Below are positions 1-64,000 of a DNA stretch of 64,000 nt, piece by piece. Source of the stretch: Magnetococcales bacterium WMHbinv6 (GTDB lineage Bacteria > Pseudomonadota > Magnetococcia > Magnetococcales > Magnetaquicoccaceae); NCBI GenBank assembly GCA_002753135.1, contig PDZV01000014.1, positions 1-64,000 on the forward strand, read 5' to 3'. A program made the position numbers and the translations under genes. The notes under the pieces were generated by a model, which saw only the letters and a list, made by a program, of their open reading frames with translations, did no database searches and was not told where the DNA came from. Positions within the stretch are counted from its first letter, which is position 1, and each line of letters begins with the position of its first letter.

Positions 1-317
1 ATGGGGGGGGTGTTTTCTGGCGCGGGTGGTGCGCTTTCTGGCGCGGACGCTTTGTTGTCGCGTTCCGGCTCTTCCGGGGGATAATATTTGCCGTGAATGT
101 CGTTGATGGAGAGGAAACCTTGACGCCCGCCGTGAAATTCCACAAAAGCCGCTTGCAGGGAAGGTTCAACGCGGGTAACACGGGCCAGATAGATATTTCC
201 TTTAATCTGTTCCCTGGAGGCGGTTTCTATGTCAAGATCGATCAGTCGCTGGTCCTGGACCACAGCCACACGCACCTCTTCCGCGTGGGTGGCATCCACC
301 AGCATACGTTTGGTCAT
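1..317 (-). CDS. rne: Ribonuclease E/G, N-terminal part (truncated by window edge)
   Basis: Endoribonuclease of the RNase E/G family, which initiates mRNA decay and rRNA/tRNA processing at the membrane-associated degradosome. Only the first 105 codons are present; the 3' part lies left of position 1. The protein begins MTKRMLVDATHAEEVRVAVV, and the block GNIYLARVTRVEPSLQAAF followed by GFLSINDIHGKYY is the start of the family and its S1 RNA-binding domain. The next visible residues (after about 85) are a Pro/Ala/Glu-rich low-complexity stretch that interrupts the S1 region, as alphaproteobacterial RNase E often does. The ATG at 315-317 was chosen because homology begins there. The gene is divergent from rluC, the same neighbour pair as in enterics. 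RNase E versus RNase G cannot be settled without the C-terminus, but the insertion favours RNase E. Confidence 0.9.
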   Translation of the reverse strand, partial: MTKRMLVDATHAEEVRVAVVQDQRLIDLDIETASREQIKGNIYLARVTRVEPSLQAAFVEFHGGRQGFLSINDIHGKYYPPEEPERDNKASAPESAPPAPENTPP

Positions 318-555
318 CGTATTCGATACTCCTGTCTTGGGCGTGACCCGGACCGCATCGGGCGGGACAGAAACTCTGTCCGCGCGCACCGGGGCGGGTC
401 GTTTTTGGGTGTTATTGTTATAAGTATAAAGTATGAAAATTTATGATAAAATTATCAAAAAAGAGATTATTGTCGCCACTTCCGGAAAATGACCGGCAGG
501 CGGATTATGCCAAAAACGACTCCGTCACAATTTGCCATTATAGGGTAATGGAGAC
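318..555. promoter_or_regulatory. Divergent rne/rluC intergenic region with rne leader hairpin
   Basis: This 238-bp spacer separates two divergent starts. On the rne side, positions 365-381 form a perfect 7-bp inverted repeat with a 3-nt loop (GGACAGA, AAC, TCTGTCC), which would lie in the rne 5' leader about 50 nt upstream of its start codon. The stretch from about 410 to 465 is very A+T-rich and is the likely promoter zone. In enteric bacteria, rne leader hairpins mediate autoregulation of RNase E; whether this hairpin does so is inference. I could not assign a convincing -35/-10 pair. Confidence 0.4.
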
Positions 556-1623
556 ATGGACGTAAAGATGTGTAACAGTCAAACTGCAAGAAAGGGAGAT
601 TGCCCAACAGAGCAGGATAAGCAACATCCTGTTGTAGAACATGTTTCTGTCTCTTGCCAAGAGGCGGGCATGCGGGTTGATCGTTTTTTGCAGAGCCATT
701 TTACCGGTGCGCCCTATTCGTTTTTGCACCGTTTGCTGCGCACGGGGCAAGTTCGGGTCAATGGCAGGCGGGCCCAGGGCGGGGTGCGACTGCAGGAAGG
801 GGACAGCGTGCGCCTGCCTCCGGTGGCATGGCAGCCGCCTGTCCAGGAGAGCGTAAAACCGCTCCATCCGCCGGACGGGATGGTGCGTACCCTCCGTGAG
901 CGCATTTTGTGGCGCGATGAGACGCTGTTGGTACTCAACAAAAGTTCCGGCATGGCGGTGCATGCGGGCAGCGGTGAAGCCTGGGGGGCGGTCGATGCCA
1001 TGCGCCGTTTGTTCGAGTGGGAAGAGAGTGCCTTGCGACCGGAACTTTGCCATCGTCTGGATAAAGATACCTCCGGCTGTCTGCTCTTTGCCCTGACCCC
1101 GTTTGCCTTGCGCGGCATGGCCGAAGCCTTTCGTGCGGGTCAGGTGGAAAAACGGTATTTGGCTTTGGTGCGGGGGCGGTTGGCAGAGGATGAGGGGGTG
1201 ATTGATCGCCCCTTGAGCAAAGGGATCATGCGCGGTGGTGAGCGAATGGTCGTCTCGTCAACGCATGGTGCTGCCGCCGTGACCCGTTACCAGGTCAGGC
1301 AACGGTTTGCCAATGCCACGCTGTTGGAACTGGTGCTGGAGTCTGGGCGTACCCACCAGATACGAGTGCATTGCCAATCGATCGGCCATCCGGTGGCGGG
1401 GGATCGCAAATATGGCGACGCAGCGTTTGATGCACGCATGGGCAAAATCGGCTTGCATCGTCTGTTTCTGCATGCCTGGCAACTCTCTTTCCGCCATCCA
1501 CACAGTGGGGCATGGATGACGGTGGAGGCTCCGTTGGAAGATCGTTTGCATCAGGTGTTGGATCAGTTGAGCGCGGCGACAAGCAGGAAAGTTGTCGCTG
1601 ATCGGGCAAGACCAATGTCATAG
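556..1623 (+). CDS. rluC: 23S rRNA pseudouridine synthase RluC-type
   Basis: RluA-family pseudouridine synthase, expected to modify uridines in 23S rRNA. An S4-type RNA-binding domain (about residues 38-95, starting MRVDRFLQ) is followed by the catalytic domain carrying HRLDKDTSG at about 166-174; Asp169 is the expected nucleophile. Later family motifs include GRTHQIRVH and the GD-KYG block. At 355 residues it is slightly longer than typical, because of a roughly 35-residue N-terminal extension before the S4 domain. The ATG start at 556 has GGAGA just upstream; an internal start is possible. It is divergent from rne, as in E. coli, which supports RluC over RluA or RluD, although the exact target site cannot be read from sequence. 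Confidence 0.9.
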   Translation: MDVKMCNSQTARKGDCPTEQDKQHPVVEHVSVSCQEAGMRVDRFLQSHFTGAPYSFLHRLLRTGQVRVNGRRAQGGVRLQEGDSVRLPPVAWQPPVQESVKPLHPPDGMVRTLRERILWRDETLLVLNKSSGMAVHAGSGEAWGAVDAMRRLFEWEESALRPELCHRLDKDTSGCLLFALTPFALRGMAEAFRAGQVEKRYLALVRGRLAEDEGVIDRPLSKGIMRGGERMVVSSTHGAAAVTRYQVRQRFANATLLELVLESGRTHQIRVHCQSIGHPVAGDRKYGDAAFDARMGKIGLHRLFLHAWQLSFRHPHSGAWMTVEAPLEDRLHQVLDQLSAATSRKVVADRARPMS

Positions 1624-1638
1624 TCCGTTGCCTGTACC

Positions 1639-1665
1639 GCCTGGGGCAAGCGCCGGGCTGTTTTT
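1639..1665 (+). terminator. Probable rho-independent terminator after rluC
   Basis: GCCTGG and CCGGGC pair (one G-T wobble) around an 8-nt loop and are followed by TGTTTTT, 15 nt after the rluC stop codon. The stem is short, so this is a moderate-strength call. Confidence 0.45.
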
Positions 1666-1774
1666 CTGATTTTGCATGGCAAACGTTCCTTTGATAGTGA
1701 TTTTCATGTACCGTATTGCATGGTTGTCCTGATGGCGACAAAATGAGCTTTTTGGACCATGACGCGACTTCTGG

Positions 1775-3010
1775 GTGCGAGGTGGATGGGTGGCTACACG
1801 ATTGCGTATCCTGTTCTTCTGGGGATGTTGTGCGCTGCTGCTGGCGATTCCGCAGCAGGCGGTTGCGTTTGCTTTAGGTGAGCTGCAGATACAGAGCAGG
1901 CTGGGGCAACCGCTGCAGGCCGTTGCCCCGATTGCCTTGGATCCGGGTGAAGAGATTGTCGCGGTTAACATGGGAGGCAACAGCGATTATCTGACCTTGA
2001 ACCTGCCGCGCAAAGCGGTCGTCAATCAGATCAGCGCAGAGTTGAGCGAGCAGGGCGGCAGACTGTTGGTCTCTTTGCGCTCATCCGCCCCGATTCGCGA
2101 GGCCGATTTCTATCTTGTTCTACGACTTTCTTCCAACCACCACACCTATTTTCCTTTTTTGCGTGTCCGACCAGGGGCGGCAGAAAATCAGGCAGCCGTT
2201 ACGCCTGCCAAGGGTGCGCAGGTACCGCCTCCGAAACAAAACGAACGCAGCGAAGAGAGCAGCAAAGCGGCCAGCAAAGAGGGACAAGAAAAAACCTACG
2301 GCCCGGTACGTGCCAAAGAGGGGTTGCGCGATGTTGCCCGTCGTTTTGCCAAAGGCACCCCCTTTACCGTGCAGCAGGTGGAAGTGGCTATCTGGCGGCG
2401 CAACGGTCAACATTTTACCCGCAACAACATGAACGGTTTGAAAGCCGGTGTCAAACTGCTCATCCCCTCCCATGAGGAGATTGCCAGAATCTCGAAAAAA
2501 GAGGCCAAAGAGATTCGTATCAGTCAGGCAGCAGAGTGGAAAAAAACGGCCAAAGAGCGTGCGGCAAGCAGTGCAAGCCCGCCCGTCGCTGTTGCCCCGC
2601 AGCAACCCTCTTCCCCGGAAAAAGTCAACTTGCCAGTGGTACAGGCAGAGACAGCGGATAAGCCGGCAGCCCCTCGTCCTGCTGCCAAAGAGCCTGTTGC
2701 CAGCAAAGAGACGGCCAAACCGACCGTCGCCAGCGCAGAGCCAAAAACAGAACCTGGCAAAGAGTCTGGTTCAGAACAGATCAAGGTGGAAAGTGGTACC
2801 CTGAAGGCCATTTTGGTGCAATTGCAGACCATTACCCGGGTGCTGGAAAACCACCATGAGCGGCAGGAACAGTTGGAAAAACGGGTGACGGTGTTAGAGA
2901 AAAACCAGGAGCATCGGGAGCAGTTGGAAAAGCGTGTGACCGCGTTGGAACGCGCGGTGAAGGAGTGGAACTATATCACCAAAGAGCATCGCGCTGCAGG
3001 AGAAAAATAA
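1775..3010 (+). CDS. FimV-like protein A (FimV N-terminal domain, LysM-like region)
   Basis: Putative cell-envelope protein related to FimV, a peptidoglycan-binding inner-membrane protein involved in type IV pilus/secretin assembly and polarity in gammaproteobacteria. A hydrophobic signal segment ends near residue 31, followed by the hallmark FimV block FALGELQIQSRLGQPLQA (about 32-125). A second conserved region from about 175 (YGPVRAKEGL) to 245 (LLIPSHEEIARI) matches the FimV LysM-like module. The middle is Ala/Pro/Lys/Glu-rich, and residues 345-405 form a Glu/Arg-rich coiled coil. Unlike the downstream paralogue it has no C-terminal membrane segment. The start is a GTG at 1775; a GTG at 1790 has a better-placed purine-rich site. 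It shares architecture and many residues with the next gene, indicating tandem duplication. Confidence 0.75.
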   Translation: MRGGWVATRLRILFFWGCCALLLAIPQQAVAFALGELQIQSRLGQPLQAVAPIALDPGEEIVAVNMGGNSDYLTLNLPRKAVVNQISAELSEQGGRLLVSLRSSAPIREADFYLVLRLSSNHHTYFPFLRVRPGAAENQAAVTPAKGAQVPPPKQNERSEESSKAASKEGQEKTYGPVRAKEGLRDVARRFAKGTPFTVQQVEVAIWRRNGQHFTRNNMNGLKAGVKLLIPSHEEIARISKKEAKEIRISQAAEWKKTAKERAASSASPPVAVAPQQPSSPEKVNLPVVQAETADKPAAPRPAAKEPVASKETAKPTVASAEPKTEPGKESGSEQIKVESGTLKAILVQLQTITRVLENHHERQEQLEKRVTVLEKNQEHREQLEKRVTALERAVKEWNYITKEHRAAGEK

Positions 3011-3100
3011 GCTGCAGGCAGATGTCTGGCCATGACAAGATCCATGACGATTTGATCAACAGGCTGAAAACAGGGCAGTCAAGCAGAAAGTGGAGCCGAA

Positions 3101-4825
3101 ATGAACAAGGGTAAACGTTCGCTGCTGTGGCGCAAGGCGCTGATGGCCAGTGTGCTGTTCTTGGCAACTCTGCCAGGCGACGGACAGGCATTTTCTCTGG
3201 GCGAATTGCAGATGCAAAGTCGGCCAGGCCAGCCGTTTCAGGCACAGGCACCGGTCAAACTGAACAAGGATGAGCGGATTGCCTCGGTTGCGATTGGCAG
3301 TGCGGCGGATTATGCCCTCTTGAATTTGCCCTATTCGCCTTCGGTGGAAGGGTTGAGCGTGCAGGCCAAGGAGCAATCGGGCAATACGGTGGTTCAGTTG
3401 CAGGGGCGGGCAGCGATTGCCGAGGATGATTTTTTTATTCTGCTGCGCATCTCCTCTAATCAAAATACTTTTTATCCTTTCTTCCGTCTGCACTCTGCCT
3501 CCGCTGCCCAGCAGGAGAATAAAAGGAGTGGTGGCAAAGAAGAGAGTGTGGCCAAAAAAGTTGAAGAAAAGCCTCTGATCGATCCTGCGGCAGGAGAAAA
3601 GAGCTTTGCCGATAAAGAGAAAAAGGGCAAAGAATACATTGCCGACAAACCGGAAGCGGTCGGCAAAAAAGAGGAAAAAGTGGTCGCCAAAAGTGTGCCG
3701 CCGCGCGAGGCAGACACCACCACGGCAGCAATGATCTCCGATCCGCCCCCGATGGAGAGTGGCACCAGCAAGGTGAGCCTTCCCCCCCCGGAACGGAAAA
3801 AAGTGGAGCGGAAAGAGCCCCCCGCCGAGGCAACTGGTCGGGCAGCAGAACCTGCCGGAGATAAGGCCACGCGATATGGTCCGGTTCGAGAGGGTGAAAA
3901 TCTGACCGAAATTGTTCATCGTCTTAAGCTGGTGCAGAGTCCAAGCTCTTTTTTTCAAGCTGTTGTCGCTATCTGGCAGAAAAATCCCGACCACTTTATT
4001 CGCAATAACATGAATGGTCTGAAGTCTGGTGTCATGTTGCTGATTCCCTCGCAGCAGGAGATTGCCCGCATCGGGGTGGGCGAAGCGAGAAAATTGCGTT
4101 TAAGCCACGCCATGGAATGGAAAAAACCGCTGGAAGGTCAACAAGATATGGCCAAGGTGGATTTTTCTGCGGCAGAGGGTGGGCCGGAAGCCTCCTTATT
4201 GTCTGGAGGTGCGCCGACAGCACAGAGCGAGAGCATGGTTGCCGGCGGTGTAAAACGATCTGCTGGCGCTGGGGTGGGTGGCGAAACGGAGGAGTTGCGG
4301 GCCATTCTACTGCAATTGCAGGTGATTACCAGAGTATTGGAGAGCAATCAAGCCCAGCAGGAACGTTTGGAGCAGCGTATTTCCACTCTGGAGCAGGCAC
4401 GCAAGGAGTGGGAGTATCTTCGGGAGCGCATCAACAGTTTGGAGAACGCCAAGGGGGGGTGGGTGGTCCGGAAAGCAGCCGACACGGCGGAGAGTGTTTC
4501 TCCGGTCGGCAGTTGGTTGTCGCAACTGGATATGTTGGGTACAGGGGCGATGGCCTTGGTGGCAATCTCTCTGCTTGGCTTGCTGGCCTTGTCGGTGGGG
4601 CGGCGGATGAATCAGCAGCAGCGCATGAAAAATTTACAATCGTTGCTCTCTGAGACCAATCGGCAGGATCCTCCTCTGTTGCGTGATACGCTGTCGGTAC
4701 CGGCAGAAGGTGGCGGCAAAGCGGACGGTTTCGGCAAAAAGGGCAGTCCGTCTGGGGGAGAAAGAAACGATTCGGCTGCGATTGTTGCCCAACAGTTGGA
4801 GTCCATGACCGGCAGCAAGCCGTAG
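3101..4825 (+). CDS. FimV-like protein B with C-terminal membrane anchor
   Basis: Paralogue of the gene just upstream (90-nt gap). The ATG at 3101 has GGAG six bases upstream. The signal peptide ends around GQA-FSLGEL (residue 30), then comes the FimV N-terminal domain (about 31-125). A long charged linker rich in Lys/Glu/Pro follows, then the LysM-like module from about 259 (YGPVREGENL) to 335. After a coiled coil (about 395-445) a single hydrophobic helix (about 482-503, MALVAISLLGLLALSVG) precedes a short basic and low-complexity tail, giving the FimV topology of periplasmic N-terminus and one anchor. The large cytoplasmic TPR domain of Pseudomonas FimV is absent. Role in pilus or polarity functions is inferred from family only; no pilus genes are adjacent. 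Confidence 0.75.
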   Translation: MNKGKRSLLWRKALMASVLFLATLPGDGQAFSLGELQMQSRPGQPFQAQAPVKLNKDERIASVAIGSAADYALLNLPYSPSVEGLSVQAKEQSGNTVVQLQGRAAIAEDDFFILLRISSNQNTFYPFFRLHSASAAQQENKRSGGKEESVAKKVEEKPLIDPAAGEKSFADKEKKGKEYIADKPEAVGKKEEKVVAKSVPPREADTTTAAMISDPPPMESGTSKVSLPPPERKKVERKEPPAEATGRAAEPAGDKATRYGPVREGENLTEIVHRLKLVQSPSSFFQAVVAIWQKNPDHFIRNNMNGLKSGVMLLIPSQQEIARIGVGEARKLRLSHAMEWKKPLEGQQDMAKVDFSAAEGGPEASLLSGGAPTAQSESMVAGGVKRSAGAGVGGETEELRAILLQLQVITRVLESNQAQQERLEQRISTLEQARKEWEYLRERINSLENAKGGWVVRKAADTAESVSPVGSWLSQLDMLGTGAMALVAISLLGLLALSVGRRMNQQQRMKNLQSLLSETNRQDPPLLRDTLSVPAEGGGKADGFGKKGSPSGGERNDSAAIVAQQLESMTGSKP

Positions 4826-4857
4826 CAGCGGACTGTTATTGACACCATCTGCCGTAG

Positions 4858-4896
4858 AACGGGCCGTCGGACAAGATTTGGCGGCCCGTTTCTTTT
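4858..4896. terminator. Strong terminator between fimV-like B and the ABC exporter
   Basis: AACGGGCCG and CGGCCCGTT pair perfectly over 9 bp around a 15-nt loop and are followed by TCTTTT. It lies between convergent genes, 33 nt after the fimV-like B stop, and may also serve the minus-strand ABC gene. Confidence 0.8.
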
Positions 4897-4954
4897 GGGC
4901 CGACTTTATGGGGTGGACAGCGTAAACAGGTACAGGTTTGATGGCAGCATGGTA

Positions 4955-6802
4955 TTACTGGGTGAGAAAACCGCCGGATTGTCGTTCCCAGAGGCGGGCA
5001 TAGGCCCCGTTGCGGGCCAGCAGTTGTTCATGGCTGCCCTCTTCGAGAATGGTCCCTTTTTCCAGATAGAGAATACGATCCATGCTGGTGATGGTGGACA
5101 AGCGATGGGCGATGGCGATGACCGTCCGACCGTGCATCAGTTGCCAGAGTGTGGACTGGATAACGTGTTCGGTCTCCGAATCCAGAGAGGAGGTGGCTTC
5201 GTCAAGGATCAGGATGGGGGCATCTTTGAGAAAGGCGCGGGCAATGGCGATCCGTTGTTTTTCGCCGCCCGAGAGGCGCACCCCCTGTTCACCGACGATG
5301 GTGGCAAAGCCCATGGCGCGACGTTGAATAAATTCGCTGCAGTGGGCGTGCCGGGCCACCTCCTGCAGTTGTTCCTCGGAAGTCTGCTGGCGGGCATAGC
5401 TCATATTATCGCCGATACTGCGGTGGAACATGCCGGGCAGTTGCGGTACTTCGGCAATGGCCTGATTCAGGGATTCCAGCGTGACCAGGGCAATATCCTG
5501 CCCGTCGATGCAAATGGAACCTTCCTGCGGGATGAATTGTCGACGCAATAGCTTGATGAAGGTGCTTTTGCCAGCCCCTGAAGGGCCAACCAGACCAATT
5601 TTTTCGCCGGGGCGGATGGTGAGGTGAAAATTTTGCAGGACGGTGTGGCCATCCGGATAACGAAAAGTCAATTGTTTGATGGCGATACCGCCACCGTCTA
5701 CCTGCAGCGGTTTGGCCTGGGGGTGATTGACAATTTCGTGCTTTTGGCTGATCAACTCCAAGGCATCTGCGACCACACCGAGTTGTTCGTAAAATTCCAG
5801 CAACCGTTGTGAAAGACCCCAGACATTGATAAAGACGATGGTTGCCAAAGAAAAAACCAGCATAAAATCGCCAACGGTCATGGTGCCGTCCACCACTTGG
5901 CCGATGGCCATGCCGATCAGGGCCAGTTGACTGAGCAGGGTGGTGGAGTACAAAAAAAGGTGCAGAAGGGTAAAATAGCCACGCACCCGCACGGAAGCCT
6001 GCCGCTCCCGCATCAGGCGTTCACCGATAATTCTGCGTTCAAACAGTTGCCTGCCAAAGGCGCGCACCAGTTCGATATTGCTGATGCTGTCGATCATGTA
6101 GCCCATGGAGGAGGAAGATTCGTTGGAGAAGGCGTGTGACAAGGCCTGACTGCGGCGCACGAACAGGGCAGAGACGCCGAGAAAGGAGAAGGCCCAGGCG
6201 ATCATCACCAGGGCCATGGTCGGTGAACCTGGCCAGAGCAGCAGGGTGCCCTGGATCATGATGGTAATGATGCGCACCGTATCGTGCAGCATGATGTTGA
6301 TCAGGGTCAGACAGCTGTTGCCGGTTTGTTTGATTTTTTGCCCCAGCTTGCCGGCAAAATTTTCTTGAAAATAGCGTGGCGAGTGCCAAAGCAGATAAGA
6401 AAAAAGGGTGTTTTGTACCAGATAGCGGAAGCGGGGTGAGGTGAAGGTTTCCATGGCCTGATAGGCACGGTTGCACAGGGCAGAGCCGAGCCAGAGGGCC
6501 CCGATCACCTGAAACCAGTACCAGATCATCTCCGGCGACTGGCCTGGTTGGTAATGGCTCATGGTATCGATCAGTTGCCGCATGGCGGGCGGTTCATAGC
6601 CCATCAAACCGATGGAGAGGGCGGCAATGCTGACCATCAACAGCGCCTGCAACGGGAAGCGGCGACTGAGAAAAAACCAGATAAAACGGATCGGTGTGGT
6701 GGGAATCGGTCGGTCGGGTCGACGGTGATCGAACAAGGTATCCAGGAGAGGATCGTTGTCGGTACCTGGATCAACGGAGGGTATGGGAGCGGGTAATGTC
6801 AT
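4955..6802 (-). CDS. ABC exporter, fused permease and ATPase (MsbA/HlyB superfamily)
   Basis: Half-size ABC exporter of 615 residues that would work as a dimer in the inner membrane. The membrane domain covers about residues 45-330. The ATPase domain has Walker A GPSGAGKST (about 404-412), a Q-loop in AEVPQLPG, the signature LSGGEKQRIAIARAF (about 507-521), Walker B ILILDEATSSLD and the switch histidine in IAIAHRLST. The substrate cannot be read from sequence; lipid, peptide and drug export are all possible. There is no C39 peptidase domain and no HlyD or TolC partner nearby, so it is not an obvious type I secretion ATPase for the RTX-like protein downstream. The gene is divergent from ftsY, so the region 6803-7033 should hold promoters for both. 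Confidence 0.85.
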   Translation of the reverse strand: MTLPAPIPSVDPGTDNDPLLDTLFDHRRPDRPIPTTPIRFIWFFLSRRFPLQALLMVSIAALSIGLMGYEPPAMRQLIDTMSHYQPGQSPEMIWYWFQVIGALWLGSALCNRAYQAMETFTSPRFRYLVQNTLFSYLLWHSPRYFQENFAGKLGQKIKQTGNSCLTLINIMLHDTVRIITIMIQGTLLLWPGSPTMALVMIAWAFSFLGVSALFVRRSQALSHAFSNESSSSMGYMIDSISNIELVRAFGRQLFERRIIGERLMRERQASVRVRGYFTLLHLFLYSTTLLSQLALIGMAIGQVVDGTMTVGDFMLVFSLATIVFINVWGLSQRLLEFYEQLGVVADALELISQKHEIVNHPQAKPLQVDGGGIAIKQLTFRYPDGHTVLQNFHLTIRPGEKIGLVGPSGAGKSTFIKLLRRQFIPQEGSICIDGQDIALVTLESLNQAIAEVPQLPGMFHRSIGDNMSYARQQTSEEQLQEVARHAHCSEFIQRRAMGFATIVGEQGVRLSGGEKQRIAIARAFLKDAPILILDEATSSLDSETEHVIQSTLWQLMHGRTVIAIAHRLSTITSMDRILYLEKGTILEEGSHEQLLARNGAYARLWERQSGGFLTQ

Positions 6803-7033
6803 CTGTATATGCCGTTAACGATCAATTCGGGTGGCAAGCATACTCCTTTTTTGCAACGGAGTACAGCGCTGAAACCGGGGCAATGCGGGCAGGTGAAAAG
6901 GATATTTTGCCGTGTGGGGGCGATAAAGTTCCTGGTACTTGCTGCGCTGACAGGTCATGATGCACAAGGGAAATGGCCACCGAAAGGGTCAGGACTGCAT
7001 CGGCATGTTCTTCAACAGATGGGAAAGAGAGCG

Positions 7034-7957
7034 ATGTCTTTTTTTGCACGTTTGCGCGAGGGGTTGAGCAAAACCCGCAAGGCATTTACCAGCCAATTGG
7101 ATGCCTTGTTGACGGGCAGAAAAGTGGATGCCGAGTTGATCGAGGAGTTGGAGGCCCTTTTGATCACCTCTGACTTTGGCTTGGAAACGACGCAGCGTAT
7201 TCTCAGCGAGGCGCAGTCGCGCAGTCGTTCGGCCCGTCGGGAAGAGGCGGGCCAATTCCGGGAAATATTGAAGGATGTCATCTGGGAGCGGCTGGATGCC
7301 GCACGGCAGCCGTGGCGATTGACCGAGCAAAAACCGCACGTCATTTTGATTGTCGGGGTAAACGGTGTGGGTAAAACCACCACCATCGGCAAATTGGCGG
7401 CCCACTTTCAAGGGGAAGGCAAAAAGGTCATTCTGGCGGCTGGTGATACCTTTCGTGCAGCAGCGGTGGCGCAATTGGAAACCTGGGGGGAGCGGGTGCG
7501 TTGCCAGGTGATTGCCCAGGGGCAGAATGCCGATTCGGCATCGGTGGTCCATGATGCCTTTGCGGCGGCGCGAGCGCGTCAAATGGATGTGCTGATCGCC
7601 GACACAGCCGGTCGGTTGCATACCAAAATCAATTTGATGGAAGAGTTGAAAAAAATTCAACGGGTGGTGGCGCGGCAGGAGGCGCAGGCACCTCATGATG
7701 TCTGGCTGGTTTTGGATGCCACAACTGGTCAGAATGCCATCCATCAGGTGAAACATTTCCATGAGGCTTTGGGCTTGACCGGCTTGATCATCACCAAGCT
7801 TGACGGTACGGCCAAGGGGGGTGTTGTCGTGGGTATCAGTGAACAATTCCGCTTGCCGATTCGTTTTATCGGGGTAGGCGAAGGGGTTGCTGATTTGAAG
7901 CCGTTCGAGCCGGATCAGTTTGTGGATGCCTTGTTTGCCCAGGGCGATGCCGGATGA
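7034..7957 (+). CDS. ftsY: Signal recognition particle receptor FtsY
   Basis: SRP receptor GTPase that docks ribosome-nascent-chain/SRP complexes at the inner membrane for co-translational insertion. From the ATG at 7034 it has 307 residues. A helical N domain is followed by the G domain with GVNGVGKTTTIGKL (about 107-120), DTAGRLHTK (about 190) and TKLDGTAKGG (about 254). The long acidic A domain of enteric FtsY is missing. I chose 7034 because homology begins MSFFARLREGLSKT and a purine-rich site (GGGAAAGAGA) precedes it. The reading frame stays open upstream to 6809, but that extension has no family similarity. The 3' end overlaps the next gene by 11 nt, which implies translational coupling. 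Confidence 0.93.
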   Translation: MSFFARLREGLSKTRKAFTSQLDALLTGRKVDAELIEELEALLITSDFGLETTQRILSEAQSRSRSARREEAGQFREILKDVIWERLDAARQPWRLTEQKPHVILIVGVNGVGKTTTIGKLAAHFQGEGKKVILAAGDTFRAAAVAQLETWGERVRCQVIAQGQNADSASVVHDAFAAARARQMDVLIADTAGRLHTKINLMEELKKIQRVVARQEAQAPHDVWLVLDATTGQNAIHQVKHFHEALGLTGLIITKLDGTAKGGVVVGISEQFRLPIRFIGVGEGVADLKPFEPDQFVDALFAQGDAG

Positions 7958-9971
7958 ATGGCAGGTGAGGAAAGAGCTTTTGACTGCCAAAGAGAGAAGA
8001 TCATTGAGCCATTTGTTGACACGCTGCCTGGTTGCTGCCGTGCTTTGTCTGTTGTTGCTCCATCCGCGCCTGGGGCGTGCCCTTGAGGTGGATAACCGGG
8101 CACTGGAGCTGTTTCAGATTCTTGATGGCGGGGGTCCGCTGGATACCCTCTTGGAGCGCAGCCGCTGGCCAGCGGATGATACGGTGGTCTCCTATCTGGA
8201 GTGGGAGTTGCTGTTTCATCCCCGTTATAAAGCGACGACGGAGCGTTTGCTGGCTTTTGCCGAGCGTTGGCCGGAACATGCGCAGATGGATCGGGTGCAG
8301 GCACTGTTGGAGTCGCGTTTGAGCAAAGAGGGAGAAGAGGGGGAAACGCTCGCTTTTTTTGACCGTTTCAAACCCAAAACAGTGGATGGGCAACTGCGCT
8401 ATTTGCGGCTGTTGTTGGATCGGGCCCGATTGCAGGAGGCGTTGCCGATCTGGAAGGGGCTCTATGTGGAGGGTGTGCTTTTCAGCGAAGATGTCGAGCG
8501 CCGTTGCAAACCGTTGGAGGAGCAACTCAGTGTGGCGGATAAGGAGGTACGGGTTCGCAAACTGCTCTATTCCGGTCCGCAGGAGGCCTATGATCGGGTA
8601 TTTCCCCAATTGCCTCTGGCACGACAGAACTATTTCCGCACGGTGGATTCTGCCCTGCATGGCTTGAACACCTTCGATACATTGTTGGCACAATTGCCGG
8701 CGGACGAAGCCGCCCAGGCGGAAATTTGGGATGCTCAGGCCAAATATTTGCGCCGTACTCTGCCACGCAAGCAGTTCATCCGTTTTATTCTGGATAAAAA
8801 AAGCGGTCGATTGACGCCGAAAGTCCGCTATCTGTACCGTTTTCAACTGGCCAAGGAGCTGTTCAACGAGCGGGACCATGTGACCGCCATCTCCCTGTTG
8901 CGTGCCAATATCAATGAAGCGGGAGGAAAAGCGCCCGACTCTCTCTGGTTGGGGGCATGGAGCAGTTTTCAGCAGGGTAACCGGCAACAGGCGTTGAACT
9001 GGTTTGGTAAGCTGGCGCTGGAGGCCGCTTCGGGCGCACAGCGGGCGCAAGGTGGGGTTTGGGCAGCCCGTTTGAGCGGCAGCAAGGCGGAAAAAAACAG
9101 ATGGCTCACCATTGCCGCACGGCATCCCGAGAGCTTTTATGGCCTGTTGGCGCAAGAACAACTGAACGGAAAAGTGCTGCCATTGCCTGCCGATCCGATC
9201 TCTTGTCCCAGCCGTTGGAGCCCGGAATTGGAAGGAAAACTGGCGGTTCCCCGTTTGTTGAAGGCCATGGGCAGAAGCTACTACAACGGTGCCGAAATCC
9301 GCAAGTTGGCAAAAAAATCCCAATTGAGTGTCCAGGATCAGCTCTGTCTGGCCAAAGAGTTGGGGGCGGCAGATCTGGCGGTGCAACTGGCGGGTTCGTT
9401 GCGCAAGGGGGATGGTCAAGTGGTTTTTTCGGCGCTCTATCCCGTACCGGATTGGCAACCACTGCGGGGTTGGGAGTTGGAACCGGCCCTGGTGTGGTCA
9501 ACGACACGGCAGGAGAGTCTCTTTCAGCGCCATTCGGAATCCTCCACCAAGGCATACGGTTTGATGCAGTTGATGCCGGCAACGGCAGTGGAAGAGAGTA
9601 ACCGGATGGGACTGCCGACGGCCAACCGCCATCTGTTGCAGTCACCCGCCTATAATTTGGCGGTTGGTCAATCCTATTTGGCCCGCATGTTAAAATTGTT
9701 TGATGGGGATTTATTGTTGGCAACGGCGGCCTATAATGCCGGTCCCGGTCGGGGAGCTTCCTGGCGGGCCAACCGGGAAAAAGAGGATCCTATTACCTTT
9801 ATAGAAAAAATTCCTTTTGCAGAAACACGGGAATATGTCAAACGGGTGTTGCATGGTTGGGCAATTTATCGCCTGCAGTGGCAGAGTTCTGTATCTCTGG
9901 AAAGTGTATTGCGCGAACGCAAGCCGGGAACAGGACAGTATATGTACAATAACAATCAGCAAAAACAATAG
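7947..9971 (+). CDS. slt: Soluble lytic murein transglycosylase (Slt70-like)
   Basis: Periplasmic enzyme cleaving the MurNAc-GlcNAc bond of peptidoglycan with 1,6-anhydro product formation. The protein has a long superhelical alpha-helical N-terminal part (about 50-480) and a C-terminal SLT domain. The latter contains RQESLF with the predicted catalytic Glu near residue 523, AYGLMQLMPATA, and AAYNAGPGR. A hydrophobic signal sequence (LVAAVLCLLLLHPRLGRA) is present. With the ATG at 7947 the n-region is unusually long (about 27 residues). A TTG at 8004, preceded by AGAGAGAAG, would give a conventional signal peptide and is a credible alternative. The gene overlaps the ftsY end. Confidence 0.88.
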   Translation: MPDEWQVRKELLTAKERRSLSHLLTRCLVAAVLCLLLLHPRLGRALEVDNRALELFQILDGGGPLDTLLERSRWPADDTVVSYLEWELLFHPRYKATTERLLAFAERWPEHAQMDRVQALLESRLSKEGEEGETLAFFDRFKPKTVDGQLRYLRLLLDRARLQEALPIWKGLYVEGVLFSEDVERRCKPLEEQLSVADKEVRVRKLLYSGPQEAYDRVFPQLPLARQNYFRTVDSALHGLNTFDTLLAQLPADEAAQAEIWDAQAKYLRRTLPRKQFIRFILDKKSGRLTPKVRYLYRFQLAKELFNERDHVTAISLLRANINEAGGKAPDSLWLGAWSSFQQGNRQQALNWFGKLALEAASGAQRAQGGVWAARLSGSKAEKNRWLTIAARHPESFYGLLAQEQLNGKVLPLPADPISCPSRWSPELEGKLAVPRLLKAMGRSYYNGAEIRKLAKKSQLSVQDQLCLAKELGAADLAVQLAGSLRKGDGQVVFSALYPVPDWQPLRGWELEPALVWSTTRQESLFQRHSESSTKAYGLMQLMPATAVEESNRMGLPTANRHLLQSPAYNLAVGQSYLARMLKLFDGDLLLATAAYNAGPGRGASWRANREKEDPITFIEKIPFAETREYVKRVLHGWAIYRLQWQSSVSLESVLRERKPGTGQYMYNNNQQKQ

Positions 9972-10272
9972 AACGGTATTGTTTCATTTTCTGCTTCTCA
10001 ACGGGGTTTTTGTGGCAATTTTTATTATTAAAATAATTCAACATTCTTTTTATAATTATTGTTTGTGAACAATAAAAAAATGTATTCTACTCTGTCTTGA
10101 TGGTGGATGGCGTGATAAATGGTTATCTGTTGTTGAGAGTTATGGTGAAATGATTGTTCTTGCAATCTGATAAATTGAAGAATACAATTTGACGTTTATC
10201 AATTTTGTCTGCAAAACAGTCAACCCGCTTGATGCGCCGTCGGCAATGTGCCACAGGCATCGGGCAATCAAG
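9972..10272. promoter_or_regulatory. A+T-rich intergenic region upstream of the H-NS-like gene
   Basis: About 300 bp without a convincing gene, markedly more A+T-rich than its neighbours. It holds a perfect 8-bp inverted repeat with a 4-nt spacer at 10056-10075 (TTATTGTT, TGTG, AACAATAA), followed by a run of seven A. It also holds a 6-bp inverted repeat with a 7-nt spacer at 10172-10190 (AAATTG, CAATTT). On the minus strand the first repeat would be followed by a T run. Either could be an operator. A+T-rich DNA in front of an H-NS-family gene fits self-binding, which is inference. Confidence 0.4.
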
Positions 10273-10674
10273 ATGCGAAAGGATCACCAAGTGGTGAAAG
10301 AGAAAAAGGCAGAAGCGCAGGAAGGGCTGGATCTGTTATCGGTCTTGAATGGCATGTCGTTGGAGGAATTGATGGTGATGGATGCAGAGATCGATACCAT
10401 GATTAAAAACAAACAACAAGGTCAGCGCCGTAAATTGTATGAGCAGATGCAAATGCTGGTGCAGAATGCCGGATATGAGTCGATCGAGGAGGTGTTGGCA
10501 ACACACAGCTTGCGACGGGTGCGCAGCGACAAGGGGGTCAAGCCCGAGCCGCGTTACTGCAATCCGACAGATCATGGCCAAACCTGGTCCGGGCGTGGGC
10601 GGCGGCCACAATGGGTTGTCGATTATTTGGCTGGCGGCGGTTCCTTGCACGAGTTGGAGATGGCTCCGCATTGA
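10273..10674 (+). CDS. H-NS family nucleoid-associated DNA-binding protein
   Basis: H-NS histone-like family protein of 133 residues from the ATG at 10273. The N-terminal half is helical and charged, as in the H-NS oligomerisation domain (LNGMSLEELMVMDAEIDTMIKN). The C-terminus carries the H-NS DNA-binding core PRYCNPTDHGQTWSGRGRRP followed by QWV (about residues 92-114); the GRGRRP loop is the minor-groove-inserting element of the family. A roughly 15-residue tail follows (YLAGGGSLHELEMAPH). An upstream ATG (10246) and a TTG (10189) are also in frame, but the added residues do not resemble H-NS. The gene sits just before a giant surface-protein gene, a type of target that H-NS proteins often silence; regulation here is inferred from position only. 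Confidence 0.8.
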   Translation: MRKDHQVVKEKKAEAQEGLDLLSVLNGMSLEELMVMDAEIDTMIKNKQQGQRRKLYEQMQMLVQNAGYESIEEVLATHSLRRVRSDKGVKPEPRYCNPTDHGQTWSGRGRRPQWVVDYLAGGGSLHELEMAPH

Positions 10675-10844
10675 ATCTTCTTCCCTGACTCGTCGGGCCA
10701 GGAGGCTCTGCCAGGAGAGGGTAAGCGGATTGTGGAAAAAGGATGCCAAAAGACATTGTGGCGGTGTATTTTAGCGCATACAATGGCCTGCTGTACGGCA
10801 TCTTGTATGATGAGTGTCAAGATCGGTCATAAAGGGGCGATCGC

Positions 10845-13800
10845 ATGAGCAACCCGTTCCATTCTGTCTGGCAATCCCTGCGCAGGGAGAGTCAGTCGGC
10901 CTCTGTCCAGGTCGATTTGGACCTGGAGCTGGGGGTCGAGCCGGTGTGGGTACCCAGCGATACCCTGTTGTTGCACAGTACGTTCCACCGGGATGGCGAT
11001 GATTTATTGTTGGTGGGAACGGATGGCGCGCGTTACACGGTAAACGGTTATTTTGCTGCCGATCCTCCCAAAAGCCTGGCAACGGTGGCTGGGCGGTTGT
11101 TGCTGCCAGAAACCGTTGCCCTGTTGCTGGAGGGGGTGTTGCAGCCTGCGGGCACGGTGGTGGCCGGTCCGGCGATGGCGACCGAGTCGGGCGTGGTCAT
11201 TGGCCACGTGCAAGAGATTGCCGGCGAGGTGACTGCCCGTAACCGGGCGGGGGCAAGTCGTGTTTTGGCCAAAGGGGATGCCGTTTATCAGGAAGATGTC
11301 ATCAAAACGGCGCAAGGCAGTCAACTGAAGCTGCTTTTTCAGGACCAAACCCGGTTGCAACTGGGCGAGGCATCCCATCTGATACTCAATCAATATCGAT
11401 ACAATCCTGCTGCCGGTGAAGCTCATTTTGAGGCCACGGTAATGCGTGGTTTATGCAAATATACCAGCGGCGATTTGGCGCGGCAGCATACCGGACGGCA
11501 TACCCTGCTGAAAACACCCTCGGCACAAATTGGTGTACGGGGCAGTGAATTGCAGATGGATGTTGCAGAGGATGGACAGACCACCGTTCTGCATACGGCG
11601 GGTGTTCTGGAAATTGCCAACGCCCAGGGAGAGGGGGTGGTGACGCTGCTGCAACCAGGCATGGCAACGGTGGTCACCTTGGACAGCGTGCCCCGACAAC
11701 CTTTCCAGGCCAGCAACACCTTGCTCAACCATTTTGCCCAACAGTTGCCACCGGTGTTGCCGGAGCGCAAGCCGGATGGCAATCGGGAGCGGAGCGGAGA
11801 GGGCAGGGGGGAAGGCAAAGAGGGAGGTGTGCCTGAGCCCAAAGGGGCTGTTCCCGATAAAGCAAACCATCCGCCGGGGGAAGGAGTCCTTCCCGCGCAA
11901 CCTGCCGGTAAATCGGCTCCAACAGAGGCGGGGGATGGCAACAGAGCGGCAGCAGAGGGGCATGATCCGCCAGGGCATCCTCCCTTAAGCGAGCAGTATC
12001 AGTTGGCTCCGAAGCCATTGGATCACTCTGCCAATCCCTCTCCTGCCGGGAGTGCGGGCCCTTTTTCTGGCAATTCTCCTCTGCAACACTGGTCAGCCAA
12101 CGGCGGTGGCACTGTACCGGTACCGCCTTCGCCCACACCGCCGCCTGTGGAAATGCCGCCAACGCCAGCCCCGACCGTGCCACCGGTTACCGTGCCACCG
12201 ACAACCGGCTCACCACAAGTGCCCGTTTTGGGTTGGGCCCGTGTTCATACCGGTCATGCTGCCGACAGCAATCATGGCTCCTGGGGAGCAGATGTGGTGG
12301 TCGATAGCGCTTCAGGTGCGGTTTTTGTGGTTGGCGGCTTGTACGGGAGTGTGGCCACGCCGGTCTGGTTGAGCGCTCCCACAGCTGGAGAATCCGGATT
12401 TATTCAGAAATGGAGCAGCAGTGGTGCCTCTGCCTGGGTAGAGGGCATCATCTCCCAGGCGGATGGGGTGATCGAGTTGATCCAGGCCCATATTGCTGCA
12501 GAAACCGTTTCCGGGATCACAACCCGCTATCTCTATGTTTCCGGTCATTTTTTCGGCACGATCAACGTGGGTGCATCCGGCACCCTGGCCAGTGCGGGAG
12601 GGGCCGATTTTGTGGTGGAAAAATGGGATCTTGCCGGTCATCTGCTGTGGGCAAAATCGTTTGGTGGCAGTGGCGATGATGCCGGTATGTTGATTGGCAA
12701 CAACAGCAGCGGTCTGCTGGTTGGTTGGGGACAATTGCTCGGTGATGCCGGTATTTCAGGCAGCAATGTCCAATTGGATATTCTGTCGACAGCCGATGGC
12801 AGCAGTTTGCAACATCTTGCGATGAGTACCGATGGCACGCCATCGGGAAGTCTGCCACCGGATGCAGTGCATGCCGTGGTGACGGCCCCATCGGGTAATA
12901 TCATCATGGTGGGTGACCACTATTCGACCAGTTTGGCCAGAACCGTACCGTTCGTGCAGAGCATCTCCTTGAGCGGCAGCCATTGGTATCAACCTCTGGA
13001 TGCTCTGGTTTCGGCAGCGACGCCTGCGGGTAACCTGTGGAGTGCTGCCGTTGCCGTGGACAGCGCAGGCAACAGTTATCTGTGCGGTGGCATCGGCAGC
13101 AACACTCTGTTTCTTGCCAGTCTTGATGCCAGCGGCCAGCTTCGTTGGAGTCAAAGCTATGCGGTCAGTGGTTTGAGTGACTGGATAGCCATGGCACTCG
13201 ACAGCAGCGGGGCGATTTATTTAACCACCACCTATGCGGGCAGCGCGACGCTGGGATCCGATAGCGTGACCAGTCAGCAGGGTAGCCATGATCTGTTGAT
13301 TGCCAAAATAAGCAACAGCGGTCAGCCCCTCTGGCTGCGCAGCGTCGGCGGGGTTGATGAGGAGTATGCAGGCAATCTGGCCGTTGCCAGCGACGGCTCG
13401 ATCTACATTACCGGTGCGGTCGGTGGAGCGGTCGATCTGGATCCGGGAGCAGGGCAGTTGATTCAGGGCAGCAGCACGGGTACCCATGCTCTTTTGATCA
13501 AACTCGATAGCAATGGGGTGATGGATCATCTGCCCACCGGTTCGCTGGCGGTGACGACACAGAATGGTATTCTGCAAGCCAGCCATATGCTGCAGGATGC
13601 GGATGGTCCGACCACATTGGCCGTGCGGTATCAGTGGCAATCTTCCTCCGACAGTGGCAGCAGTTGGGTGGCTATTGCCGGGGCCCAGTCCGCACAATTT
13701 TTGCCGACAGTCGATCTGTTGAACCAGCAGGTGCGGGTAGTGGTCACCTATACCGATCAACTGGGCATCGTCGAGCAGGTCACCGGTCCCAGTACAACCA

Positions 13801-16772
13801 TCACCACGACACCTTCGCCGCAAGCGGTCATCGCCTTCAACGCCACGAACGGCAGTTCAGCCGTGCGCCTGGCTGGTGCCGCCCCGCTGGCAGGCACAGG
13901 CCACTCCGTTTGCGGGGTAGGGGATGTCAATGGAGATGGCTTTGATGATGTTTTGATTGGGGCCTATCAGGCGACCAGTAACGGGGTTGTAGGCGCCGGC
14001 AGCAGTTATCTTCTTTTTGGGCATGCGAGCGGTTTTACTCCGGTCAGTGCCTTGTCGGCATTGGATGGCAACAACGGATTCCGCCTCCAGGGTGAGGGCA
14101 CCAATGATGCCTCTGGTTGGGCGGTATCTGGTGGCGGAGATCTCAATGGCGATGGGTTGGCCGATTTGATCATTGGTGCGCCGGGTAAAAATTATGCGAC
14201 GGGTGCTGCCTATGTGCTGTTTGGGCATACGGGCAGTTTTGTCTCTGCGCTCCATCTGAGTGATTTAAACGGGCTGAACGGTTTTCGTATCGACGGGGGC
14301 AACTCTTCCGACTTTTTTGGCACGGCGGTCAATTTGGCTGGAGATTATAACGGCGACGGCTTGCAGGATCTGTTGATCGGCAGTTTTGCCTCTCCGCACG
14401 GGGCCCAGGCTGCCGGATCGAGCTATGTCATTTTTGGGCGCACAACTGGTTTTTCTTCAGCGCTCTCCCTGACCTCTTTGGATGGCAACACAGGTTTTCG
14501 TGTCGATGGACGGGGAATCAAGAGTTATGCCGGGATTTCGGTCAGTTCGTTGGGGGATGTCAACGGCGATGGTTTCAGTGACCTGATCATCGGTGCTGCC
14601 GATGCCGATCCCTCCGGTCAACTCTATTCCGGGGCGGCCTATGTGGTTTTTGGCCATCCGGGGGGCTTTAACGCGCAAATAAACCTTTCCAGCCTGGATG
14701 GGGCAAGCGGCTTTCGTTTGACGGGTGCCGCGACAAGCCGCTGGATGGCGGTCTCCTCGGCAGGGGATGTCAACGGCGATGGTTTGGCCGATATTGTTAT
14801 TGGGGCCTACCACATGGATGCCAATACGGCTTTGCGCACCGGTTATGGCTATGTGGTGTTTGGCCAGTCAGCTGCATTTGCCTCGGTTGTCGATGTGAAT
14901 ACTCTCAATGGCAATAATGGCTTTCGCTTGGAGGGGGCAGCGACAGCAGGGCAATTTTTTGGTCTGTCGGTCAGCGGTGCCGGTGATGTCAATGGGGATG
15001 GTTACGGCGATCTGTTGTTGGGTATGCCCTGGAGCAGTCCGAACGGCAATGAGGCGGGTTCCTGTTATCTGCTTTATGGCCATGCCAGCGGCTTTGCCGC
15101 AACGCTAAACTTAAGTGCCCTCGGTGTGAGCGAGGGGTTTCGTTTGGATGGTCCGACAGCCTCGGCGTGGAGCGGGGTCTCTGTCAGTGCTGCCGGGGAT
15201 GTCAACGGGGATGGCTTTGCCGATCTGCTGGTGGGCAGTCCTGGCACCACCGATAATGCCGGCTATTTGATTTTTGGCAGCAACTGGACAGGGGCGGTGA
15301 CCCAGTTGGGCAGCAGTGCCGCCGATACGCTGACCGGCAGCGCGGCAGTGGATCGTCTGCTCGGCGGGGTTGGCGACGATATTCTGAGCGGTGGTGGCGG
15401 GGCAGACGTCCTGCATGGCGGAGCAGGCAACGATCGCTTGCAGGTGGCGGACGGCAATTTTCAGTTGCTGGACGGCGGCAGCGGCAACGATACGCTGGTG
15501 GTGTCGACGGCTCTGTTCACCCTGGATTTGAGCGTTGTGCGCGGCAAAATCTCCTCCATTGAGGTGATCGATTTGAGTGGCAGTGGCAACAATACGCTGC
15601 GCTTGCGTGATACGGATTTATTGGCTCTCGCTGCAACGGGCAATACCTTGACCGTGGAAGGGGATGCCGGCGATGCTGTCCAGGCGGGTACAGGTTGGAG
15701 TGATCTGGGTGTGCAGGGCAATTACCATGCTTACAGCAAAGGGGAGGCGCTGCTGCAGGTGGCGAATGCGGTAACTTTTTGCCAGAATGATCCCTTGTTG
15801 CTGGACTTGCAGGGTAACGGCTTCCATTTGACCGCCTGGAATGGCGGTAGCCGTTTTGATCTCAATGGCGACGGCATGGCCGATCCGAGCGGATGGTTCT
15901 CTGGCGGTAACGGTTTGTTGGTTTGGGATCGTGATGCCGATGGTCGGATTGAGGGGATGGCGGAGGTCATTTCCAACCAGGCGGTAGCGAATACGCTCTC
16001 CAGCCTGGCGGCGTTGGCGGCGTTGGATGGCAATCTGGATGGTCGCATTGATCAGCAGGACAGCCTGTTTGATCAATTGCAGGTATGGGTGGATGGCAAC
16101 CTGGATGGCGACTCTGCGCCAGGTGAATTGTATTCGTTAACGGGTCTGTCGATTCAATCTTTGGGGCTTGCTTTGTCGTCATCCGAGCCGCTGACCATCA
16201 ACGGTAACCGGATTGTCGGTTTTGCGACGGTCCAGTTTGCCGACGGGCATAGCGGTAGCATGGCGGAAGTGCAATGGGATTTTGCCTTGGCGAGCGCCAA
16301 TTCGCCGACAGATCACGGCGGTGCGGCCCAACAGAACGGATCTGAGCCGGAACAACTGGACTGGCAGGGGGTTGCCTTGCTGCGGGATGGCAGTCAATTG
16401 CACCTTTTGGATCATGGCGCGACGCTTGATTTGACCGCCTTGTTGAACAACAAAGCTCTGGCCGGGGTGAATACGGTGAATTTGGGTGGGGCAGGCAGCC
16501 AGCAGCTGCTGTTAAGTGGTTGGTTGGATTGGTCGGACAGTGAACATCCGTTGCTGATCAAGGGTGATGCAGGGGATGTGCTGCAGATGCAACAGTCGAT
16601 GGAGAGTGTCGTGGGTAGTGGCAGTTCGTTGTTGCTGGAGGGGGTGGCTCATGTTGCGGATGCCCTGGGCCAGGTCACCATTGGCAACGCAAGCTATGTG
16701 GTTCACAAATCGGTCGATAGTTTGCATACAATCCTGGTGGATTCGGAAGTGGTGGTCAACCTGGTCCGCTGA
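10845..16772 (+). CDS. Giant FecR / FG-GAP / RTX-repeat surface or secreted protein
   Basis: Protein of 1975 residues with AAAGGGG upstream of the ATG at 10845. Order of parts: an N-terminal beta-rich module without a Sec signal peptide (1-110); a FecR-like domain (about 119-250, VIGHVQEIAGEVTAR through TPSAQIGVRGSELQMDV); a Pro/Gly/Glu-rich linker (about 300-460); and a long beta-propeller-like region with repeated strands such as GNSYLCGGIGS (about 460-900). These are followed by an Ig-like segment (about 895-985), seven FG-GAP/integrin-alpha-like repeats (about 1020-1470), and a short RTX block with GGVGDDILSGGGGADVLHGGAGND (written here as separate nonapeptides GGVGDDILS and GGAGNDRLQ; about 1486-1530). 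A C-terminal region has EF-hand/dockerin-like loops (DLNGDGMADPSG, DRDADGRIEG, DGNLDGRIDQQD; about 1655-1730). The combination is typical of calcium-binding type I-secreted adhesins. Absence of a signal peptide and presence of RTX repeats support type I secretion, but no T1SS genes are adjacent. The ligand is unknown. Confidence 0.8.
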   Translation: MSNPFHSVWQSLRRESQSASVQVDLDLELGVEPVWVPSDTLLLHSTFHRDGDDLLLVGTDGARYTVNGYFAADPPKSLATVAGRLLLPETVALLLEGVLQPAGTVVAGPAMATESGVVIGHVQEIAGEVTARNRAGASRVLAKGDAVYQEDVIKTAQGSQLKLLFQDQTRLQLGEASHLILNQYRYNPAAGEAHFEATVMRGLCKYTSGDLARQHTGRHTLLKTPSAQIGVRGSELQMDVAEDGQTTVLHTAGVLEIANAQGEGVVTLLQPGMATVVTLDSVPRQPFQASNTLLNHFAQQLPPVLPERKPDGNRERSGEGRGEGKEGGVPEPKGAVPDKANHPPGEGVLPAQPAGKSAPTEAGDGNRAAAEGHDPPGHPPLSEQYQLAPKPLDHSANPSPAGSAGPFSGNSPLQHWSANGGGTVPVPPSPTPPPVEMPPTPAPTVPPVTVPPTTGSPQVPVLGWARVHTGHAADSNHGSWGADVVVDSASGAVFVVGGLYGSVATPVWLSAPTAGESGFIQKWSSSGASAWVEGIISQADGVIELIQAHIAAETVSGITTRYLYVSGHFFGTINVGASGTLASAGGADFVVEKWDLAGHLLWAKSFGGSGDDAGMLIGNNSSGLLVGWGQLLGDAGISGSNVQLDILSTADGSSLQHLAMSTDGTPSGSLPPDAVHAVVTAPSGNIIMVGDHYSTSLARTVPFVQSISLSGSHWYQPLDALVSAATPAGNLWSAAVAVDSAGNSYLCGGIGSNTLFLASLDASGQLRWSQSYAVSGLSDWIAMALDSSGAIYLTTTYAGSATLGSDSVTSQQGSHDLLIAKISNSGQPLWLRSVGGVDEEYAGNLAVASDGSIYITGAVGGAVDLDPGAGQLIQGSSTGTHALLIKLDSNGVMDHLPTGSLAVTTQNGILQASHMLQDADGPTTLAVRYQWQSSSDSGSSWVAIAGAQSAQFLPTVDLLNQQVRVVVTYTDQLGIVEQVTGPSTTITTTPSPQAVIAFNATNGSSAVRLAGAAPLAGTGHSVCGVGDVNGDGFDDVLIGAYQATSNGVVGAGSSYLLFGHASGFTPVSALSALDGNNGFRLQGEGTNDASGWAVSGGGDLNGDGLADLIIGAPGKNYATGAAYVLFGHTGSFVSALHLSDLNGLNGFRIDGGNSSDFFGTAVNLAGDYNGDGLQDLLIGSFASPHGAQAAGSSYVIFGRTTGFSSALSLTSLDGNTGFRVDGRGIKSYAGISVSSLGDVNGDGFSDLIIGAADADPSGQLYSGAAYVVFGHPGGFNAQINLSSLDGASGFRLTGAATSRWMAVSSAGDVNGDGLADIVIGAYHMDANTALRTGYGYVVFGQSAAFASVVDVNTLNGNNGFRLEGAATAGQFFGLSVSGAGDVNGDGYGDLLLGMPWSSPNGNEAGSCYLLYGHASGFAATLNLSALGVSEGFRLDGPTASAWSGVSVSAAGDVNGDGFADLLVGSPGTTDNAGYLIFGSNWTGAVTQLGSSAADTLTGSAAVDRLLGGVGDDILSGGGGADVLHGGAGNDRLQVADGNFQLLDGGSGNDTLVVSTALFTLDLSVVRGKISSIEVIDLSGSGNNTLRLRDTDLLALAATGNTLTVEGDAGDAVQAGTGWSDLGVQGNYHAYSKGEALLQVANAVTFCQNDPLLLDLQGNGFHLTAWNGGSRFDLNGDGMADPSGWFSGGNGLLVWDRDADGRIEGMAEVISNQAVANTLSSLAALAALDGNLDGRIDQQDSLFDQLQVWVDGNLDGDSAPGELYSLTGLSIQSLGLALSSSEPLTINGNRIVGFATVQFADGHSGSMAEVQWDFALASANSPTDHGGAAQQNGSEPEQLDWQGVALLRDGSQLHLLDHGATLDLTALLNNKALAGVNTVNLGGAGSQQLLLSGWLDWSDSEHPLLIKGDAGDVLQMQQSMESVVGSGSSLLLEGVAHVADALGQVTIGNASYVVHKSVDSLHTILVDSEVVVNLVR
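13920..15260 (+). repeat. Seven FG-GAP coding repeats, about 71 codons each
   Basis: Within the giant gene, calcium-loop motifs GDVNGDGFDDVLIG, GDLNGDGLADLIIG, GDYNGDGLQDLLIG, GDVNGDGFSDLIIG, GDVNGDGLADIVIG, GDVNGDGYGDLLLG and GDVNGDGFADLLVG start near 13920, 14136, 14340, 14551, 14764, 14982 and 15196. Each is followed by a YVLFGH-type strand (seen as YLLFGHASGF, YVVFGHPGGF and similar). The spacing (204-218 bp) corresponds to one blade of an integrin-alpha-type seven-bladed propeller, and seven copies would make one closed propeller. Confidence 0.85.
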
Positions 16773-16845
16773 GAGCCTGTACATGTATCGTCAGGTGGAT
16801 CGATTCGCAAGCTCTGAGCAACAGTCAAAATCAGTGAGGATGCAG

Positions 16846-17313
16846 ATGAACAATAAAAGCAGATGGTGGACCGCGTTGTTGCTGTTGGGCGGATATTGTC
16901 TGGTCGGTGCCCTGTCACTGCAGGCAGGTGATCGTTTTGTCAACAACAACAACGGCACGATTACCGACCACAAATCCAAATTGATCGGTTTGGCCGATGG
17001 CAACTGCTTGCAAAAAAGGAGCTGGGATGAAGCGGTGGCCGAGGTTGCACGTCTTGCCAGTGGCAAGTGTGGTCTGACGGATGGTTCGGCAGCGGGTGAT
17101 TGGCGTTTGCCAACCAAGCGGGAGTTGACGATTTTGGTGGATTGGCGCAACAGTGGTCGTTTTGTGGCTTTGAATAACGATTTTTACTGGTCAAGCACCG
17201 TCAACGATGAAGATTCCACCCTGGCCTGGTTGATTTTTTTGGCGACGGTTTATGTGGGTAACGATGTCAAGAGTGACAAAAACATGATGTGGCCGGTCAG
17301 GGATGCACATTAA
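16846..17313 (+). CDS. Secreted DUF1566 (Lcl C-terminal-like) domain protein
   Basis: Small exported protein of 155 residues. A signal peptide (about 1-26, ending near SLQA-GD) precedes a DUF1566 domain with the usual landmarks: DRFVNNNNGTITDHKSKL, then W-DEA, GDWRLPTKRELTIL, and FYWSSTVNDE. Two cysteines (in GNCLQK and GKCGLTDG) could form a disulfide. DUF1566 domains resemble C-type-lectin-like folds in secreted or surface proteins; no biochemical role is established. The start at 16846 is preceded by AGGA at five bases; an ATG at 16840 is in frame. The gene follows the giant FG-GAP/RTX gene by 73 nt on the same strand with no clear terminator between, so they may be co-transcribed. Confidence 0.75.
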   Translation: MNNKSRWWTALLLLGGYCLVGALSLQAGDRFVNNNNGTITDHKSKLIGLADGNCLQKRSWDEAVAEVARLASGKCGLTDGSAAGDWRLPTKRELTILVDWRNSGRFVALNNDFYWSSTVNDEDSTLAWLIFLATVYVGNDVKSDKNMMWPVRDAH

Positions 17314-17414
17314 ACGGGAGAGAATGTTGCCACGGTATCGGCGCTGCTCACCTGTTTTGTGTCGGTTGTGCCGAAGAATGCTACAGCAACTCTGACACTT
17401 TAACCACATGCCAT

Positions 17415-17573
17415 AGGAGCCTGGCAAAAATAACTTGTGCAGATTGCGCCGGATTTTGGTTCGCCCGCTGGGCGCGAAAAGGCGCGCATACTGTCAGTAT
17501 GTAAGCCTTTTCGCAACGACGCGGGCGGGCCAAAAGACAAGCAAGATGTCCAAGTTATTTTTGCTAGGCTCCT
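17415..17573. repeat. 159-bp near-palindromic element (MITE-like or long hairpin)
   Basis: The outer arms 17415-17437 and 17551-17573 are inverted copies matching at 22 of 23 positions. The inner sequence is also self-complementary with interruptions. For example, GCGCGAAAAGGC (left) faces GCCTTTTCGC (right), TTTTGG faces CCAAAA, and the centre is CATACTGTCAGTATG. The right arm ends exactly at the stop codon of the minus-strand kinase gene. The element carries no ORF. It could be a non-autonomous mobile element or a bidirectional terminator; the long terminal arms favour a mobile origin. Confidence 0.7.
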
Positions 17574-19525
17574 TAGCCCAGGAAGCGTCGTACCCGTGGC
17601 AGAAAGTTGGCATAATCGAAAGGTTTGGTGATAAAGTCGTTGGCTCCCATCTGGAAGGCTTTTTCCCGCGTGGCGATGGCGTCGTCACCGGTGACCAGAA
17701 TAACGGGAATTTCGCGACTTTCCGGTTTGTTGCGCAGTTCGCGCAGCAGTTCAAAGCCGTTCATGCCCGGCATCTGCACGTCGGCGATGATCAGGTGAAA
17801 GGTGTGGGCAGCCACCAGGTGCAGCGCGGTCAAGCCGCTGTCGGTTTCGATGACCGAGGTGCGTTGATGGGTCAGGCGCAGACGCAGCAGATTGCGGAAA
17901 TCGATGTCGTCATCGACGAGCAGAATCTGCGGCGTCACCTCCGGCAGCGAGGCATAGAAGGTGCTGCCTTCCTCTTCCTTGGATTCCACGGTCAGGGTGC
18001 CGCCGTGGGCCTTCATCAGTTCCAGGCTGAAAGGCAGGCCGAAGCCGGTACCGTGTTCCCCCGCCGTACCGACCGTGGAACTCTTCTCTTCCAGACAGAA
18101 AATTTTGCTCTGACGTTTTTTGGAGATGCCGATACCATTATCGCGCACGGCCAGGGTGAGCGGGTTTCCCTCTTGCGAGGTGACACGAATCTGCCCGCCC
18201 GGGCGACAAAATTTAATGGCATTGGCAAGCAGGTTGCGCACCACTTCACCGAACAGGTCGGGATCGGCATAGAGACGGCATTGGGCGTTGACCGCATTTT
18301 CCAGACGGATGGTTTTTTGCGCGGCAGCAGGGGTAAACTGTTCGAGCAGGGAATCGACGAGAAAATGGGCGTTGATAAATTTGGGCTTGGGGGTGATTTT
18401 GCCGGTTTTTAACCGTCCAATATTGAGCAATTCGTCAATCATCTGGACCATTTTCTGGCAACTGTCGAGCATCCAGCGAATAAACCCTTTCTGCCGTTTG
18501 CTGAGAGGATCTTTTTTGTCGCTGTCCATCAACTCCAGAAAGCCCATGATGGTGGTAAACGGACCGCGCAGGTCATGGGCCACCAGGGAGACAAATTGAT
18601 CTTTGAGGCGGGTTGCCTGTTCCGCCTCCTCTTTGGCGCGGCGCAGGGCCAGTTCTACCTGATGATTTTTGGTGATGTCGCGGGCAATGACCACGGTGTG
18701 CCAGCCATCCGGGCGTCGAATGGGTGAGATGGAGGCGGCGACCGGAAAGGTTTCGCCATTTTTGCGCCGCACGGTAAATTCACTGATGTGACCGACCATG
18801 CTGCCCTGCCCAAACTGCCGGAAGGTGTCATAGGAGGCGATGATCCGTTTTTTGAAATCCGACGGGGGGAGCAGGGAAAAAACCTCTTTGCCCAACATCT
18901 CTTCCGGGGCGTAGCCAAAGGTTTTGCTGGCGGCAGGATTCCAAAAAATGACATGTCCCTCCTGATCGAGCAGAATGATCGGATCGTGGGCGGCGGAGGT
19001 GATAATATCGAGTTTTTCCTGGGTTTCCTGCAGTTGGGTGGTGCGTGAGCGCACCCGGTTTTCCAGTTGGTCGTGGGCCGACTGCAAAGCCTGCATGGCT
19101 TCGGTCAGGGCCTGAGCGTTGCGGCGTTTTTCCAGGGAATAATGGATGGCGCGGCTGACCGATTCCAGGTTGAGATCGGTTTTATGCAGATAATCGTCAG
19201 CACCGGCCCGCAAGGCCTCCACAAGGGCCTCTTCACCGCTGGTACCGGTAAAAAGAATAAAACCGGCATGGCAACCGGCAGCCCGCAAACGGTGAACAAC
19301 TTCAATACCGGTTTCGCCCTGCAGCCGATAATCAACAAAAATGATTTGTGGCATGGTAGAGCAGAGCAGTTCCAGGGCATCTTGTCCGCTGGCGCACTGG
19401 ATGCAGGAGACCGACCAGTGGCGAATTTTTTTCAGCAAGCCGGAGAGCAGCGCCCGTTCAACCGGATTGTCATCGATAATCAAAATGCACAGCGACTGGT
19501 CCATAGCGGCTACCGGGTTAACCAT
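17573..19525 (-). CDS. Hybrid histidine kinase (REC-PAS-HisKA-HATPase-REC)
   Basis: Cytoplasmic sensor kinase of 650 residues with no membrane segment. An N-terminal receiver (about 11-125, IIDDNPVERALLS, FVDYRLQGETGIEV, HKTD) is followed by a short coiled coil and a PAS domain (about 165-285, DPIILLDQEGHVIFWNPA). Next come a HisKA domain with the phosphoacceptor His in SLVAHDLRGP (about His316), a HATPase domain (about 405-520, NLLANAIKF, DNGIGIS, GTGFGLPF) and a C-terminal receiver (about 535-648, LLVDDDIDFRN, IADVQMPGMNG, ITKPFD). A terminal receiver after the ATPase indicates a phosphorelay to a separate HPt protein or internal control. An alternative start at 19504 would remove seven residues. 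The partner regulator is not evident nearby; the gene reads toward the palindromic element at its 3' end. Confidence 0.88.
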   Translation of the reverse strand: MVNPVAAMDQSLCILIIDDNPVERALLSGLLKKIRHWSVSCIQCASGQDALELLCSTMPQIIFVDYRLQGETGIEVVHRLRAAGCHAGFILFTGTSGEEALVEALRAGADDYLHKTDLNLESVSRAIHYSLEKRRNAQALTEAMQALQSAHDQLENRVRSRTTQLQETQEKLDIITSAAHDPIILLDQEGHVIFWNPAASKTFGYAPEEMLGKEVFSLLPPSDFKKRIIASYDTFRQFGQGSMVGHISEFTVRRKNGETFPVAASISPIRRPDGWHTVVIARDITKNHQVELALRRAKEEAEQATRLKDQFVSLVAHDLRGPFTTIMGFLELMDSDKKDPLSKRQKGFIRWMLDSCQKMVQMIDELLNIGRLKTGKITPKPKFINAHFLVDSLLEQFTPAAAQKTIRLENAVNAQCRLYADPDLFGEVVRNLLANAIKFCRPGGQIRVTSQEGNPLTLAVRDNGIGISKKRQSKIFCLEEKSSTVGTAGEHGTGFGLPFSLELMKAHGGTLTVESKEEEGSTFYASLPEVTPQILLVDDDIDFRNLLRLRLTHQRTSVIETDSGLTALHLVAAHTFHLIIADVQMPGMNGFELLRELRNKPESREIPVILVTGDDAIATREKAFQMGANDFITKPFDYANFLPRVRRFLG

Positions 19526-19607
19526 GAGAAGAAGTTAACCTACCATGATAGACCCTTCACTGCAAAATCGCAATTAATTAACCAGGCATTGCCTCGAAAA
19601 AAACTGT

Positions 19608-21095
19608 TTATGCCTGCAACGCAGAGAGGATGCGTTGTACCGGTTGGTGCCAGTTGTTGGGTTCGCTTTGCCGGAAAAGGTGCATGTCGGGATACCAGGG
19701 GGTGGTGGCATGCTGCGACCAGCGCCAATCCGGAGCGTAGGGTAACAACAGCCATACCGGAACCCCTAACGCGCCACCCAGATGGGCAACGGAGGTATCG
19801 ATGGAGATCAGCAGATCCAGGTTGGCGATGATGGCAGCGGTTTGCGCAAAATCGCGCAACGCTTCATTCAGATCAATCAACTCCATGCCCGGGTGGGGTG
19901 TCAGGGGCTGCTGTCGCTCAGGATCTTTTTGCAGGCTGATCCAGGTGATGCCGGGCAGGGAGGCCAGCGGTGCCAGGGCTTGCCAGGGGCAGGAGCGGCG
20001 GCGTAACGGATCATCCTGGTGCAGGGGCTTGCCTTGCCAGACCAGGCCGATCCGCCGCTTGGGTGGTGACGGCAGCAGGCTTTGCCACTGCTTGACCAGC
20101 AGCGGATCGGCCCACAGATAGGGAATGGTGGCGGGAATGGTCTCTGCCTGGGTAGCCAGCAGCATGGGCAGCGAGAGCAAAGGCGAATAACAGTCGATCT
20201 GTTCTGGCCAGGTGAATTGTTCCGCCGTGGCGATGGCGTCGATACAGGGCAGGGGGCGGAGCAGGGGAATCAGGGCGGCTTGACAGCTCAAGAGAACCTG
20301 TGCCCCCATGGCCTTGAGCTTTGGCAGATAACGGACAAATTGCACCGTATCGCCAAAACCCTGTTCGGCCACAATCAGGATGGTTTTTTCCTGCAGAGAG
20401 GAGCCATCCCAGCGGGGGATGGCAGGCTGGTCAAGCAGGCAACGGGGTTTGAGCAGACATGCCCTGTCGCCAACAGCCTGCAGTCGCCATTCATACTCCC
20501 GCCATCCGGTCTGGTAATCCGCCATCAACAGCGCGGTCAGGCCCAGATTGATATGGCCATCGATCCACTGGGGATCCAGAGTGACCGCCTGTTCAAAGCA
20601 GCTCCTGGCCTCGGCCAGTTGCATGCAGGCCTTCAGGCAGAGACCCAGATTGATCCAGGCCTCTTTAAACGCTGGCCGCAGTTGGATGGCCTGGCGAAAA
20701 GCAACGATGGCCTCTTGGGCCTGTCCCAGATCCATCAAGGTGTCTCCCAGATAAAAATGGGCCTCTGGATGCTGGGGATGTCGTTGCTGAAAATCGCGAA
20801 ACCTCTCCAGCGCGGCACGGCTTAATTGGCGATTTTTCAGTACGATACCTAAGGACAACAACAGATCGGCATTGTCCGGGTCACGCAGAAGCGCCTGACT
20901 GAGCAGGTTGGTGGCAGTGCGTAAATCGCCGCTTTCCTGACAGGCCAGACCATACGGGTGCAAAATACGCGGATGGCCGGGAAACTGTTGCAACAGACTT
21001 TGGTAGAGCGCCATGGCCTGCTGCAGCTCCCCTTGCTGATGCAAGCGCACGGCGGTTGCCAGATGTTCTTTCAGGAAATGGATATCTGTGTTCAC
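19608..21095 (-). CDS. TPR-repeat glycosyltransferase (GT9/GT-B-like C-terminus)
   Basis: Protein of 495 residues with about six TPR repeats in the N-terminal half (for example AEARSCFEQAVTLDPQWIDG and AIVAFRQAIQLRPAFKEAW), then a glycosyltransferase-like domain (about 235-490). That domain includes ILIVAEQGFGDTVQFVRYL and, near the C-terminus, DLLISIDTSVAHLGGALGVP, a nucleotide-sugar-binding pattern of heptosyltransferase-like GT-B enzymes. TPR-GT fusions of this kind are common in flagellin and surface-protein glycosylation loci. I chose the GTG at 21095 because it overlaps the stop of the upstream epimerase gene as GTGA; an in-frame ATG at 21122 would overlap by 31 nt. Last gene of the minus-strand glycan operon. 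The acceptor is unknown. Confidence 0.75.
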   Translation of the reverse strand: MNTDIHFLKEHLATAVRLHQQGELQQAMALYQSLLQQFPGHPRILHPYGLACQESGDLRTATNLLSQALLRDPDNADLLLSLGIVLKNRQLSRAALERFRDFQQRHPQHPEAHFYLGDTLMDLGQAQEAIVAFRQAIQLRPAFKEAWINLGLCLKACMQLAEARSCFEQAVTLDPQWIDGHINLGLTALLMADYQTGWREYEWRLQAVGDRACLLKPRCLLDQPAIPRWDGSSLQEKTILIVAEQGFGDTVQFVRYLPKLKAMGAQVLLSCQAALIPLLRPLPCIDAIATAEQFTWPEQIDCYSPLLSLPMLLATQAETIPATIPYLWADPLLVKQWQSLLPSPPKRRIGLVWQGKPLHQDDPLRRRSCPWQALAPLASLPGITWISLQKDPERQQPLTPHPGMELIDLNEALRDFAQTAAIIANLDLLISIDTSVAHLGGALGVPVWLLLPYAPDWRWSQHATTPWYPDMHLFRQSEPNNWHQPVQRILSALQA

Positions 21096-21982
21096 GATGC
21101 TTGATCCAACACTTTGACCCATTCCGCCATCCCCTGGCGGAATGGCGTATAGCGAAAATCGGCCAACAGCTGACTGAGCTTGCTGCGATCATAACAGCGG
21201 TGACCGCCGACATAGGCGTTGACGTCGGGGGCGGGACCGTCCGGGCAGTAGGGAATGACCCGCAAGGGTTCGCCGATCAACTCGCTGATGGTGCGGTAAT
21301 AGTCCAAATGGCTCAGCAGATCGGGACCGCAGGCGGTATAGGCCTGGCCGTAGGCTGCAGGGTTATCCAGCAAGGCGACGAGGATGCGGGCCAGATCGTC
21401 GACATGAATCGGTTGAATCAGCCCGAGACCGCCGCCGAGCAGTTGCAACGGTTGACCGCTGCGCATCTCCTGCAGCAGGGTGGCGCGGCGGCCATGTTTG
21501 GGGATGGTGCCGGGCCAGCTGCCGGGTCCGTAGATATGGGGCGGACGCAGAATGATTGCCTGCAGTTGCTCTGCCTGCTGGGCCTGCAAGACCACCTCTT
21601 CGGCTTGCCGTTTGGCCCCGCCGTAGTCGGGCAGGTCGCTGAAACGTGCCTCATTTTCGCGCAGGTAGAGGGTGCGGTAGGCGGGGTGATAGACATAATC
21701 ACTGCTGATCATGATCAATCGGCGACAGTGACGCGCCAGCCTTACGCTTTGCTGCAACTGTAGGCTGTTCATGCCGATAAAATCGACCACCAGCTCATAG
21801 GATAGGGTGTCGGGCAGGGTGTCGGGAATCGCTTCCCGTGCCAGCAAAAGGTGTTGGCCCACCGCTGGGTGGAGAGGCTTTTGCCCCCTGGTGACACAGA
21901 TCAACTGATGACCCGCCGCGATGGCATGCTCTGCAAAGCGCCCGGAAAGAAAGCCGCTGCCGCCTAAAACCAGTATTTTCAT
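21092..21982 (-). CDS. NAD-dependent sugar epimerase/dehydratase (extended SDR)
   Basis: Extended short-chain dehydrogenase of 296 residues acting on nucleotide sugars. The Rossmann motif LVLGGSGFLSGRFAEHA begins at residue 5, the catalytic YGGAK (Tyr120, Lys124) is present, and RPPHIYGPG is the usual substrate-side motif. The precise reaction (epimerase, dehydratase or reductase) cannot be determined. Its ATG overlaps the stop of the upstream radical SAM gene by 4 nt (ATGA), and its own stop overlaps the next start, so translation of the operon is coupled. Confidence 0.8.
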   Translation of the reverse strand: MKILVLGGSGFLSGRFAEHAIAAGHQLICVTRGQKPLHPAVGQHLLLAREAIPDTLPDTLSYELVVDFIGMNSLQLQQSVRLARHCRRLIMISSDYVYHPAYRTLYLRENEARFSDLPDYGGAKRQAEEVVLQAQQAEQLQAIILRPPHIYGPGSWPGTIPKHGRRATLLQEMRSGQPLQLLGGGLGLIQPIHVDDLARILVALLDNPAAYGQAYTACGPDLLSHLDYYRTISELIGEPLRVIPYCPDGPAPDVNAYVGGHRCYDRSKLSQLLADFRYTPFRQGMAEWVKVLDQAS

Positions 21983-22866
21983 CCTTTATGCTCGATCAAG
22001 ACGTCGGAGCCGTCGGCATTGAGAAAGGTGCAGCCGTGGCAGGTGGGTAAGGTTTCAATCAGTCCCTGTTCATTCAACTCAACCAGATGACGCCAGGCCG
22101 CGCCCTGATAAATCTCCTGCAAGCTGTGTTCGGCAAGGTTGCCGAAGGCCAGCTCCCGGTTGATATCCATGCTGCAGGGACAGACAGCGCCGTTGACGCA
22201 GATGACCGGTTCCGGGTTGATCAATTTGCTGCAGCGACGCCGCTCTTTCTGGCTGGGGCGCAGCTCTGGGAAGAGATTGGACCAGCTGTGCGGACGCCAG
22301 ACCTCAAAGGCATCGACCCGATGCCAATACATGGCCTTGATTTTTTCCACTTCGCCCTGGTCATCGGCCATCAGCAGGGTATAGAGTTCGGTACGCACCG
22401 GATGCGCTGACTGGGCGTTCAGCTCGAGAAAGGTGTCGATGGCCCGTCGTGCCTGTTCCCCTTGTTCGGCCCGTTGGTAGGCCCGCAGACTCCCTTCCGG
22501 GGTCAACCCCAGCAGGGAAAAACGCATGGCCGGCAAAAGATGCTCATGGATCACCGCCTGGCTGTAGCGTTTTTTCCAGGAGGCCATGTTGCTGGCCACA
22601 TGCGGTTGCAGATCCGGGGTCTCTTTCTGCATGAAGCGCAACCGCTCCAGCAATTGGTTGTCGCAACCAGGATCGCCCATGCCGCCGAAACGGATATGTT
22701 CCGCGACCGTATGGAGTTCGGCAATTTCCAGCAGACATTTTTCAAACAGCTCATTGTCCATGGTGGTGAACGGGTGCCGGAACAGAGAGCCATGCGGACA
22801 GACGGTGCAATGGCTGTTGCAGTGGGTAGTGGTTTCGATGGCAATCCAGCGAAAGTGCAGCGACAT
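21979..22866 (-). CDS. Radical SAM/SPASM-type protein in glycan operon
   Basis: Radical S-adenosylmethionine enzyme of 295 residues. The cluster-binding motif is Cys16, Cys20, Cys23 (HCNSHCTVCPHG). A C-terminal cysteine-rich area (CSKLINPEPVICVNGAVCPC, then CHGC) looks like a SPASM/auxiliary Fe-S region. I placed the start at the ATG at 22866, which has AAGGA eight bases upstream and lies just after the deacetylase stop. The open frame extends further upstream but overlaps that gene with unrelated residues. Enzymes of this type in surface-glycan loci modify sugars or peptides; the substrate here is not predictable. Confidence 0.75.
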   Translation of the reverse strand: MSLHFRWIAIETTTHCNSHCTVCPHGSLFRHPFTTMDNELFEKCLLEIAELHTVAEHIRFGGMGDPGCDNQLLERLRFMQKETPDLQPHVASNMASWKKRYSQAVIHEHLLPAMRFSLLGLTPEGSLRAYQRAEQGEQARRAIDTFLELNAQSAHPVRTELYTLLMADDQGEVEKIKAMYWHRVDAFEVWRPHSWSNLFPELRPSQKERRRCSKLINPEPVICVNGAVCPCSMDINRELAFGNLAEHSLQEIYQGAAWRHLVELNEQGLIETLPTCHGCTFLNADGSDVLIEHKG

Positions 22867-22882
22867 GATGGCGATCCTTGGG

Positions 22883-23809
22883 TCAGGCGGCAGGGGCCGC
22901 TGTCGGCAAAAGGTGAATATGGTCCTCTCTGGGCCACTCCAGCGACGTGCGGTCAGGCAGAGCAAGCCGATTGGAACGAAAACCCAGCTGGATGCCCATC
23001 TCCCGCAGCAGGCGCAGCGTATCCTGGTTGTAGGCGTTGCACGGGTGGGCCATGCTGCGTGGCGACTGCCCGAGCAGATGGGTCAAGTGGGTGAAGTTGC
23101 GCTGATACTCCTGCTGTTGCGCCGCTGCGGGCAAACGGTCCAGGCGGGTGGGATGGGAAAAGGAGTGCAGGCCGATCAGATGACCCTGTTGCTGCAGATC
23201 GAGCAGCTGTTCATCACACATCCACAGATGGCGGGCGGCCTGCGCCGGGTCGTAACCCTGTTGCTGCATCAGCTGTTGCATCAGTTGATCATAGAGGGCT
23301 GTGGTCAAAAGCTCATCGCGCAGATAACGAAAGATGCGGTCGTTCTGGCTGTAAAAGGCAAAATCGGCCAAATGGCCGCTTGCCTGCGGCGAGGATAACC
23401 GCTCCTGCCATTGCGGCAGCAGCCGCAGGGTGGCTGCAAAAAAGGCCTGGTAGAAATGGTCCACCGAGGCAAAAGCAACCGAGCGGAAATGGCGATAAAT
23501 TTCCAGCCACTCCCGGTTGCCGAAAAAAACCGAAGAGTAGACAAACCAGAAAGCGGTCAGGCCACGCCGTTGCAGCACCGGCAAGGCCACCTCATATTGG
23601 CAGAGCAGGGCGTCATCAAAGGTCAGACAGCGATGATCCGCCTGCAGGGTCCCCTCAATGACCCGCTGCAACCATTCGTCTGCGGGCAGAATGGTCTGCT
23701 TTTGTTGCAGGTTTTCCAGCATCTCTTCCAGTTGCGCTGCCGCCAGCGAGCCCTGGCCGACGGGATGGAAGTCGTTATGAAAGTGGTGAAACATAATGCC
23801 GTAGGCCAT
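22883..23809 (-). CDS. Polysaccharide deacetylase family protein (NodB homology)
   Basis: Protein of 308 residues with the carbohydrate esterase 4 features LTFDDA (about residues 62-67, the metal-binding Asp pair) and GLHSFSHP (about 211-218, the metal-binding H-S-x-S-H-type motif). The N-terminus (MAYGIMFHHFHN) resembles deacetylase-like proteins found in surface-glycan clusters. There is no signal peptide, so it probably acts on a cytoplasmic or lipid-linked substrate. First gene of the minus-strand operon, divergent from the Maf-type gene. Confidence 0.75.
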   Translation of the reverse strand: MAYGIMFHHFHNDFHPVGQGSLAAAQLEEMLENLQQKQTILPADEWLQRVIEGTLQADHRCLTFDDALLCQYEVALPVLQRRGLTAFWFVYSSVFFGNREWLEIYRHFRSVAFASVDHFYQAFFAATLRLLPQWQERLSSPQASGHLADFAFYSQNDRIFRYLRDELLTTALYDQLMQQLMQQQGYDPAQAARHLWMCDEQLLDLQQQGHLIGLHSFSHPTRLDRLPAAAQQQEYQRNFTHLTHLLGQSPRSMAHPCNAYNQDTLRLLREMGIQLGFRSNRLALPDRTSLEWPREDHIHLLPTAAPAA

Positions 23810-24004
23810 GCCGGAACACCCTTTTGCCAGCGTGAGTTGTCTCGCACTGCTATGATGGCACTCCCGCAGAGGATGTTCAACCGCTTTTTGCCGTTACCGG
23901 CCAGGAGAAGTGGCGGGCCAGCAGGAAAGAGGCTGTGCCGGGTGCCGCGCCATGGGCGATGGCTAGGAAATTGCTATTACTGTAGGCGAGTCGTGTACAA
24001 GAGA
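23810..24004. promoter_or_regulatory. Divergent promoter region between the two glycan operons
   Basis: This 195-bp spacer separates the minus-strand deacetylase operon from the plus-strand Maf operon and must contain both promoters. I could not assign clear -35/-10 boxes. The plus-strand reading frame of the Maf gene stays open through it and into the antisense of the deacetylase gene, but that part lacks family similarity. Confidence 0.4.
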
Positions 24005-26593
24005 ATGCTCTCTTATGATCAAGCGTATCTGAACGGTCGGGAAATGGAGTCAGGTGGTATGGAAATCGGTCCCATATTGCAGAACAGTTTTGGTGAATAC
24101 TATTTGCCGGCGATCAACCAGGAAATATTTTCCCAATCGGGGGCAGGCAGCTTTTACAGTCGCCAGTTTGATGAGACGCTGCGCGAGAAGGATGCTCTTT
24201 ATCTGATTGTCGGTACCGACTCGGGACGCCTGCTGCACTGGGTGATGGCACGGGGGGTGGCGGAGGGCTCCCGTTACCTGTTTATCGAGTTTCCGGAGCT
24301 GGTTGGCTATCTGCGGCAACAGGCCGATTTTCCGCAAGAGTTGCCTGCGGGCATCCAGGTGTGTGATCCCGAGCGCTGGCTGCAGGTGGCCGAGGCGTGG
24401 TCGCTGCGCGATTACAGTTATTTGGGCAGTGTGCGACCGATCAAGTCGATGGCCGTTCTGGACGGTTTTTTTGAACCGTATGCCCTGCTCTGGAAAAAAT
24501 TTGAAGAGGAGTTGAACGACTATCAGGCCCTGGTGGGGCGGGAGATCGGATCCCGTGTCTTTATGGTCAAGGGGTTGGAAAATCTGGCAGAAAACCAAAT
24601 TGCTGCCGAGTGCCTGCTGGGTCTGTTTGCCGGCAAGACGGCGGTGTTGCTGGCCGGTGGTCCTTCGTTGCCGGAGAGTTTTGCCTGGGTCAAGGCGCAT
24701 CGGCAGCAGGTGGTTCTCTTGGCCGTCTCCCGCATTGCCGTGCAGTTGGAACAGGCTGGCATTCGCCCGGATTGTTATTTTGCCATCGATCCACACGATA
24801 TTATTTTTCATCAAAGCAAGGGGATGCTGGCCTTCTGGCAAGAGAGTCTGCTGGTCAATGTCTACCATCTGAATCCGCGCCTGTTGGGGCAATGGCGTGG
24901 CCGTTCGGTCTTTATGGGGCCGCTCTTTCCGTGGGAAACCCCCCTCAATCCCAGCCATCTTCTCTCCTTTCCCGGTATTACGGTCAGCCATCAGGCGTTG
25001 GGCATGGCCATTGAGATGGGGTTTACCCAGATCATTCTGGCCGGTTTTGATCTGTGCTACGACCGGAGCGGTTTTACCCATGCACCGGGCAGTGAAGAGC
25101 GCAAAACCGGCCCGTTTGCCTCGCCGTTGGAGCTGTGGGTGGAGACCAACGGCGGCTGGCAGGCGGAGACCAAACATGAATTTTTATGTGCCATCCCCAG
25201 TTTGCAGCAGTTGGCGCACTATGCCCAACTGCGCGGCTGTCAGGTGATCAATCCGTCAGCCGGGGCGGCCAAGGTGGAATATGTCCAGCATCTGCCCTGG
25301 TCGCAGCTGGCGGTGGCAGAGGGGGTGGTCAATGGCTGGCAAACAGTGCAGGCGGTTTTGCCGCCGGATGGCCCAGAAAATCGCCAGCACCACTATGAAA
25401 AAGTCAATGACGAGTTGCTGCGCATGCGCAATCTGGTGCAGCAGATCAGCCGTCTGACCGCCGAGGCGATTACCTGCAACGACCGCTTTTTTGGCCGCAA
25501 AGGAAAACCACCTGATTTCAAATACAAATTACGCATGGATGAGATTGAACGGATTCTGGACAATGAGCTGCGTGTGCCCTCGACGTTGGTCAAAAAATGG
25601 GGGGTGGCCGATTTTTTGAAGCTATCGCGCCCGGATAAAGATCGGGAATGGAGTGATCAGGAGATTGAGGAGACCGGGCGGCGCTATTATGAAATTTATC
25701 GGGAGAGTGCCGGGGCCTTGACCCGTTTGCTGGATGATATTCGCCAGCGTTTGCGCGCCCGCCTCGAAGAGGAAAAAAAGAGCCCGAACTTCAAGGTGCT
25801 GACCACGCAATGGCAACGGGATCAACATCCGGGACGGGTGTTTCGTCTGTTGGCGCGGCACCAGGAGGGGTTGGCGGCGTTTGCCGCCAGCGTGCAGACC
25901 ACCCTGCAGGGGTTGCTGGAGAGCTACCAGCAGGCGATGCAGGAGACGGAAACCGACTACAAAGCCTATCTGTTCCAGAGGATGGCCACACCCCAGGTGG
26001 TGCGCAGTCGGGTGATGCGTCTGTTCCGGCAGAAGGAGAGAGACCGATTGTTGACCTTTGCCGAAGGGATGAGCCAAAGTTTGGCCGAGAGCGACATTAC
26101 CGGCAACATGGATCGCCTGGTGATGGCCCACAAGGAGCAGTATCTGTTGTTGATCCGTGGGCTGGCTGCCGAACTGGCGGGTGATCTGGATCAGGCGGAA
26201 AGCTGTTTTCGCCAGATCACCTTGCCGGTGTTGCTGACCGATGCCCTGCAACGACTGCTGACGCTGATGTTGATGCGCCAGAATTTGTCGGCGGCAGTGC
26301 CGATTGCCAAACAGCTTGCCGAACGGGCTTCGATCCATATTCCCCATTATGGCGATCTGTTGCGCCTGACCGGCCAGCGTGCGGAGGCGGTGGCCGTCTA
26401 TGGCGACTATGTCAAACTGGCCAAAAATGATCTGGTGACGCTGAACAAACTGGGCAAACTGCTCGGCGAGTTGGGGGAGTCTGCGGCAGCCAAAGAGGTG
26501 TTTTTGCGGGTATTGCAGCAGGATCCGGGCAACAAGGCGGCGCTGACCTTCTGGCAGCAGTTGTTTCCGGGTGAAGCGGTGGCTGTGCCCTGA
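24005..26593 (+). CDS. Maf-type motility accessory glycosyltransferase (DUF115)
   Basis: Large cytoplasmic protein of about 862 residues of the motility associated factor (Maf) family, which transfers nonulosonic acids such as pseudaminic or legionaminic acid to flagellin. The DUF115/MAF_flag10 domain spans about residues 205-420 with VLLAGGPSLPESFAWV (near 214), SRIAVQLEQAGIRPDCYFAIDP, and LAGFDLCYDRSGFTHAPGS (written in parts: LAGFDLCYD, GFTHAPG). The C-terminal portion is helical, with TPR-like segments toward the end. The start is uncertain: ATGs at 24005, 24044 and 24059 are in frame, and GGAG precedes the last. The stop overlaps the next start (TGATG). Upstream extension of the frame is antisense to the deacetylase gene and was excluded. 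Confidence 0.8.
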   Translation: MLSYDQAYLNGREMESGGMEIGPILQNSFGEYYLPAINQEIFSQSGAGSFYSRQFDETLREKDALYLIVGTDSGRLLHWVMARGVAEGSRYLFIEFPELVGYLRQQADFPQELPAGIQVCDPERWLQVAEAWSLRDYSYLGSVRPIKSMAVLDGFFEPYALLWKKFEEELNDYQALVGREIGSRVFMVKGLENLAENQIAAECLLGLFAGKTAVLLAGGPSLPESFAWVKAHRQQVVLLAVSRIAVQLEQAGIRPDCYFAIDPHDIIFHQSKGMLAFWQESLLVNVYHLNPRLLGQWRGRSVFMGPLFPWETPLNPSHLLSFPGITVSHQALGMAIEMGFTQIILAGFDLCYDRSGFTHAPGSEERKTGPFASPLELWVETNGGWQAETKHEFLCAIPSLQQLAHYAQLRGCQVINPSAGAAKVEYVQHLPWSQLAVAEGVVNGWQTVQAVLPPDGPENRQHHYEKVNDELLRMRNLVQQISRLTAEAITCNDRFFGRKGKPPDFKYKLRMDEIERILDNELRVPSTLVKKWGVADFLKLSRPDKDREWSDQEIEETGRRYYEIYRESAGALTRLLDDIRQRLRARLEEEKKSPNFKVLTTQWQRDQHPGRVFRLLARHQEGLAAFAASVQTTLQGLLESYQQAMQETETDYKAYLFQRMATPQVVRSRVMRLFRQKERDRLLTFAEGMSQSLAESDITGNMDRLVMAHKEQYLLLIRGLAAELAGDLDQAESCFRQITLPVLLTDALQRLLTLMLMRQNLSAAVPIAKQLAERASIHIPHYGDLLRLTGQRAEAVAVYGDYVKLAKNDLVTLNKLGKLLGELGESAAAKEVFLRVLQQDPGNKAALTFWQQLFPGEAVAVP

Positions 26594-27741
26594 TGATTCC
26601 TTTGGCGATTCCCGATCTGAGCGGTAACGAGGGGCGTTATCTGCAGGAGTGCATCGCCACAGGCTTTGTCTCCTCCGTGGGTCCTTTTGTCAGCCGTTTT
26701 GAGCAGGCGGTGGCCGAGGCGGCGGGAGTGGACCATGCCGTGGCCACCTGCAGCGGCACCGCCGGGTTGCACGTGGCCCTGACGGCGGTGGGGGTGGAAC
26801 GGGATGATCTGGTGTTGCTCCCCTCCTTGACCTTTATCGCCAGTGCCAACGCCATCGCCTACTGCGGGGCGATGCCCTGGTTGCTGGATGTGGAGGCCTC
26901 CAGTTGGAATCTGGATCCGCTGCTGCTGGAGCGGGTGTTGCGTCAGGAGTGTCAGCAGGTCGAGCAGCGGCTGATCCATCGCGCCAGTGGGCGGCGGGTG
27001 GCGGCGGTGATGCCGGTCCATACCCTGGGTTTGCCTGCCGACATGATGCGTATCACGGCGCTGGCCAAAGCGTGGCAATTGCCGGTAGTTGCCGACGCCG
27101 CCGCTGCCTTGGGCAGTCGCTGTCAGGGGGTGGCGGTCGGGGCCCTGGGGGCGGATCTGACCGTTTTCTCTTTTAACGGCAATAAAACGGTGACCACCGG
27201 CGGGGGTGGGGCGGTGGTCGGCAGGGATCCATCGCTGCTGCAACGGGTGCGCCATTTGTCGACCACTGCCCGTCCGGGCGAGGCCTACGAACATGATCGC
27301 ATCGGCTTCAATTACCGAATGACCAACCTGCAGGCGGCGGTTGGCTGTGCCCAACTGGAGCGGTTAAGTGGCTTTGTCGCCGCCAAACGGCGCATTCGTG
27401 ATCGATATGCCGCCGCTTTCCGGTCGCTGGCAAACCGTTTCCGCCCTTTCCCCGAACCGGCAGGTTATCAAAGCGCCTGCTGGTTTTCTGGCGGTTTGCT
27501 GGCCGCAGGGGATCGGGTCAACAGGGAGGCGATGCAGGCGGGACTGCGTGCTGGCGGTATTGCCGCCCGCTCGTTTTGGCAACCGATTCATCTGCAGGAA
27601 CCCTATCGGCAGGCCCCTTGTACGGAACAAACGGTCAGCGAAGCAATCTGGGGGCGCATTGTGACCCTGCCGTGTTCGACCACCTTGACTGAGCAGGAGC
27701 AGGAGCAGGTGATAGCGGCAGTGTTGCAGCTTTTGGCATGA
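26593..27741 (+). CDS. legC: DegT/DnrJ/EryC1 aminotransferase, LegC-type
   Basis: PLP-dependent nucleotide-sugar aminotransferase of 382 residues. The N-terminus MIPLAIPDLSGNEGRYLQEC and GFVSSVGPFVSRFE match the LegC group (aminotransferase of legionaminic-type acid biosynthesis). SGTAGLHVAL is the phosphate-binding region, and FSFNGNKTVTTGGGG supplies the PLP lysine (about Lys198). It follows the Maf gene with a 1-nt overlap and precedes NeuD- and PtmE-type genes, all consistent with nonulosonate synthesis. The exact substrate (GDP- or UDP-linked 4-keto sugar) is inferred, and related perosamine-type aminotransferases cannot be excluded. Confidence 0.78.
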   Translation: MIPLAIPDLSGNEGRYLQECIATGFVSSVGPFVSRFEQAVAEAAGVDHAVATCSGTAGLHVALTAVGVERDDLVLLPSLTFIASANAIAYCGAMPWLLDVEASSWNLDPLLLERVLRQECQQVEQRLIHRASGRRVAAVMPVHTLGLPADMMRITALAKAWQLPVVADAAAALGSRCQGVAVGALGADLTVFSFNGNKTVTTGGGGAVVGRDPSLLQRVRHLSTTARPGEAYEHDRIGFNYRMTNLQAAVGCAQLERLSGFVAAKRRIRDRYAAAFRSLANRFRPFPEPAGYQSACWFSGGLLAAGDRVNREAMQAGLRAGGIAARSFWQPIHLQEPYRQAPCTEQTVSEAIWGRIVTLPCSTTLTEQEQEQVIAAVLQLLA

Positions 27742-27762
27742 AAAAGGGCAGGGGAGGGGAAA

Positions 27763-28395
27763 ATGGGTTTGATCTTGTTGGGCTGTGGTGGTCACGGTCG
27801 GGTGTTGTTGTCGACGCTGCAGGGGCTGGGCTGGATGGAGCGCCTGCTCGGTGTATTGGATCCTGATCCGCAGCGCATCATGCAGCAGGGTTGTCCGGCA
27901 CCCTTGTTGGGGGATGATGGCTATCTTGCCCGGTTGCCGCCGCCATCGGTCCGCTTGCTCAACGGTATCGGCTCGGTGCGCAGCACCGATAAACGGCGTA
28001 TGGTCTATCAAAAACTGCGCCAACAGGGGTATGCGTTTGCCGCACTGATTCATCCGACGGCCTGGTTGGCGGAATCGGTGTCGCAGGCGCAGGGGGTGCA
28101 GGTGATGGCGGCTGCGGTGGTTCAAAACGGCTGCCAACTGGGGGAAAATGTTTTGCTCAACACCCGGGCGGTGGTTGACCATGAGTGTCTGCTGCAGGCG
28201 CATGTGCATGTGGCGACCGGCGCGGTGTTGTGTGGCAACGTCGAGGTGGGGGAAGGGGCCCATATCGGGGCCGGCGCGACCGTGATTCAGGGCATACGGA
28301 TCGGAGCCGGGGCCTGTATCGGTGCCGGTGCGGTGGTGGTGCGTGATGTGCCACCCGGGGCAACGGTGGTCGGGGTGCCGGCCAGGGAGTGTTGA
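27763..28395 (+). CDS. neuD: NeuD/PglD-type sugar O- or N-acyltransferase
   Basis: Left-handed beta-helix acyltransferase of 210 residues. An N-terminal Rossmann-like domain (MGLILLGCGGHGRVLLSTL) of the PglD/NeuD group is followed by hexapeptide repeats from about residue 95 (VMAAAVVQNGCQLGENVLL, HIGAGATVIQGIRIGAGACI). These enzymes use acetyl-CoA to acetylate sialic acids or amino sugars. In this position it may acetylate the product of the LegC-type aminotransferase, the PglD-like role, or modify the finished nonulosonate. AGGGGAGGGGA provides a strong ribosome-binding site upstream. Confidence 0.78.
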   Translation: MGLILLGCGGHGRVLLSTLQGLGWMERLLGVLDPDPQRIMQQGCPAPLLGDDGYLARLPPPSVRLLNGIGSVRSTDKRRMVYQKLRQQGYAFAALIHPTAWLAESVSQAQGVQVMAAAVVQNGCQLGENVLLNTRAVVDHECLLQAHVHVATGAVLCGNVEVGEGAHIGAGATVIQGIRIGAGACIGAGAVVVRDVPPGATVVGVPAREC

Positions 28396-28397
28396 AG

Positions 28398-29462
28398 ATG
28401 AGTAAACGTCGATCCTGGCGCTCGGTTTTGGTGCGACCGCAGGCCACCATTCTGGAGACCATCCAGGTGATCGATCGGGGTGCCATGCGGGTTGCCCTGG
28501 TGGTGGATGAACATGATCGACTGCTTGGCGTGGTCACCGACGGCAACATTCGCCGTGGGTTGATCAACCAGATCGGTTTGCAGGAGTCGGTCAGCCGGGT
28601 GATGAATCCGCAGCCGATCACCGTGCAGGTGACCGACGCCCGCGAGCAGGTGCTGGCGTTGATGAATGCCCGGGAGATTGAACATCTGCCGGTTTTGGAC
28701 AGTCGGGGGGTGTTGGTTGGTCTGGAGTTGCTGCAGGAGTTGACGCTGCCAACGGCCAAGGAAAACTGGGTGGTGCTGATGGCCGGGGGGTTGGGCAGTC
28801 GATTGGGTTCAATCACCCGGGAGTGTCCCAAACCGCTGTTGCGTGTCGGGCCCAAGCCGATTCTGGAGGTGATACTGGAAAGTTTTCTGCAGTATGGTTT
28901 TCGGCGTTTTTATCTGTCGGTCAACTACAAAAAACAGATGATCCAGGAATATTTCGGTAACGGTTCTGCCTGGGGGGCGGAAATTCGCTATGTGGAAGAG
29001 AGCGAGCGCATGGGCACCGCCGGTTCCCTCTCCCTGTTGCCCGAACAGCCCACACAGCCCTTTTTTGTCATGAACGGTGATTTGTTGACCCGCATTCATT
29101 TTCAACACATTCTCGATTTTCATGCCACCCACCAGGCGCAGGCCACCCTGTGCGTGCGCCGGGTGGAGCAGACCATTCCCTTCGGCGTGGTGGAAATGGA
29201 ACAACACCGCCTGCTGGCCATCGAAGAGAAGCCAACCCATCACTATTTTGTCAACGCCGGTATCTATGTTCTGGATCCGCAGGTGTTGCCCCTGATCCCC
29301 AAAGGGCACTATCTGGATATGCCCGATCTTTTCCGCAAAGTGATCGCCAACGGCCAGACAGCGGTTGCCTTTCCCTTTTTGGACTATTGGCTGGATATTG
29401 GCCAAATGGGCGACTACGACCGGGCGCGCCAGGAGTATGAACAGATTTTTCGCCAGTGCTGA
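28398..29462 (+). CDS. CBS-domain sugar nucleotidyltransferase (PtmE/LegX-type)
   Basis: Protein of 354 residues with two CBS motifs at the N-terminus (about 1-115, including VVTDGNIRRGLI and REIEHLPVLD) fused to a sugar-nucleotidyltransferase domain with VVLMAGGLGSRLG (about residue 123 onward), ECPKPLLRVGPKPILE and FFVMNGDLLT. This fusion matches Campylobacter PtmE, a glucosamine-1-phosphate guanylyltransferase that opens the GDP-linked legionaminic acid route. Substrate assignment here is by analogy. The ATG at 28398 follows the neuD stop by two bases; an in-frame GTG at 28389 is an alternative. Equivalent enzymes also make GDP-heptoses or GDP-mannose. Confidence 0.78.
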   Translation: MSKRRSWRSVLVRPQATILETIQVIDRGAMRVALVVDEHDRLLGVVTDGNIRRGLINQIGLQESVSRVMNPQPITVQVTDAREQVLALMNAREIEHLPVLDSRGVLVGLELLQELTLPTAKENWVVLMAGGLGSRLGSITRECPKPLLRVGPKPILEVILESFLQYGFRRFYLSVNYKKQMIQEYFGNGSAWGAEIRYVEESERMGTAGSLSLLPEQPTQPFFVMNGDLLTRIHFQHILDFHATHQAQATLCVRRVEQTIPFGVVEMEQHRLLAIEEKPTHHYFVNAGIYVLDPQVLPLIPKGHYLDMPDLFRKVIANGQTAVAFPFLDYWLDIGQMGDYDRARQEYEQIFRQC

Positions 29463-29492
29463 GGAACTTTTTGTAGAATTTCAGGAAACAGC

Positions 29493-30821
29493 ATGCAGCT
29501 GACATCCAGTAAAGAGTCGGTGATCTGGGGAGAGCCGAGTTGGCTGGCGGTGGCGGAGACGCTCTGGGCGGCGCTGTTGGGGGGGTGGCTGTTTTGGCAG
29601 CCTGCGGCGCACTGGCTGGTCTGGCTGCCATTCTGGGTGGCCCCTTTGTTGTTGTTGCGTTCACCTCTTTCCACCGAAAAAGGGGCCCGATGGTTTGCCG
29701 CCTATCTGGCGGATAAGACTAAAATTACCCCGCTTGGTACACCGATTCGTTACTGGATGGTTCTGTTGCCGGTGATTCTCCTGATCACCGGTTTTATCAC
29801 CGCCTTGCTCTCCGAACAGTGGTTGCCTTATGCCGTTGCCTGGCAGCTTTTTTTTCGTGCCATCGCCATCGGTATTCTGGCGATGTGGATTGCCATGGCC
29901 ATCGCCGTGGCCGGGGCGATGGAGGGGTCGGTACTCATTGCCCTGGGCGTGGCCTTTTTGTTGGCCTTGGCTGCGGCGCGGGCCGGTATTGTCGAGGTGG
30001 CCTTTGCCTGGGGGTTGGCGGTGACCATGGTTGGTATCGTGGCCGGGGCGGTGGCCTTGATGTGGCTGGGGGCGGTGGCCGGTGAGGGAACCTTGGCCAT
30101 CGCCATTCTGCTGGCCGGGGTGCCGTGGATCATCGGTATCTGGCTGCGGTCGCTGGCGGTGCGGGTGGTGGCCACCCTGGCCCACCCCTGGTTCGGTTTG
30201 CGCTCCCTGCCGGGCAACTGGCGGCGCTTTTTGTGGATTCTCGATCTGCGTCAGCCACCGGAACTGGTGCCGGAGCTGCTGTTGTGGACCAATACGTTTT
30301 CCATCAACGAAATTCGCGACATTCTCGTGGCCCCGGGAGCGTTTAAAAAATTGTTTGGTTTGCTGGCCTTTGCCTGTTTTTTTCTGCCTGCCATTCTCTA
30401 TCGCTGGAGTATCAAATCAACGGTATGGTTGTATTGGCCGCTGTTGTGGCTGGAGAGCGGTCCTTTGGGGTGCGAGGCGGTGCTGCGGGAGGAGTGGCGG
30501 CAGGCGTTGCACAACGGTCGCTGGGAACGGTTGCGGCGCTGGTTGGCCTGGCTGGCCTGTGCGGCGATGATCGCCGTCACCCTGTCGGCAGGGTTGCCCG
30601 GCGCGTGGCAGCAGGCGGCCTGGCAGGGTTGGTCGTTGTGGCAGGGGTGGCAGGGCGGGGTGTTGGCGGTTTTGTTGTTGGGCGAACTGATTGCCCTGGT
30701 CAGCCGACAGGGTGGGCAGCTGCGGCTGTTGCAGGGGTTGGTTTGGCTGCGCAACGGCTGCGCAGCCTTCGTGTTGTTCAATGCGGTCTGGGCGGTGGCG
30801 CTGATCTGGCCCCGTTCATGA
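29493..30821 (+). CDS. Unknown polytopic inner-membrane protein
   Basis: I do not recognise this protein. It has 442 residues, with about 11 or 12 hydrophobic segments visible (for example [39 protein letters not shown] and [18 protein letters not shown]). It is very rich in Trp, Ala, Leu and Gly, and has Arg-rich loops such as [19 protein letters not shown]. Few charged residues lie within the membrane segments. It follows the PtmE-type gene by 30 nt and is the last plus-strand gene of the glycan cluster, which suggests a role linked to the glycan or flagellum (transport or polymerisation), but no transporter or polymerase motif is visible. Its last 6 bp overlap the end of the convergent clpB gene. 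Confidence 0.6.
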
Positions 30822-33425
30822 GGGATTTTGCCCGCTGCTGCTGGCAGCAAAATGCAACCCGGCGTGATCTGCCGTAACCTCGATCAGGTCGCCATCGCGA
30901 AAATGGCCGGAGAGAATCCCCTCCGCCAACGGATCTTGCACCCATTGTTGGATCACCCGTTTCAGCGGGCGGGCACCATAGACCGGATCATAGCCCAACT
31001 CGGCCAACCAGTGCTGGGCCTCGGCGCTGACCAACAAAGCCATTTTGCGGTCGCTCATCCGTTGTGCCAGGCGTTGCAACTGAATCTGCACGATGGCATC
31101 CATCTGGGCGCGGGCCAGACGGTGGAAGACGATGATGTCATCCAACCGGTTGAGAAATTCAGGGCGGAAAATCTGCCGCAGGGCGTCGCGGGCCGCCTGT
31201 TGCGCAGCCTCTTCCTCTTCCGGGCTTGTCCCGACATCATTGAGGTATTGCGAACCGGCGTTGGAGGTCATGATCACCACCGTGTTGCGAAAATCGACCG
31301 TGCGCCCCTGGCCGTCGGTCAAACGGCCATCGTCCAACAGCTGCAGCAACAGGTTGAAAACCTCCGGGTGGGCCTTTTCGATTTCGTCCAGCAGAATGAC
31401 ACTGTACGGTCGGCGGCGTACCGCTTCGGTCAACTGTCCCCCCTCTTCATAGCCGACATAACCGGGCGGGGCCCCCACCAGGCGGGCGACGGCGTGTCGT
31501 TCCATGTATTCGGACATATCGACCCGCAGCATGGCCTGCTCGTCATCGAAGAGAAAAGCGGCCACTGTCTTGGCCAGTTCCGTTTTACCCACACCGGTTG
31601 GTCCGGTGAAGATGAAAGAACCGATCGGGCGGTTGGCATCCTGCAACCCGGCCCGTGAGCGGCGCACGGCGCGGGAGATGGCACCTACAGCCGTCTGTTG
31701 TCCGACCACCCGTTCGGCCAGACGCTTCTCCATGTGCAACAATTTTTCCCTCTCCCCTTCCAGCATGCGGGCCACCGGAATGCCGGTCCAGTGCGCGATG
31801 ATGGTGGCAATATCCTCTTCGCCCACCTCTTCGCGCAGCAGGCGGCGACCGGAACCGCTGGCCATCTGTTGCGCCTTGGTCAATTGTGCCTCCAGAGCGG
31901 GAATTTCGCCGTAGCGCAATTGACCGGCCTTTTCCAGATGCACCTGGCGCTCTGCCTCTTCCAGTTCAAAACGTTTGCGTTCCAGGGCCTCTTTCACGGT
32001 TTGTGCCTGGGCGATGGCGTTACGTTCCTGCTCCCAGATGGCGGTCAGTTGAATCGATTTTTCTTTCAGATCGGCCAGCTCTTTTTCCAGAGCCTGCAAC
32101 CGTTCCCGGCTGGCGGCATCTTTTTCTTTGCTGAGGGCGACCCGTTCAATCTCTCGTTGCAATATTTTGCGGTCGGTTTCGTCGATCTCGTGCGGTTTGG
32201 AGGTGATTTCCATGCGGATGCGGGCCGCCGCTTCATCCATCAGATCGATGGCCTTGTCGGGCAGAAAACGGTTGGTGATGTAACGGTGCGACAGGGTGAC
32301 CGCCGCGACGATGGCCCCATCGGTGATGCGTACCCCGTGGTGCAGTTCATATTTTTCCTTGATGCCGCGCAGGATGGAGATGGTATCCACCACGCTCGGC
32401 TCACCGACCAGCACCGGCTGGAAGCGCCGCTCCAGGGCGGCATCTTTTTCGACGTGTTTGCGGTATTCATCCAGGGTGGTGGCCCCGACGCAGTGCAGGT
32501 CGCCACGGGCCAGGGCCGGTTTGAGCAGATTGGAGGCATCCATGGCCCCGTCGGCCTTGCCTGCCCCCACCAGGGTGTGCATTTCATCGATGAAGAGAAT
32601 GATGCTGCCGTCGGCCTTTTGCACCTCTTTGAGGACCGCTTTCAGGCGCTCTTCAAACTCGCCGCGATATTTGGCCCCGGCTACCAGGGATCCCATATCC
32701 AGGGCGACCAGACGTTTGTTTTTCAACGATTCCGGTACATCCTGGCGCACGATGCGTTGTGCCAACCCTTCGGCGATGGCCGTTTTACCCACCCCCGGTT
32801 CACCGATCAGCACCGGATTGTTTTTGGTGCGCCGCGAGAGAACATGGATGGTGCGGCGAATCTCTTCATCGCGCCCGATCACCGGATCAATTTTGCCTTG
32901 CCGGGCCAGTTCGGTCAGATCGCGGGCATATTTTTCCAGGGCTTGAAAGGTTCCTTCCGGATCTTGCGAGGTGACCCGTTGCGCCCCGCGTACCTGTTGC
33001 AGGGCCTCCAGGAGGCGGTTTTCCGTGATGTGAAATTCGCGAAACAGGCGGGCCAATTCGCTGTTGTTCTGGCCTTCGGCGGTCATGGCCAACAAAAAGT
33101 GTTCGGTGGAGAGATATTCATCTTTCAAAGCGGTGGCCCGCTGTTCGGCGTTCATGAACAGCACCTGCAGCCGTCGGGAAGAGATCAGTTGATCGACCCC
33201 TTCGACGCGGGGAAAGCGGTCAAGAACTTTTTCGACGGCGGTGAGCAGAGCAGCAGGGGCGATGCCCAATTTTTCCAGAATGGGGCGGGTCAACCCCTCT
33301 TCTTGCGCCAGCAGGGCGGCAAGCAGATGTTCCGGCTCCAGTTGCTGGTGGGTACGGGCCGAGGCCATCTGCGCGGCACTCTGCAGAGCCTGTTGCGATT
33401 TACTGGTCAGACGGTCCTGGCGCAT
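30816..33425 (-). CDS. clpB: ATP-dependent disaggregase ClpB
   Basis: Hsp104/ClpB chaperone of 869 residues that extracts proteins from aggregates with DnaK. The Clp N-terminal repeats (about 1-145) are followed by AAA-1 with Walker A GEPGVGKT (about 210), a middle coiled-coil domain (about 400-540) that distinguishes ClpB from ClpA/ClpC, and AAA-2 with GPTGVGKT (about 609) and [20 protein letters not shown] (in parts). No IGF/IGL ClpP-binding loop is seen, consistent with ClpB. The start ATG at 33425 gives [14 protein letters not shown]. Sigma-32-type promoter elements would be expected upstream but I could not identify them confidently. Confidence 0.95.
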
Positions 33426-33683
33426 GGTTTTACTCCCGAGAGATCGAAAAAAAGGGGGGCAGGGTTAATCTGCCTGGTGATGATTAGGTAGGATGGAAAC
33501 GGCGTTTGGCAAGGGGTGTTCAACGATTAATGCGTTTTATCAGGAAGTTTTGCAAGATGATTTACCACGTTGCCGCTTTGGGTACACAGAGTGGCTTGCA
33601 ATAAGGTTGGGTTGCGCCTATGTTAACGGGGCTAACGTGATGGAGGTTTGGCGTCAATTGGTTCCTTTCATGGGGAGAGTGTT
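33426..33683. promoter_or_regulatory. Divergent clpB/acnB intergenic region
   Basis: A 258-bp region between divergent clpB and acnB. A 65-codon frame at 33493-33690 runs through it but overlaps the acnB start and has no recognisable features. A probable acnB promoter is annotated separately, and just downstream of its -10 box lies an imperfect inverted repeat (GTTA, 7 nt, TAAC at 33623-33637). Confidence 0.4.
33596..33624 (+). promoter_or_regulatory. Putative sigma-70 promoter for acnB
   Basis: TTGCAA (33596-33601), a 17-bp spacer, and TATGTT (33619-33624) form a good sigma-70-like pair about 60 bp upstream of the acnB start codon. No experimental support is implied. Confidence 0.45.
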
Positions 33684-36224
33684 ATGTTAGAGGCATATCG
33701 TCAGCACGTTGCCGAACGTGCAAAAGAGGGGGTTCCTCCCTTGCCGTTAACGGCGGCACAAACGGCAGATTTGACCAAACTGTTGCAAAATCCGCCTGCT
33801 GGTGAAGAGGCGTTTTTGGTGGATTTGCTTGCCAATCAGGTACCACCTGGTGTGGATGATGCTTCCAAGGTGAAAGCCGCCTTTTTGGCAGAGGTTGCCA
33901 AAGGGAAAACCGCTTGTTCCTTGATCAGTCGTCAGGAGGCCACCCGTCTGTTGGGTACCATGATCGGTGGCTATAATGTGGGACCGCTGATCGATCTTCT
34001 GGACGATGCGGAACTGGCCGATACGGCGGTGGCCTCGCTGTCCAATACTTTGATGATCTACGATTCGTTCAAAACGGTGGTCACCAAAGCCAAAACAAAT
34101 GACAAGGCCAAACAGGTGCTGCAAAACTGGGCCGATGCCACCTGGTTTACCTCCCGTACGCCAATGCCGGATCAGGTGACGGTGACCGTCTTCAAAGTGC
34201 CGGGTGAGACCAATACCGACGATCTCTCCCCCGCTTCCGAAGCCTGGAGCCGCCCGGATGTGCCGGTGCATGCCAAATCGATGTTGATCAACCGCAAACC
34301 GGGCTCCCTGGAAGAGTTGGCAGAGCTGAAAAAGAAGGGCCATCCCATCGCCTATGTCGGCGATGTGGTCGGTACCGGTTCCTCGCGTAAATCGGCAGCC
34401 AACTCGATGATTTGGCACATTGGTGAAGATATTCCCTACGTTCCGGCCAAACGGACCGGCGGCGTGGTGATCGGCAGCAGCATTGCCCCGATCTTTTTCA
34501 ATACCGCAGAAGATTCCGGCATGTTGCCGATTCAATGCCCGGTGACCGATCTCAACAGCGGCGATGTGATCACCATCGACACCCGCGCCGGTACCATTAG
34601 CCGCGATGGGGCGGTGGTCGCCAATTTCAGCCTGCAACCTTCCACCCTGGCCGATGAGTTCCAGGCCGGAGGACGGGTCAACCTGATTGTCGGTCGCAAA
34701 TTGACCGGCGAAGCGCGGGAAGTGTTGGGCCTGCCGCCGTCGACTCTCTTCCAGCAGGTGGAAAATCCCGCCGATAGCGGCAAGGGCTATTCGCTGGCAC
34801 AGAAGATGGTGGGTCAATCGGTCGGTTTGCCTGGCGTGCGCCCGGGAACCTATTGTGAGCCGAAAATGACCACGGTGGGTTCGCAGGATACCACCGGTCC
34901 GATGACCCGGGATGAGATCAAAGAGCTGGCCTGCCTGGGCTTTTCGGCAGAGATGGTTCTGCAGAGCTTCTGCCATACCGCTGCCTATCCCAAGGCCGTG
35001 GATATCAAGACCCATCAAACTCTGGGTAAATTTTTCGAGGATCGCGGCGGTGTCGCCCTGCGTCCCGGCGATGGGGTGATCCACTCCTGGTTGAACCGCT
35101 TCTGTCTGCCCGATACGGTGGGTACCGGTGGTGACTCGCACACCCGTTTTCCGATTGGCATCTCCTTCCCGGCTGGCTCCGGCTTGGTGGCTTTTGCCGC
35201 TGCCACCGGTGCCATGCCGTTGGTGATGCCGGAGTCGGTGCTGGTCCGCTTTACCGGGCGCATGCAGCCGGGTATCACCCTGCGTGATCTGGTCAACGCC
35301 ATCCCCTATGTGGCGATTCAACGGGGGCTGATGACCGTGGCCAAAGCGGGCAAGAAAAATATTTTTTCCGGGCGGATTCTGGAAATTGAAGGTCTGCCGC
35401 AGCTGAAGGTGGAACAGGCCTTTGAATTGGCCGATGCCTCGGCAGAACGGTCGGCTGCTGCCTGTGCGGTGCAGTTGGATCAGGAACCGGTGATCGAATT
35501 TTTGCGCTCCAATGCGGTGTTGCTGAAAAACATGATCAAACGGGGCTACAAAGATGCCGCCGCTCTGCAACGGCGCATTGATGCGATGGAGGCCTGGTTG
35601 GCCAATCCCACCCTGCTCAAAGCCGACGCCGATGCCGAGTATGCTGCAGTGGTGGAGATCAACCTCGATGAGATCAAAGAGCCGATTCTCGCCTGCCCGA
35701 ACGATCCGGACGATGTCAAACTGCTCTCTGAGGTGGCCGGAACGACCATCAATGAGGTGTTCCTGGGCTCCTGCATGACCAATATCGGCCATTTCCGGGC
35801 CGCGTCGCGGATTTTGGACGGTCAACCGGCGGTGGCCGGTCGTTTGTGGATTGCACCGCCAACCCGCATGGATGAGCGGCAGTTGATGGATGAAGGGGTC
35901 TACAGCATTTTCGGCAAGGCCGGTGCCCGTACCGAAGTGCCGGGATGTTCGTTGTGCATGGGCAACCAGGCGCGGGTGGCCGATAATGCGGTGGTCTTTT
36001 CCACCTCGACCCGCAACTTTGACAACCGTATGGGCAAAGGGGCGCAGGTTTTCCTGGGTTCTGCCGAGTTGGGAGCGGTCGCCTCCCTGCTGGGCCGCCT
36101 GCCGACGGTGGAAGAGTACTTGAAATACATGGCGGAAAAAGTCGATCCCAAAGCGGGCGATACCTACCGCTATCTCAACTTTGACCAGATTCCCAATTAT
36201 GAAAATTCCGGGCTGGTGGCGTAA
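33684..36224 (+). CDS. acnB: Bifunctional aconitate hydratase 2 / 2-methylisocitrate dehydratase
   Basis: AcnB-type aconitase of 846 residues (E. coli AcnB has 865), converting citrate to isocitrate in the TCA cycle with a [4Fe-4S] cluster. The N-terminal HEAT-like domain typical of AcnB ([20 protein letters not shown]) precedes the swivel and catalytic domains; this domain order separates it from AcnA. Cluster ligands are in [13 protein letters not shown] (about Cys696) and [11 protein letters not shown] (about Cys754 and Cys757), and [11 protein letters not shown] is an active-site motif. The ATG at 33684 has GGGGAGAG six bases upstream. AcnB is usual in gammaproteobacteria and some other groups. 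Confidence 0.94.
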
Positions 36225-36239
36225 GTGTGATGTCAGAGA

Positions 36240-36257
36240 AGGGGGGCGCAAGCCCCC
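36240..36257. terminator. GC-rich hairpin between acnB and nadB
   Basis: Seven G-C pairs (GGGGGGC, loop GCAA, GCCCCCC) 16 nt after the acnB stop, between convergent genes. There is no clear T tract on either side, so it may terminate weakly or protect 3' ends. Confidence 0.5.
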
Positions 36258-36279
36258 CCAATCATTTCTGCCGTCAGGA

Positions 36280-37911
36280 TCAGGTTAATATCGGCAGGAC
36301 AGTGTCGCGCAGCCAATGTTCATCATCGCGGTTGGGATAGTCGGTATTGAAGTGCAGACCGCGACTCTCCTTGCGGTGGATGGCCGAGCGGATGATCAGC
36401 GAGGCGATCAGGGCAATGTTGCGCAGCTCGATCAGATTTTGGCTGATCTGGCAATCCCAGTAGTATTCATTAATCTCTTGTTGTAACAATTCGATGCGAT
36501 GTCGGGCCCGGGCCAGACGGCGATTGCTGCGCACGATGCCGACATAGTTGCCCATGAAACGGCGGATTTCGTCCCAGTTGTGGGTGATGAGTACCTCTTC
36601 GGCACATTGACCGTCGGTGCCAAAACTGTCCCACAGCGGCAGGGTTGGTTGCGTGACCCGTGGGCGTTCGCGCATTTGCGCCACGATACTGCTGGCGGTG
36701 GCGTCGGCAAAAACCAGGCATTCGAGAATACTGTTGGAAGCCAGTCGGTTGGCACCGTGCAGTCCGGTGTGGCTGACTTCGCCGATGGCATAAAGGCCGT
36801 CCAGATCGGTTTGCCCTTCCAGGCCGGTGACCACGCCGCCACAGGTGTAGTGGGCTGCTGGCACGACCGGAATAGGCTCTTTGTCGATGGCGATGCCAAA
36901 GGTGGCACATTTGGCCATGATGGTGGGAAAATGTTCTTCGATGAAGGGGCGTCCCTTGAAGGAGATATCCAAAAAGACGCAATCATCGCCCGTCCGTTTC
37001 ATCTCATGGTCGATGGATTGGGCGACAATATCCCGTGGGGCCAACTCTCCCTTGGGATGGTGTTGCGGCATGAAGCGGTAGCCATCCTGGCGCAGCAAAA
37101 TACCCCCTTCCCCGCGCACCGCTTCGGAGATGAGAAAATTTTTGGCGCTGGGGTGGTAGAGGCAGGTCGGATGGAATTGGATAAACTCCATGTTGGCGAC
37201 CCGGCAACCGGCCCGATAGGCCATGGCGATGCCATCCCCGGTGGCGGTGTCGGGGTTGGAGGTGTAGAGGTAAACCTTGCCGGCACCTCCGGTGGCCAGT
37301 ATGGTAAAACGGGCCTGGTAGGTGATCACCCGGGCCGAGGGCACATCCAGGACATAGGCACCAAAGCAGCGATTGGGCTGACCAGGAACAAAACGACCAA
37401 TTTTATGGGCGGTAATCAGGTCGATGGCAATTTGATCCTGATACATGCGAATGTTGGGATGTTGGTGGACCCGTTCCAGCAGAGTTTCCATGACCGCTTT
37501 GCCGGTGGCGTCGGCGGTATGAATCACCCGTCGGGCCGAATGGCCCCCTTCGCGGGTCAGGTGGTAGCTGCCATCTTCGTGGCGGGTAAAGGGGACGCCC
37601 AGGTCGATCAGCCGCCGGATGGCTTTGGCCCCATTGCCGACGACAAATTGCACCGCTTCCGGGTGGCATAAACCGGCTCCGGCAACCAGCGTATCTTCCA
37701 CATGGGCGGCCAATTGATCTTCCGGGTCAAGAACAGCGGCAATACCGCCCTGGGCATATTGGCTGTTGGATTCGCCGGCCTCGGTTTTGGTCAGCAGGAC
37801 CACAGAGCCGTTGCCGGCCAGTCGCAGTGCCAGATCCAGACCGGCAATGCCACCGCCGATAATCAGAAAATCCGCTGAAATGGAACGCTCTTCGGGTGAG
37901 TTGACAATCAT
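36280..37911 (-). CDS. nadB: L-aspartate oxidase
   Basis: FAD enzyme that oxidises L-aspartate to iminoaspartate, the first step of de novo NAD synthesis. The N-terminal FAD-binding motif DFLIIGGGIAGLDLALRLA, SNSQYAQGGIAAV, the block FIQFHPTCLY, and HYTCGGV with TGLHGANRLASNSILECLVF are characteristic of the fumarate reductase/aspartate oxidase family and specifically NadB. At 543 residues it matches the usual length. nadB sits beside and divergent from rpoE, the same adjacency as in E. coli (nadB-rpoE-rseABC). Confidence 0.94.
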   Translation of the reverse strand: MIVNSPEERSISADFLIIGGGIAGLDLALRLAGNGSVVLLTKTEAGESNSQYAQGGIAAVLDPEDQLAAHVEDTLVAGAGLCHPEAVQFVVGNGAKAIRRLIDLGVPFTRHEDGSYHLTREGGHSARRVIHTADATGKAVMETLLERVHQHPNIRMYQDQIAIDLITAHKIGRFVPGQPNRCFGAYVLDVPSARVITYQARFTILATGGAGKVYLYTSNPDTATGDGIAMAYRAGCRVANMEFIQFHPTCLYHPSAKNFLISEAVRGEGGILLRQDGYRFMPQHHPKGELAPRDIVAQSIDHEMKRTGDDCVFLDISFKGRPFIEEHFPTIMAKCATFGIAIDKEPIPVVPAAHYTCGGVVTGLEGQTDLDGLYAIGEVSHTGLHGANRLASNSILECLVFADATASSIVAQMRERPRVTQPTLPLWDSFGTDGQCAEEVLITHNWDEIRRFMGNYVGIVRSNRRLARARHRIELLQQEINEYYWDCQISQNLIELRNIALIASLIIRSAIHRKESRGLHFNTDYPNRDDEHWLRDTVLPILT

Positions 37912-38039
37912 TGTGTATCCGTAGGCAAATTCATGGTAGAGTGGAATATTCTTTCAGACGGCGGTATGGTACGCTGTGATCCTTTATTTAGGCCAGTATT
38001 TTTTTTATGAACATTTTTTGAAAAACGGGGTCTTTGCGG

Positions 38040-38708
38040 ATGTCGGATGCGAATGAAGCAGAGAGGGCGCAGGGGGGGAAGCCGGTCAGCCCGAGGAGTC
38101 ATGACCAACTGTTGATCGATCGGGTTTTGAGCGGGGACCAGAAGGCGTTTGAGTTGCTTGTGCGCCAGTATCAGGGCAAAATTACGACGGTGGTCTCCCG
38201 CCTTGTCGACGATCCAGACAAAGTGCGCGATTTGGTGCAGGAGACCTGGATCAAAGCCTATCGGGCCTTGCCAGGCTTTCGTGGCGAATCCAGTTTTTTT
38301 ACCTGGCTCTATCGCATTGCCAGCAATGTCACGAAAAATCACTGGTTGGCGGCAGGTAAAACGATTCCCATGAGTGAGTTGGAACAGGAGGTGGATGGTG
38401 AATATGTTTTGCCGCAACTGCACGACCATGAAACCCCAGAGAGACAATTGTTGCGTAAAGAGATGATGGAAAACATTCAGGCGGCCATAGAGTCCTTGGT
38501 TCCCAGTATGAAAAAGGCTATTCTGCTGCGGGATGTGCAGGGGCTCTCTTATGAGGAGATTGCGGAGGTGCTGGAGTGTCCTGTAGGTACGGTGCGTTCA
38601 CGGATTTTTCGCGGACGGCAGGAGATTGCCAACCGGATGCGGAGTTATCTCGATGATCGCGGTCGGAATCGCGCACTGGGACAACTATCCAGTGCCGTAT
38701 CGGCATAA
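38040..38708 (+). CDS. rpoE: RNA polymerase sigma-E factor (RpoE/AlgU)
   Basis: ECF sigma factor of 222 residues for the envelope stress response. Region 2 (about 20-90) has LVRQYQGKITTVVSRLV, DLVQETWIKAYRALPGFRG and FFTWLYRIASN. Region 4 (about 145-205) has ILLRDVQGLSYEEIAEVLE and CPVGTVRSRIFRGRQEI. The ATG at 38040 was chosen, with GGGG ten bases upstream; a TTG two codons earlier is possible. It is the first gene of rpoE-rseA-rseC-mucD. RpoE normally controls its own operon; a loosely matching GGAATAT near 37942 is not enough for a promoter call. Confidence 0.93.
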   Translation: MSDANEAERAQGGKPVSPRSHDQLLIDRVLSGDQKAFELLVRQYQGKITTVVSRLVDDPDKVRDLVQETWIKAYRALPGFRGESSFFTWLYRIASNVTKNHWLAAGKTIPMSELEQEVDGEYVLPQLHDHETPERQLLRKEMMENIQAAIESLVPSMKKAILLRDVQGLSYEEIAEVLECPVGTVRSRIFRGRQEIANRMRSYLDDRGRNRALGQLSSAVSA

Positions 38709-38727
38709 ATAGGGTGGAGGAATAAAG

Positions 38728-39126
38728 ATGGCTTGTAATCCGGAATTGGTCTCAGCATTTTTGGATGGCGAGTTGGAGACGGTAATCCTGCGTCCTGTGG
38801 TAGCCCATTTGCTGCAGTGTGACCATTGTTGCCAGACCATGGGATGGTTGGCACAGGTCAAAGAGGGGGTTGCTGGCAATCCGCACTGGTATGATGCGGA
38901 AGATTTGACCCAGTCGATCATGGGGGCTATCCGCAACGAAAAGGTATTTTCCAGCCACCAGAGAATTTTTGACCGGCTGCGACGGTTTGGTGTGCCGGCG
39001 GTGTTTATTGCCACCGCCTTGTCGGGTATGCCGCCCATGGAGGGAAATCTGGATCGGGTAGATGGGGAGGAGTGGCAATACAGCGCACACGATGTTGCAC
39101 CGGCTTCCGGCAAAGAGTCGCATTGA
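38728..39126 (+). CDS. rseA: Anti-sigma-E factor (RseA/MucA-like)
   Basis: Short protein of 132 residues immediately after rpoE (19-nt gap). It has a zinc-finger-type anti-sigma signature: His27-x3-Cys31-x2-Cys34 in AHLLQCDHC, with a further Cys at 3. The N-terminus NPELVSAFLDGELE matches the RseA N-terminal sigma-binding region. A weakly hydrophobic stretch (about 87-101, FGVPAVFIATALSGM) is shorter than the single membrane span of E. coli RseA. So it is unclear whether this protein is membrane-anchored and released by DegS/RseP-type proteolysis or is a cytoplasmic zinc anti-sigma factor responding to redox. Assignment rests on motif plus operon position. Confidence 0.75.
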   Translation: MACNPELVSAFLDGELETVILRPVVAHLLQCDHCCQTMGWLAQVKEGVAGNPHWYDAEDLTQSIMGAIRNEKVFSSHQRIFDRLRRFGVPAVFIATALSGMPPMEGNLDRVDGEEWQYSAHDVAPASGKESH

Positions 39127-39137
39127 GGAGAGCAGAT

Positions 39138-39611
39138 ATGTTGCGTGAAGAGGGCGTTGTGGTGGCGGTCGAGGGGGAGTATGCCATTGTCGCCAACCAG
39201 CGCCGAGGCGGATGCGGTGGGTGTCATGCCGAGGCCAGTTGTGGGGCCATGTCTGGCGGCTTGGGGCGGCAATCTATCGGTATTCGGGCACGCAATCTGG
39301 TGCATGCGGATGTTGGGGAACGGGTGGTATTGGAAATTGCAGAAGGAGAACTGGCCAAGGCCTCTTTTTTGGTTTACGGCATGCCAGTTTTGGCGCTGGT
39401 ATTGGTCGGGGTGGTCGCCCGTTCGCTGGCACAGAGCTTGGGGGTTGCCGACAGTGAGAGTGTGGGGGCTTTGGCAGGTCTGTTGGCGTTGGTGGGCTGC
39501 TTTTACGGTTTGTACCGCTACAATAAGCACATTGAAAATGACGATCGCCATCAACCGGTGATCTCTCGCATTCTGACTTCGGCCAGCGGGCATGCGGGCG
39601 TATGCTCCTGA
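39138..39611 (+). CDS. rseC: RseC/MucC-like membrane protein
   Basis: Inner-membrane protein of 157 residues related to RseC, which modulates sigma-E signalling and, in other bacteria, SoxR reduction and Rnf function. The cytoplasmic N-terminus has the diagnostic cysteine cluster Cys26, Cys29, Cys35 (GGCGGCHAEASCG). Two hydrophobic segments follow (about 74-95 and 105-124, a hairpin). The ATG at 39138 is preceded by GAGGAGAGC; the open frame upstream overlaps rseA and is not homologous. rseB is absent between rseA and rseC. Confidence 0.82.
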   Translation: MLREEGVVVAVEGEYAIVANQRRGGCGGCHAEASCGAMSGGLGRQSIGIRARNLVHADVGERVVLEIAEGELAKASFLVYGMPVLALVLVGVVARSLAQSLGVADSESVGALAGLLALVGCFYGLYRYNKHIENDDRHQPVISRILTSASGHAGVCS

Positions 39612-39694
39612 TGGCTTGGTGAGGTGGTTCGGGGGATCCGATGGCGGTTGTCACATGTTGGGAGAACAGCACTTTTTCACAATGGGGTGAGAAG

Positions 39695-41146
39695 ATGGAT
39701 CGGGGCAGGATAATGGTTAAGGGCAGCCTCTGGCTGCAGGCGGTCTCTGTTGTGCTGGTGGGTTTGTGCATGCTGATGGCGGGAAACGCTGAAGCCTCTG
39801 CCGGTTTTCCAGATATTGTACCGTTGGTGAAACGGTTAAAACCGGTGGTGGTCAATATCAGCACCACCCATAATCCGCCTGCGCAGCAAAAAGGGGGCAA
39901 AAATCCTTTTCCCGAAGGGTTCGGCGGTCGTCCGTTGGATGAATTGTTCCGCCGTTTTTTTGACCAGATGCCTCAGGAGTCACAAAAATCCCACTCCTTG
40001 GGTTCTGGTGTGATTGTCGATCCGGCGGGTTATATTTTGACCAACCATCATGTCATCGCCGATGCCGATAATATTCAGGTCCGCTTGACCGACGAACGGG
40101 AGTTTAATGCCAAGGTGGTCGGCAAGGACAGCAAAACCGATTTGGCCCTCATCCGCATCGAAGGGGCGGGCACCTTGCCGGTTGCCCAGTTGGGCGATTC
40201 GGAGCGGGCCGAGGTGGGCTCGTGGGTAATTGCCATTGGCAATCCCTTTGGCCTGGAGGCAACGGTGACCTCCGGCATCATCTCTGCCAAGGGGCGTCAT
40301 ATCGGCAACGGTCCGTACGATAATTTTCTGCAGACCGATGCGGCGATCAATCCGGGCAATTCCGGCGGACCGCTGTTCAATCTGGACGGGGCGGTGATCG
40401 GGATCAATACGGCGATTTTTTCTCGCTCCGGCGGCAACATGGGTATCGGTTTTGCCATTCCGATCAATATGGCCAAAACGGTGATGGAACAGTTGAAGTC
40501 GCACGGACGGGTGACCCGTGGTTGGCTGGGGGTGCGCATTCAGTCGGTAACCCACGAATTGGCCAAGGCGTTGGGCTTGGATAAACGGCATGGGGCGCTG
40601 GTAGCCAGTGTGGAGGCGGGCAGTCCCGCCCAGGCGGCTGGCATTCATGCGGGAGATGTGGTGATTCGTTTCGATGGCAAGGAGGTCGGCCAGATGAATG
40701 AGTTGCCAGCCATTGTCGCGGAAACGCCCATCGGCAAAAAAGTGCGCATTGATTTGATTCGTGACGGTAAAGCCATCTCTCTTGATGTGACCGTGGCCGA
40801 GTTGAAAGAAAAAGCGGCAGAAGTGGCATCCCATGACAAGGGCGATGCCACCTCCTTCGGTGCCAATGTGCGGGCGTTGACCCCGGAACTGCGCGAACAG
40901 CTGGAGTTGGAAGAGTCGGTACGTGGTGTTGTGGTCGCCGGGGTGGAGCCGGGCAGCAATGCGGCCAATGCCGGTGTGCGGGTCAAAGATGTCATCGCCG
41001 AGATCAATCGCAAGCCCATCCGTGATGTGGCCGATTTTCGCCGCATCATGCAGAACAGCAAAGCGGGTGATGCCCTGTTGATCTTGCTGTTTCGCGGTGG
41101 TGAACCTCTCTACCTGGCGGTACAATTGGCGGAAGCAGGAAAATAG
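39695..41146 (+). CDS. mucD: Periplasmic serine protease DegP/MucD (HtrA family)
   Basis: HtrA-type quality-control protease of 483 residues. A signal peptide ends near residue 33 (GNAEA-SAG). The trypsin-like domain has the catalytic triad His119 (LTNHHVIAD), Asp149 (SKTDLALIRI) and Ser223 (NPGNSGGPL). Two PDZ domains follow (about 290-375 and 390-480). Position as last gene of rpoE-rseA-rseC-mucD mirrors Pseudomonas algU-mucA-mucB-mucC-mucD, so MucD is the preferred name. It probably degrades misfolded periplasmic proteins and feeds back on sigma-E. The start ATG at 39695 was chosen because it begins the signal peptide. Confidence 0.93.
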   Translation: MDRGRIMVKGSLWLQAVSVVLVGLCMLMAGNAEASAGFPDIVPLVKRLKPVVVNISTTHNPPAQQKGGKNPFPEGFGGRPLDELFRRFFDQMPQESQKSHSLGSGVIVDPAGYILTNHHVIADADNIQVRLTDEREFNAKVVGKDSKTDLALIRIEGAGTLPVAQLGDSERAEVGSWVIAIGNPFGLEATVTSGIISAKGRHIGNGPYDNFLQTDAAINPGNSGGPLFNLDGAVIGINTAIFSRSGGNMGIGFAIPINMAKTVMEQLKSHGRVTRGWLGVRIQSVTHELAKALGLDKRHGALVASVEAGSPAQAAGIHAGDVVIRFDGKEVGQMNELPAIVAETPIGKKVRIDLIRDGKAISLDVTVAELKEKAAEVASHDKGDATSFGANVRALTPELREQLELEESVRGVVVAGVEPGSNAANAGVRVKDVIAEINRKPIRDVADFRRIMQNSKAGDALLILLFRGGEPLYLAVQLAEAGK

Positions 41147-41295
41147 CTGCAGCTGTTTCAAGGATTCTTGAATACGTGCAATAAACGGGTTAGTATCTCT
41201 GGTTTGGATAGGACCAGGGTTGGCGGAAGACGGGTGGCCTGGTGCCCCCCGTTACAGCCGAGGTGGCAAGCATTTGGGAGGAGGAGTCAGGTTTC

Positions 41296-41496
41296 GTGAG
41301 GATTGATGTTTATGACAACAACGTGGATCAGGCGATCCGGGTTCTGAAAAAAAAGATGATCCGGGAAGGTATGTTCCGGGAGATGAAAAAGCGCAAATTT
41401 TTTGAGAAGCCTTCCGAGCGCAAGCGTCGCAAAAAGGCGGAAGCTGTTCGCCGTTTGCGTAAAAAAATGCGCCGTTCCGTGAGTGGTCCAGGTTAA
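41296..41496 (+). CDS. rpsU: 30S ribosomal protein S21
   Basis: Short basic ribosomal protein of 66 residues beginning at a GTG ([20 protein letters not shown] in two parts), with [20 protein letters not shown] and a Lys/Arg-rich tail. The sequence DNNVDQA-VLKKKM-REG-FREMK is the alphaproteobacterial S21 form, not the enteric PVIKVRENEPFD form. The frame stays open upstream to 41242, but S21 homology starts at the GTG, which has a GGAGGAGG-type site 13 to 20 bases upstream. S21 is involved in translation initiation. Confidence 0.93.
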
Positions 41497-41650
41497 ACGT
41501 TGCCCTGGTAACGCCTTTGTCGGGTGGTGCCTGTCAGTAAAGATGAGGGGGAATGTGGCTGTGGTCTGCTCCGGGGCGTCTGTGCAGGGGAGTCGCGACC
41601 GTTCGGCAGGTTGATACGATTCACATAAGTATGCATGGGAGGTCGTTGGC

Positions 41651-43492
41651 ATGTCGCAGTTGCTGCAACCCAAAGAGTGGAGGCAATTTGTCAAGCCGGG
41701 GGATCGTATTTTTATCGGTTCCGGTCCCGGTTGTCCGCATGCGCTGGTGCGCAGTTTGTTGGACCGGGTCCACTCCAAACATTTTTATGACCTGGAATTG
41801 GTCCACATTCTGACGCTGGGTGAGTCGCCCTGGTTGGATCCCCGTTACAAGGATTCGATCCGGGTCAATGCGCTGTTTCTCGGCGAAGAGACGCGCAAAG
41901 CGGTGCAGAAGGGGGAAGCAGATTATACCCCCTGCTTTTTATCGGAAGTGCCATCCCTGTTCACCGGGGGGGTGCTGCCGATTGATGTGGCGTTGGTGCA
42001 GGTTTCTCCTCCGGACGCCGACGGCAATTGTTCGTTGGGCGTCACCGTGGATATTGTGCGGGCGGCGGTGGAGTCGGCCCGCTATGTGATTGCCCAGATC
42101 AATCCCAATATGCCGCGCACCCACGGCAATACGCGCATTTCCATGGATGCAATCGATGCCTACATGGAAATTGCCGCCCCGTTGACCGAATTGCCCAAGG
42201 CCAAAATGAGCAAAGAGACCGAGCGCATCGGGCAATATGTGGCCATGTTGGTGGAAGATGGGGCCACCTTGCAGATGGGCATCGGCAAAATTCCCGATGC
42301 CGTCCTGCGGGCCTTGCGCCACCATAAAAATTTGGGTGTACACACCGAAATGTTCAGCGATGGCTTGATGGCGCTGATGCAGAGCGGGGTGGTGGATAAT
42401 TCGCGCAAGGCGATTCACACCGGCAAAACGGTAACCTCTTTCTGTATGGGTTCCCGTGCTTTGTACGATTTTGTGCATGACAACCCGCTGATTGAATTTT
42501 ACTCCTCCGATTACATCAACAATCCCGCCACGATTGCCCAGCATGATCAGATGGTGGCCATCAACAGCGCCCTGGAGGTGGATCTCTCCGGACAGGTGGT
42601 CTCCGATTCAATCGGGCATCGTTTTTACAGCGGTATTGGCGGGCAGGTCGATTTTATTCGTGGTGCGGCACGCAGTCGCGGCGGGCGTCCCATTATTGCC
42701 CTGCCATCGGTGACCAATCAGGGCAAATCGCGGATTGTACCGATCATCGCCGAGGGGGCCGGTGTGGTGACCTCGCGCGGGGATGTCCATTATGTGGTGA
42801 CCGAATACGGCATCGCCACCCTGCGCGGTCGCAGCATTCGGGAGCGGGCTTTGGAGTTGATTCAGGTGGCCCATCCCGATCATCGGGAAATGCTGTTGCA
42901 ACAGGTGCGCAAAAGTTACTGGGTGCCCGCCTACCAGAAAATGACGCCGGCTCCGGTCAAGGGGTTGGGCGATGTGCCGGTGAAAAAATTTAAGGCCAAG
43001 GATGGTCTGCACTATTTTCTCAGGCCGTTGCAGCCCTCCGATGAGCGACGCCTGCAGGAATTTTTCTATTCGCACGACAAAGAGACCCTGTTGCTGCGCT
43101 ATCACTATGTGCCGACCCGTTTGAGCCGGGAGGGTGCCTACAGCCTGGTCAATATCGATCAAAATCAGGATTTGGCCTTGTGCATTACCTCTCGCCAAGG
43201 TCCGCGGGAGGAGTTGCAGGCGGTGGGGCGCTATTATCGCATGCCGCAGACAGCCACGGCAGAGTTGGCCTTTGTGGTGCGCGAAGAAAAACGCGGCCAG
43301 GGATTTGGTGGTTTTTTGCTGCGGCGTATCATTCGCATTGCACAAGCCAGAAAATTGGAAAAACTGCTGGCGGTGGTCTATGCCGACAATCAGCCGATGC
43401 TGACGTTGCTGGAACATGCCGGGTTTGTGGTGGTGCCTGGCGGTGAAGAGCCGGGTTCGTTGACCTTGGCGCTAATGTTCAAACGTTCTTGA
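41651..43492 (+). CDS. Acetyl-CoA hydrolase/CoA-transferase fused to a GNAT domain
   Basis: Protein of 613 residues. The first part (about 1-430) is an acetyl-CoA hydrolase/transferase family domain (DRIFIGSGPGCPHALV, LPIDVALVQVSPPDADGNCSLG, MGIGKIPDAVLRAL, VVTEYGIATLRGRSIRERA). The second part (about 455-610) is a GNAT acyltransferase domain (FLRPLQPSDERRLQEFFYSH and RGQGFGGFLLRRII, the latter being the acyl-CoA pyrophosphate loop). Such fusions are known in proteobacteria; a link between CoA metabolism and protein or small-molecule acetylation is inferred. The physiological substrate is unknown. A strong terminator follows. Confidence 0.85.
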   Translation: MSQLLQPKEWRQFVKPGDRIFIGSGPGCPHALVRSLLDRVHSKHFYDLELVHILTLGESPWLDPRYKDSIRVNALFLGEETRKAVQKGEADYTPCFLSEVPSLFTGGVLPIDVALVQVSPPDADGNCSLGVTVDIVRAAVESARYVIAQINPNMPRTHGNTRISMDAIDAYMEIAAPLTELPKAKMSKETERIGQYVAMLVEDGATLQMGIGKIPDAVLRALRHHKNLGVHTEMFSDGLMALMQSGVVDNSRKAIHTGKTVTSFCMGSRALYDFVHDNPLIEFYSSDYINNPATIAQHDQMVAINSALEVDLSGQVVSDSIGHRFYSGIGGQVDFIRGAARSRGGRPIIALPSVTNQGKSRIVPIIAEGAGVVTSRGDVHYVVTEYGIATLRGRSIRERALELIQVAHPDHREMLLQQVRKSYWVPAYQKMTPAPVKGLGDVPVKKFKAKDGLHYFLRPLQPSDERRLQEFFYSHDKETLLLRYHYVPTRLSREGAYSLVNIDQNQDLALCITSRQGPREELQAVGRYYRMPQTATAELAFVVREEKRGQGFGGFLLRRIIRIAQARKLEKLLAVVYADNQPMLTLLEHAGFVVVPGGEEPGSLTLALMFKRS

Positions 43493-43494
43493 TC

Positions 43495-43523
43495 AAAGGG
43501 GGGGGATTATCCCCCCTTTTTTT
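43495..43523. terminator. Strong bidirectional terminator
   Basis: AAAGGGGGG(GG), loop ATTAT, then CCCCCCTTTTTTT, three nt after the acetyl-CoA hydrolase stop. On the opposite strand AAA-type complementarity gives a T run as well, and the hemC stop lies at its edge (43522-43524), so it probably serves both convergent genes. Confidence 0.85.
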
Positions 43524-44472
43524 ATTGGTTTGCCCCGCCATCACCAGTCAGACCGATCTGCTGCAAAATTTCTCTGCCCCCCTGTGCCAACAAGGCCTGT
43601 GCCAGCTCTTGACCCAGCGAGACGGGATCCTGCAGCCTGCCCAGTCGGCTTTGGCTGACCATGGTGCGACCATCCAATGAGGCGATGCGACCAAGCAGTT
43701 GCAGCTGATCGTCGTGGATGGTGGCGTGCCCGGCGATGGGTACCTGACAACCTCCCTGCAAAGCTGCCAGAAAAGACCGTTCGGCGCTGACACAGATCCA
43801 GGTCGGCAGGTGATTGAGGTGGGCCAGTTGTGCATTGAGGTTGGCATCATCCTGGCGGGATTCAATGCCGATGGCACCTTGACCGTTGGCCGGAATAATC
43901 TGCAGGGGGTCTAAATATTCCACCACATGTTCGGTCAGCTGCAACCGTTTTACCCCGGCTGCCGCCAGGACGATGGCATCAAACTGGCCGGAGAGCAGTT
44001 TTTGAATGCGGGTGTTGACGTTGCCGCGCAGTGAGATTATCTGCAGGTCGGGGCGCAGGTGTAACAGTTGGCTTTGTCGACGCAAGGAAGAAGAGCCGAC
44101 CTTGGCCTGCTGCGGCAGCGCCTGCAGGGAGGTGAAACGGGTCGAGAGCAGCACATCACGGGGATCTTCCCGTTCCAGAATGGCGGTCAGGGCCAGCCCA
44201 TCCGGCAGGATGGCCGGCATATCTTTCATCGAGTGGACGGCCAGATCGATCTGGCTGGCCAGCAAGGCCTCTTCCAGTTCTTTGACGAACAACCCTTTAC
44301 CACCGACCTTGGCCAGAGGCACATCGAGAATTTTATCGCCCTGGGTTTTGATGATCACCAGTTCTACAGGTTGTTCGGGCCGTTTGGCGAGCAACAGGGA
44401 GCGCACCCATTCTGCCTGCCAGAGAGCGAGTGCGCTGCCACGTGTGCCGATTTTGATGGGGTGTCTTGTCAT
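43522..44472 (-). CDS. hemC: Porphobilinogen deaminase (hydroxymethylbilane synthase)
   Basis: Heme-pathway enzyme of 316 residues that polymerises four porphobilinogens. The start MTRHPIKIGTRGSALALWQ, the conserved SSLRRQSQLLHLRPDL and the dipyrromethane-cofactor cysteine in ALQGGCQVPI (about Cys240) are diagnostic. The ATG at 44472 begins the family homology; a start seven codons earlier has no support. Divergent from pyrG; the roughly 200-bp gap between them should contain both promoters. Confidence 0.95.
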   Translation of the reverse strand: MTRHPIKIGTRGSALALWQAEWVRSLLLAKRPEQPVELVIIKTQGDKILDVPLAKVGGKGLFVKELEEALLASQIDLAVHSMKDMPAILPDGLALTAILEREDPRDVLLSTRFTSLQALPQQAKVGSSSLRRQSQLLHLRPDLQIISLRGNVNTRIQKLLSGQFDAIVLAAAGVKRLQLTEHVVEYLDPLQIIPANGQGAIGIESRQDDANLNAQLAHLNHLPTWICVSAERSFLAALQGGCQVPIAGHATIHDDQLQLLGRIASLDGRTMVSQSRLGRLQDPVSLGQELAQALLAQGGREILQQIGLTGDGGANQ

Positions 44473-44631
44473 GGTTATGCCGTCTTGAAGCAAAAATGGT
44501 GGAGCAACAGGGTCGCCGTCTGGTGACCGCCAATGGTGCCGTGCATCCTGGCATAAAGAGGTGGCAAACGCCAGAAATTAACATGCGGGGATCCATAACG
44601 TGGTCTACCGGGATGAAACGGTTTGTGTTAA

Positions 44632-47173
<2,542 letters not shown>

Positions 47174-47177
<4 letters not shown>

Positions 47178-48271
47178 AACGGACGCCGTTATATGAAGAA
47201 CATTGTGCCCTGGGGGGCAAAATGGTGGAATTTTCCGGCTGGGAAATGCCGCTGCATTATGGTTCCCAGTTGCGCGAACATGAAATTGTCCGGCAGCGCT
47301 GCGGGATGTTCGATGTCTCCCACATGGGGGTGATCGATCTGATCGGTGCGCGGGTGGAGGTGATGCTGCGTTTTTTGTTGAGCAACGATGTGGCGCGTAT
47401 TCCCACAGCGGGTCAGGCGCAATATGGCTTGATGCTCAACGCCACCGGCGGCATTTCGGATGATCTGATTGCTTATCGCCAAGGCAAGGACCGTTTTTTT
47501 CTCGTGGTCAATGCCGGCACCCGGGACAAGGCGGTTGCCTGGATCCGCATCCATGCCCCCTCTTACGGGGTGCGGGTGGTGGATCGGCGCGACATGATGA
47601 TTTTGGCCGTGCAAGGACCAAAAGCGGCCAATCAGATACAACGCTGTTTGCCAGAGGGGTTGAGCCGACAGGCTGTTGCACTGAAACCGTTTCATTTTGT
47701 CCAGGATGGCGACTGGCGGGTCGCCCGTACCGGCTATACCGGCGAAGATGGCTTTGAACTGATTGTGCCGGAAGAGAATGGTTTGACGCTGTGGGAAAGT
47801 CTGCTGCGTTCGGGGGTGCAGCCGGTAGGTCTTGGCGCACGGGATACCCTGCGCCTGGAGGCGGGTATGCACTTGTATGGCCATGATATGGATGGTAAAA
47901 GTTCGCCCTTGGAGTCGGGGCTGGCCTGGACCATCGCCTGGGAACCTTTGGATCGGGATTTTATCGGTCGGGATGCCTTGGAGGCGGTGTGGGGACAACC
48001 GGTTGCCCGCAAGCGGGTGGGGCTGCTGTTGTTGGATCGGGGCGTTTTGCGTGATCAACAGGCTGTTTTTCTGCAGAATAGTCCGATCGGCAAAATTACC
48101 AGCGGAGGCTATTCGCCAACCCTGCAACGCGGTATCGCCTTGGCGCGTATCCACAGCGAGATAGCCATTGGCAGCATCTGTCAGGTGGATATGCGTGGCC
48201 GGATGATGGATGTACAGGTGGTGCGCCCCCCCTTTGTGCGCCTGGGCAAGCCCGTCTACCGCGAGGTTTGA
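47174..48271 (+). CDS. gcvT: Glycine cleavage system T protein (aminomethyltransferase)
   Basis: Tetrahydrofolate-dependent aminomethyltransferase of 365 residues. Motifs: [27 protein letters not shown] (in parts), [15 protein letters not shown], and [16 protein letters not shown]. It transfers the methylene carbon of the H-protein intermediate to tetrahydrofolate. It overlaps kdsA by 4 nt (ATGA), an unusual operon partner, while the P-protein genes (gcvPA, gcvPB) lie about 13 kb away on the opposite strand. gcvH is not in the window. Confidence 0.95.
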
Positions 48272-48603
48272 TGGCAGGTTGTACCCCAGTCTTACCCTGC
48301 TGTTGGGGCCTGTTCTCATGCGAGGCCAAAAGTCCTTCAGACAAGGCGCTGGGCCGCGAGCAGCGCAGCATACGAGGTGCATGTGAGCAGCGGAGCGGTC
48401 CAGCAACGCCGTATCAAGGGGTTTTGGACCGAATGAGAACAGTCCCTTGCCAATGGATGGGTTAACATGGTGGTAGCTGTTGCGGTTATTGTTGTTGTAT
48501 CAGCACGGCTGATATTGTGTTGTCTTGGTGCTGGCAAGTTTTTTCTCTTGCTCTGCTGACCGTTGTTATTGTCTGAATACAGGCCGATTTTGGGGAGTGT
48601 GGC
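48272..48603. other. Intergenic region without a gene, carrying a palindromic element
   Basis: The 332-bp gap between gcvT and the hybrid kinase gene contains no convincing ORF. Most of its left half is the palindromic element at 48310-48442. The right part (48443-48603) should hold the promoter of the kinase operon but shows no clear boxes to my reading. Confidence 0.5.
48310..48442. repeat. 133-bp imperfect palindrome (MITE-like)
   Basis: CTGTTCTCAT at 48310-48319 and its inverse ATGAGAACAG at 48433-48442 form perfect 10-nt ends. Inner segments also pair (CCAAAA with TTTTGG, AAGG with CCTT, GGCG with CGCC, CCGC with GCGG) around a centre near CATACGAGGTGCATG. The shared CCAAAA spacing and CATAC centre resemble the element at 17415-17573, although the outer arms differ. 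Confidence 0.6.
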
Positions 48604-51600
48604 GTGAAGGGGAGTTCTGCCCGATTAAAGATTATCCCTCGGATATTTGCGGGATTTTTCACCTTGATTTTTCTGATACTGTTGAGCAGCGCCATCAGCT
48701 ATCGCGATTTGCTGCAGTTGGGTGACGGCTTTGACCGTTATGCGGAGATGACGGAAGAGGCGATGGGCCTGGTTTCGTTAGAGCAAACGTTGGCAGATAT
48801 CCGGCAGACGCTGTTGTTGGCCATGATCAGTGGCGATGAAAAAACGGTCCGTGGTAGTCAGGAGATGTTGGACCATGCCCAGCAGCAGGTAGAACAGATT
48901 GAGCAGCATTTATTGCAGGCGGAAGAGAGTGTGTCGTTGCACCGCATTGCCGCGATTGTGCAGTCGTTGCAGAGCGGTTTGCCTCGCCTGACCGAGCTGT
49001 TGACGGCGCGTCGGCAGTTGTTTTATGCCCAGTGGTTACCCGCCGAGCAGACGTTGTCCGCGCAATTGGCCAAGATGACTCTCCTCTACCGTGAGCAGCA
49101 GGATCAGGAGGGGATGGACAGATTGCTGGAAGCAGAGCAACATCTGCAAAAAGTCGGATTGATGCTGGCCCGTCTTTCCGGGATGAATGATGCTGCCGAG
49201 TTGCCAGAAGTGGCCTATGAAGGCCGCCGCTTGCTGGATGCCCTCGAAGGGTTGGGCGAAAAACCGGTTGAGCTGCAGGCGGCAGCAGACCATTTCTGGC
49301 AAGTGTTGCAGCAGGCTTTGCAGGTAGAGAGGGAAAACAGTGCGTTGGCCCGTACCATACTGCAAGGTGAGGCCACGGAGTTTGCGACTTTGACCAGAGG
49401 TGTGTTGGCAAAACACAATCGTATTTTACAACAATTATACGTTGATACCAGCGAACGCAATCACGCGGCAACCCTCTTTGTTGGTGGCGTGGTTTTTTTG
49501 GTTTGTCTTGTCTCGCTGCTCATTGCCAGTTGGCTGTCCAAAACCATTTCAACGCCCATGCAGCGCATCACGGAGGTAATGAGCCGTTTGACCCAGGGGG
49601 AGTTGGCAATTGTCATTCCTGGTATCAAGCGTCAAGATGAAATTGGCGAGATGGCGCGGGCTTTGGAAGTGTTGCAACGTTCGATGCAGTCTGTCGAGTT
49701 GCAGCACTGGATCAAAAACAACTCGGTCACTTTGAATCAGATCATGCTGCAGGCCTCTGGAGTGAAAGCCTTTTCCCAGGGCTTGATCGAGGCGTGGGTG
49801 CCGATCATTGGCGGTGTGCAGGGGGCGTTGTTCTATTTTGATGAACAGGAACAGCGTTTACAACGGTGGGGGGGATATGCCCTGACGGCCCGTGCAGAAC
49901 ATGGGAGTTCCTTTGCTCTGGGAGAGTCCCTTGTCGGGCAATGTGCCCTCAACCGGCAGGTGATTGAACTGGAAAATGTGCCTTATGGCTATGCCTGGAT
50001 CAGTTCCGGCATCGGCGAAACGGAGGCGATTCGTTTAACGATCGTGCCGTTGCTGTGGCAGGACCGTTTACAGGGGGTTCTGGAGGTGGCCTCCCTGTTG
50101 CCGCGCAGTGCCAGGCAGCAGCAATTGCTGCTGGAAGTGGCCGATCTGGCCGCACTGAATATGGAAATGTTGCGCCGCACCCTGCGCACGCAGGAGTTGT
50201 TGCAACAGACGCAGCAGCAGGCTGAGGCTCTGCGCCAATCGCAAGCGGTGTTGATGCAGAAAGAGGATGCGCTGCTCCTCACCAACCAACAGCTGCGCGA
50301 ACGGGGCGAAATGTTGGAAGCGCAAACAGAAGAGTTGCGTACCTCGACAGAGGAGTTGCGGGTTCAGGGCGAAGAGTTGCGGGTTGCCAATGAAGCGTTG
50401 GCAGAAAAGGCCAAATTATTGGAAGAACGGGAAAAATCCCTTGTCGAAGCAAGAGGAGAGGCCGAAAAGCGGGCTTTTGAACGCGAGTTGGCATCTCGAT
50501 ACAAGTCGGAATTTTTGGCCAACATGTCGCATGAGCTGCGCACCCCCTTGAACAGTTTGCTGATTTTGGCCGAGAGCCTCTCCAGCAACAGTGATGGCAA
50601 TTTGCTGCCGGAACAGGTGGAGTCGGCAACGATCATTCATGAGAGCGGCACCCATTTATTGCGTCTGATCAATGATATTCTCGATATTGCCAAAGTAGAG
50701 GCTGGTCGGATGGAGCTGTTTGCCGAGGTGATCAGCCTCTCGGAGTTGCTGGCGGTGATGGAACGTCGTTTCCGTCGTATGGCCCAGGGGCGTGGTATTC
50801 GTTTGCGAACGCTGATGGGTGAGCATGTGCCGGACAAACTGCATACGGATCGGGGCAAACTGGAGCAGATTTTGACCAATTTGCTGGGCAATGCCATCAA
50901 ATTTACCGAGCAGGGAGAGGTGCGTCTGGAGGTGCTGGCCTGGGAGGGGCAGGGGGTCAAACTGCAGGTGAGCGACAGCGGCATTGGCATTGCGGCAGAA
51001 AATCTGGAGAACATTTTTGAGGCTTTTGCCCAAGCCGATGGGACCACCAATCGTCGTTTTGGTGGATCGGGGCTCGGTTTGACCATTGCCCGCAAATTGG
51101 CACAACTGCTGGGGGGCGAAATCAAAGTCAGCAGCCAACTGGGCGTGGGCAGTCAATTTACCGTCTGGTTGCCGGATGCGGGCCAGGAGATGGCTGCACT
51201 GGCCTGCATACCCACAGAGGAGATGATGGCCTCTGGAATGGTGCGGCAAAGCCCAGACAATCGTGCCTACCCGGAAGATGATCGGGAGCAGATGGATGAA
51301 GGGGAACCGCTCATTTTGGTTGTAGAGGACGATCCGGTGTTTGCCGGCATGACCTATGCCCAGGCCCGGAACAAGGGATTGCGTTGTTTGCTGGCCAGAG
51401 ATGGGAGGAATGCTCTGTTGTTGGCCCAACGTTATCAACCGATGGGAATCATTCTCGACGTGGGCTTGCCGGATATGGATGGCTGGGAAGTGATGAATCG
51501 TCTTAAACAGGATCCGCAAACCCAGCGTATTCCGGTCCATTTTGTCTCTGCCCTGGATGCCCGCTTACGGGCGATGGGTATGGGTGCCGTTGGCTTTTTG

Positions 51601-52485
51601 ACCAAGCCGATCACCCAGGAACAGTTGATCACGGTTTTTGATCGGGTGACGGAAGCGGCGCAGGGGGGCAAGCTCAAGCATGTCCTGGTCATGGATGCGG
51701 ATGCGCTTTCCCGGCAGGAGGTGGTGCAATTATTACGACATGCCGAGGTGGTGGTCGAAGAGGCTGCCAGCGGAGAGGGTTGTTTGATACGTCTGCGCAG
51801 CGGGGGAATACACTGTTTGATTTTGGATTTGGGCGTGGCAGTCAATGAGGGTGTTGCCTTTTTGCACCGTTTGGTGACCGAATTGGGGGAGGCGATGCCA
51901 CCGGTGGTGGTCTATTCGCCACGCAATTTGACCACAGAAGAGTTGATTCATTTCCGGGAGTTTACCGACAGTATCATCATTCGCAGCGACCGCTCTGACC
52001 ATCGCCTGCAGGAGGAGGTGGAAAATTTTCTTACCCAGGTGCAAGGCAATGTCGCCCTGCTCAAAAGTGAAGCAGCCCCCGATTTTTCCTGGGAAGGACG
52101 CAAAATTTTGGTGGTGGATGACGATATGCGCAACACCTTTGCCCTGTCCAAGGTGTTGCGCAGCAAAGGGATGAAGGTTCTTATGGCGCAGGATGGCAAC
52201 AAAGCGTTGGCCCAGTTGGCGAGCAATCGGGATGTGCAGTTGGTGTTGATGGATATCATGATGCCGGACAAAGATGGCTATCAGACCATGCAGGAGATGC
52301 GCCGCCAGGAGCAATGGCAATCCCTGCCCATCGTGGCTTTGACGGCCAAGGCCATGAGTGGCGACCGGGAACGCTGTTTGGCCGCCGGGGCCAATGACTA
52401 TTTGACCAAACCGGTCAATTTGGAACTGTTGTTGGTTAAAATGGCCCATCTGTTGAGTGAACAGGAGCAGAAAACAGGTCAATGA
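48604..52485 (+). CDS. Membrane hybrid histidine kinase (HAMP-GAF-HisKA-HATPase-REC x3)
   Basis: Sensor kinase of 1293 residues starting at a GTG. A first membrane helix (about 11-31) and a second (about 290-308) flank a mainly helical periplasmic sensor of about 255 residues. Next come HAMP (about 308-360), a GAF-like domain (about 385-520) and a long coiled coil (about 520-635) with heptads containing EEL repeated every seven residues. HisKA has its His near 643 (NMSHELRTPLNSL), followed by HATPase (NLLGNAIKF, DSGIGIA, GSGLGLTIARKL) and three receiver-like domains (about 900-1020, 1025-1140, 1165-1285). The first (LDVGLPDMDGWEV) and third (LMDIMMPDKDGYQTM, KPVN) look active; the middle one lacks the usual Lys and is probably degenerate. 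It overlaps cheR by 4 nt, heading a four-gene coupled operon. Confidence 0.88.
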   Translation: MKGSSARLKIIPRIFAGFFTLIFLILLSSAISYRDLLQLGDGFDRYAEMTEEAMGLVSLEQTLADIRQTLLLAMISGDEKTVRGSQEMLDHAQQQVEQIEQHLLQAEESVSLHRIAAIVQSLQSGLPRLTELLTARRQLFYAQWLPAEQTLSAQLAKMTLLYREQQDQEGMDRLLEAEQHLQKVGLMLARLSGMNDAAELPEVAYEGRRLLDALEGLGEKPVELQAAADHFWQVLQQALQVERENSALARTILQGEATEFATLTRGVLAKHNRILQQLYVDTSERNHAATLFVGGVVFLVCLVSLLIASWLSKTISTPMQRITEVMSRLTQGELAIVIPGIKRQDEIGEMARALEVLQRSMQSVELQHWIKNNSVTLNQIMLQASGVKAFSQGLIEAWVPIIGGVQGALFYFDEQEQRLQRWGGYALTARAEHGSSFALGESLVGQCALNRQVIELENVPYGYAWISSGIGETEAIRLTIVPLLWQDRLQGVLEVASLLPRSARQQQLLLEVADLAALNMEMLRRTLRTQELLQQTQQQAEALRQSQAVLMQKEDALLLTNQQLRERGEMLEAQTEELRTSTEELRVQGEELRVANEALAEKAKLLEEREKSLVEARGEAEKRAFERELASRYKSEFLANMSHELRTPLNSLLILAESLSSNSDGNLLPEQVESATIIHESGTHLLRLINDILDIAKVEAGRMELFAEVISLSELLAVMERRFRRMAQGRGIRLRTLMGEHVPDKLHTDRGKLEQILTNLLGNAIKFTEQGEVRLEVLAWEGQGVKLQVSDSGIGIAAENLENIFEAFAQADGTTNRRFGGSGLGLTIARKLAQLLGGEIKVSSQLGVGSQFTVWLPDAGQEMAALACIPTEEMMASGMVRQSPDNRAYPEDDREQMDEGEPLILVVEDDPVFAGMTYAQARNKGLRCLLARDGRNALLLAQRYQPMGIILDVGLPDMDGWEVMNRLKQDPQTQRIPVHFVSALDARLRAMGMGAVGFLTKPITQEQLITVFDRVTEAAQGGKLKHVLVMDADALSRQEVVQLLRHAEVVVEEAASGEGCLIRLRSGGIHCLILDLGVAVNEGVAFLHRLVTELGEAMPPVVVYSPRNLTTEELIHFREFTDSIIIRSDRSDHRLQEEVENFLTQVQGNVALLKSEAAPDFSWEGRKILVVDDDMRNTFALSKVLRSKGMKVLMAQDGNKALAQLASNRDVQLVLMDIMMPDKDGYQTMQEMRRQEQWQSLPIVALTAKAMSGDRERCLAAGANDYLTKPVNLELLLVKMAHLLSEQEQKTGQ

Positions 52486-53321
52486 AACCGTCAGAAATCG
52501 AAGAGGTCGAGATCGATCTGTTTGTGGAAGCGTTACGCTTGCGCCATGGATATGATTTTCGCCATTATGGCCGGGCCTCTTTGCGGCGACGTTTGCTTGC
52601 TTTACAGCGCTTGTTCGGGGTGGCGCATCTGGTCGATTTGCTGCCACGCTTGTTGCGTGAAGAGAGTGTTTTATCAAAGGTTTTGTCTGCTTTGTCGGTT
52701 CCGGTGACGGAAATGTTTCGCGATCCGGAGGTTTTTTCTGTGTTGCGGCAGGAAGTGGTACCGGTATTGCGGAGCTTTCCCCGGATCAATATTTGGCAGG
52801 TGGGTTGTGCCACAGGAGAAGAGGCCTACTCCCTGGCGATAGTGATGGCGGAAGAGGGATGCCTGCAACAGTGTCAGATTTATGCCACGGATATCAACGA
52901 TGCCGCACTGGCCACGGCTGAGGCGGGCATCTTTCATGCACGGCGTCTGGCGCTCTACAGTGACAACTATCGTCTGGCCGGTGGCAAGGCCAAACTGACC
53001 GATTATTGCCGTGCCCATTTGGATGTGATGGAGATGGATGTTGCGTTGCGCCGAGCGATGGTCTTCGCCCACCACAATCTGGTGGCGGACGGGGTGTTTT
53101 GTGAAGCCCATTTGGTGATCTGTCGTAACGTGTTGATCTATTTTGACCGCCACCTGCAGGACCGCTCTCTGGCCTTGGTCCGGCAAAGTCTGGTCCGCGG
53201 CGGCTATCTCTGCCTGGGCTTGCAAGAGAGTCTGGATGCCTATGCCGGCAAAGAGGAGTTTTATCCGGTTGATCGTTTGTTGCGCATTTTTCGCCTGCGA
53301 GCAGATGGTGGCGGGCGATGA
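52482..53321 (+). CDS. cheR: CheR-type protein-glutamate O-methyltransferase
   Basis: SAM-dependent methyltransferase of 279 residues. An N-terminal helical CheR domain precedes the catalytic domain with VPVTEMFRDPEVFSVL, IWQVGCATGEEAYSLAIV (SAM-binding) and LVICRNVLIYFDRHLQ. CheR methylates glutamates in chemoreceptor helices. Here the adjacent kinase, not an MCP, is the likely target. Overlaps its neighbours by 4 nt on both sides. Confidence 0.92.
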   Translation: MKPSEIEEVEIDLFVEALRLRHGYDFRHYGRASLRRRLLALQRLFGVAHLVDLLPRLLREESVLSKVLSALSVPVTEMFRDPEVFSVLRQEVVPVLRSFPRINIWQVGCATGEEAYSLAIVMAEEGCLQQCQIYATDINDAALATAEAGIFHARRLALYSDNYRLAGGKAKLTDYCRAHLDVMEMDVALRRAMVFAHHNLVADGVFCEAHLVICRNVLIYFDRHLQDRSLALVRQSLVRGGYLCLGLQESLDAYAGKEEFYPVDRLLRIFRLRADGGGR

Positions 53322-53905
53322 AAAGGCGGGGGCGGGTGATTGTTTTTGGCTGTTCGACCGGGGGGGTGCGAGCCATGCAGACGGCTTTTGGTCTTTTGCC
53401 GGTCGATTATCCCTGGCCGATTGTCGGTGTCTGCCATCTCCATGCGCAGGGAAGATGGTTGATGCCGGAGGTGTTGGCACGAGGCTGCCAGCTCAAAGTT
53501 CAGGGGGCGGTGGAAAAAGAACGGTTGCAGGGGGGGCATCTCTATCTGGCACCACCCGGTTACCATTTGCTGCTGGAACGGGATCGGAGCTGTTCCTTGA
53601 CGGTGGATGAAAAGGTCAACGGCAGCCGACCGGCAATCGATCCGCTGTTTGAATCGGCAGCCGACAGTCTGGGCGATCAAAGTATTGCCGTCATTCTCAG
53701 CGGTGCCAACCGGGATGGGGCAGAGGGTGCCTATCGGATTGCGGCCCAAGGCGGGCTGTGTGTGATTCAGGATCCAAACACGGCAGAAGCAGAAGAGATG
53801 CCGCGTGCGGCCTTGGCCGTTGTGCCTGCCGCGCAACGGGTTGTGGTGCGTTTGGAAGAGATAGGACCATTTTTGCAGACGATGGGAGTTGTGACCAATG
53901 GCTGA
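53318..53905 (+). CDS. cheB: CheB-type methylesterase, catalytic domain only
   Basis: CheB esterase domain of 195 residues with no receiver domain. GCSTGGVRAMQ has the catalytic Ser at about 13, HLHAQGRWLMPEVLA gives the His, and LSGANRDGAEGAY has the Asp. LAPPGYHLLLE and AAQGGLCVIQDP are also conserved. Without a REC domain it cannot be regulated by direct phosphorylation; control must come through the kinase-associated receivers or be constitutive. Overlaps the next gene by 8 nt. Confidence 0.88.
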   Translation: MKRRGRVIVFGCSTGGVRAMQTAFGLLPVDYPWPIVGVCHLHAQGRWLMPEVLARGCQLKVQGAVEKERLQGGHLYLAPPGYHLLLERDRSCSLTVDEKVNGSRPAIDPLFESAADSLGDQSIAVILSGANRDGAEGAYRIAAQGGLCVIQDPNTAEAEEMPRAALAVVPAAQRVVVRLEEIGPFLQTMGVVTNG

Positions 53906-56078
53906 GCCGTTACCGAAAATTTTGGTGGTAGATGACATTGCAGCCAATCTGGTGGCCATGCGCACCTTGTTGAGCAAACTGCATGCAGAGGTTGTGGTTG
54001 CCACTTCCGGCAATGATGCCTTGGCCTTGGCTCTGGATCATGATTTGGCCCTGGTCTTGTTGGATATCAATATGCCAGGGATGGATGGTTTTGAGGTGGC
54101 AGAGTGGCTGCGGGGCGAAGATCAGACGCGGGATGTGCCGATCATTTTTGTGACGGCGGCCTATAAGGATGATGCCCATCGCCTGCAGGGGTATCATGTG
54201 GGGGCCATCGATTATATCGAAAAACCGGTCGATTGGCGGATTTTGCGTTCCAAGGTGTCGGTGTTGCTGGAATTGTATCGGCGCAAGCAAGAGTTGAAAC
54301 AGGCCAATCACATCATGAGCGAACGCTCAATCATGTTGCAGACCACCCTGGATACGATTCGCCATGGCTTGGGTATGTTTGATGCTCAACTCTGTTTGCA
54401 GGCCTGGAATGAGCGCTTTTTCGATTATCCGGGCTATCCGGCCAAACTGGCTACCAGGGGAACGCCGCTGGCAAAATTTATTCGCCTGCACGAAAAAAGG
54501 GGCGAAATGGTGCGCAAGGTGGCCGATCGCCTGGCCGACCAGCGGCAGGCGTGGCGTTTTGACTGGTCTTTGGCCAGTGGGCGCACCATGGATGTCAAGA
54601 CCAATCCCATGCCGGGCGGGGGCGTGGTGATTGCCTTGACCGATGTGACCGATCAGCGCCGCGATGAGGCCGCCGTGCGCGAATATGCCAGTCGCTTGGC
54701 CGCCGTCAACGCCACCGCCCATGATGCCATTGTCACCATTGACCACCATGGCAAGGTGCGGGAGTGGAATCCGGCAGCAGAGAGCATGTTCGGTTTCACC
54801 GCCCAGGAGATGCGGGGCCACTCCCTGCAGCGGATTATGCCGGAGCGCTTTCAGCAGTGGCATGAGCAGGGTCTGTTGCGTTATGTACAGTCCAGGGAGT
54901 CAGAGGTGGTCGGCAAGACCATGGAGCGAATTGGTTTGCGCCGTGATGGTCAGGAGTTTCCGATAGAACTCTCTCTGGCTGCCTGGGGGGAGCCGAAGCA
55001 ACCCTTTTTTACCGCCATCATGCGTGATGTGACCGAGCGGAAAATGCAGGAAGTGTTGTTGGTGCAGATGAACCAGCGTTTGAGCGACTCCCTGGCGGAG
55101 TTGCAAAAACATCACCAGGAGCTGTTGCAACTGAGCCGGATGAATGAACGGCTGCAATCCTGTGCCAATATGGAGGAGGCGGTCGCGGTTCTGCAAGAGG
55201 CGCTGGCGACTCTGTTCCAAGGATTGGCTGGGGAGTTGCTGTTGCAAGAAGGAGAGGGAGAGCAGGTGACACGCGCCGGACACTGGGGCGGCAATAAGGA
55301 TGACTCTTTTCCCCCCTCCAGTTGCACGGTGGCGGCAGAATGGCAACAGGCAGCGTCAGGCCGCGAAGGGTGTCGTTTGCACTGGGAAAATATTCAGGGG
55401 GGGTGTTGTTGTCTGCCCTTGTGGGAACAAGGCAAGGTGTTCGGTTTTCTCCATTTACAGCAACGGTCGGCAAGGGCGGATGACTCTATTGATCGTCATT
55501 CTGGCCTGATGTCCACGGTGCGCGAATCGGTTGAGCTGTCTCTGGCCAATTTGCGCATGCGCGAGCGCTTAAAAGATCAAGCGGTACGCGATGTGTTGAC
55601 CGGCTTGTTCAACCGGCGCTATCTGGATGAGACGCTGCCACGGGAGTTAAGCCGGGCAGCGCGCAGCCAGCAGCCGTTGGCGGTGGCCATGGTCGATGTG
55701 GACCATTTCAAACGTTTCAATGACACCTTTGGTCACGATGCGGGAGATGCGGTTTTGCGCGAGGTGGCGAGGCTGTTACGGCAGCGCTTGCGCAAGAGTG
55801 ATATTGCCTGCCGCTATGGTGGCGAAGAGATGACGGTGGTCTTGCCCGGTTTGGAGGTGATGGCCGCCCGCGAACGGATGGAGATGATCCGCGAGGAGAT
55901 CAAAGCCTTGCAGGTGGAACATGCCGGTGTTGCTCTCGGCACCATCACCGTCTCCATAGGGATTGCCGACTATCCCCGACACGGCAACCAGATGGAAGAG
56001 ATTTTACGCAAGGCCGACGCGGCCTTGTATCAGGCCAAACAGGGCGGACGTAACCGGGTGATTGTTTCTGAAGGTTGA
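53898..56078 (+). CDS. Diguanylate cyclase response regulator (REC-PAS-PAS-GAF-GGDEF)
   Basis: Protein of 726 residues. A receiver (about 8-120) has the phospho-acceptor Asp at about 56 (VLLDINMPGMDG) and IEKPVD. It is followed by a divergent PAS (about 145-250), a PAS domain (about 265-385, GKVREWNPAAESMFG), a GAF-like segment (about 415-545) and a GGDEF domain (about 560-724). The catalytic loop reads YGGEEM (about 640-645), with Met in place of the usual Phe. RKSD five residues upstream is a canonical RxxD inhibitory site, so product feedback is likely. No EAL domain is present. As last gene of the kinase-cheR-cheB operon it is the probable output, making cyclic di-GMP in response to the hybrid kinase. 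Confidence 0.9.
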   Translation: MAEPLPKILVVDDIAANLVAMRTLLSKLHAEVVVATSGNDALALALDHDLALVLLDINMPGMDGFEVAEWLRGEDQTRDVPIIFVTAAYKDDAHRLQGYHVGAIDYIEKPVDWRILRSKVSVLLELYRRKQELKQANHIMSERSIMLQTTLDTIRHGLGMFDAQLCLQAWNERFFDYPGYPAKLATRGTPLAKFIRLHEKRGEMVRKVADRLADQRQAWRFDWSLASGRTMDVKTNPMPGGGVVIALTDVTDQRRDEAAVREYASRLAAVNATAHDAIVTIDHHGKVREWNPAAESMFGFTAQEMRGHSLQRIMPERFQQWHEQGLLRYVQSRESEVVGKTMERIGLRRDGQEFPIELSLAAWGEPKQPFFTAIMRDVTERKMQEVLLVQMNQRLSDSLAELQKHHQELLQLSRMNERLQSCANMEEAVAVLQEALATLFQGLAGELLLQEGEGEQVTRAGHWGGNKDDSFPPSSCTVAAEWQQAASGREGCRLHWENIQGGCCCLPLWEQGKVFGFLHLQQRSARADDSIDRHSGLMSTVRESVELSLANLRMRERLKDQAVRDVLTGLFNRRYLDETLPRELSRAARSQQPLAVAMVDVDHFKRFNDTFGHDAGDAVLREVARLLRQRLRKSDIACRYGGEEMTVVLPGLEVMAARERMEMIREEIKALQVEHAGVALGTITVSIGIADYPRHGNQMEEILRKADAALYQAKQGGRNRVIVSEG

Positions 56079-56093
56079 GCGCTGGGGTGCTGC

Positions 56094-56219
56094 TTCGGCC
56101 CTCTTCCCGAATGGACCAGCGACAAAATTGCCAAGGCCGAGTTGCCAACCCTGGAGGAGTGGAGTCTCCGCATTCTGGACGCTCCGACTCTGGAGAGCGT
56201 GCTGGCGGATCCGTCTTGA
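56094..56219 (+). pseudogene. 3' remnant of an Rpn-family nuclease gene
   Basis: Forty-two codons reading GPLPEWTSDKIAKAELPTLE, then EWSLRILDAPTLESVLADPS and a stop, nearly identical to the C-terminus of the intact gene at 56368-57381. No start or upstream portion exists: the sequence begins 16 nt after the stop of the diguanylate cyclase gene. It is the coding part of a 193-bp direct repeat. Confidence 0.85.
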
Positions 56220-56286
56220 TAGCTGGGATATTCCGGTGTTGGGGAGAATTTGCACAGGGTACCCTATATGATTCGCCACGGCAGAG
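56094..56286 (+). repeat. 193-bp direct repeat, left copy
   Basis: Matches 57256-57448 without indels (constant 1162-bp offset) and with only a few base substitutions. It includes the last 42 codons of the Rpn reading frame and 67 bp of 3' flank, ending in GATTCGCCACGGCAGAG. Confidence 0.9.
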
Positions 56287-56367
56287 TCATGCGGGTAACT
56301 GTTTTCAGAATTGGTGAACCAAGAATTTCCCATAAATTTCTGTCACCTTTAGCGAGATGCCTGACCT

Positions 56368-57381
56368 ATGGCAGAGGCTGCCCATACCTTCGATTCGATC
56401 TACCATCGCCTTTTCGCTTACCCGGAGATGGTGGCCGATCTGCTGCAGAATTTTTTGGACGCCGATCTTCTGGCAGATATTGATCCATCCCGGATGCGGC
56501 GGTTGAACAGCAAATTTACCGCCCGGAAAGGCCAGAGGCGGCGTGGGGATGTGGTATGGGAGATTCCCATTCTCTCTGGAGGCAGTCTGTTTTTGTTGGT
56601 GTTGTTGGAGTTTCAGTCTGAAGCAGACGAATGGATGGTGCTGCGTCTGGCTGTCTATACCGGTCTGCTCTACCAGCAACTGGTGGATGAGCGCAAATTG
56701 AAACCGTCGGATGGCTTGCCAGCCGTGTTGCCTGTGGTCATTTTTAATGGCGAACCGCGATGGGGTGCCGCAACCACGCTGCGGGAGCTGATTCGTTTAC
56801 CCTCTGGATCTCCGTTATGGAAATACCAACCGGAGATGCGATACTATGTGATTGACGAGGGGCGTTTTGCCGAGGAGACGTTGAAGGGTCTGCACTCTCT
56901 GACGGCAATTTTTTTCCGCATCGGACATCCAGGCACTCCGGCGTCGATTCTGGAGGCCAGTCGCGATTTGGTGGCCTGGTTTGCCAAACACCCGGATGGA
57001 CCTCCGGTGAAGCGGTTGTTCCGTGAATTGCTGACCGTTGGCTTGGAACGTCTCAGCGGTCCGCACTCCCTGCCGCGCATTCCCGAAGAACTTGAGGAGG
57101 TGGTGAACATGTTGGCGACACACGTTGAAAAATGGTCGAGAGATATTGAGCAGAAGGGGATACTGATCGGCGAACAGAAAGGCCGCCAGGAAGGTCGCCA
57201 GGAAGGCAGACAGGAAGAAGGCGCATCCCTGTTGGCTCGTCTCCTCCAACGCCGTTTCGGCCCTCTTCCCGAATGGGCCAGCGACAAAATTGCCAAGGCC
57301 GAGTTGTCAACCCTGGAGGAGTGGAGTCTCCGCATTCTGGACGCTCCGACTCTGGAGAGCGTGCTGGCGGATCCGTCTTGA
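56368..57381 (+). CDS. Rpn family recombination-promoting nuclease / putative transposase
   Basis: Protein of 337 residues of the Rpn (YhgA-like, PDDEXK) group. The N-terminus HTFDSIYHRLFAYPEMVADLL is typical. Predicted catalytic residues are Asp61 (RRGDVVWEIP) and Glu81-x-Gln83 (LLEFQSE), together with VLPVVIFNGEPRW. A helical region (about 270-290) contains KGRQEGRQEGRQEE, a short repeat that varies in Rpn proteins, before a C-terminal DUF4351-like segment (RRFGPLPEWASDKIAKAEL and onward). Rpn proteins are DNA endonucleases linked to RecA-independent recombination or abortive phage defence. The gene is bracketed by the 193-bp direct repeats and lies next to a Mrr-type restriction gene. Confidence 0.85.
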   Translation: MAEAAHTFDSIYHRLFAYPEMVADLLQNFLDADLLADIDPSRMRRLNSKFTARKGQRRRGDVVWEIPILSGGSLFLLVLLEFQSEADEWMVLRLAVYTGLLYQQLVDERKLKPSDGLPAVLPVVIFNGEPRWGAATTLRELIRLPSGSPLWKYQPEMRYYVIDEGRFAEETLKGLHSLTAIFFRIGHPGTPASILEASRDLVAWFAKHPDGPPVKRLFRELLTVGLERLSGPHSLPRIPEELEEVVNMLATHVEKWSRDIEQKGILIGEQKGRQEGRQEGRQEEGASLLARLLQRRFGPLPEWASDKIAKAELSTLEEWSLRILDAPTLESVLADPS

Positions 57382-57448
57382 TAGCTGGGATATTCCGGTG
57401 TTGGGGAGAATTAGCACAGGGTACCCTATATGATTCGCCACGGCAGAG
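57256..57448 (+). repeat. 193-bp direct repeat, right copy
   Basis: Second copy, made of the last 42 codons of the intact Rpn gene and its 3' flank; see 56094-56286. The copies diverge immediately after GGCAGAG. Confidence 0.9.
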
Positions 57449-57449
57449 C

Positions 57450-57537
57450 AATTAGGGTGAGTCTCCCTGGAATTCACCTGGAATTCAGTAATTAGGGTGA
57501 GTCTCCCTGGAATTCCCCCACCCTGGAATTCCCCCGT
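57450..57537. repeat. Short REP-like tandem repeats
   Basis: A 26-nt unit beginning AATTAGGGTGAGTCTCCCTG and ending GAATTC occurs at 57450-57475 and 57490-57515 (offset 40). Extra CCTGGAATTC fragments lie at about 57476-57486 and 57522-57531. The unit resembles REP sequences that often flank RAYT-type transposases; no such transposase is present here. Confidence 0.7.
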
Positions 57538-57574
57538 TCCTGGGAGGGGTGCTGGATGGTTGCGCTTACATCCG

Positions 57575-58435
57575 TCATAGAGCTTCAAACCATGCTGTAT
57601 CAATGCTGATACGTTCGACGCGTTCGGTTTTTACACCAAGCTCCAACTCCTTCAATTTTTCTGCAAGTTCAATGCCATCAATGAGGTCAATTGGTGGCGC
57701 ACCGTCTCTGGTTGCTTCCTTTACGGCAGGAGTAGTGAAAGTGCCTGTTGTAATGAGTAATCCCTTGTCAGCACGGCCAACCATCGCACCGCGAAAATCA
57801 CGGACCTCAGCGGCAGAAACTGAGTTTTTGTAACGCTTGCATTGAAAATAAACATGAAAGCTCATAAGACCATGGATACGGGCAATACCCTTTCCATCAA
57901 TTCCTCCATCGCCTGTGCGGCCTGTCACCTCGACATGAATAAAGCCTGATTCGCGCAGGACTCGCTGAATCAATCGTTCAAAACCTGCTGGTTCAAGTTT
58001 TTGAGTGAGAACAACGGAAAGTTTGTCTTTCCACCCATCCTCTTCAGATAATTCCCGTACAGTATCGATAGACGCACCTTGTTTCGGCGCGTCTTGCCTG
58101 TCAATCTTGTCGAGGGCGCGGACAAAACGAACGATTTCATCAGAATCGACGGTTTCAAATGTCTTAGCTTTCTCTGTCAGAGACCAAACACCACGTCTTG
58201 AATTTTCAACCAATCCGAATTTTTTTAAATACGTTCGCGCCCAAGCGAGACGATACCCGATTTCCGTTTGCATGCCCCTGTTTGGATCATGGAGTTGGGC
58301 CAGAAGTTTTTCTGATAATCCGATCAACTCCACGGTCTTGGTGAAAATCTCCTTAACAGACCCTGAACCACCAAGTTCCCGTAGTGCCGCGAGAAGCGGA
58401 TTCATCAGATTGTCATAGGTTGGGAGCTTATTCAT
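57575..58435 (-). CDS. mrr: Mrr-type restriction endonuclease
   Basis: Type IV restriction-like nuclease of 286 residues, expected to cut methylated or otherwise modified DNA. The N-terminal winged-helix Mrr_N domain (KLPTYDNLMNPLLAALREL) is followed by a catalytic PD-(D/E)XK domain with TGRTGDGGIDGKGI (about 177) and YFQCKRYKNSVSA (about 198), giving the D-x(n)-Q-x-K active site. I chose the ATG at 58435 because E. coli Mrr aligns from PTYD; an in-frame GTG at 58444 is possible. Its codon usage looks less G+C-rich at third positions than flanking housekeeping genes, consistent with acquisition. Confidence 0.9.
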   Translation of the reverse strand: MNKLPTYDNLMNPLLAALRELGGSGSVKEIFTKTVELIGLSEKLLAQLHDPNRGMQTEIGYRLAWARTYLKKFGLVENSRRGVWSLTEKAKTFETVDSDEIVRFVRALDKIDRQDAPKQGASIDTVRELSEEDGWKDKLSVVLTQKLEPAGFERLIQRVLRESGFIHVEVTGRTGDGGIDGKGIARIHGLMSFHVYFQCKRYKNSVSAAEVRDFRGAMVGRADKGLLITTGTFTTPAVKEATRDGAPPIDLIDGIELAEKLKELELGVKTERVERISIDTAWFEAL

Positions 58436-58586
58436 AGGTATCACATTGATTGATTGTTAATGCAAAATTCCGGTGGCACCCTGCTGAATTTGAAAGACAA
58501 AAACGAACTCCACCCGTGACAACGTGGCCTCAATGGCGCGTTGCAATATTATCAACAGCCCGTTGATCCTGGCGCTTTTCCAAGGC

Positions 58587-59570
58587 TTATTGAATCCCCA
58601 TCTCCTTGGAAACGCGGCTCAGCCAATCGTTTTTCTGGGTGAAGTTGACCAGTTTTTCCTGTTTGATCAGTTCGCGGGCGATCCATTCGCTGGAGCCGAG
58701 GCCGTCGATCAGGCCGAGTTTTACCGCCTCTTCGCCGGTCCAGATCAACCCTTCAAACAGATCTGCCTGCTCGTTTTTTAGTCGGTCGCCGCGTCCTTTG
58801 CGGACGGCTTCGATAAACTGCTGGTGGATTTTGTTCAGCACACTTTGCATATGCTCTTTTTCGCTGCTGTCTACCGGTCCGAACGGATTGAGGAAGGCTT
58901 TGTGTTTGCCGGAGGTGAGCAGGCGGCTCTCCACGCCCAGTTTGTTCAAGGTCTCCTGAAAGCCAAATCCTTGCAGAATTACACCGATGGAGCCGACCAG
59001 GCTGGCTTGGTCGGCATAGATCAATGGGGCGGCGGCGGCTACATAATAGCCGCCGGAGGCGCAGAGATCTTCCAGGGCGGCGTAAAAGGGTTTGTTTGGA
59101 AAACGGTGCCGCAGGCGCAGCATCTCGTCATAGACTTGACCGGCCTGGACCGGGCTGCCGCCCGGACTGTTGATGCGCACGATCACCCCGGCACTGTTGG
59201 GATCTGCAAAGGCTTTGCTCAACCCCTTGATGATATTTTCTGCACTGGTGTTGGTGGTGGCCATGATCGGGCCGCGAATATCAACCACGGCGGTAAATTT
59301 TTTGTGCGGCATGGTTTTGAGTTCGACATGCCGCCATTGGTCGGCGGTGCTGATCCCCAACAGGGCCAGAAGATAGAGAACCAAAAAGAGCCGGAACCAG
59401 TTTTTGCCGCGACGCACCCGTTTTTGCTCGTTCAAATGTTCGGCCATTATCGCCTGCAAGGCGGCCCGCTCTTCCCTTCGGCTGGCCTCGGCCCGTTCCA
59501 GCCAGGCCAAAGCGATGGGTTCAACGGAAGCGTGCTGCGCGGCATCGGATGACTCGGGAGGGGTGAGCAT
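58587..59570 (-). CDS. sppA: Signal peptide peptidase SppA, short form
   Basis: Peptidase S49 family protein of 327 residues that degrades signal peptides in the inner membrane. One membrane helix lies at about 62-80. The catalytic Ser is in LCASGGYYVAAAAPLIYAD (about Ser172), and the general-base Lys is in LTSGKHKAFLNPFG (about Lys224). SPGGSPVQAGQVYDEM is the oxyanion-side motif. This is the 36-kDa form, unlike the duplicated 67-kDa SppA of E. coli. Confidence 0.92.
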   Translation of the reverse strand: MLTPPESSDAAQHASVEPIALAWLERAEASRREERAALQAIMAEHLNEQKRVRRGKNWFRLFLVLYLLALLGISTADQWRHVELKTMPHKKFTAVVDIRGPIMATTNTSAENIIKGLSKAFADPNSAGVIVRINSPGGSPVQAGQVYDEMLRLRHRFPNKPFYAALEDLCASGGYYVAAAAPLIYADQASLVGSIGVILQGFGFQETLNKLGVESRLLTSGKHKAFLNPFGPVDSSEKEHMQSVLNKIHQQFIEAVRKGRGDRLKNEQADLFEGLIWTGEEAVKLGLIDGLGSSEWIARELIKQEKLVNFTQKNDWLSRVSKEMGIQ

Positions 59571-59586
59571 GGCGAACCCTGAATCG

Positions 59587-60078
59587 TTATGTGTCGGTTG
59601 AACGGGCTGCAGGCGGATTGGCGAGACTCTCTTCTGTTGTTTTCAAACGGATATAGAGCCGTTGTTTGAGTTGTCCGACATCGTGCCGCAGTTCGTAGAC
59701 ATCGCATTGGCGGCACTCTTGCAGCGTGGTGTCACAAATATTGCTCTTGTTGGCCCAGCAGGGTGAGTTATGGTCGACGATCACCGGGCAACCGCCTTTG
59801 CCGTTGTAGGTGCAGCCCTTGATTTCCCAACAGGGTATCAATGAGAGCAGATGGCGAATGCCGGCAATGCCGATACCGGCTTTGATCATGCGCCGGATTT
59901 CCATCAGCCATTGCACATCCCGTTCGGTAAAATAGCGGGTTCCGGCACTGTTTTTGCGCGAAATGAACAATCCTTCCCGTTCGTACATATGAATCGTGCG
60001 GATGGAAATGCCCAACCGCTGGGCGACAACCCCGATTTTCATTCCTTCCGTGGTTTCTGCCCGCTCCGAATGCGACAT
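59587..60078 (-). CDS. MerR family regulator with cysteine-rich two-CW-like tail
   Basis: Transcriptional regulator of 163 residues. A MerR winged-helix domain (MKIGVVAQRLGISIRTIHMY, then REGLFISRKNSAGTRYF, about 13-60) is followed by a linker and a tail with eight cysteines (IPCWEIKGC, GGCPV, SPCWANKSNIC, ECRQCDVY). This spacing resembles the two-CW metal-binding domain found on diverse signalling proteins, so zinc or an Fe-S cluster may be bound. The ATG at 60078 has AAGGAGG upstream; the open frame further upstream lacks similarity. The inducer is unknown. Confidence 0.82.
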   Translation of the reverse strand: MSHSERAETTEGMKIGVVAQRLGISIRTIHMYEREGLFISRKNSAGTRYFTERDVQWLMEIRRMIKAGIGIAGIRHLLSLIPCWEIKGCTYNGKGGCPVIVDHNSPCWANKSNICDTTLQECRQCDVYELRHDVGQLKQRLYIRLKTTEESLANPPAARSTDT

Positions 60079-60104
60079 GAATCCTCCTTGCGATGCAATC
60101 ATGT

Positions 60105-60131
60105 TCCCCCGTCGCTGTCGACGACGGGGGA
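60105..60131. other. Long hairpin between eno and the MerR gene
   Basis: A perfect 10-bp stem (TCCCCCGTCG with CGACGGGGGA) around a 7-nt loop, 18 nt after the eno stop and about 27 nt upstream of the MerR start. It lacks a T tract, so termination is not assured; it may separate eno transcripts from MerR transcripts or stabilise the eno 3' end. Confidence 0.6.
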
Positions 60132-60149
60132 TGGTAAGCAATACACGCC

Positions 60150-61475
<1,326 letters not shown>

Positions 61476-61528
61476 TCACCCAGGTTCGATAACAACGTCA
61501 CCACCATCTGGCGGCGTTGCTTCATCGG

Positions 61529-63013
61529 TTAAAAAGACCAGCGCAGATCCGGCTTGCGGGCTGCGAGGGTATCATCCAGTCGGCTGCGACCACCGCCGGG
61601 TACCGGAATGGCCAGCGGGGCATTACGCAGCAGTTGTGGTTGCTGCATGGCCTCCTGGCGAATGGATACCATGGCTTCGACAAAGCGGTCCAAGGTTTCC
61701 TTGGCTTCGGTCTCGGTCGGTTCAATGAGCAGACATTCGGGTACCAGCATGGGAAAATAGACGGTTGGGGCATAAAAGCCATAATCCAGCAGCCGTTTGG
61801 CAAAATCCAGGGCAGTAACGCCGAATTGTTTGGCCTCATTTTGCAAGGTAATAATAAATTCGTGGCTGGCGCGTCGGGCAGGGAAGGCGGTTTGAAAACC
61901 GGCCTGTTCCAGACGTGCCTGCAGATAGTTGGCGTTGAGGGTGGCAAAATCGGCAACGCGGCGCATGCCGTCACCACCGGTCAGGCGCAGATAGGCGTAG
62001 GCGCGCAACAACACGCCAATATTACCGCTGAAGGCCGACAGGCGGCCAATGGTGAGGGGAGACTCCTGTTCCGTGAGCCAATGCAAGCGGCCATCACTCT
62101 TTTGTCCCACCATGGGAATCGGCAGAAAGGGGCGCAATCGTTCGGAAACGCCCACGGGACCAGCCCCCGGACCACCGCCGCCATGCGGGGTGGCAAAGGT
62201 TTTGTGGACATTGATATGGATGGCATCAAACCCCATATCGCCGGGACGAACACGACCGGCGATGGCGTTAAGGTTGGCCCCGTCGTAATAGAGCAGCCCT
62301 CCCGCTTGATGGACCATCTGGGCAATCTGGCTGATGCGTCGCTCAAAGACGCCGAGTGTGGAAGGATTGGTCAGCATCAACCCTGCCGTCTGCGGTCCGA
62401 GGGCGGCAGCAAGGGCCTCCAGGTTTAAATCTCCCTCCGGGTTGGTGACAATTTCGCGCACGGTAAAGCCGCACAAAGCCGCCGTGGCCGGGTTGGTGCC
62501 GTGGGCGGCGTCCGGAATCAACATTTCCGTGCGTTGCCGATCTCCCTGCTGGCGATGATAGGCGGCGATCATCGCCACCCCGGCATATTCGCCCTGGGCT
62601 CCGGCCATCGGGGTCAAGGAGACGGCGGCCATGCCGGTCAGTTGCCGCAACATCTCCTGCAACTCAAACAGACAGGAGAGTACCCCCTGACCGCTCTGTT
62701 CCGAGGCCAGAGGATGGCGTTGCAGAAAGCCGCTTTGCATGGCGACCGTGTTGCAGACCCGTGGGTTGTATTTCATGGTGCAGGAGCCCAGCGGGTAAAA
62801 ATGGGTGTCCACCGAAAAATTTTTCTGCGACAATCGGGTGAAATGGCGCACCGCCTCCAGTTCAGAAACTTCCGGCAACGGTGCCGCTTTCCGGCGCAGA
62901 AAAGGGGCCAGTTCCGGATGCAGGGTTGCGCTCTGTTGGGCCGGTTCGGGCAAAGGGCTGTGGTGCCGGTTGTGACGTTGCGGGCGGCTGAGTTGCGTGA
63001 GTAGCGGTTCCAT
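61529..63013 (-). CDS. gcvPB: Glycine dehydrogenase (decarboxylating) subunit 2
   Basis: C-terminal half of the split P-protein, 494 residues, decarboxylating glycine with PLP. The PLP lysine is in [19 protein letters not shown] (about residue 270), and [13 protein letters not shown] is the N-terminal landmark. It follows gcvPA by 2 nt. The split gcvPA/gcvPB arrangement differs from the fused gcvP of enterics. Confidence 0.95.
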
Positions 63014-63015
63014 GA

Positions 63016-64000
63016 TCAGGACTCCTGGGCCAAAATGGCGCTGAGGGCTGTGGCCAACTGTTCAATATCGGAGGGGGTGCGCATTTCGGTGGCGCAGAGC
63101 AACAGCATGTTCTCCATGCCGGGATAGTAGGGGCCCAGGGCGACGCCACCAAGAATCTGTTGTTGTTCCAGGGCGGCGAGTACAGCAGGGGCGCTTTTTG
63201 GCAGTTGCAGCACGATTTCGTGGAAAAAGGGCCGGTCAAAGTGCAGTCGCACCCCGGGGATACGCTGCAGGCGGTTGGCCAAGGCCATGGTGTTGCCATG
63301 GCAGGCGGCGGCGGTCTGTTGCAAGCCGCTGGGGCCAAGCAGGGTAAGATACAGGGTGGCGGCGACGGTCATCAACCCCTGGTTGGTGCAGATGTTGGAG
63401 GTCGCTTTGGCGCGGCGGATATGCTGTTCGCGGGCCTGCAGGGTGAGGACAAACCCTTCCGCCTGATCCTTGTCACGGGTGCGCCCGGCGATGCGGCCCG
63501 GCATCTGCCGCAACAGGGCTTGTTTGCAACCCATAAAGCCGAAATAGGGGCCGCCCGAGGAGAGGGGAATGCCCAATGGTTGCCCTTCGCCGCAGGCAAT
63601 ATCAGCCCCGGAGGAGCCCCAACAACCGGGGGGCTGCAATAAACCCAGGGAGAGGGGATTGACCTGGGCAATCACCAGGGACTGCTGTTGCTGCGCCCAA
63701 TCGGTCAGCTGATCCGTCTGTTCCAGAATGCCAAAAAAGTTGGGTTGCGCCAGTACCAGCGCTGCAAAGGAGCCGGCAGGATAGGCGGCCAGGGCGCTGC
63801 TGTCGATATGACCATGGCTGCTCAGCGGCAAGGCGGCAATTTCAATCCCTTGCCCAGACAGAATGGTGTGCAGCACCTGTCGGTAATGGGGATGAACGCT
63901 CTCAGGCAGAAGGATCCGTTTCGGCAGATTGGCTTTGCTGCGTATCGCCATAAAGACCGCTTCGGCCAGGGCCGTGGCCCCGTCGTAGAGGGAGGCGTTG
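63016..64000 (-). CDS. gcvPA: Glycine dehydrogenase (decarboxylating) subunit 1, truncated
   Basis: N-terminal-half subunit of the split P-protein; the 5' part lies right of position 64000, since the frame stays open to the edge ([20 protein letters not shown] is the first readable part). Motifs: [38 protein letters not shown], and [20 protein letters not shown]. About 327 codons are visible of roughly 440-450. An internal ATG at 63951 is not the true start. Confidence 0.95.

Follow-up and report, generated by a model that had tools for sequence, protein, structure and literature searches.

Within the window analysed here, a contiguous stretch of 64,000 nucleotides from a Magnetococcales genome, a 141-bp palindromic, MITE-like element on the forward strand (48306-48446), designated B1, occupies the gap between two ORFs of the same orientation. 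The upstream neighbour (47174-48271), which has matches in all 19 genomes searched, ends about 34 bp short of the palindrome and is provisionally called gcvT-like, a name read from the sequence without a database call. The downstream neighbour (48604-52485) resembles a hybrid sensor kinase, as judged by eye. Mechanically called ORFs on the opposite strand run across B1 and were not taken for genes. In two other members of the same genus (G004 and G006, gcvT 88% identical), a similar kinase-like neighbour, again recognized by eye, lies beside gcvT with no palindrome; of the remaining four genomes of the genus compared at this site, the neighbour differs in three (G001, G003 and G005) and one (G002) is represented there by N. 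Loss could also explain the palindrome-free gcvT-kinase gaps, which are too diverged to provide an exact empty site.

A sequence-only reading of this stretch had reported a palindrome of 133 bp at 48310-48442. The palindrome is real: its self-palindrome score is 98, whereas 1000 base shuffles averaged -8 (sd 12.6) and reached 36 at most. The boundaries were drawn too tightly, however: aligned copies from the same genome, on which the bounds adopted here rest, span GGGCCTGTTC to GAACAGGCCC, extending 4 bp further on each side. In a gapped alignment of the full element with its reverse complement, 104 of 141 bases agree; the arms are imperfect, and B1 was absent from a search for inverted repeats whose arms measure 25 nt or more. 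Folded as RNA, the element reaches -72.9 kcal/mol (z = -6.5), a value equalled by none of 200 shuffles. Its termini are inverted repeats, comprising GGGCCTGTTCTCATGCG on the left (48306-48322, forward strand), which was found by pattern search with one mismatch and has the family form GGGCCTGTTCTCATTCG, and GGGACTGTTCTCATTCG on the right (48430-48446, reverse strand), an exact pattern match. At 141 bp, lacking a gene of its own and present in many copies, B1 conforms to the short (50-500 bp), gene-less format of MITEs.

Copies and subtypes in the source genome

The source genome (G000) is a 3.84-Mb draft in 80 contigs, estimated to be 96% complete. The sequence-only reading had linked B1 to a second palindrome in the window, and had proposed that the two belong to a dispersed family of hairpin elements carrying different terminal arms; it had also named the absence of further copies as the outcome that would count against this. 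Searches of the genome returned 43 match rows with B as the query and 29 with A, the second palindrome (157 bp, 17416-17572, forward strand); both counts take in fragments as well as rows in which the same palindrome is matched on the reverse strand. The proposed family is thus borne out by many copies and by a common core that is recovered with a model trained outside this order (below). Pairs of left and right B ends, 139-147 bp apart and with 10 or more of 13 end bases in agreement, occur at 16 places, and the end patterns were counted against controls that gave zero matches.

B elements fall into two subtypes that have a common core and different ends, typified by GGGCCTGTTCTCATTCG in B1 and GGGCGTGTTGACATTTG in B2. 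Alignment of one B1 with one B2 copy shows that it is the centre, rather than the periphery, that is conserved: 74 of 84 core positions are identical, compared with 26 of 34 in the 17-bp ends and 8 of 21 in the outer arms. A is a sister element, having the same core and other ends; its copies bear GGAGCCTGGCGAAAATAACTTG termini, of the form GGAGCC...GGCTCC. The difference in ends between the two palindromes had been noted correctly, and resolves into IS5-like ends in B and ISAzo13-like ends in A. Similarly, the CATAC-type centre seen in both proves to be part of the conserved core. The CCAAAA/TTTTGG pair, which had been listed as a further shared motif, does not hold up, occurring in opposite order in B and A and being missing from B2 copies such as that at C15:7511.

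Several arrangements of copies were observed in passing. At C39:16320-16605, a B2 and a B1 copy stand back to back with one TA between them, and at C22:18640-18941 (L044, L050) a B2-type copy directly abuts an A copy. Four A copies (L050, L054, L055 and L057) start inside apparent TAA stop codons that end the preceding gene, an insertion mode by which the stop is kept.

A conserved core and its distribution

A collection of genome contigs was scanned with the pattern AAGGCG-N-GCATAC-N-GTATGTGAGC, yielding at least 113 stretches where a few would be expected by chance, as estimated from base composition alone. Because the pattern fixes three boxes, their invariance in the resulting alignment (A1) is a product of selection by the scan; independent evidence comes from features outside the pattern. 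Among the 113 matches listed, 94 have CAAC[GA]C no more than 45 bases downstream, compared with 34 of 1740 control windows, and 19 lack it within that distance. The outer arms also pair, with a median longest run of 10 versus 6 after shuffling in 100 loci among the matches listed. Of the 113, 22 lay outside the reference list; removal of 33 near-duplicates from the other 91 left 58, from which six were withheld from A1, namely three Magnetococcales loci (L188, L227, L263) and three omitted by choice (L241, L257, L273), two of the latter being of unusual length. The covariance model R1 was built from the remaining 52 rows, none of them from Magnetococcales by record title. By the same titles, 26 rows are Thermodesulfobacteriota, 11 Pseudomonadota, six Myxococcota (all titled only 'Deltaproteobacteria'), two Bacteroidota and one Bacillota, and six carry no phylum.

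The alignment underlying R1 shows covariation. Paired cells amount to 91.5%, against 74.1% in shuffled alignments and at most 47.4% after sliding, and 222 cells are changed on both sides versus 67 in shuffles, a comparison that is not strict, the rows being related. Less telling are the counts by pair: eight of 25 pairs are invariant, and 16 show double changes, a number reached in 12 of 500 shuffles. Within stems that change rapidly while mostly staying complementary, four slightly asymmetric boxes persist (AAGGCG, AGCGSAGCATAC, GTATGTGAGCA and CAACGCMG). In the window copy, where the core spans 48329-48423 on the forward strand, all four are read on that strand. Box 1 (AAGGCG, 48343-48348) shows no variation in A1, being one of the boxes that the scan pattern fixes. 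Box 2 (48362-48373) reads AGCGCAGCATAC where the family has AGCGSAGCATAC, and combines the pattern-fixed GCATAC with AGCG, which lies outside the pattern and is at least 90% conserved in the 52 rows. Box 3 (48379-48389) contains the pattern-fixed GTATGTGAGC and reads GCATGTGAGCA where the family has GTATGTGAGCA, the window copy having C at a position that is T in the family. Box 4 (CAACGCCG, 48404-48411) corresponds to the CAAC[GA]C found downstream of scan matches, outside the pattern.

Applied to the window, with rows reported to E 10, R1 places B1 first (54.1 bits, E 4.8e-13 in 64 kb) and A second (38.8 bits, E 1.3e-8; core at 17455-17533, forward strand). A weak third match lies at 3120-3184 (17.2 bits, E 0.026), and a further one was encountered elsewhere in the genome, on the reverse strand of contig C24 (L090 656-754; 36.0 bits, E 1.5e-7). 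A reversed-sequence model, R2, returned from the window one weak row located elsewhere (E 0.28) and neither palindrome; R2, which draws on 26 of the 52 rows and has no positive control, speaks to false alarms only. These results bear on the proposal that the B and A palindromes have no common origin and arose as hairpins by chance or convergence. Little identity between B and A outside the boxes, and the opposite order of CCAAAA/TTTTGG, could be cited in its favour, yet one independently trained model finds both elements and its reversed counterpart neither, which refutes a chance resemblance at these E-values unless their rough calibration is wrong by many orders of magnitude. We regard this proposal as extremely improbable, and the sharing of internal motifs by chance, which the sequence-only reading had raised against itself, is countered by the same figures.

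R1 also performs on loci that were chosen by their ends rather than their core: in two genomes (G018 and G023) it matches 17 of 18 such loci (E 1.5e-14 to 2.5e-20), the unmatched one, L121, carrying an internal deletion. The apical stem of the G018 copies departs from the trained form on both of its sides, and the other boxes remain. Seven loci with A copies score 27 to 44 bits.

The core is widely distributed. At E 1e-5, R1 matches are present in 128 of 398 genomes drawn from the phylum, in 58 of 212 genera, with 18 of the 128 in the order of the source genome; no more than 10 candidates were scored per genome, which makes the copy numbers minimum values, and this sample may hold sources of R1 training rows. 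R2 matches none of the 398. All 17 genomes picked for a scan match are matched by R1, at least one match in each being guaranteed by that choice. Among these 17, the matches number 15 in Alistipes, 14 in a Clostridia MAG, 46 in a Desulfobacterales MAG and seven in Yersinia rohdei, while single matches occur in Bacillota, Anaerolinea and Pantoea records, among which metagenome bins may be contaminated. Record titles place the core in Pseudomonadota, Thermodesulfobacteriota and Bacteroidota, and also in individual bins assigned to other phyla.

Target sites and the origin of the ends

One insertion is nested. At C15:7511-7652, a B2 copy splits an A copy with an exact TA duplication, intact A copies reading ...GCATACTTTTAGTATG... 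where the split copy reads ...ACTTTTA-[B2]-TAGTATG.... Among 48 complete copies in loci fetched from the source genome and its relatives, TA flanks both sides in 22 and at least one side in 42; the remaining copies often have CA at the left or TG at the right, and many copies are flanked by CA/TA or TA/TG, which are not exact duplicates. Viewed together, the flanking dinucleotides of the 48 copies show strand-symmetric variation at the outer position of the target copy. Target-site duplication is accordingly seen in part of the family and in the nested insertion; the window copy, flanked by TG on the left and TT on the right, has no intact one. Identical 3-bp flanks, TTA or TAA, were counted by eye in seven of 13 A copies.

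Candidate sources of the ends were found in relatives. Five complete IS5-family elements of 821-846 bp with GGGC[GC]TGTT-type ends (L125, L131, L136, L145, L148) are all flanked by TA; a sixth, L149, is a deleted form of 425 bp with flanks of CA and TA. L125 carries GGGCCTGTTCTCAATC at both ends, close to the B1 termini, and in another genome (G025) TAGGGCCTGTTCACAAT is common to an IS end (L127, of which a single end was seen) and to MITE ends. The L145 protein matches the NCBIfam IS5 model NF033580 with E 4.7e-87. Relatives supplied 30 DUF4096 (IS5-type) loci, of which 17 have a GGGNNTGTTNNCA-type end on one or both sides and 13 lack such an end; in L139, ends of this type belong to an adjoining MITE and not to the DUF4096 fragment. 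For A, the corresponding element is an ISAzo13-family IS of 1320 bp (L332 in G042), which has A-like AGGAGCCTAGCAAAAATAA at both ends and TA on both sides, and whose transposase matches NF033519 with E 8e-151. Both pairings, of A with ISAzo13 and of B1 with IS5, come from other genomes of the order. In the 96% complete draft of the source genome there is no match to PF13340 (DUF4096) or PF07592 (ISAzo13), and neither PF13340 nor the end pattern revealed an autonomous IS with B ends; in the sequence listed around six places bearing an end only, no convincing second end was seen. An IS630 (PF13358) partner was considered and dropped, a clear GGGCGTGTTGACATTCG end appearing among 30 loci only in L173, and there on one side.

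The core was sought in these transposase loci as well. R1 found no match in 40 of 41 (30 DUF4096 and 11 ISAzo13); the sole match, L139 1795-1890, is the MITE beside the DUF4096 fragment. Derivation of B by internal deletion of an IS5 element (type I) was rejected, the core being without a match in 29 of 30 DUF4096 loci. B would thus be of type II, related to its putative partner by the ends only; and since the core accompanies ends of two transposase families while being absent from the transposase loci searched, it is best regarded as a separate module. B elements thus resemble IS5-family MITEs (DUF4096 group, NF033580-type transposase) in their ends, in the TA at insertion, in lacking genes and in their many copies, but differ by a long conserved hairpin core unmatched in those 40 loci. 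ISAzo13-family IS (PF07592, NF033519) resemble the sister element A in their ends, differ from B in theirs, and do not contain the core.

Under the standard MITE model, which B fits, non-autonomous elements are mobilized in trans by a transposase that matches their ends. The likeness of B ends to IS ends in relatives suggests that an IS5-family (DUF4096/DDE) transposase, acting in trans, may insert B at TA, and that A would be a sister element bearing the same core within ISAzo13-family-like ends, the ends having perhaps been exchanged over time.

Affinities and possible roles of the core

The core has likenesses to two well-known repeats. ERIC (enterobacterial repetitive intergenic consensus) has similar AAGGCG, GGAGC-TAC and GTA-GTGA boxes in the same order, and one E. 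coli copy scores 22.3 bits with R1 (E 8.2e-6 in 619 bases, E 0.0011 in 79,713 bases) and at most 4.1 bits with R2. TA is reported at the termini of ERIC (PMC2229807). The ends of ERIC and B differ, and the one ERIC copy tested falls below the genome-wide R1 threshold; assignment of B to ERIC over its approximately 127 bp was rejected, the ends differing and the match being confined to the core boxes. In Correia (NEMIS, CREE) elements of Neisseria the likeness lies in the ACAAGGCG and CAACGCCG boxes, with other ends and another apical loop. One 105-bp Correia copy scores 21.9 bits with R1 (E 9.1e-6 in 517 bases) and 12.4 bits with R2, the latter being the highest R2 score among the ERIC, Correia and Cupriavidus loci. 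The 155-bp Correia form gave no R1 match (E 1.5), and an N. gonorrhoeae record gave none at E 1e-5 under strict filters. B was not accepted as a Correia element, its ends being GGGCCTGTTCTCATTCG and not the CREE ends read in L342 (26-bp Correia end repeats). We also observed a match to the Correia core, at 85% identity and 20.7 bits with R1, on the megaplasmid of Cupriavidus metallidurans CH34 (L344), and noted that NZ_CP119140.1, a chromosome-sized (2.17 Mb) N. gonorrhoeae sequence, is filed as a plasmid. Taken together, the link of the core to ERIC and Correia is suggestive. A literature search, with subscription journals mostly outside its scope, found no description of a shared core. The accessible portions of PMC2229807, PMC10969869, PMC2267715, PMC2649163 (Correia only) and PMC3733652 make no mention of one and name the families separately, with bacterial MITEs listed per host as separate families in those of PMC10969869, PMC2229807 and PMC2267715; PMC2229807 states that, with the exception of RUP, likenesses of such repeats to IS ends had not been sought or found.

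Palindromes that are dispersed and intergenic also invite comparison with REP/REPIN or integron attC-type hairpins, handled as single strands by HUH or tyrosine enzymes. REP/REPIN sequences are moved by RAYT. A length of 141 bp and the nested TA duplication rule against B as a REP/REPIN, and the same duplication, together with ends like those of DDE-type IS, contradicts the wider single-strand reading, which we consider very improbable. REP/REPIN palindromes measure 20-40 bp, according to PMC3733652.

Two other explanations concern what the core does, if anything. It might act as RNA, transcribed with the neighbouring gene and tuning expression as a substrate of RNase III or RNase E or as a terminator-like structure, in the manner of Correia and ERIC. 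The very stable fold of B1 and its position downstream of gcvT are compatible with this, and there is precedent in the RNase III cutting of Correia RNA and the RNase E effects of ERIC cited in the accessible part of PMC10969869. No Rfam family matched the window, however, and insertions occur without a preferred orientation relative to genes even though the boxes are strand-specific. Under crude gene calling, 71 of 75 classified loci lie between ORFs, and copies in tandem gene contexts are sense in 16 cases and antisense in 21, with nine convergent and seven divergent, a count that left out four Magnetococcales loci and loci close to contig ends and did not exclude two others of that order, L285 and L296, by name. 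Host selection for a strand-specific role in RNA predicts a bias, and none was seen, which favours a role at the level of DNA; we consider the RNA explanation possible but unlikely. Alternatively, B could be an ordinary MITE whose functionless core appears conserved merely through recent common descent and horizontal spread. The agreement of B1 and B2 cores and the near-identity of copies within genomes are in keeping with that view, but comparison across distant bacteria shows stems reshuffled by compensatory changes around boxes that persist, an outcome that neutral descent would not give. Box 4 and AGCG are kept even though they lie outside the scan pattern, in which the other three boxes are fixed, and in G018 the remaining boxes survive alteration of both sides of the apical stem. 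This explanation accordingly seems to us rather improbable.

We consider it probable, on balance, that B is a non-autonomous MITE with IS5-type ends, whose core has been kept as a reusable module. We favour a role for the core at the DNA level, in the mobility of the element itself: it would be kept because it is useful to the element, most likely by forming a DNA hairpin or offering a site for protein binding, in a capacity independent of which transposase fits the ends. More tentatively, and with somewhat less than even confidence, we suggest that a hidden superfamily of bacterial MITEs, to which ERIC and Correia would belong, is built on a single ancient hairpin module and takes on the ends of available transposases, the four boxes being a docking site for a widely conserved factor of host or element. 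If the core is common to several phyla and to two transposase families, many MITE families would be joined and could be annotated with a single model; if it is shared with ERIC and Correia, the purpose of their hairpins would become directly testable through mutation of the boxes. Such sharing of the core would further hint that non-autonomous elements are able to switch transposases.

Follow-up and report, generated by a model that had tools for sequence, protein, structure and literature searches.

The 193-bp repeat under study lies between a diguanylate cyclase gene and an sppA-like gene in the window (the whole stretch of 64,000 nucleotides that was analysed), with one copy ahead of an rpn gene and the other forming the 3′ end of that gene. 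The following features were placed at the locus:

53898-56078, + strand: response regulator-PAS-PAS-GGDEF diguanylate cyclase gene, the intact left neighbour of the insertion described below (Pfam; orthologues in the related genomes G001, G002 and G003)
56094-56286, + strand: left repeat copy, a headless and startless relic of the rpn 3′ end comprising 42 codons, the stop codon and 67 bp of flank (repeat comparison and frame check)
56287-56367, + strand: 81-bp spacer from the relic to the rpn start codon
56368-57381, + strand: rpn (RpnL), 337 aa, with a PF04754 nuclease head and a DUF4351 tail and with D61 and E81-x-Q83 conserved (Pfam and alignment)
57095-57100, + strand: internal Shine-Dalgarno site AGGAGG
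57109-57381, + strand: predicted intragenic antitoxin gene rpnS, 90 aa, starting at ATG 57109
57169-57216, + strand: four-residue repeats (G-E-Q-K / G-R-Q-E) in a long helix, the head-tail breakpoint region in relatives
57256-57448, + strand: right repeat copy, the functional rpn 3′ end with its flank (repeat comparison)
57447-57518, + strand: a 32-nt repeat (AATTAGGGTGAGTCTCCCTGGAATTC core) present twice in direct orientation, immediately 3′ of the right copy; the core has no other occurrence in the genome
57575-58444, − strand: Mrr-type (type IV) restriction endonuclease gene, within the same insertion (family search)
58587-59570, − strand: right neighbour of the insertion, which from recognition of its sequence we take to be an sppA-like signal peptide peptidase gene

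Comparison of the two copies confirmed the near-identical, indel-free repeat described in the initial annotation, with 190 of 193 positions identical, no gaps, an offset of 1162 bp and an E-value of 1e-92 for the right copy against the left one in a BLAST search of the genome. The three mismatches are located at positions 56115 (A/G), 56145 (C/T) and 56251 (T/A). A wider alignment (56089-56296 with 57251-57458) still showed 96% identity, and beyond the repeat core the likeness was gone after a few bases on both flanks. The left copy was also correctly described as the last 42 codons of the gene plus 3′ flank behind the cyclase gene: it begins 15 bp past the cyclase stop codon, in the reading frame of that gene, and reaches its own stop codon at 56217-56219, which is followed by 67 bp of flank.

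The product of the rpn gene scored 69.5 bits with PF04754 (cut-off 21) but only 30.2 bits with NCBIfam TIGR01784, under the cut-off of 52.1, indicating a divergent member of the Rpn family. Among 21 relatives, the PD-(D/E)XK residues D61 and E81 were at least 90% conserved, and most carried Q or K two residues past E81. An AlphaFold model of the head had a mean pLDDT of 76.6 and matched PDB entries only at E-values above 0.04, several restriction endonucleases being among these weak matches. The model of RpnS, of moderate confidence, was helical and had no significant match in the PDB search, with 7TH0, the reference entry for the RpnS fold, not among the matches; at the sequence level, the search for matches to solved structures gave none.

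Rpn genes are known as toxin-antitoxin genes, in which a C-terminal RpnS made from an internal start blocks the full-length nuclease, as shown in experiments on E. coli rpn (Zhong et al. 2023, PMC10327210), and DUF4351 is given there as the domain of separate RpnS proteins in some species. In the gene studied here, the AGGAGG motif stands 8 bases ahead of the in-frame ATG 57109, from which a 90-residue RpnS is predicted. In a set of 77 DUF4351 genes from the genus, the best internal site in the C-terminal part was stronger than in synonymous-codon shuffles (mean −8.7 vs −6.8 kcal/mol; Wilcoxon p = 1.5e-10, a value that overstates the independent evidence since these genes are kin), whereas control ATGs in the heads showed no excess over shuffles (p = 0.28). 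Rpn genes are numerous in the genus, and a predicted internal antitoxin start was found in nearly all its main head types; the internal site is present in most head families and in varied contexts (LEEVVN-M, PQEEAE-M, KKEAEK-M, LEEDKK-M and TAEELE-M). The number of GRQE repeats varies among rpn orthologues. As in the RpnL/RpnS genes-within-genes of E. coli and C. difficile, a PF04754 head with conserved catalytic residues is combined with a predicted internal start and a Shine-Dalgarno site before a helix with four-residue repeats; unlike in those systems, the full-length gene carries a DUF4351 tail. Altogether, the data point to a probable Rpn toxin-antitoxin gene (RpnL with an internal RpnS), likely encoding an anti-phage nuclease, and family membership suggests the corresponding functions for RpnL, RpnS and the Mrr-type protein.

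We then considered the coding state of the left copy. Its 46-codon frame contains no ATG, GTG or TTG, and it lacks the first half of RpnS, including its start, first helix and repeats. A start codon and ribosome site of its own with a complete RpnS, as in separate rpnS genes, were not found, nor was any promoter-like site seen for the relic or for rpn. Of its three differences from the right copy, two lie in the coding part and each changes an amino acid (Ala to Thr at an alignment-invariant position, and Ser to Pro). At both codons the right copy has the state of the nearest relatives, the change being derived in the left copy. With its start region lost and derived replacement changes acquired, the relic appears to be free of constraint. 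It differs from rpn by 1.6%, against about 20% between orthologous genes within the genus, which indicates a recent origin unless it has been refreshed by gene conversion. We infer that the left copy represents a relic of recent origin that is untranslated and probably devoid of function.

The origin of the relic could be narrowed down from its flank. The 67 bp past its stop codon occur in the genome only in the two copies, other tails in the genome matching the query only to base 142, about 16 bp past the stop, and this flank differs from the 3′ flank of the rpn orthologue of G001. These data indicate that the relic derives from this rpn gene or an adjoining twin, and not from another paralogue.

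Loci related to the rpn region were found in Candidatus Magnetaquicoccus inordinatus UR-1 and other Magnetococcales. The cyclase gene was present in only three relatives, G001, G002 and G003, all diverged by about 20% or more, which leaves the timing of the event uncertain. In G001 about 75 bp with no gene separate the cyclase gene from sppA; in G002 the gap is occupied by about 1 kb of different sequence with a small HTH gene, and in G003 other genes stand behind the cyclase gene. No tail or rpn gene was found beside the cyclase gene in any of the three, and among 18 genomes of the family only the source genome carries a tail at that place. This is the opposite of an old, inert copy shared by all relatives, the outcome that the initial annotation had set against a duplication at the locus. 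G001 holds an 86% identical mrr ORF and the rpn orthologue at separate sites away from the cyclase gene. The absence of the block from the relatives indicates that relic, rpn and mrr constitute a lineage-specific insertion between the cyclase gene and sppA.

Tandem copies and headless tails were then searched for in the genus. Full-length tandem rpn copies were found on contig C53 of the source genome (91%) and C164 of G002 (93%), and tail repeats pairing a full gene with a headless one on C1 of the source genome and C222 of G005. Within contigs, 18 headless tails were counted in the genus, some without any head and some with part of one, and in three of the 18 the head pieces were out of frame or carried internal deletions; these counts come from genome searches and retrieved stretches, with G005 and G006 covered in part, and copy numbers are lower bounds given mostly draft metagenome assemblies with tails at contig ends. 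The rpn orthologue of G001 (L061, G001:C346:17275-17347) carries directly past its stop codon a 74-bp duplicate of the RpnS start region, which spans the Shine-Dalgarno site, the ATG and the first helix. Altogether, the tandem copies, the eroded headless tails and the 74-bp duplicate indicate that partial copies of the RpnS end repeatedly arise and decay.

Two of these loci had further features. At C1 of the source genome (L037:787-2457) a complete rpn gene is followed by a 176-aa remnant of the same type as the rpn at 56368-57381, which keeps the RpnS start and ribosome site and could make RpnS alone. In G005:C33 (L135:1527-2204) a DUF4351 tail is fused in frame to the receiver domain of a response regulator that has lost its HTH part.

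Heads and tails of the family were compared separately. Two genes of a single genome, on C162 (18783) and C26 (4701) of G002, have heads 97% alike and tails only 45% alike. Conversely, the heads of the rpn at 56368-57381 and of the complete gene on C1 (L037:787-1785) are 24% alike, whereas their tails share 41 of 42 residues and 89% of their bases, and C136 and C166 of G002 combine unrelated heads with a 180-nt end that is 95% identical, the C136 head being partly masked. The switch point falls among the GRQE repeats, 3′ of the internal start. In six head families, distances in one head part tracked distances in the adjacent head part (rho 0.59-0.91) more closely than they tracked distances in the tail (−0.06 to 0.59). 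This lower head-tail correlation could come in part from faster evolution of tails, which cannot explain near-identical tails on unrelated heads. As judged from these comparisons, heads and tails have different histories: tails have been reassorted among heads that are unrelated, and the breakpoints lie at the GRQE repeats. A further pair with reassorted head and tail was seen in the source genome (C22:38946 and C76:15842).

Taken together, these observations favour, with a probability of roughly 0.65, a duplication of this same rpn gene followed by loss of most of one copy, the left 193 bp being what is left of it. In this lineage, the rpn unit and the mrr gene were inserted between the cyclase gene and sppA. 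Most likely the rpn unit was duplicated locally, in tandem, and the first copy then suffered a deletion that runs from just past the cyclase stop to the tail's RRFG codons. The direct repeat that remains could allow homologous recombination to remove the nuclease head together with the RpnS start. Of the two origins offered in the initial annotation, the former tandem rpn pair from which one copy was largely lost is well supported as a type of event by the unique 67-bp flank and by the frequency of tandem copies and headless tails in the genus, and the insertion by homologous exchange at the 3′ end of the gene is possible, with no positive evidence for it at the locus. No intermediate at the site (two full copies, or one copy with no relic) was found among the genomes searched, so the order of events was not seen directly, and the deleted part of the first copy is beyond reconstruction.

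The simplest route is duplication and subsequent loss of the first head, with homologous insertion at a resident tail ranking second. According to the latter, which we regard as possible though doubtful, the cyclase gene was already followed by a headless tail when an rpn unit, circular or linear, integrated there by homologous recombination within that tail, producing the order tail-rpn-tail. Such tails are common across the genus, no other part of rpn genes is as widely shared as the tail, tails reassort between unrelated heads, and contigs C30 and C43 of G002 show a tail ahead of a full rpn gene with 95-96% identity, the left copies reaching the contig start. However, the 67-bp flank is common to both copies alone, so the resident tail would have to be of the same rpn lineage and this path presupposes that an rpn gene once occupied the site; moreover, no relative has a lone tail there. 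A less likely origin is that a single illegitimate event brought in, behind the cyclase gene, part of an rpn tandem array located elsewhere, the left end of this piece lying inside a tail. The whole block, including a second defence gene, mrr, is missing in the relatives, tandem arrays are present elsewhere in the genus, and the in-frame fusion to the truncated response regulator gene in G005 indicates that tails do become joined to foreign genes; the present genome, however, contains no source array with the 67-bp flank, and the two genes that share it must already have been a close tandem pair.

It is improbable that the left copy works as a stand-alone tail, either as a second antitoxin similar to rpnES/ypaA of E. 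coli or as a silent gene-conversion donor that renews the rpn tail. Separate rpnS genes are known (PMC10327210), and paralogues of one genome can pair near-identical tails with unrelated heads; against this, the relic has neither a start codon nor the RpnS start region and carries replacement changes at conserved positions, and gene conversion from it was not seen, since the mismatches between relic and rpn fall exactly where the relic deviates from the family. An assembly artefact is very improbable, since the copies differ at three sites and in their flanks and the left junction lies without a repeat in a 90-kb contig, even if tails at contig ends above expectation in three of five genomes checked (G002, G003 and G004) indicate that assemblers have trouble with Rpn tails.

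Tandem rpn arrays formed by direct duplication and separate rpnS copies have already been published (PMC10327210). The local duplication proposed for our locus would be of the same type as in those arrays (PMC10327210), with only the end of one copy remaining. In rpnES (ypaA) and rpnCS of E. coli an extra rpn 3′ end likewise lies beside the parent gene from which it derives; those copies are downstream, whereas the copy described here is upstream, 42 codons long and startless, as befits a relic and unlike the separate rpnS genes of E. coli. A causal role of Rpn proteins in recombination is a suggestion of Zhong et al. (PMC10327210), who found no evidence of autonomous transposition. On its own, the relic is most likely no more than debris left by gene duplication, and its setting in the genus carries more weight. 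Headless tails might, speculatively and with rather low probability, form a reservoir of antitoxin ends that recombination at the GRQE repeats swaps onto other nuclease heads, a modular change of Rpn antitoxin specificity comparable to silent surface-antigen cassettes. Partial copies beside a full gene and exchange of one end are also features of the orphan modules of Rhs/CdiA polymorphic toxins and of silent pilin cassettes; by comparison with these, our data give no sign that exchange is regulated or programmed. Should RpnS tails be exchangeable parts, this would bear on the question of how a toxin and its antitoxin can diversify without cell death while sharing one stretch of coding DNA, and exchangeability is open to existing E. 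coli rpn assays. Neither exchange nor swapping is mentioned in the searched text of PMC10327210, one version of one paper.

As to the block as a whole, an insertion sequence or transposon was rejected because no inverted repeat pair bounding it was found in the region searched. The 26-nt repeat after the right copy was likewise discarded as a genome-wide mobile element, as it had only two matches, both at this locus. The contents of the cyclase-sppA gap vary by species (window positions 56079-58586; L059:2141-3146), from rpn and mrr to a small HTH gene with repeats or nothing, suggesting that the gap may be an insertion hotspot. Finally, the mrr orthologue of G001 (on C53) was observed between two direct copies of a coiled-coil protein gene (L062:2503-3091 and 4459-5016).
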